A stretch of 21,201 bases of DNA from positions 1 to 21,201 of IMG/VR virus record IMGVR_UViG_3300021961_000754; one strand, given 5' to 3'. This stretch comes from a virus. Below the pieces are notes generated by a model that saw only the letters and a list, made by a program, of their open reading frames with translations, was not told the DNA's origin and did not search any database. Position numbers and translations under genes: made by a program. Shown piece after piece: positions 1 to 21,201 of the stretch (position 1 is the first letter of the stretch; every line of letters starts with the position of its first letter).

Positions 1-1113
1 TACGTTGCAAATTACTCAGATTACATTTTTGTTGGTGCTGCTCATACTGGAGTTGGACTCAAGTTTACCTCTGGTGGAGCTGGTTGGGTTGTAGATTCGA
101 CTGGTGTCTGGGGAGGAAATGCACAGGGAGTTACCTTCAATGGTGCTGGTCCTCAAATCCATTCTCTCGCAAATGGTAATGACTACGGTTCAGTTGGAAG
201 ATTCAATGTAGGTCTCGGTGATATCATCAGTTCCTACACTGTCATTGAGAACCCTGCAGAGTATTCAATCAACTATCTGTTGAATGGTCCTTCTGGTGGA
301 TCCTCAATCTATGAGGCACAGGCAAAGGCTAACAAACTAATTCAGATCGCACAAACCCGTAAGGACTGCATTGCATGTATTTCTCCTTACAGATCTGGTG
401 TTGTTGGACTAACCAATAGTGACAATCAGACTGATAATATCATCAAGTTCTACGATAGTCTTGCTTCAAGCTCCTACGCAGTATTTGATTCTGGATATAA
501 GTATCAGTTCGATCGTTTCAACAATACCTTTAGATATGTTCCTCTAAATGGTGATATCGCTGGATTGATGGCAAGAACTTCCATCAACTCCTTCCCATGG
601 TTCTCACCTGCTGGATCCCAGAGAGGTGTTATCAACAATGCAATTAAACTTGCATACAACCCATCACAGGCTCAAAGAGACCTACTCTATCCTAAGAGAA
701 TTAACCCAGTTATCTTCTCTGCTGGTGCGGGAATGGTTCTATTCGGTGACAAGACTGCTCTCAAGGAATCTTCTGCGTTCGACAGAATCAACGTTCGTCG
801 TTTGTTCCTCACTATTGAGGCTACAATTGAGAGAGCTGCAAGAGCTCAACTCTTTGAGTTTAATGACGTTCTCACAAGAACCAACTTCCTGAACATTGTT
901 GAACCATATCTCCGCGATGTTAAGGCTAAGAGAGGTATCAGTGATTTCGTTGTTATCTGTGATGAGAGCAATAACACTCCAGATGTTATTGATGCAAACC
1001 AATTTAAGGCCGACATCTTTGTAAAACCTGCAAGATCAATCAACTTTATTGGTCTAACCTTCGTTGCTACCAGAACTGGCATCAGTTTTGATGAAGTCAT
1101 TGGTACTGCTTGA
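1..1113 (+). CDS. 18: Tail sheath protein gp18 (C-terminal part, 5' truncated)
   Basis: The reading frame is open from base 1 to the TGA at 1113, giving 370 visible residues, so the start lies upstream of the window. T4 gp18 polymerises as a contractile sheath around the tail tube and shortens to drive DNA injection. The visible C-terminal part has the typical sheath features: a glycine-rich segment, then conserved stretches with INSFPWFSPAG and RINVRRLFLTIE, and an end reading RTGISFDEVIG. The C-terminal region is the most conserved part of contractile sheath proteins. The gene order sheath, tube, portal, protease, scaffold, capsid downstream supports the call. An internal ATG at 280 is not the true start because sheath-like sequence continues upstream of it. 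Expected total length is more than 650 residues, from T4. Confidence 0.93.
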   Translation, partial: YVANYSDYIFVGAAHTGVGLKFTSGGAGWVVDSTGVWGGNAQGVTFNGAGPQIHSLANGNDYGSVGRFNVGLGDIISSYTVIENPAEYSINYLLNGPSGGSSIYEAQAKANKLIQIAQTRKDCIACISPYRSGVVGLTNSDNQTDNIIKFYDSLASSSYAVFDSGYKYQFDRFNNTFRYVPLNGDIAGLMARTSINSFPWFSPAGSQRGVINNAIKLAYNPSQAQRDLLYPKRINPVIFSAGAGMVLFGDKTALKESSAFDRINVRRLFLTIEATIERAARAQLFEFNDVLTRTNFLNIVEPYLRDVKAKRGISDFVVICDESNNTPDVIDANQFKADIFVKPARSINFIGLTFVATRTGISFDEVIGTA

Positions 1114-1126
1114 TCTCGATCTATTC

Positions 1127-1134
1127 AATAAATA
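1127..1134 (+). promoter_or_regulatory. T4-type late promoter for gene 19
   Basis: The octamer AATAAATA lies in the short gap between genes 18 and 19, about 23 nt before the gene 19 ATG at 1157. It differs from the T4 late consensus TATAAATA only at the first base. In T4 this element is read by the gp55-containing polymerase loaded by the gp45 clamp, and both of those genes are in this window. A GAGG ribosome-binding site follows at 1143-1146. Confidence 0.65.
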
Positions 1135-1156
1135 ATCACTAAGAGGGCAATTAAAA

Positions 1157-1849
1157 ATGGCTAGCAATTCATTCAATCCGCCAAAAATTGCGGACAGAAC
1201 CATTGAGGATTTCAAATCGAGACTAATCGGTGGTGCTGCAAGACCCAATCTATTTGAGGTTGAGCTTGCTTTCCCAAGCTACGTAACGGTTTCCAACGAG
1301 ACACTTCGCAACTCAAGATTTTTGGTAAAGGCTGCAAACCTACCTGCATCCAATATCAACGTCATTGACGTTCCTTTCAGAGGAAGAAATCTTAAGATTG
1401 CTGGTGACAGAACATTCGATGTCTGGACCGTAACTATCATCAACGATGTTTCATTCGATATTAGAAATGCTTTCGAGCAGTGGATGAACGGAATCAACAA
1501 ACATGATAATGCTACTGGTGTTATCAATCCAGTTCAGTATCAGAAGGATGCTATCGTTTATCAGTTGGGTAGAAACACCATTGATAGCACACAAGGATTC
1601 CCATCGAATCTAACCAGTGGTCTTCCAAATGCTTCTGACAACTTCCCAGTTCTTAAGAAGTATGTATTCCATGGCGTATTCCCAACCAACGTAAGTGCGA
1701 TTGAACTTTCTTATGATCAATCCGATACCATCGAAGAGTTCACTGTAGATCTCCAAGTTCAGTGGTGGGATGCTTACAACGGTAACAATGACAACATCTT
1801 TGGGTCTGAAGAAGAGCCAGTATCTACTCCAGATTCCCAGGGACTTTGA
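1157..1849 (+). CDS. 19: Tail tube protein gp19
   Basis: This 230-residue protein should form the inner tube of the contractile tail through which DNA passes. The position directly after the sheath gene and before the portal gene is the T4 order. Visible features include an N-terminal NLFEVELAFP strand, an ANLPASNINV segment near residues 60-69, a GD turn at 83-84 and the WMNG motif at 109-112. It is longer than T4 gp19 (about 163 residues) and ends in a polar acidic tail (residues about 213-230). The ATG at 1157 is preceded by GAGG at 1143-1146. The same pattern of conserved residues recurs in the 189-residue protein encoded after the capsid gene, suggesting a shared tube fold. Confidence 0.88.
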   Translation: MASNSFNPPKIADRTIEDFKSRLIGGAARPNLFEVELAFPSYVTVSNETLRNSRFLVKAANLPASNINVIDVPFRGRNLKIAGDRTFDVWTVTIINDVSFDIRNAFEQWMNGINKHDNATGVINPVQYQKDAIVYQLGRNTIDSTQGFPSNLTSGLPNASDNFPVLKKYVFHGVFPTNVSAIELSYDQSDTIEEFTVDLQVQWWDAYNGNNDNIFGSEEEPVSTPDSQGL

Positions 1850-1851
1850 TG

Positions 1852-1859
1852 AATAAATA
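1852..1859 (+). promoter_or_regulatory. T4-type late promoter for gene 20
   Basis: The octamer AATAAATA begins three bases after the gene 19 stop codon and lies 28 nt before the gene 20 ATG. It matches the T4 late consensus at seven of eight positions. The transcript would start at or just before the hairpin at 1859-1877, so the hairpin would sit at the 5' end of this mRNA. Confidence 0.62.
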
Positions 1860-1877
1860 ACTGGGTAGAGCCCAGTT
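1859..1877 (+). other. Hairpin in the gene 20 leader
   Basis: AACTGGG at 1859-1865 pairs perfectly with CCCAGTT at 1871-1877 around a five-base loop TAGAG. The run after it (TCTTTG) is too short and mixed for a convincing terminator. It lies between the late promoter octamer and the gene 20 start, and no clear Shine-Dalgarno sequence is seen between hairpin and ATG. It could stabilise the mRNA 5' end or control portal translation; both ideas are inference. Confidence 0.5.
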
Positions 1878-1887
1878 TCTTTGATAG

Positions 1888-3567
1888 ATGGCTAAATTAT
1901 TTGGTTTTAAGATTAAGGAAGACGACTCCCAATCAAAGGGGGTCGTCTCTCCAGTACCTAGGTCCGACGAGGATTCGTCGGATTATTATGTATCTAGTGG
2001 TTTTTATGGGCAGTATGTAGACATCGATGGTGTCTATAAATCAGAGTCAGATCTGATCAAAAGATATCGAGAAATGGCATTGCATCCAGAAGTAGATGCT
2101 GCTATTGAAGATATTATCAACGAAGCGATCGTATCAGATCAAAATGATTCGCCCGTTCAAATTGACCTATCAAATCTTCCAGCTTCTGAAAAACTGAAAG
2201 AATTGATCAGAGAAGAATTCAAGCACATTAAAGAACTTATGGACTTCGACAGGAAGTGCCATGAGATTCTTAGAAACTGGTACATTGACGGTAGGGTATT
2301 TTATCACAAGGTCATTGATATAAACAATCCTGCGGATGGAATCAAGGAAGTAAGATATATTGATCCACTTAAAATTAAGTATGTAAGAAAATTAAAAGAT
2401 GATAAATCCCTTAACGGAGCTATCAGTAGAGTAACAAATAGAAATACAGATACTCAAATACTGGCCAACCCAGAGATCGAAGAATACTATTTGTATGATC
2501 CTGGTGCAACACAGGCCAAAAATAATCTAGGTGCAATTGGTGGACAATCGTTCCACCAAACAGCGATGCAGAAAATCAAAATCGCACCCGATTCTATTAC
2601 TTTCTGCCATTCTGGATTGGTAGATAGAAACAAACAGACTATTCTCTCTTATCTACACAAATCAATTAAGGCACTCAATCAGCTTCGTATGATTGAGGAC
2701 TCACTTGTTATCTACAGATTGTCCCGTGCTCCTGAGCGTAGAATCTTCTACATCGATGTAGGTAATCTTCCAAAGATTAAAGCGGAACAATACCTCCGTG
2801 AAGTTATGAACCGTTATAGAAATAAACTGGTTTATAACGCAGCAACTGGTGAGGTTCGTGACGATAAGAAGTACATGTCAATGCTGGAAGATTTCTGGCT
2901 TCCTCGTCGTGAAGGTGGTAGAGGAACTGAAATCACCACTCTTCCTGGAGGACAAAACCTAGGAGAACTATCCGACATTGAATATTTCCAAAAGAAACTT
3001 TACAGATCTCTTGGAGTTCCCGAGTCTCGTATTGCTGGTTCTGGTGAAGGATTCAATCTTGGTAGATCCTCAGAAATTCTGAGAGATGAAATTAAGTTTA
3101 CCAAGTTTGTCGGAAGAATGAGAAAGAGATTCTCAAATATCTTCAGTGATATGTTGAGAACTCAACTAATTCTCAAAAATATTGTAACTCCTGAGGACTG
3201 GGCAATTCTGTCCGATCACATTCAATATGATTATATCTATGACAATCACTTCGCTGAATTAAAAGAAACAGAACTAATCAATGAAAGACTTGGTGTAGTT
3301 GCTGCTGTAGATCCATATGTCGGTAAATATTTCTCTCTCGAATATGTGAGAAGAAATATCCTTAAGCAAAAGGATGAAGAGATTCTTGAAATTGATAAAC
3401 AGATCAAGAAAGAGATCAAGGACGGAAAAATCGTTGATCCAATGGAGATGCAAGCACTTGAAATGGGCAGTGCTCTTGGAATGGATATGGGACAACCAGT
3501 TACTGAACCTGGTATTGATGGATCCGCAACACAGGCTCCAGAAATGCCCAAAGGTGGTGAGATATAA
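1888..3567 (+). CDS. 20: Portal vertex protein gp20
   Basis: This 559-residue protein is the T4-type portal, a dodecameric ring at one capsid vertex that nucleates head assembly, docks the terminase and conducts DNA. T4 gp20 is about 524 residues. Recognisable stretches include SGFYGQYVDIDG near the N-terminus, the block RVFYHKVID, the sequence IYRLSRAPERRIFYIDVGNLPK and the region GGRGTEITTLPGGQNLGE, all typical of the gene used as a cyanophage diversity marker. The C-terminal part is rich in charged helices and ends with a Met/Gly/Pro-rich tail. The stop codon lies inside the next late promoter (TATAAATA). The ATG at 1888 lacks an obvious Shine-Dalgarno sequence but matches the expected N-terminus. 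Confidence 0.95.
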   Translation: MAKLFGFKIKEDDSQSKGVVSPVPRSDEDSSDYYVSSGFYGQYVDIDGVYKSESDLIKRYREMALHPEVDAAIEDIINEAIVSDQNDSPVQIDLSNLPASEKLKELIREEFKHIKELMDFDRKCHEILRNWYIDGRVFYHKVIDINNPADGIKEVRYIDPLKIKYVRKLKDDKSLNGAISRVTNRNTDTQILANPEIEEYYLYDPGATQAKNNLGAIGGQSFHQTAMQKIKIAPDSITFCHSGLVDRNKQTILSYLHKSIKALNQLRMIEDSLVIYRLSRAPERRIFYIDVGNLPKIKAEQYLREVMNRYRNKLVYNAATGEVRDDKKYMSMLEDFWLPRREGGRGTEITTLPGGQNLGELSDIEYFQKKLYRSLGVPESRIAGSGEGFNLGRSSEILRDEIKFTKFVGRMRKRFSNIFSDMLRTQLILKNIVTPEDWAILSDHIQYDYIYDNHFAELKETELINERLGVVAAVDPYVGKYFSLEYVRRNILKQKDEEILEIDKQIKKEIKDGKIVDPMEMQALEMGSALGMDMGQPVTEPGIDGSATQAPEMPKGGEI

Positions 3568-3570
3568 ATA
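3563..3570 (+). promoter_or_regulatory. T4-type late promoter (perfect TATAAATA) before gene 67
   Basis: An exact TATAAATA overlaps the gene 20 stop codon and lies 26 nt before the next ATG at 3597. It is the only perfect match to the T4 late consensus among the promoter candidates in this window. It should drive the core protein and prohead protease genes late in infection. Confidence 0.72.
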
Positions 3571-3596
3571 ATTACTGACATACTATTAAACTGGTT

Positions 3597-3872
3597 ATGG
3601 ATGATTTAATTGATATGATCGCCCAGAATGATTCCCCAACGGATATTCATTCTAAGATTAAAGATATTCTTTATTCTAAAGCAGCAGATAACATTGAAGT
3701 AATTCGACCTGCTGTAACTGCATCAATGTTTGGTGGTCCAAATCCTTGGTTAGAAGATGAAGTTCCAGAGACATCTGCTGAACTAGAATCTGATGAAGAG
3801 GAAGAAGAAGTAGAGAATGAAGAAGGTGAGGATCAGGAAGATCCAGAATATGATGAGGACGAAGAAAACTAA
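3597..3872 (+). CDS. 67: Prohead core protein gp67-like, small acidic
   Basis: This 91-residue protein starts MDDLIDMIAQND, which resembles the start of T4 gp67 (MEGLIEAIKSND as remembered), and ends in a run of Glu/Asp from about residue 63 on. T4 gp67 is an 80-residue acidic internal scaffold protein between the portal and protease genes; it is processed during head maturation. The same gene position, similar length and acidic tail support the call. There is no T4-like gene 68 next to it. The assignment rests on position and composition more than on strong sequence identity, so it could also be a lineage-specific core protein with the same role. Confidence 0.72.
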   Translation: MDDLIDMIAQNDSPTDIHSKIKDILYSKAADNIEVIRPAVTASMFGGPNPWLEDEVPETSAELESDEEEEEVENEEGEDQEDPEYDEDEEN

Positions 3873-3884
3873 GCTTTACTGAAA

Positions 3885-4619
3885 ATGAAACTCATTACAG
3901 AAGAAATCGAATCAGCGAAAATTCTTGTCGAAGAAAAAGACGGCAAGAAGTCGATGTTTATTGAGGGTATTTTCCTTCAAGGCAATCTAAAGAATCGCAA
4001 TAATAGATTCTATCCTGTTGAAACTCTGGAAAGAGAAGTAACCAGATATTGCGAATCATTTGTCACTAAGGGACGTGCTCTTGGTGAGCTTGGACATCCT
4101 GATGGTCCTACTGTAAACCTAGATAGAGTTTCCCATAAGATTGTAGATCTCCACAGAGAGGGAAACAATTTTATTGGTAAGGCAAAACTTCTTGATACAC
4201 CAATGGGTGTTATCGCAAAGTCTCTCCTTGACGAAGGTGTAACTCTTGGTGTTTCCTCAAGAGGTATGGGTAGTCTTCGTGATACAAACGAAGGATATAA
4301 AGTAGTAGGCGAAGATTTCATGCTTGCAACCGCAGCAGATATCGTTGCTGATCCTTCTGCTCCCGATGCTTTCGTCAATGGAATCATGGAAGGAGTTGAA
4401 TGGGTTTGGGAATCTGGTATTCTCAAAGCACATAAACCATCCATGGTAGAAGAAAATATCCAAGCAGTATTGGAGATTGAAAAATCGGTTGAAGAAGTCC
4501 AGTTACAGCTGGAAGAAAAGATCGAAAAAACTAAGGAAACAATAAATAAATTTGTTGATCAAAAGATTCTAGACGAGAAGAAGTTGGAGATCTTCCAAAA
4601 CTTCTTATCAAATCTCTAA
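3885..4619 (+). CDS. 21: Prohead core protein protease gp21
   Basis: This 244-residue protein is the T4-type prohead serine protease (peptidase family U9/S78-like fold) that cleaves scaffold, core and capsid proteins after head assembly. The candidate catalytic residues are visible: His71 in GELGHPDGP, Ser124 or Ser125 in LGVSSRGMGS and Asp156 in VADPSAPDA. T4 gp21 is about 212 residues; the extra length is a charged, coiled-coil-like C-terminal extension from about residue 180 with many Glu and Lys. It starts 12 bases after the core protein gene with no promoter between them, so the two genes are probably cotranscribed. Substrate consensus in T4 is (L/I)xE, and such a site exists in the capsid protein encoded downstream. 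Confidence 0.93.
   Translation: MKLITEEIESAKILVEEKDGKKSMFIEGIFLQGNLKNRNNRFYPVETLEREVTRYCESFVTKGRALGELGHPDGPTVNLDRVSHKIVDLHREGNNFIGKAKLLDTPMGVIAKSLLDEGVTLGVSSRGMGSLRDTNEGYKVVGEDFMLATAADIVADPSAPDAFVNGIMEGVEWVWESGILKAHKPSMVEENIQAVLEIEKSVEEVQLQLEEKIEKTKETINKFVDQKILDEKKLEIFQNFLSNL
4541..4548 (+). promoter_or_regulatory. Possible extra late promoter inside the gene 21 end
   Basis: AATAAATA occurs within the last part of gene 21, about 125 nt before the gene 22 start. It could add to transcription of genes 22 and 23. Because it is inside a coding region and A/T-rich codons (ATA AAT AAA) can create it by chance, it is only a weak candidate. Confidence 0.25.
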
Positions 4620-4622
4620 ATT

Positions 4623-4634
4623 AATAAATAAATA
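4623..4634 (+). promoter_or_regulatory. Overlapping twin late promoter octamers before gene 22
   Basis: The sequence AATAAATAAATA contains two overlapping copies of AATAAATA (4623-4630 and 4627-4634), 40-50 nt before the gene 22 ATG. This is the only late promoter candidate seen near the scaffold and capsid genes, since no octamer is seen in the gene 22-23 gap. The doubling could offer two start sites or simply be a slipped repeat. Confidence 0.6.
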
Positions 4635-4673
4635 CAGATTACGATATCTACAACGATTAGACGGAGAGTTCAA

Positions 4674-5759
4674 ATGTCTCGTGGAGATTTACAAGAAATG
4701 GAAGTAGGCACAAAGCAATCCAAAACCGCTGTAACTAGGGGTGCAAAGGCGGCAGATTCAATGCCAACTGCTCCTAAGTATGTTGATCAACTTGGTGCTG
4801 TTGAAGATCTCGGTGGTCCTACCCCCGAGAACTCGAAGCCCGATGATGAGTCCAACAAACTTGCTACTCCTACCAAGACCATTAAACAGGTTAAGGATGT
4901 AGTTAACAAGGGTGCTGGTTCAGCGGATCCTATGCCAACTGCTAAGAAGGGTGCTATGTCTTACGAAGAAACTGAAGGCGAAACCGAAGAGGTTATCGCT
5001 GAGGAAGAGATTGAGTCAATCGTTGATGTCAACGCTGCTATTGAAGAGGATGTAAATGCTCTTCTAAACGGCGAAGAGGGTCTCTCCGAAGAGTTCAGAG
5101 AAAAGGCTAAACTAATCTTTGAAGCGGCGATGAACACCAAGATCGCTGATATCGAATCACAAATCCAAGAAGCTTATGCACAAAAGCTTTCGGAAGAAGT
5201 CGATGAAATTAAAGTCGAACTAACCGAAAGACTCGATGCATATCTTGAGTATGTCGCAGAGGAATGGTTAGAGGAGAATGCACTTCAAATTGAGAAGGGC
5301 ATTAAGACCGAAATGACCGAATCCTTCCTCGAAGGCATGAAGAGTCTTTTTGAAAATCATTATGTATCAATCCCTGAAGATAGATATGATGTTCTTGAGA
5401 GCATGGTAGATAAACTTGATGAGATGGAGACAAAACTCAACGAGCAAATTGAGCGTAACATTGTACTCAACAGAAGACTGTCTGAGTCAACCGCTCAAAC
5501 CATCCTTAATAATGTTGCAGAAGGTCTTGCAATGTCCCAAAAGGACAAACTTGCAACCTTGGCAGAAGGTGTTGAGTTTGAAAGTGAGGAAAGCTATCGT
5601 GAAAAACTAACCACACTGAAGGAGTCATACTTCGGCGGTAAGGTAAGTTCTTCATCGGAACAGGTACAAGAGTTAAGAGAAGAAGCTAACCACGTAGAAG
5701 AACCTACTGGATCAATGGCTGCTTATCTAAGAGCTCTATCATCTGTTAAGAAGCAGTGA
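4674..5759 (+). CDS. 22: Prohead scaffold protein gp22
   Basis: This 361-residue protein is very acidic and predicted to be mainly helical from about residue 95, as expected for the T4-type internal scaffold that shapes the prohead and is then degraded by gp21. T4 gp22 is about 269 residues; the extra length is an N-terminal region (residues 1-95) holding two copies of a 22-residue motif ending in ADxMPTAxK. The gene lies between protease and capsid genes, the T4 position. A GGAGAG sequence lies upstream of the ATG at 4674. Many Glu-containing (L/I)xE tripeptides provide possible gp21 cleavage sites. Confidence 0.88.
   Translation: MSRGDLQEMEVGTKQSKTAVTRGAKAADSMPTAPKYVDQLGAVEDLGGPTPENSKPDDESNKLATPTKTIKQVKDVVNKGAGSADPMPTAKKGAMSYEETEGETEEVIAEEEIESIVDVNAAIEEDVNALLNGEEGLSEEFREKAKLIFEAAMNTKIADIESQIQEAYAQKLSEEVDEIKVELTERLDAYLEYVAEEWLEENALQIEKGIKTEMTESFLEGMKSLFENHYVSIPEDRYDVLESMVDKLDEMETKLNEQIERNIVLNRRLSESTAQTILNNVAEGLAMSQKDKLATLAEGVEFESEESYREKLTTLKESYFGGKVSSSSEQVQELREEANHVEEPTGSMAAYLRALSSVKKQ
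4713..4778 (+). repeat. Internal repeat, copy 1, in gene 22
   Basis: These bases encode residues 14-35 of the scaffold protein, a motif beginning KQSK and ending ADSMPTAPK. It matches copy 2 (4884-4949) at 13 of 22 residues with no gaps. The bases around MPTA are also similar in both copies, which suggests a partial tandem duplication within the gene. Confidence 0.6.
4884..4949 (+). repeat. Internal repeat, copy 2, in gene 22
   Basis: These bases encode residues 71-92 of the scaffold protein, a motif beginning KQVK and ending ADPMPTAKK. It is the second copy of the motif at residues 14-35, offset by 57 residues. Confidence 0.6.
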
Positions 5760-5793
5760 TTTTTTAACAATTCAACACTAAGGTAAACCTAAA

Positions 5794-7191
5794 ATGCAAC
5801 AACAAATCAACTACAATCAGCTCGCTGAAAAGTGGGCTCCCCTTCTAGACTACGAAGGTCTAGATAGAATCAAAGATTCACACAGAAGAAATGTAACCGC
5901 AGTTCTTCTTGAGAACCAAGAGCAAATGCTACGTGAGGAGCAATCCTTCCTTGGCGAAGCATCACCAACAATGTCCGCTGGTACTGGCGGTTTCTCAGGT
6001 TCTTCTGCTGATGCAGGTCCCGTAGCTGGTTTCGATCCCGTTCTGATTTCACTAATCAGACGTGCAATGCCTAACCTGGTTGCTTATGACCTCGCTGGTG
6101 TTCAGCCAATGACTGGTCCTACTGGACTCATCTTCGCAATGCGTTCACGTTACGCTAACCAGTCTGGTACTGAAGCTCTATTCGATGAGCCCGATACCGC
6201 ATGGTCTGGTCAGAACAGTGGTCGTACCCTCACTGGTGGTTTCACCGACGCTGCTGCTGGTTTTGGTACTACTTCACAGTCTGGTTCCAACCCATCAATC
6301 CTTAACCCAGTTGGTTCTGCTACCACTTCTGCTTATGACGTAGGTCAGGGCATGAATACTGGTGATGCAGAAGCTCTCGGAGATGGTTCTGGTAACCACT
6401 TCAACGAGATGGCATTCTCGATCGAGAAAGTCACCGTTACTGCAAAGTCACGCGCCCTCAAGGCTGAGTACTCCCTAGAACTCGCACAAGACCTCAAGGC
6501 AATCCACGGTCTTAACGCTGAGGCTGAGTTGGCAAACATTCTGTCAACTGAGATCCTCGCTGAGATCAACCGTGAGGTTATCAGAACGATCTACAAGATC
6601 GCTGAGCAAGGTGCAACCCTCAACACTGCTACTCCTGGTGAGTTCGACCTCGACGTTGACTCCAACGGTCGTTGGTCGGTTGAGAAGTTCAAGGGTCTTC
6701 TATTCCAGATCGAAAGAGACGCTAACCAGATTGCACAAAGAACTCGTAGAGGGAAGGGCAACGTTGTCCTCTGCTCTGCTGACGTTGCTTCTGCTCTCAC
6801 CATGGCAGGCATCCTAGACTACACCCCTGCACTCAACGCTAACCTCAACGTTGATGACACTGGCAACACCTTTGCTGGTACTCTTGCTGGTAAGTACAAA
6901 GTTTACATCGATCCATTCGCTGCAAACAACGACGCTAACCAGTACTACGTTGTTGGTTATAAGGGAACCAATCCTTATGACGCTGGTGTGTTCTACTGCC
7001 CATACGTTCCTCTCCAGATGGTTCGTGCCGTTGGTCCTGACACCTTCCAGCCTAAGATTGGCTTCAAGACTCGTTACGGAATCGTTGCTAACCCATTCGC
7101 TGAGGGTAACGTTTCTAACCAGGGTCTTGGTAGACTCCTCGCTAACGCAAACCGTTACTACAGAAGAGTCAAGGTCACCAACCTCATGTGA
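5794..7191 (+). CDS. 23: Major capsid protein gp23
   Basis: This 465-residue protein is the T4-type major capsid protein (HK97 fold), which forms the hexamers of the head. T4 gp23 is about 521 residues; cyanophage versions are shorter. The N-terminal propeptide is visible: residues 52-55 read FLGE followed by ASP, matching the gp21 cleavage rule (L/I)xE, so the mature protein probably starts at Ala55. Conserved stretches include LISLIRRAMPNLVAYDLAGV, QPMTGPTGLIFAMRSRY and the C-terminal RYGIVANPFAEG and GLGRLLANANRYYRR. Codon use is rich in CGT for Arg and CTC/GTT, unlike neighbouring genes, as expected for very high expression. A ribosome-binding site AAGG lies at 5780-5783. A strong terminator follows. 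Confidence 0.97.
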   Translation: MQQQINYNQLAEKWAPLLDYEGLDRIKDSHRRNVTAVLLENQEQMLREEQSFLGEASPTMSAGTGGFSGSSADAGPVAGFDPVLISLIRRAMPNLVAYDLAGVQPMTGPTGLIFAMRSRYANQSGTEALFDEPDTAWSGQNSGRTLTGGFTDAAAGFGTTSQSGSNPSILNPVGSATTSAYDVGQGMNTGDAEALGDGSGNHFNEMAFSIEKVTVTAKSRALKAEYSLELAQDLKAIHGLNAEAELANILSTEILAEINREVIRTIYKIAEQGATLNTATPGEFDLDVDSNGRWSVEKFKGLLFQIERDANQIAQRTRRGKGNVVLCSADVASALTMAGILDYTPALNANLNVDDTGNTFAGTLAGKYKVYIDPFAANNDANQYYVVGYKGTNPYDAGVFYCPYVPLQMVRAVGPDTFQPKIGFKTRYGIVANPFAEGNVSNQGLGRLLANANRYYRRVKVTNLM

Positions 7192-7210
7192 TTCATTCAC
7201 ATATTTTCCA

Positions 7211-7235
7211 GAGGGTCTTCGGACCCTCTTTTTTT
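7211..7235 (+). terminator. Rho-independent terminator after the capsid gene
   Basis: GAGGGTC (7211-7217) pairs with GACCCTC (7222-7228) around a stable TTCG tetraloop, followed by seven T residues (7229-7235). It would end the late virion transcript directly after gene 23. The core of the stem is the same as in the terminator after gene 46. Confidence 0.93.
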
Positions 7236-7237
7236 AT

Positions 7238-7245
7238 GCTAAATA
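7238..7245 (+). promoter_or_regulatory. Weak late-type promoter candidate after the terminator
   Basis: GCTAAATA matches the T4 late octamer at the last six positions and lies just after the terminator and 25 nt before the ATG at 7270. An AT-rich TATAAT also occurs at 7250-7255 but would leave a leader of only a few bases. Either could serve the downstream tail gene; neither is certain. Confidence 0.3.
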
Positions 7246-7269
7246 TTAATATAATGATCCTCATGAAAA

Positions 7270-7839
7270 ATGGCAGCAAAGACCCAGATCAAAAAGACTA
7301 TCTGGGATAGGCAAATTCAAAACAGAAATTTCTTATCTCCAGTTGGTTTCAAATTTAATTTGGTAAGAGCACCAAAGGTAGATTTCTTTTCTAACCAAGC
7401 AAACATTCCTGGTATCAATCTAGGTGTAGCTGTCCAATCAACATACCTGAAGGATATTTCAATTCCTGGAGATAAGTTGGTATACAATGACTTCTCAATC
7501 CAATTCATGATTGATGAGAATCTAGAAAACTATCTGGAGATTCATGACTGGATGAGAGGTCTTGGTTATCCACAATCTGTTGCTGAAGCAGAAGCTCTGT
7601 ATACACAAGCTCCATATATTCAAAACTCAACTGTTAGTGCATATTCTGATGGATCATTACTAATTTACAACAGTAATTTCAATGAAGTTGCAAAGGTAAA
7701 CTTCTTGGATATGTTCCCAGTATCACTAACACCGATCCAATTTAACGCTCAAAATAGTGATATAAATTATATTATGGCAGAAGCCACATTTAAGTACACT
7801 ATTTTTAATGTGGAGAGTTTGATTAAGTATGAATCTTGA
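7270..7839 (+). CDS. 3: Tail-tube-like protein, probable tail completion protein gp3
   Basis: This 189-residue protein follows the capsid gene, where T4-like cyanophage genomes usually carry a tail completion and sheath stabilizer protein (gp3; T4 gp3 is about 176 residues). In the sequence, residues 44-97 repeat the tube-protein pattern seen in gp19: ANIPGIN (44-50), GD (67-68) and WMRG (94-97), with nearly identical spacing. This supports a tail-tube fold, as expected for a protein that sits on or ends the tube. The start ATG at 7270 has no clear ribosome-binding site; a second ATG at 7263 is in another frame. The end overlaps uvsY by 11 bases. An alternative is another tube-fold protein such as a gp48/gp54 relative, but position favours gp3. 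Confidence 0.62.
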   Translation: MAAKTQIKKTIWDRQIQNRNFLSPVGFKFNLVRAPKVDFFSNQANIPGINLGVAVQSTYLKDISIPGDKLVYNDFSIQFMIDENLENYLEIHDWMRGLGYPQSVAEAEALYTQAPYIQNSTVSAYSDGSLLIYNSNFNEVAKVNFLDMFPVSLTPIQFNAQNSDINYIMAEATFKYTIFNVESLIKYES

Positions 7840-8257
7840 AATGATCCAGGATCTTTGGGAAGAAGATTCTAAAATTGATAATGATGAATTACATTCAGAA
7901 TCTACAAAGATTCCATCATTACACGCTAAGTACTATAAGATTTTCAATAATATCCTGATACTGAAAAAAGGACAAGAAAATAAGTACAAGGTTTTAAGAA
8001 AAGAAAAATGGGAATACTACACAGGAAAAGCAGATCCTTCTGTATACGTAGAAAAACCATTTGACTACAAAGTATTAAAGTCAGACTTAGATAAGTACCT
8101 TGACTCGGATGATGAATTAATTAAATGTCTAACAAAGGTTGAGTATTATCAATTGATGCTTGATTACCTAGAAAGTATTATCAAGGTAATCCTCAACAGG
8201 ACATATCAAATCAAAAACGCTATTGAATGGCAAAGATTTATTAGAGGATATGACTGA
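7829..8257 (+). CDS. uvsY: Recombination mediator UvsY
   Basis: This 142-residue protein matches T4 UvsY (137 residues) in length and in several positions, including EYYTGKADP near residues 63-71 (T4 YYSGRGD) and the C-terminal pattern YWxxLLDF/YYQLMLDY followed by a basic helix with IKNAIEWQRF. UvsY helps load the UvsX recombinase onto single-stranded DNA coated with gp32. The uvsX gene is not in this window. It overlaps the preceding tail gene by 11 bases and the following uvsW gene by 8 bases (ATGACTGA), which suggests translational coupling with the helicase. Confidence 0.85.
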   Translation: MNLEMIQDLWEEDSKIDNDELHSESTKIPSLHAKYYKIFNNILILKKGQENKYKVLRKEKWEYYTGKADPSVYVEKPFDYKVLKSDLDKYLDSDDELIKCLTKVEYYQLMLDYLESIIKVILNRTYQIKNAIEWQRFIRGYD

Positions 8258-9713
8258 TCTTATTATCTCAAAAAAGAACGAAGTATATCTTAAGGTTCAA
8301 GCAGAACCACATGTAAACCAGGAACTTTCAGATCATTTCACATTTGATGTTCCTGGTGCTAAGTTTATGCCCCAGTATAGAAGTAAGTATTGGGATGGAA
8401 AGATACGATTATATTCAACTGCTACTGGTGAAATCTACGTAGGTCTGTTGGATAAGGTTGTAGCATGGGCAAAGAAGTGTGGGTATACAGTAAGTTTTGA
8501 AGATAATAAGTTTTATGGAACTCCATTTGAACATAACGATATGGTCTCCCTAGAAGGGGTTAGAGACTACATGACATCGATCTCTAGACACTCCCCTAGG
8601 GATTATCAAATTGAAGGGGTCTACGACGCTCTGAAGTACAACAGACGACTTCTTATTTCTCCTACTGCATCGGGTAAATCACTAATGATCTATTCGATCG
8701 TAAGATACTTTGTTGAGAGGGGAAAGAAAATACTACTAGTTGTTCCTACAACTTCCCTTGTCGAACAAATGTATAAGGATTTTGAGGACTATGGATGGAA
8801 AGCAGAAGAACACTGCCACAAAGTATATTCTGGTAGAGAAAAAACAAACAGATACCAAGTAACAATTACAACATGGCAGTCTATCTACAAGTTAGATAAA
8901 AAGTTCTTTGATGATTTTAATGTTGTTATTGGTGATGAAGCTCACCAGTTTAAGTCCAAATCTCTAGTTGGCATCATGACCAAACTAAAAGATACCAAGT
9001 ATAGATATGGATTTACAGGAACTCTTGATGGATCCCAAACTCACAAATGGGTTCTAGAAGGTCTATTTGGTCCTAGTTATAAAATTACTCAAACAAAAGA
9101 ACTGATTGACAAAGGGCACTTATCTAAGTTAGATATTCGTATTCTTTTACTCAAGCATAAACCTAGAAAGTTTGAAACATATGAAGAGGAGATACAATAT
9201 CTAATCTCTCATGAACAAAGAAACAACTTTATCAAAAATCTTGCTCTAACACTGAAGGGTAATACCCTCATCCTTTACAGTAGAGTAGAAACTCATGGAC
9301 AGCTTATCTATGAGTTAATAAATAGTTCTGTCTCTGAAAATAGAAAAGTATTTTATGTTCACGGTGGTGTTGATGCGGAAGAAAGAGAGATAGTCAGAGA
9401 AGTAACAGAAAGAGAAGAAGATGCAATCATCGTAGCTTCTTACGGAACATTCAGTACAGGCATCAACATTCGTAATCTTCATAATGTAGTATTTGCTTCA
9501 CCAAGCAAATCAAGAGTAAGAAATCTCCAATCTATTGGTAGAGTCTTAAGAAAGGGTAATAACAAAGTAAAAGCAATGTTGTATGACATTGCAGATGATA
9601 TTACTCATAACTCAAGAAAAAACTATACTCTTAATCACTTGATTGAAAGAATCAAAGTATATAATGAAGAGGATTTCAATTATGAATTCAATCAAATCAA
9701 GCTAAAGGACTAA
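8250..9713 (+). CDS. uvsW: DNA/RNA helicase UvsW
   Basis: This 487-residue superfamily 2 helicase matches T4 UvsW, which unwinds branched DNA and R-loops and shifts replication from origin-dependent to recombination-dependent mode. Visible motifs: an N-terminal DNA-binding region with KYWDGKIRLYS (46-56), Walker A SPTASGKS (137-144), DEAH at 229-232, motif III GFTGT (254-258) and motif VI QSIGRVLRKG near residue 440. The start ATG at 8250 was chosen over an in-frame TTG at 8223 because it gives the same distance to the conserved ELSDHF block as in T4. A GAGG lies only two bases before this ATG, so the ribosome may arrive by termination-reinitiation from uvsY. Confidence 0.93.
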   Translation: MTDLIISKKNEVYLKVQAEPHVNQELSDHFTFDVPGAKFMPQYRSKYWDGKIRLYSTATGEIYVGLLDKVVAWAKKCGYTVSFEDNKFYGTPFEHNDMVSLEGVRDYMTSISRHSPRDYQIEGVYDALKYNRRLLISPTASGKSLMIYSIVRYFVERGKKILLVVPTTSLVEQMYKDFEDYGWKAEEHCHKVYSGREKTNRYQVTITTWQSIYKLDKKFFDDFNVVIGDEAHQFKSKSLVGIMTKLKDTKYRYGFTGTLDGSQTHKWVLEGLFGPSYKITQTKELIDKGHLSKLDIRILLLKHKPRKFETYEEEIQYLISHEQRNNFIKNLALTLKGNTLILYSRVETHGQLIYELINSSVSENRKVFYVHGGVDAEEREIVREVTEREEDAIIVASYGTFSTGINIRNLHNVVFASPSKSRVRNLQSIGRVLRKGNNKVKAMLYDIADDITHNSRKNYTLNHLIERIKVYNEEDFNYEFNQIKLKD

Positions 9714-10120
9714 TGGAAGAAGAATTTTACGGATCTATCAAACTCATTTCAGGTGAAGAAATCTTTGCAGAGATACTCCCCGTTGAAGAAAATGGGAGAT
9801 CCGTATTAATTCTTAGCGATCCTGTTGAGATCAATACCATCAGCATCGGTAATGTAGAAGGTTTAAGAATGATTCCTTGGATAAGATCACTGTCAAAGGA
9901 AAATCTAGTAGTCGTTCCAATGGACAAAGTGATCACAGTTGTAGAAGCACCCGAAGACTCCGAGGTAGTCGCTTCTTACATGAAGTTTATCTTTAGTAAG
10001 TCATCCTCATCTGGATCTAGCAAGATCAAGGTCAGTGAAAAAATGGGATACAAATCTTCCGTAGATCAAGCAAGAAAGCTTTTAGAAAAGATCTATAAAA
10101 GCAAAGAAGCTAAAGACTAA
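9713..10120 (+). CDS. Sm-like (LSm/Hfq-type fold) phage protein
   Basis: This 135-residue protein has at its N-terminus a pattern typical of Sm-like beta barrels: GSIKLISGEEIFAEIL (7-22), a loop with ENGRS, then VLILSDPVEI (31-40) and a later strand VVVPMDKVITVVE (66-78). Sm-like proteins form rings that bind RNA; an Sm-like protein of putative cyanophage origin has been reported by structural genomics. Residues 95-103 form a Ser/Gly linker leading to a basic C-terminal helix. It overlaps the uvsW stop by one base (TAATG). It lies directly before the late sigma factor, so a role in phage RNA handling is possible but is inference. The fold call rests on pattern, not on a search. Confidence 0.6.
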   Translation: MEEEFYGSIKLISGEEIFAEILPVEENGRSVLILSDPVEINTISIGNVEGLRMIPWIRSLSKENLVVVPMDKVITVVEAPEDSEVVASYMKFIFSKSSSSGSSKIKVSEKMGYKSSVDQARKLLEKIYKSKEAKD

Positions 10121-10170
10121 TCTTTGAACTCCAACAGAGTTATTATATTGATTATTTGAAGCCGTGTCAA

Positions 10171-10201
10171 GTTTGCAAACCAACGGTTTCTGTGTTACAA
10201 T
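10171..10201 (+). promoter_or_regulatory. Sigma-70-type promoter with palindrome before gene 55
   Basis: TTGCAA (10173-10178) and TACAAT (10196-10201) are separated by 17 bases, and TGTG stands just before the -10 box. This is a good host-type promoter, with the predicted start about 35 nt before the gene 55 ATG. The -35 box lies within a perfect ten-base palindrome GTTTGCAAAC (10171-10180), which could be an operator. The promoter sits in the 122-bp gap before gene 55, the longest gene-free stretch in the window. Confidence 0.6.
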
Positions 10202-10242
10202 ACTAACCATATCCAATAGGAACAATAACGAGGAATTATGGT

Positions 10243-10725
10243 ATGCCACCAGCAAAGACTAGGAAGAGATCTGAACACTATGTAAACAACAAAGAGTTTT
10301 TGTACGCCATTGTAGAGTACAAGAGCCAAGTTAGGGAAGCGGAAGAGAAGGGTCTTACGAAACCACGTATCAGTAACTACCTTGGAGAGTGTTTTCTGAA
10401 GATTGCAACACACCTCTCTTACAAACCAAACTTTGTTAACTACATGTTCCGTGAGGACATGATTTGCGATGGCATTGAAAACTGTGTTCAATACATCCAT
10501 AATTTCAATCCAGAAAAGTCTACAAATCCTTTTGCATACTTCACTCAAATTATCCACTACGCTTTCCTCCGTCGTATCCAGAAGGAGAAAAAACAGATGG
10601 AGATCAGAACCAAGATTATTGAAAAGTCTGGTTATGATGAAGTGTTCACGGTAGACGATGACTACGGTAGCGCATTTGAGTATAATAGCATCAAGGATGC
10701 AGTTCAGTCAAAAATGAATCAATGA
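10243..10725 (+). CDS. 55: RNA polymerase sigma factor for late transcription gp55
   Basis: This 160-residue protein matches T4 gp55 (185 residues), the small sigma factor that recognises TATAAATA late promoters with help from gp33 and the gp45 sliding clamp. Shared features include HYVNNKEFLYAI at the N-terminus (T4 NYVNNKELLQAI), MICDGIENCVQYIHNF (T4 MIADGIEASIKGLHNF) and NPFAYFTQI followed by AFLRRIQKEKKQ, the region 2-like segment. It is shorter at the C-terminus than T4 gp55. The ATG at 10243 is preceded by GAGGAA at 10230-10235 with good spacing; an ATG at 10238 is out of frame. The 3' end overlaps gene 47 by ATGA. A host-type promoter lies upstream, consistent with synthesis before late genes. 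Confidence 0.94.
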   Translation: MPPAKTRKRSEHYVNNKEFLYAIVEYKSQVREAEEKGLTKPRISNYLGECFLKIATHLSYKPNFVNYMFREDMICDGIENCVQYIHNFNPEKSTNPFAYFTQIIHYAFLRRIQKEKKQMEIRTKIIEKSGYDEVFTVDDDYGSAFEYNSIKDAVQSKMNQ

Positions 10726-11765
10726 AAATTGCGATTATCTCTGATACTCACTACGGTGGACGCCGTGGTAGTAAGTTCTTTCATGACTATTTTCAAAAAT
10801 TTTATGAGAATGTTTTCTTCCCAACTCTGAAAGAGAGAGGAATTAAATATTGCATTCACATGGGAGACGCTTTTGATAATCGCAAAAGTATCGATTACTG
10901 GTCTTTAGACTGGGCAAAAAAGCATGTCTACGATCGATTTAGGGATCTTGACATTAAGGTCTGGCAATTGGTTGGTAATCATGATGCATACTATAAGAAT
11001 ACGAATGAAGTAAATTCCATTGATTCTCTTCTTGATTATTACGATAATATTGTTCCTATTTCCTCTCCAGGTGAACATGATATCAATGGTTTTAAATGCT
11101 TCATGATTCCCTGGATTTGCCAGGACAATCAACAGGAGACTGAAGATAAGATTAAAAAAAGTAAATCCAAGATTGCTTTTGGTCACCTAGAGATCAATGG
11201 ATTTCAACTTTACCCTGGTTACACTCAACCACATGGTATTGAAAAATCCTTCTTTGATAAGTTCAATCTAGTATTCTCTGGTCACTATCATACTCGTAGC
11301 AATGATGGTCAGATTTTCTATCTTGGAAATCCCTATCAATTGTATTGGAATGATTGTGGAGATAAGAGGGGATTTAGCATCTTTGATACGGAAACTTATG
11401 AACTAGAGTTCATTGAGAATCCATACACGATGTTTGATAAGATTTACTATGAAGATACTCCCCATCAACTATTCAAAGCACACCTCTACGAAGGTAAAAT
11501 TATTAAGTTGATTGTCCGCAAAAAGAGCGATCAGCTTAAGTTTGAAAAGTTTGTAGAAAAGTTAATGCTTTGTGGAGTAGCAGAACTAAAGATCATTGAG
11601 AATCTAGAAGTCAATGATTCTGAAGTTGATTTCACTGGAGAGAAGATCGAAGATACTTTAACCCTTTTGGATAAATATATTGAAGACTCTGACTTTGAGT
11701 TAGAAAAACAAAAGGTGAAAGATCTCTTGAGAGAAGTCTACCAGGAAGCGTGCGAAATGGAGTAG
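10722..11765 (+). CDS. 47: Recombination nuclease gp47 (Mre11/SbcD type)
   Basis: This 347-residue metallophosphoesterase is the nuclease subunit of the gp46/gp47 complex that resects DNA ends for recombination and degrades host DNA. T4 gp47 is about 339 residues. All five phosphoesterase motifs are visible: ISDTH (Asp8, His10), GDAFDNR (Asp49), GNHD (Asn86-Asp88), GHLE (His155) and SGHYH (His188, His190). The start overlaps the gene 55 stop (ATGA), so gene 55 and gene 47 are probably translated from one message. The C-terminal part (residues about 265-347) is charged and helical, as expected for the region that contacts gp46. Confidence 0.95.
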   Translation: MKIAIISDTHYGGRRGSKFFHDYFQKFYENVFFPTLKERGIKYCIHMGDAFDNRKSIDYWSLDWAKKHVYDRFRDLDIKVWQLVGNHDAYYKNTNEVNSIDSLLDYYDNIVPISSPGEHDINGFKCFMIPWICQDNQQETEDKIKKSKSKIAFGHLEINGFQLYPGYTQPHGIEKSFFDKFNLVFSGHYHTRSNDGQIFYLGNPYQLYWNDCGDKRGFSIFDTETYELEFIENPYTMFDKIYYEDTPHQLFKAHLYEGKIIKLIVRKKSDQLKFEKFVEKLMLCGVAELKIIENLEVNDSEVDFTGEKIEDTLTLLDKYIEDSDFELEKQKVKDLLREVYQEACEME

Positions 11766-11768
11766 CAT

Positions 11769-12041
11769 ATGTATATCTTATCTCTTGTTGGACATGAAGG
11801 AGAGGGCGCATACGCTCAGGAAGATGACCATGGAGATAAGGCTCTTTATTTGTTTGAAGAAGAAGATGATGCTTCTAGATTTGCTGGACTACTAGAAGCG
11901 GATGATTATGTTGAGATGTCGGTTGTTGAGATCGATGATGAGGTTGCAATTGAGACGTGTAAGCAGTATAATTACAAATACGTAGTGATAACTCCTGAGG
12001 ATATAGTGTTCCCTCCATATGATTATATTCAAGAAGATTAG
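11769..12041 (+). CDS. Small acidic DUF3110-like protein
   Basis: This 90-residue acidic protein lies between the gp47 and gp46 genes. The pattern ALYLFEEEDDASRFAGLLEA (26-45) followed by VEMSVVEID resembles DUF3110, a family of small proteins found mainly in cyanobacteria with the core LMFEDEDDAxRYAxxLEAQ. No function is known for that family. The ATG at 11769 begins three bases after the gene 47 stop, and the end overlaps gene 46 by 23 bases, so it is embedded in the recombination operon. It could be a host-derived gene or a partner of the nuclease complex; both are inference. The family call is from memory of the pattern. Confidence 0.55.
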   Translation: MYILSLVGHEGEGAYAQEDDHGDKALYLFEEEDDASRFAGLLEADDYVEMSVVEIDDEVAIETCKQYNYKYVVITPEDIVFPPYDYIQED

Positions 12042-13734
12042 ATGGCGTAATTTCCTTTCAACGGGAAATCATTTTACTGAGATTGATATTACGAAATCTA
12101 AAACAAATTTGATAATTGGATCTAATGGTGCAGGTAAGTCAACCATTTTAGATGCTCTTACCTTTGTTCTTTATAACAAACCATTTAGAAGAATTAATAA
12201 ACCTCAACTAATTAACAGTGTTAACGAGAAAGACTGTTTGGTTGAGATTGAATTTTCTGTATCTAATAAAGACTATAAGGTAGTACGTGGCATCAAACCA
12301 GGTATCTTTGACATCTACATCAATGATGTGAAACAGAATCAATTTGCTTCTACGAATGATCAACAGAAGCATCTAGAGGAAACCATTCTCAAACTGAACT
12401 ATAAGTCTTTTACTCAGACCGTTATTCTAGGTTCAGCAACCTTTGTTCCCTTCATGCAACTCTCCGCTTCCAACAGGAGAGACATTGTTGAGGATCTACT
12501 TGACATCCGAATTTTTTCTGGTATGGGATCCATTCTCAAGGAAAGGATTCGCAACGCTAATGAATCAATCCGAGAACTTTCTATTAGAAAAGATCTGGTT
12601 GAGGAAAAAATTGAGATGCAAAAGAAGTTTATTGCAGACCTAGACAAGAGAGGTAAAGAAAGAATTGAGGCAAAAAATACTAAGATTTCAGAACTGTTAA
12701 AATTTTCTGATGAGTTGTCAGAAACTAATATGAAACTCTCATCTGAAATTACAGAACAGTATCAACCACAACTCGAAGCCCTCAGTACATCAACATCCAC
12801 GTTGAAGAAGATGAGTTCGGTAAAGGCAAAACTGGAACAAAAGATACAAAACATTACGACAGAACATAAGTTCTTCAATGAAAATACGGTTTGCCCTACT
12901 TGTGATCAACAAATTCAAGAAGAGTTTCGTGTAAATAGAATTGGAGAGATTGAATCCAAAGTAAAGGAGATCAATTCGGCATACAGAGAACTTAAAGAAT
13001 CAATTTCCAAAGAACAGGAAAAAGAAGAAGAGTTTCTCCAGCTCTCTAGGCAGATCACACAACTCAACTATGACATTTCTACCAACAATACAAAAATTCT
13101 TGAGTACAGGAGGCAAACAAAAGAACTGGAATCTGAAGTTCAAGAAATTACCGAACAAATTGCAAACAGAAATGCTGAAAGAAGCACTCTTAAGGAGTTA
13201 GAATCGGATCTAAAGGTAGTCGAGAAGAGTAAAGCAAATCAATCGGAAAGTATCTCATACTTAGAATTCGCTCACTCCCTGATGAAAGACAGTGGAGTAA
13301 AGTCAAAAATCATTAAGAGATATCTTCCAATCATGAATCAGCAGATCAATAAGTATCTGCAACAGATGGACTTCTACATTAACTTCACTCTGGATGAAGA
13401 ATTTAAGGAGGTAATCAAATCGCCCATCCACGAGAACTTTAGTTACGAGTCCTTCTCAGAAGGCGAGAAAATGAGAATTGATCTTTCTCTTCTTTTCACA
13501 TGGAGGGATATTGCCAAGATGAAAAATTCGGCATCCACTAATCTTTTGATTCTGGATGAGATTTTCGATAGTTCTTTGGACGGAACTGGCACAGATGAGT
13601 TCACTAAGATTGTTAGATATGCAATAAAAGACGCTAATATTTTCCTAATATCTCACAATACTCAAGAACTCACTGACAAATTTGATAATATTATTTCATT
13701 TGAAAAGGTGAACGGGTTTTCAAAAGTGGTATAG
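12019..13734 (+). CDS. 46: Recombination ATPase gp46 (Rad50/SbcC type)
   Basis: This 571-residue SMC-like ATPase partners gp47 in DNA end processing. T4 gp46 is about 560 residues. Visible motifs in order: Walker A GSNGAGKS (34-41), a Q-loop region with SFTQTVILG, a long coiled coil from about residue 180 to 410, a zinc hook CPTC (Cys292, Cys295) at its apex, the ABC signature SFSEGEK (478-484) and Walker B LLILDEIFD with Asp513 and Glu514. The ATG at 12019 overlaps the end of the DUF3110-like gene by 23 bases. Arginine codons are mostly AGA/AGG, unlike the gene after the following terminator. Confidence 0.95.
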   Translation: MIIFKKIRWRNFLSTGNHFTEIDITKSKTNLIIGSNGAGKSTILDALTFVLYNKPFRRINKPQLINSVNEKDCLVEIEFSVSNKDYKVVRGIKPGIFDIYINDVKQNQFASTNDQQKHLEETILKLNYKSFTQTVILGSATFVPFMQLSASNRRDIVEDLLDIRIFSGMGSILKERIRNANESIRELSIRKDLVEEKIEMQKKFIADLDKRGKERIEAKNTKISELLKFSDELSETNMKLSSEITEQYQPQLEALSTSTSTLKKMSSVKAKLEQKIQNITTEHKFFNENTVCPTCDQQIQEEFRVNRIGEIESKVKEINSAYRELKESISKEQEKEEEFLQLSRQITQLNYDISTNNTKILEYRRQTKELESEVQEITEQIANRNAERSTLKELESDLKVVEKSKANQSESISYLEFAHSLMKDSGVKSKIIKRYLPIMNQQINKYLQQMDFYINFTLDEEFKEVIKSPIHENFSYESFSEGEKMRIDLSLLFTWRDIAKMKNSASTNLLILDEIFDSSLDGTGTDEFTKIVRYAIKDANIFLISHNTQELTDKFDNIISFEKVNGFSKVV

Positions 13735-13754
13735 ACAGTTTCTGAAGTGTCTAT
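13731..13754 (+). other. Hairpin at the gene 46 stop, just before the terminator
   Basis: ATAGACA (13731-13737, including the TAG stop) pairs perfectly with TGTCTAT (13748-13754) around a ten-base loop. It ends three bases before the G run of the terminator. It could protect the 3' end of the transcript or help termination; this is inference. Confidence 0.45.
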
Positions 13755-13757
13755 CGG

Positions 13758-13779
13758 GGGGTCTTCGGACCCCTTTTTT
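13758..13779 (+). terminator. Rho-independent terminator after gene 46
   Basis: GGGGTC (13758-13763) pairs with GACCCC (13768-13773) around a TTCG tetraloop and is followed by six T residues (13774-13779). It shares the 14-base core GGGTC-TTCG-GACCC with the terminator after the capsid gene. It closes the recombination operon and separates it from the CobT-like gene. Confidence 0.92.
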
Positions 13780-13783
13780 GCTG

Positions 13784-13804
13784 TATACTGGTTTCATACG
13801 AAAC
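13784..13804 (+). promoter_or_regulatory. Possible promoter and dyad before the CobT-like gene
   Basis: TATACT (13784-13789) right after the terminator could be a -10 box for the gene starting at 13812; no clear -35 box is seen at the right distance. Just downstream, GTTTC (13791-13795) and GAAAC (13800-13804) form a small dyad around ATAC, lying where transcription would start, so it could be an operator. Confidence 0.4.
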
Positions 13805-13811
13805 AAAGTCA

Positions 13812-15968
13812 ATGGTCAACTACGAAGTCAAGGGACAACTGGCAAAGCTTCTTGCTACGGAAGACCTCATCATTGAGAACCGTAAGGTCTCTACGGCGTC
13901 CTTTGACGTGCATCGCAGGATTCTTACCCTACCACTCTGGGAACGTGCCTCTGGGGTCGTATACGACCTTCTGGTGGGTCATGAGGTGGGTCATGCTTTG
14001 TATACCCCAGACCTTGATTGGACTAAAGAATATCCAGAAGTTCCTAAGAACTTTGTGAATGTCTTTGAGGACGTTCGTGTAGAACGCAAGATGAAAAGTA
14101 AGTTTGCTGGACTAGCTAAAACTTTTTATAATGGATACTCAGAACTGTCTGCAGACGATTTTTTCGGAATTGCGGATGAGGATGTCAATGAACTGTCCTT
14201 TGTTGATCGTATCAATCTTCATTTCAAGATTGGTAACTTTATCGATATCAAGTTTTCCGATGAAGAGATCGTCTTTGTCCAACGAGCTTATGATACAAAT
14301 ACCTTTGATGATGTTCTGAAACTGTCTCAAGATGTCTTCAATTATCTGAAGGAAAAATCTCAGCACACGGAATCTGTTCAACCGCAGGAGACTTCTTCTC
14401 AGTCTCAACAGGACAGTGGTGAGAAAGAAACCACTCCTCAAGAGTCTAATTCTGAAGAGAAAGAAGAGTCTCCTAGCAATCAACAAAGTTCTTCCTTTGA
14501 ATCTGATAGTAACGAACAGCCTGAAAAACAAGAAAGCCGTGGTGGAGATGAGTTTGAAACCATCACTGATTCCAATCTTGAAGATAATATTGAGTCTCTC
14601 ATAACCAATAGTAGTTATTATGATCCTACTTATGCGGAGATCCCCCTTCTCGATCTGAACAAGTTTGTAGCTTCAAACTCTGATATTCATCAGTATCTTT
14701 CTAATTTTTATACTGAGTATGAACAAAAGGTTCAAGAAGAGTATGATATTTTCAATCCATATTCGAGCATTGATACCGAATACATTCAGTTTCGCAACTC
14801 AGCTCAAAAGGAAGTAAACTATCTTGTTAAGGAGTTTGAGTGTCGCAAGTCTGCAGATGCGTATGCTCGTGCAACCACGGCTCGTACTGGTGTTCTAGAT
14901 TGCAGCAAACTGCACACATACAAGTACAATGAAGATCTTTTCAGAAAAGTAACTACTATCGCGGATGGTAAAAATCATGGACTGATCTTTGTTCTTGACT
15001 GGTCTGGTTCCATGTCAGATGTTTTCTTGGATACCATCAAGCAACTTTATAATCTTATCTGGTTCTGTCGTAAAGTTAATATTCCTTTCGACGTATATGC
15101 TTTCACTAACGAGTGGAAACGTGGTGGTCATTATAATGGTGAATACCATCAACCAGATCTTGAATATGCTTGTGAACGAAAGGAAGGTGAGTTCCAAATC
15201 GATAATACCTTCTCCATGATGCAGATCCTTACTAGCTCTTGTCGCAAGTCGGATATGGAGAATCAACTTCGGAATGTCTTCCGTCTTGCACACAGTTTGG
15301 ATTCACGTTGTAGGTATCAATGTTTGTATCAGTATCCTTCTCGTCTTGGACTTTCTGGCACTCCTCTGAATGAAGCAATCATCTCTCTGAATAGTATTAT
15401 CCCAGACTTCTTCAAACGTAACAAAATCCAGAAAGTTCAGACTATTGTTCTTACCGATGGCGAGGCTTGTTTCATCAAGATCAATCGTTCTATCTACAAC
15501 GTTGATGGTAGTTATGCTTACATGGGTGTTCGTAGTGTAATTCCTGGTAACACTTATATCCGTGATCGTATTACTGGACAAACATTTAAGATCGGTGACG
15601 ATCACCAAGACACCACCACCGCTTTACTTAACCAGCTTCGTTCACGGTTCCCCAGTATGAATTTTATTGGGATGCGTCTTCTCAACTCTCGTGATACCAA
15701 CAGTTTCATTCGCAGGTACACAAAGTTTGATTATTCTGTTAGTGAAAAACTGATTGAAACTTATCGTAAAACCAAGTCCTTTGTTCTGAATGATGTTGGA
15801 TATCATGCTTACTTCGGACTTTCCTCTTCCGCTCTTTCCAACGATGTTGAATTTGAGGTGAAGGAGGATGCAACCAAGAGTCAGATCAAGTCTGCTTTTG
15901 CTAAGAGCTTGAAAGGCAAGAAGATGAACAAAAAAATCCTTGGGGAGTTCATCAATTTTATCGCTTGA
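13812..15968 (+). CDS. CobT-like VWA-domain protein with HEXXH motif
   Basis: This 718-residue protein resembles the VWA subunit of AAA+/VWA chaperone pairs such as CobT/CobS and NorD/NorQ. The N-terminal domain has GHEVGH (His57, Glu58, His61) followed 25 residues later by NVFEDVRVE (Glu86), a gluzincin-like metal site. Residues about 183-245 form a Ser/Gln/Glu-rich linker. The C-terminal VWA domain has an intact MIDAS: DWSGS (Asp396, Ser398, Ser400), Thr517 in SGTPL and Asp549 in LTDGE. The AAA+ partner is the next gene. CobT in cobalamin synthesis binds cobaltochelatase, but no CobN-like subunit is here, so the real client is unknown. Arginine codons are almost all CGN, unlike gene 46. No strong ribosome-binding site precedes the ATG. 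Confidence 0.78.
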   Translation: MVNYEVKGQLAKLLATEDLIIENRKVSTASFDVHRRILTLPLWERASGVVYDLLVGHEVGHALYTPDLDWTKEYPEVPKNFVNVFEDVRVERKMKSKFAGLAKTFYNGYSELSADDFFGIADEDVNELSFVDRINLHFKIGNFIDIKFSDEEIVFVQRAYDTNTFDDVLKLSQDVFNYLKEKSQHTESVQPQETSSQSQQDSGEKETTPQESNSEEKEESPSNQQSSSFESDSNEQPEKQESRGGDEFETITDSNLEDNIESLITNSSYYDPTYAEIPLLDLNKFVASNSDIHQYLSNFYTEYEQKVQEEYDIFNPYSSIDTEYIQFRNSAQKEVNYLVKEFECRKSADAYARATTARTGVLDCSKLHTYKYNEDLFRKVTTIADGKNHGLIFVLDWSGSMSDVFLDTIKQLYNLIWFCRKVNIPFDVYAFTNEWKRGGHYNGEYHQPDLEYACERKEGEFQIDNTFSMMQILTSSCRKSDMENQLRNVFRLAHSLDSRCRYQCLYQYPSRLGLSGTPLNEAIISLNSIIPDFFKRNKIQKVQTIVLTDGEACFIKINRSIYNVDGSYAYMGVRSVIPGNTYIRDRITGQTFKIGDDHQDTTTALLNQLRSRFPSMNFIGMRLLNSRDTNSFIRRYTKFDYSVSEKLIETYRKTKSFVLNDVGYHAYFGLSSSALSNDVEFEVKEDATKSQIKSAFAKSLKGKKMNKKILGEFINFIA

Positions 15969-15969
15969 G

Positions 15970-16013
15970 ACGGTCTTGAAAGTGGCACAAACCCCGTGCC
16001 ACAGTCCGTTTTT
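15970..16013 (+). terminator. Probable terminator between the CobT-like and CobS-like genes
   Basis: GTGGCAC (15982-15988) pairs with GTGCCAC (15996-16002) around AAACCCC. Outer bases ACGG (15970-15973) and CCGT (16006-16009) can extend the stem with an internal loop, and a T run ends at 16013. It would reduce read-through into the CobS-like gene, which seems to have its own promoter. Confidence 0.65.
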
Positions 16014-16018
16014 CCCAG

Positions 16019-16024
16019 TATAAT
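16019..16024 (+). promoter_or_regulatory. TATAAT -10 box before the CobS-like gene
   Basis: A perfect TATAAT lies six bases after the T run of the terminator and 23 nt before the ATG at 16048. There is no recognisable -35 hexamer at 16-18 bases upstream. A GAGG ribosome-binding site follows at 16039-16042, five bases before the ATG. The palindrome GTATAC overlaps the expected start region. Confidence 0.45.
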
Positions 16025-16047
16025 GTATACATACCAATGAGGTTCAA

Positions 16048-17142
16048 ATGACCACCCGCGTGAACACTGAGTCCCTGATCGATTCCATCCGTGATCTTTA
16101 CGGAAATGTTCTTACCGCTTCTGATGTACGTGCTTTCTGTGCTTCTCGTGGTATTTCGTACCCTACTGTGACTAAAAAACTAGAAAACTATAAGACCTCT
16201 CGTGGTAATTGGGATCTGACGGTGCAAGAAGCTCGTCAACAACTCGAAAAAACAGTAACCTCTCCTTCCGTAGTTCCACCTATCGAACAAAATCTTATCC
16301 CCGAAAAAGATGATACCTTCGTCCAGTTTGGTAATTTTAAGGATATTAAGCGTATTGTTCAGTCCCGTCTTTTTTATCCGACATTTGTTACGGGTCTTTC
16401 TGGTAATGGCAAAACGTTCTCGGTTGAACAAGCCTGTGCTAAGTTGGGTCGGGAGCTGATCCGTGTTAACATTACGATTGAGACTGATGAAGATGATCTC
16501 ATCGGCGGATTCCGCCTGGTCAATGGTGAAACTGTTTGGCATAATGGTCCAGTCGTCGAAGCCTTGGAGCGCGGTGCGATTCTTCTGCTTGACGAAATTG
16601 ACCTGGCTTCCAACAAAATTCTTTGCCTTCAGTCCATCCTTGAAGGTAAGGGAGTCTTCCTCAAGAAGATCGGTCGGTTTGTGAAACCTTCCGCTGGGTT
16701 TAATGTGTTTGCAACTGCCAACACCAAGGGTAAAGGTTCTGACGATGGTCGTTTCATTGGAACTAATGTTCTGAACGAAGCATTCCTTGAGCGTTTCCCT
16801 GTGACCTTTGAACAGTCCTATCCTAATCCTGCGACTGAACAGAAAATCCTAGAGGGCATTTCTCTGGATCTTGGTGTGGAAGATCGTGACTTCTGTAAGC
16901 GTTTGGTGGACTGGGCAGACATTATCCGCAAAACCTTCTATGATGGCGGTGTAGAAGAGATTATTTCTACCCGACGTTTGGTTCACATCATTCGTGCTTT
17001 CTCTATCTGGAAAGAAAAGTCTAAAGCAATTCAAGTTTGCATTAATCGTTTTGATGATGAGACCAAACAAGCCTTCCTTGATCTCTATGACAAGGTTGAT
17101 GCAGATGTAAATTTCGGTGAAAACAATGGATCTGTGGAGTGA
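16048..17142 (+). CDS. cobS: CobS/MoxR-like AAA+ ATPase
   Basis: This 364-residue ATPase is the protein usually annotated CobS in T4-like cyanophages. Motifs: Walker A GLSGNGKT (116-123), Walker B ILLLDEID (178-185), sensor 1 in ATANT (Asn225) and arginine finger region FLERFPV (Arg249). The segment GGFRLVNGETVWHNGPVVEA (153-172) is typical of the MoxR/CobS clade. Residues 1-60 form a separate small domain that may be helix-turn-helix-like (SDVRAFCASRGISYPTV). In bacteria CobS drives cobalt insertion with CobT and CobN. Here only the AAA+ and VWA partners are present, side by side, so the pair may remodel another complex. Arginine is encoded only by CGN codons. The end overlaps the bilin reductase gene by 17 bases. 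Confidence 0.85.
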   Translation: MTTRVNTESLIDSIRDLYGNVLTASDVRAFCASRGISYPTVTKKLENYKTSRGNWDLTVQEARQQLEKTVTSPSVVPPIEQNLIPEKDDTFVQFGNFKDIKRIVQSRLFYPTFVTGLSGNGKTFSVEQACAKLGRELIRVNITIETDEDDLIGGFRLVNGETVWHNGPVVEALERGAILLLDEIDLASNKILCLQSILEGKGVFLKKIGRFVKPSAGFNVFATANTKGKGSDDGRFIGTNVLNEAFLERFPVTFEQSYPNPATEQKILEGISLDLGVEDRDFCKRLVDWADIIRKTFYDGGVEEIISTRRLVHIIRAFSIWKEKSKAIQVCINRFDDETKQAFLDLYDKVDADVNFGENNGSVE

Positions 17143-17749
17143 GTATAAAAAAGTTCTCTGGGAAATCTTTCCCGATCTAGAGAACATCTGTGACTGGGCG
17201 GACTGGGAGGAAAAAGGAACCTCCCTTTCCGCCAAGATCTACAACAGTGAAACCATCCTTAAATCTAGGGAGGTTGAGATCTGGGATGAGAAGTCATGTA
17301 TTTACAACAACATCATTTATCCAAGAACAGGAGAGAACCTTCCCTGTTTTGGCATGGATTTGATGGGTTTCTTTGACAAGAAAGTTATCCTTGTATTTGA
17401 CTTCCAACACCCTGTAGAGAATTATCTATTCTCGCACCCAGATCTTCCTAAAGCTGAGGGCAATTTCCGATTCTTTGAACCAGGAAATCATTTCTCAGAA
17501 AACATTTACGTTGCTAAATGTACTATGTCTGAAGTCAATGAACATCTTGATATGTTCAAAAAATACTTGACTGTTTACCGAGACATGGTAGAATGTTTAA
17601 AACCAAACGGCTTTGATGCCCGTTCTACATACGGTGATTTTGACAGGTACATGAAGAAACTTGACCCTGTAGGCGGTTATCTTTCCAATAAGTTTGGCAA
17701 AGAAAAAGCCGAATCACTTGTAAACGATTTCTTATTCTGTTATGGTTAA
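17126..17749 (+). CDS. pebS: Ferredoxin-dependent bilin reductase, phycoerythrobilin synthase PebS-type
   Basis: This 207-residue protein closely resembles PebS of cyanophage P-SSM2 as I remember it. PebS reduces biliverdin IX-alpha in two ferredoxin-dependent steps to phycoerythrobilin, the chromophore of phycoerythrin. Shared stretches include LPCFGMDLMGF, KKVILVFDFQHP, FRFFEPGNHFS and LDPVGGYLSNKFG, ending VNDFLF. The two catalytic aspartates of PebS (Asp105 and Asp206 there) correspond to Asp78 and Asp180 here. It lacks about 25 N-terminal residues of the P-SSM2 protein. The ATG at 17126 has GGTGA at 17116-17120 before it; an in-frame GTG at 17117 is an alternative. It overlaps the CobS-like gene. 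No heme oxygenase gene (ho1), its usual phage neighbour, is present in the window. PcyA or PcyX activity cannot be excluded without testing. Confidence 0.9.
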   Translation: MDLWSEYKKVLWEIFPDLENICDWADWEEKGTSLSAKIYNSETILKSREVEIWDEKSCIYNNIIYPRTGENLPCFGMDLMGFFDKKVILVFDFQHPVENYLFSHPDLPKAEGNFRFFEPGNHFSENIYVAKCTMSEVNEHLDMFKKYLTVYRDMVECLKPNGFDARSTYGDFDRYMKKLDPVGGYLSNKFGKEKAESLVNDFLFCYG

Positions 17750-18608
17750 TGCTTGGAGTTTACTTTACGATGAAATGAACGAGGAAAAACACGATAAGTC
17801 ATACTATGAGTATGACCGAAATGACGCAGATCGTAAAAATCCTTTCGTTGATGGACATGGAGATGTCCGATATCCAGCAGATCATCCTAGTCAAGATTTT
17901 TGGCATGAGGATGGATTTAGTCTGACTGGTAATCCTGGAGCCGCAGCTCCAGATACAATTACGTTCTCTAGTGATGGTTATGCAGCTGCACAACCTGTAC
18001 CCCTTTCCACTTACGCTGAAGACATTGTGACATTCAATTTGACTTCTGAAATCGAAGCTATTAAAAAAGAAGGAGGATATGAATATACTCCTTTGTCTAA
18101 TGACACAAAATATATTTACGAATCACCTGATAAAGGTAAGACAGTCTATCGCCGCAAGTTTGGTGACTCTCCCACTAACAGGGAACTCATCAACGTTGAA
18201 GAAGGTGTAGATCGTTCTATCCAAGATTACATGCCTCCCTGGGGACATAGTGATATGGAAGCTCTCGGTAAGTCACAGATTGATCTCAATCTTGATTCTA
18301 CTGAAAAGAATGGATTCTGGAAATACGAAGAAGATAAAACCCTTAAAGAGGTTCGTGATTATCTTTCTGGAACTTACCGTGCCCATTACACTTCTCAAGA
18401 TTCCAAGACTCAGACTCTTGATTTGATTGAAAGTATTGGTGATGCAGAGGCATTTACCCGTTCAAACGCAATCAAGTATTTGTCTCGGTTTGGTAAGAAG
18501 AATGGTAAGTCACGACTTGACATTCTCAAAGCCATCCACTATTGTATCCTTCTCTACCACTTCTCTGGACTTCATAATGCAAACTCAAACTCCTATGAAA
18601 CTTTCTGA
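17742..18608 (+). CDS. DUF3310-type phage protein
   Basis: This 288-residue protein has a C-terminal domain (about 205-275) resembling DUF3310, the domain of T7 gp1.7, a phage nucleotide kinase: HYTSQDSKTQTLDLIESIG, then FTRSNAIKYLSRFGKKNG and DILKAIHYCILL. The N-terminal 200 residues are acidic and aromatic-rich with repeated Asp, Tyr and Pro; no known domain was recognised there. The ATG at 17742 overlaps the bilin reductase stop region by 8 bases and the end overlaps gene 45, so it sits inside an operon leading to the sliding clamp. A role in nucleotide metabolism is suggested by family only; key catalytic residues could not be judged. Confidence 0.6.
   Translation: MVNAWSLLYDEMNEEKHDKSYYEYDRNDADRKNPFVDGHGDVRYPADHPSQDFWHEDGFSLTGNPGAAAPDTITFSSDGYAAAQPVPLSTYAEDIVTFNLTSEIEAIKKEGGYEYTPLSNDTKYIYESPDKGKTVYRRKFGDSPTNRELINVEEGVDRSIQDYMPPWGHSDMEALGKSQIDLNLDSTEKNGFWKYEEDKTLKEVRDYLSGTYRAHYTSQDSKTQTLDLIESIGDAEAFTRSNAIKYLSRFGKKNGKSRLDILKAIHYCILLYHFSGLHNANSNSYETF
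18517..18545 (+). promoter_or_regulatory. Possible sigma-70-type promoter for gene 45
   Basis: A perfect TTGACA (18517-18522) is followed after 17 bases by TATTGT (18540-18545), which matches the -10 consensus at four of six positions. It lies inside the 3' end of the DUF3310-type gene and 32-50 nt before the possible gene 45 starts. Placement is good, but coding sequence can produce this by chance. Confidence 0.35.
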
Positions 18609-19263
18609 TCGTACTATTAACTTGCTTCGGAACTTCTCCAGCATTAATCAGTCGATCTTGTTCAAGGAAGGTAAGAAACTTCGCACCATCAGTGTGATGA
18701 AGAACATTCTTGCAGAGGCTAATATTGATGAGGAATTTCCCCAAGACTTCGGTGTATACGATCTTGGTCAGTTCCTCAATTCTCTCAATCTTTTCCAAGA
18801 TCCCGAATTGAACTTCAATGGTGACAGTTATGTTACCGTAAAGGAAGGTAAACAGAAATCTAAGTATTTCTTTGCTGATCCCAGCGTTATTGTTTCTCCT
18901 CCCGAGAAATCAATCAACCTTCCTTCAGTTGATGTTGAATTCAATCTGAAGAGTTCACAACTAGATCGTCTTCTTAAGGCTGCATCTGTGTATCACCTGA
19001 CTGACCTTTCTGTGATTGGTGAAGGTGGTGAGATTAAACTCATGGTTCATGATCGTAAGAACGATACTTCCAATGATTTCTCGATCGTTGTTGGGGAAAC
19101 TTCTCAGAAGTTTGCTCTGCATTTCAAGGTTGAGAATATTAAGATCGTTCCTGGTACTTATGACGTTAAGATCTCTCGTAAACTTTTGTCAGAGTTTAAG
19201 TGTTCTGAGTACGATCTGACTTATTATATTGCTCTTGAACCTGATCTTACCTGGGAAGAATGA
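18595..19263 (+). CDS. 45: Sliding clamp gp45
   Basis: This 222-residue protein is the T4-type DNA polymerase processivity clamp (T4 gp45, 228 residues), a trimeric ring that also activates late transcription through gp55. Shared features: start MKLSDRTINLLRNFSSINQS (T4 MKLSKDTTALLKNFATINSG), YDLGQFL, KYFFADPSVIVSPP (T4 WPAADPSTVVAP) and the C-terminal YYIALEPD (T4 YVVALEAD). The ATG at 18595 was chosen by similarity with T4; an in-frame ATG at 18577 would add MQTQTP, and ORF-like sequence further upstream is a shadow of the previous gene. Neither start has a clear ribosome-binding site, so coupling with the overlapping upstream gene is likely. The stop overlaps the next gene by ATGA. Confidence 0.94.
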   Translation: MKLSDRTINLLRNFSSINQSILFKEGKKLRTISVMKNILAEANIDEEFPQDFGVYDLGQFLNSLNLFQDPELNFNGDSYVTVKEGKQKSKYFFADPSVIVSPPEKSINLPSVDVEFNLKSSQLDRLLKAASVYHLTDLSVIGEGGEIKLMVHDRKNDTSNDFSIVVGETSQKFALHFKVENIKIVPGTYDVKISRKLLSEFKCSEYDLTYYIALEPDLTWEE

Positions 19264-19787
19264 ACATCTTTGTGACCGATCCATGTCCACGTCGATCCGC
19301 TCGGTCACTCCCCGATAAACATATCGTCAAAATGCCACTTGAATCCTGTCAGATGATCTCTATCATCTACAGCAAGTGGTATTTTAATTGGGGAGATATC
19401 TATCGGATTGATGGACAACCCTATGAAACCCGTAAGGGTGCTTTCAAAAGTCATCCCTGTACAAAATGGGCTGCAGAAAACCATTACAATCTTGCTTGGT
19501 TGATTGCTCATGGTATTGCATTGTGTGGGGAATATACTCATCGATACAATAAGATTCACTCATGCAATAAGACTCTTTTTGAAGCTAAAAAAATGTTTCA
19601 TAGGGTGACTGGAACAGCGATTACATGTTATAGTATGGCTGATAACTTCGTCCGTGCGATGCCCGATGAGTTTAAACTTGACACAAGCATTGACACTTTT
19701 ACTGCTTACAAGATGTATATCGCATCCAAATCTTGGGCTGCATCTAATTATCTTCGTGACGAATCCCGCAAACCAGATTGGTTATGA
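19260..19787 (+). CDS. Conserved phage protein of unknown function, 175 aa
   Basis: I do not recognise a characterised family. The protein starts MNIFVTDPCPRRSARSLPDKHIVKM-like, with a conserved-looking block PDKHIVKMPLESCQM (18-32), followed by HPCTKWAAENHYNLAWLIAHG (about 65-85), EYTHRYNKIHSCN (91-103) and a C-terminal ASNYLRDESRKPDWL. The spread of His, Cys, Trp and Tyr suggests a folded enzyme or metal-binding protein. Similar patterns are remembered from hypothetical proteins of marine T4-like phages. It overlaps gene 45 by ATGA and the following small gene by ATGA, so it is part of the clamp/clamp-loader operon, which suggests a link with DNA replication or repair; this is inference. 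Confidence 0.75.
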   Translation: MNIFVTDPCPRRSARSLPDKHIVKMPLESCQMISIIYSKWYFNWGDIYRIDGQPYETRKGAFKSHPCTKWAAENHYNLAWLIAHGIALCGEYTHRYNKIHSCNKTLFEAKKMFHRVTGTAITCYSMADNFVRAMPDEFKLDTSIDTFTAYKMYIASKSWAASNYLRDESRKPDWL

Positions 19788-19951
19788 ATAGTTCTTGGAC
19801 ACTTCCCGTCGAGGAAGACGGCGAAGATTATATTATTACATTTCCACCAGAACTTTTGGAAAAGGCTGGATGGAAACCTGGGGACCTTCTTAGTTGGGTC
19901 CCTCTAGATGATGACTCTTACGAATTGAGGAAAGTGAAAAATGCGGAATGA
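19784..19951 (+). CDS. Small AbrB/MazE-like protein, 55 aa
   Basis: This short gene encodes 55 residues with the pattern WTLPVEEDGEDYIITFPPEL, then LEKAGWKPGDLLSW and a final strand YELRKV. This is the layout of a SpoVT/AbrB (swapped-hairpin) DNA-binding domain: a strand with IxFPxEL, a helix with GW, PGD, and a closing strand. Such proteins are DNA-binding regulators or antitoxins. It overlaps the 175-residue gene by ATGA and gene 44 by 11 bases, so the frame is fixed by both neighbours. No toxin gene is beside it. It might act as a small transcription factor in the replication operon. Confidence 0.7.
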   Translation: MNSSWTLPVEEDGEDYIITFPPELLEKAGWKPGDLLSWVPLDDDSYELRKVKNAE

Positions 19952-20888
19952 ATTTTTGTGGGTTGAGAAGTATCGGCCTAAGACCATTGAAGATTGCATC
20001 CTACCAGAAAATATTAAGAAAACCTTTACGGACTTTCTAAATAAGGGTGAACTACCAAATCTTCTTCTCTCTGGTCCTCCTGGTATCGGAAAGACTACGG
20101 TAGCAAAAGCTTTATGTGAAGAACTAGGAGTTGATTATTATGTCATCAACGGATCTGACGAAGGACGATTTCTGGACACAGTACGGAACCAAGCAAAGAA
20201 CTTTGCTTCGACCGTCTCACTTTCTGCGTCTGACGCAAAGCACAAAGTCATCATTATTGACGAGGCTGACAACACAACCCACGACGTACAACTCCTACTA
20301 CGGGCAAATATTGAGGCGTTTTATAACAACTGCAGATTCATCTTTACTTGCAACTTTAAGAATCGAATCATTGAACCCCTTCATTCCCGCTGCGCTGTCG
20401 TTGACTTCTCCATCAACGGTAAACAGAAACCAGCAGTTGCATCTCAATTCTACAAACGTCTCAAAACGATCCTTGATCAAGAAGGCGTTGAGTCGGACCA
20501 AAAAGTCCTTGCAGAACTGGTTTCAAAACATTTCCCTGATTTCCGAAGAGTTCTGAATGAGTGTCAACGACACGCTGTTGGGGGTGAAATTGATTCCTCA
20601 ATCCTGGCTAGTTTTTCTGATGTAAATATTCATGCGCTTATTAAGAACCTTAAGGACAAAAAGTTTCCTGAAGTACGTAAGTGGGTCGTCAATAATCTGG
20701 ACAATGATCCTAGTGTACTTCTGCGGCGTCTTTACGATGCTCTTTTTGAAGCCGTTGACGGTCCTAGCATTGCTGCTGCTGTGCTCATTATTGCTAAGTA
20801 TCAGTATCAAATTGCATTCGTAGCTGACCAAGAAATTAATCTTCTTGCAGCACTAACTGAAATTATGGTGGAGTGTGAATTCAAATGA
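19941..20888 (+). CDS. 44: Clamp-loader large subunit gp44
   Basis: This 315-residue AAA+ ATPase is the T4-type clamp-loader subunit (T4 gp44, 319 residues) that with gp62 opens gp45 and places it on primed DNA. Motifs: VEKYRPKTIEDCILP at the N-terminus (T4 EQKYRPSTIDECILP), Walker A GPPGIGKT (45-52), NGSD (70-73), Walker B IIIDEAD (104-110), sensor region FTCNF and the SRC arginine-finger motif (149-151). FPDFRRVLNECQ and the C-terminal helices fit the collar domain. The start at 19941 overlaps the small AbrB-like gene by 11 bases; the end overlaps the next small gene by ATGA. Confidence 0.96.
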   Translation: MRNEFLWVEKYRPKTIEDCILPENIKKTFTDFLNKGELPNLLLSGPPGIGKTTVAKALCEELGVDYYVINGSDEGRFLDTVRNQAKNFASTVSLSASDAKHKVIIIDEADNTTHDVQLLLRANIEAFYNNCRFIFTCNFKNRIIEPLHSRCAVVDFSINGKQKPAVASQFYKRLKTILDQEGVESDQKVLAELVSKHFPDFRRVLNECQRHAVGGEIDSSILASFSDVNIHALIKNLKDKKFPEVRKWVVNNLDNDPSVLLRRLYDALFEAVDGPSIAAAVLIIAKYQYQIAFVADQEINLLAALTEIMVECEFK

Positions 20889-21064
20889 TTAGTAGAGATG
20901 AACTGATGCACCTTCGCCTTCAGGCATGGTTGCGGGAAAACAGTTGCGATGATTTGGAATATCTTGGTAATTGGGATGGGAAGCATTGGTACAGAATTGG
21001 TCCACATGAAGTCTCCGCAGACCAAGTAGAAGATTTGGAACTAGTAGGAGAAGTTGATGAATGA
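20885..21064 (+). CDS. Small unknown protein, 59 aa
   Basis: This gene encodes 59 residues starting MISRDELMHLRLQAWL and ending ELVGEVDE, with a central GNWDGKHWYRIGPHEVS. It is not recognised. The start overlaps gene 44 by ATGA and the stop overlaps the next gene by ATGA, which is the same spacing as other genes in this operon and is the main evidence that it is real. In T4, gene 62 follows gene 44 directly, so this is an insertion between them or a phage-specific addition. Confidence 0.6.
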   Translation: MISRDELMHLRLQAWLRENSCDDLEYLGNWDGKHWYRIGPHEVSADQVEDLELVGEVDE

Positions 21065-21201
21065 TTTTAAATGAAAATGATGCGATATATGCTGCCAATA
21101 AGTTCATTGATTATTTTTCTAATACTGGAAGAATTGATGACTACCTACGTAGTGTAAAACTGGATAGGATTGCAAGTCAGCCTAAATCCATTCCTGGATT
21201 T
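21061..21201 (+). CDS. Start of a further gene, cut by the window edge
   Basis: The frame is open from the ATG at 21061 to the end of the window, giving 47 residues beginning MILNENDAIYAANKFIDYF and including LRSVKLDRIASQPKSIPGF. It overlaps the previous small gene by ATGA. In T4 the clamp-loader small subunit gene 62 would be expected near here, but the visible part does not let me recognise it. It may be gp62 or another small protein. Confidence 0.5.
   Translation, partial: MILNENDAIYAANKFIDYFSNTGRIDDYLRSVKLDRIASQPKSIPGF

Follow-up and report, generated by a model that had tools for sequence, protein, structure and literature searches.

A putative metallopeptidase fused to a VWA domain beside the cyanophage 'cobS' ATPase gene

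In T4-like cyanophages, the gene known as cobS belongs to a set of 25 core genes (PMC3037559), and it is cited as an auxiliary metabolic gene with a cobalamin-raising effect, an idea taken up again in PMC2984593. On the nature of the gene beside it, two published statements stand opposed. In 2021, a MoxR-type ATPase was described in group 2.2 jumbo phages beside a vWA protein that carries an N-terminal metallopeptidase, and a role in virion assembly was proposed (PMC7824862). That pair, a metallopeptidase-vWA fusion next to a MoxR-type ATPase, has the same architecture as the one considered here; the system was presented there as one of jumbo phages and virion assembly, and the passages concerned do not mention cyanophage CobS/CobT in that connection. 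In the same year, the label 'peptidase' was called a mistake, and the cyanophage 'peptidase' was equated with CobT (PMC8651126).

Most cyanophage GenBank records, as well as PHROG 459, already carry the name 'peptidase', the neighbouring cobS alone being normally described as a gene of cobalamin/porphyrin biosynthesis; an earlier note on this DNA, which held that a protease-like system departs from the usual description, is not supported in that respect. A search of the literature found no published experimental test behind the 'peptidase' name, and no paper that connects CobT to HEXXH or to SXT elements. If the partner of CobS is an intact metalloprotease, the cobalamin reading, together with the vitamin-B12 calls made in many virome surveys, needs revision, and a single residue (E58) provides a simple handle on the question.

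The locus analysed here lies in a window of 21,201 nucleotides, positions 1 to 21,201 of the IMG/VR virus record IMGVR_UViG_3300021961_000754. We give a probability of roughly 70% to the reading, drawn from sequence comparison and structural models, that its 'CobT' gene encodes a zincin-type (HEXXH plus Glu/Asp) metallopeptidase joined in one chain to a VWA adaptor of midasin/NorD type, and paired with an adjacent MoxR/NorQ-type AAA+ ATPase. Such a pair would more likely cut or remodel proteins than act as an enzyme of vitamin B12. The features of the locus are as follows.

13812..15968, + strand: peptidase/'CobT' reading frame, 718 aa, with an N-terminal zincin-like metallopeptidase domain, an acidic linker and a C-terminal VWA domain
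13812..14361, + strand: N-domain, residues 1-183, modelled by AlphaFold2 as three strands, HEXXH helix, Glu helix and helical remainder
13980..13994, + strand: HEVGH, residues 57-61, with two predicted zinc His ligands and the putative catalytic Glu58; invariant
14058..14084, + strand: N83-V-F-E86-D87-V-R89-V-E91 helix, with E86 or D87 as predicted third zinc ligand
14385..14543, + strand: acidic linker, residues about 192-244, modelled at low confidence (pLDDT below 50)
14997..15458, + strand: VWA MIDAS motif, D396-x-S398-x-S400 (14997-15011), T517 (15360-15362) and D549 (15456-15458)
16048..17142, + strand: partner AAA+ ATPase 'CobS' (phrog_249), MoxR/NorQ type, Walker A GLSGNGKT, Walker B LLLDEID
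3885-4619: T4-type head maturation protease (phrog_207, 9.4e-84)

The HEXXH motif and the fold of the N-domain

The 718-residue product matches phrog_459 ('peptidase') over its full length in a PHROG search (E = 7e-264). Its HEVGH sequence is the sole HEXXH among the window's open frames of at least 60 codons; the composition of the protein leads to an expected count of 0.019, and shuffled versions of it contain HEXXH in 1.8% of cases, and HEXXH with a Glu 18-35 residues on in 1.4%. A chance origin is excluded because the motif is conserved. Among 80 viral loci recruited with other peptides, 78 of which (the window's own included) align over the N-domain, H57, E58, H61 and E86 are invariant (78/78), and synonymous codon change is seen at each of these positions (H57 CAT/CAC, E58 GAA/GAG, H61 CAC/CAT, E86 GAA/GAG). 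The motif is also found in nine of nine named phages, which comprise cyanophages, Stenotrophomonas DLP6, Ochrobactrum OC and a Rhizobium phage. In a broader alignment of 109 N-domains, in which identity falls to about 15%, invariance is confined to the nine columns P41, H57, E58, H61, N83, E86, D87, E91 and G100; that set was partly recruited with the motif itself, and the weight rests on the 78-sequence and nine-phage sets. The earlier note, which had located HEVGH at residues 57-61 and Glu86 25 residues later, was right in all its coordinates, and the four residues that it singled out for a conservation check are the same in 78/78 viral sequences and 109/109 N-domains. The E86 codon occupies 14067-14069, 25 residues past H61; among homologues this interval is mostly 24, with 22, 23 and 25 also represented. 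A match in Caulobacter phage J4 proved to be a repeat protein and was rejected as a chance match, and the Ochrobactrum form, used as a query, recovered no relatives in viral contigs.

An AlphaFold2 model computed from the N-domain alignment, without zinc (pLDDT 91, pTM 0.86), displays a helix at residues 8-16, strands at 20-24, 30-32 and 37-41, a helix at 48-64 that carries HEXXH, and a following helix at 79-97 that carries N83, E86, D87 and E91, an arrangement of the zincin-like kind. Of the two outcomes that the earlier note named as counting against it, poor conservation of the four residues and a fold that separates them, neither was observed. The best ten PDB matches returned by Foldseek comprise ArdC, abylysin, selecase, jannalysin, a putative Zn-dependent peptidase and PprI, to which the VIA-align matches add ZMPSTE24, BlaR1, IrrE and the SPRTN-type protease 6mdw. 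Although these matches score moderately (Foldseek E of 0.028 at best, Z of at most 6.9), the top of both PDB match lists consists almost entirely of HEXXH proteins, which is a specific signal. A library of viral protein models places the same domain in 'CobT' proteins of haloarchaeal viruses and actinophages, including a 355-aa protein of HHTV-2. The HHTV-2 cobT has been described as split, with its vWA part in a separate reading frame (PMC8651126), which fits a self-standing N-domain.

Sequence searches of the PDB yielded nothing usable, whether the query was the protein or either of the two alignments. The window protein has no match to PF13203 (DUF2201_N putative metallopeptidase) at E up to 10, and that family is absent from the 25 families listed for the 109 N-domains, which leaves room for remote kinship. 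The CobT structure 9uka, which may not resolve the N-domain, does not appear among the structural matches of this domain.

Taking conservation and prediction together, the N-domain is very probably a zincin domain. Of the zinc site with two His and one Glu that had been proposed earlier, E86 makes a good third-ligand candidate, invariant on the next helix; it does not stand alone, D87 being an equally conserved candidate, and the E86 position seems to be preserved in canonical CobT, which lacks H57, E58 and H61. Conserved HEXXH motifs can also occur in enzymes that are not peptidases or at structural zinc sites, and the domain could in principle bind metal without proteolysis, its motif forming a structural zinc site or a peptide-binding platform for an AAA+/VWA chaperone. 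Canonical CobT offers a precedent, as a distantly related domain persists there without catalytic residues; however, E58 is invariant along with both histidines, where a structural site would not need a catalytic Glu, and most of the fold neighbours are active peptidases. We consider a non-proteolytic domain to be quite unlikely, and the N-domain probably a working peptidase, because its catalytic Glu is intact.

The VWA domain, its ATPase partner and the comparison with CobS/CobT

The MIDAS site of the VWA domain is intact: D396, S398, S400 and D549 are invariant in the alignment, and T517 is present in at least 90% of it. The best structural matches of this domain are the MIDAS domain of Rea1/midasin (Z 13.8-16.7) and NorQ-bound NorD (Z 15.5). 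The ATPase encoded at 16048-17142, with intact Walker motifs, matches PF07728 (AAA_5) at 5.1e-18 and PF08406 (CbbQ_C) at 2.3e-4, and the locus displays the hallmark of MoxR/NorQ systems with VWA partners, an AAA_5/CbbQ_C ATPase that adjoins a VWA protein with a MIDAS DxSxS..T..D. The AAA+ partner that the earlier note had assigned to the CobT-like protein is a regular neighbour: of 115 viral loci of the cyanophage type that offer at least 1.5 kb of sequence, 105 have an AAA+ gene downstream, as do 27/27 loci of the Rhizobium-phage type, and each of the seven cellular loci examined with Pfam has an AAA_5 ATPase on the upstream side. From this pairing, and by analogy with the MoxR-VWA precedent, gating of the peptidase by the ATPase is fairly likely.

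Terminator-like hairpins lie before the peptidase gene (13754-13775) and between it and cobS (15982-16002), in numbers near those of shuffled sequences; a TATAAT-type box follows the second, and the two genes may be transcribed separately. Directly past cobS, at 17117-17749, is a gene for a bilin-type ferredoxin oxidoreductase (phrog_7278, 8.4e-64); the arrangement differs in P-SSM4, where the peptidase gene and cobS have pcyA between them.

According to PMC8651126 and the auxiliary-gene literature, the two proteins would be a genuine CobST, which together with host CobN would form a cobalt chelatase and raise cobalamin or pseudocobalamin during infection. Comparison with the canonical proteins bears on this directly. 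The window protein matches neither CobT model, with no hit to TIGR01651 at E up to 1 (NCBIfam) or to PF06213 and PF11775 at E up to 10 (Pfam), and its partner scores 66.4 bits against the CobS model TIGR01650, below the cut-off of 558.55. HEXXH occurs in 0/30 canonical CobT N-domains (loci L253-L282, drawn from the class to which a Rhodobacteraceae genome belongs), and a chelatase role leaves the invariant motif of the phage proteins unexplained. Read at the level of motifs, canonical CobT has G-x-x-D-x-x-A-L at the place of HEXXH and E-x-A-R-x-E at the place of ED-x-R-x-E, the latter kept at the presumed Glu helix in 13 of 13 matched sequences. The equivalence of these positions is an inference with a weak formal alignment, as cyanophage and canonical N-domains, compared profile to profile, align over no more than 26 columns, those about the E-x-x-R-x-E helix, at a probability of 2.5%, and an HMM of canonical CobT N-domains scores HEXXH proteins only marginally. 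A Glu kept in CobT without HEXXH suggests either a structural role for that residue or decay from a protease ancestor.

Distant homology to CobT nevertheless speaks for the chelatase reading. PF06213 is matched by 25 of the 109 N-domains, the best cellular HEXXH protein reaching 1.7e-11, and Rhizobium-phage forms match CobT_C at 6.5e-34; judged by these profile matches, distant kinship is real in the broader family, the chelatase having either lost the active site or never acquired it. For the cyanophage form itself the link is weak, because it rests on cellular intermediates that match PF06213. Genomes of the host family have CobT in 0/61 and a CobN-type match in 59/61 (49 of these matches exceed the CobN cut-off, and some of the 59 may be the related ChlH), so that a partner for CobST would be available; by the same counts, the hosts keep CobN without CobT, and hence need no CobST. 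Homologues with the same motif lie in plasmid recombination modules, described below, with no cobalamin genes near them. A true CobST thus appears very unlikely, and the cobalamin names of both genes are probably wrong. Because canonical CobT lacks HEXXH in all 30 cases, because the CobT and CobS cut-offs are missed, and because same-motif pairs occur in recombination modules, the present evidence, which consists of sequences and models, favours the peptidase label over CobT.

Gene neighbourhood and plasmid relatives

The window gene lies between gp47/gp46 (an SbcCD-like nuclease) and gp45 (the clamp), away from the structural genes; upstream of its counterparts are a gp47-gp46-like pair in the Ochrobactrum phage, and UvsX with a primase/helicase in DLP6. 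Relatives of a cellular form were found on 1128 plasmid records, 930 of which are typed as conjugative. Modules on these plasmids read ATPase-ssb-bet-exo-DUF3150-VWA (IncC), ATPase-bet-exo-DUF3150-VWA (pAQU1) and ssb-recT-exo-MoxR-DUF3150-VWA (pSC-KP443-1), and HEXXH together with N-x-x-ED-x-RIE is present in all four plasmid VWA proteins examined (loci L283, L284, L285 and L286). Chromosomal loci that resemble integrated elements contain a YqaJ exonuclease and a Toprim primase, or the order ssb-recT-AAA+-VWA-PD(D/E)XK. The metallopeptidase reading is not new; its family is now extended to plasmid recombination modules, and the presence of the same motif in the IncC-type VWA protein means that the answer would reach beyond phages.

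The four plasmid VWA proteins stand with a DUF3150 protein, and three of the four with bet or recT plus exo. The DUF3150 protein recurs upstream of cellular as well as plasmid HEXXH-VWA proteins (for example at L230:3872-4876 and L235:1647-2960), which suggests a third component of the system, seemingly absent from cyanophages. PADLOC returned no anti-phage defence match. The first 60-90 residues of the window's ATPase, ahead of its AAA+ domain (16048-16250), may hold a helix-turn-helix (sub-threshold DUF2089-HTH, E 0.022), which, if it binds DNA, would fit a role in DNA metabolism.

A role for the pair in DNA replication or recombination is, from gene neighbourhood, a tentative lead; it is only a lead because neighbourhood is weak evidence in phage genomes, where DNA genes abound. 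Clearing of DNA-protein crosslinks or nucleoprotein is one guess within it. A different function was envisaged for the jumbo-phage system, in which, according to PMC7824862, MoxR-VWA would remodel structural proteins during virion assembly and the zincin would trim them; the same text cites the tail assembly of an archaeal virus as needing a MoxR-vWA system, and its authors already judged the fused N-domain to be a metallopeptidase. However, the phage in the window already has a T4-type head maturation protease; in the window, DLP6 and the Ochrobactrum phage, the pair sits among DNA genes rather than structural ones; and close architectural homologues belong to conjugative plasmids, elements that form no virions. 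The gene is not reported in the virion proteomics literature that was searched, an absence that is not evidence. An assembly role appears unlikely. It is conceivable, if rather doubtful, that phages, conjugative plasmids and integrated elements all carry 'CobST' pairs of a single family, ATP-driven metalloproteases for DNA recombination or replication, for example in SPRTN/Wss1-like protein clearing, with canonical CobT as a descendant whose N-domain active site was lost; were this true, cobS, counted as a 'B12' gene of the cyanophage core, would be unrelated to that vitamin.

Proposed mechanism and known systems

Under the metallopeptidase reading, the AAA+ ring would engage or remodel a target protein bound by way of the VWA MIDAS, and its cleavage would fall to the N-domain, with zinc on H57, H61 and E86 (or D87) and with E58 as the general base. 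The targets might, more tentatively, lie within phage DNA replication or recombination, and are placed there because homologous pairs recur in recombination modules of plasmids and integrated elements. The interpretation first put forward from the sequence, a peptidase gated by its AAA+ partner, is in sum partly supported.

Several described systems resemble parts of this one. The cyanophage 'peptidase' of T4-GC 146 and PHROG 459 is the same family as the window protein. Minigluzincins (abylysin, selecase), ArdC, SPRTN/Wss1 and IrrE present, like the modelled N-domain, a HEXXH helix on a small sheet and an acidic ligand region on the next helix; the matched entries have 9-15% sequence identity to it, and none of them is described as a VWA/AAA+ partner. 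NorQ/NorD and Rea1/midasin share with the window pair a MIDAS-bearing VWA fold (Z 13-17) and an AAA+ motor; relative to NorD and midasin, in a comparison that covered VWA domains only, the predicted zincin domain is an extra module. The cobaltochelatase subunits CobS and CobT form an AAA+ and VWA pair as in the window, with an N-domain (PF06213) that is distantly related in the broader family, but canonical CobT is without the HEXXH that is invariant in the window protein and its relatives, and the window pair falls below the CobT and CobS cut-offs.
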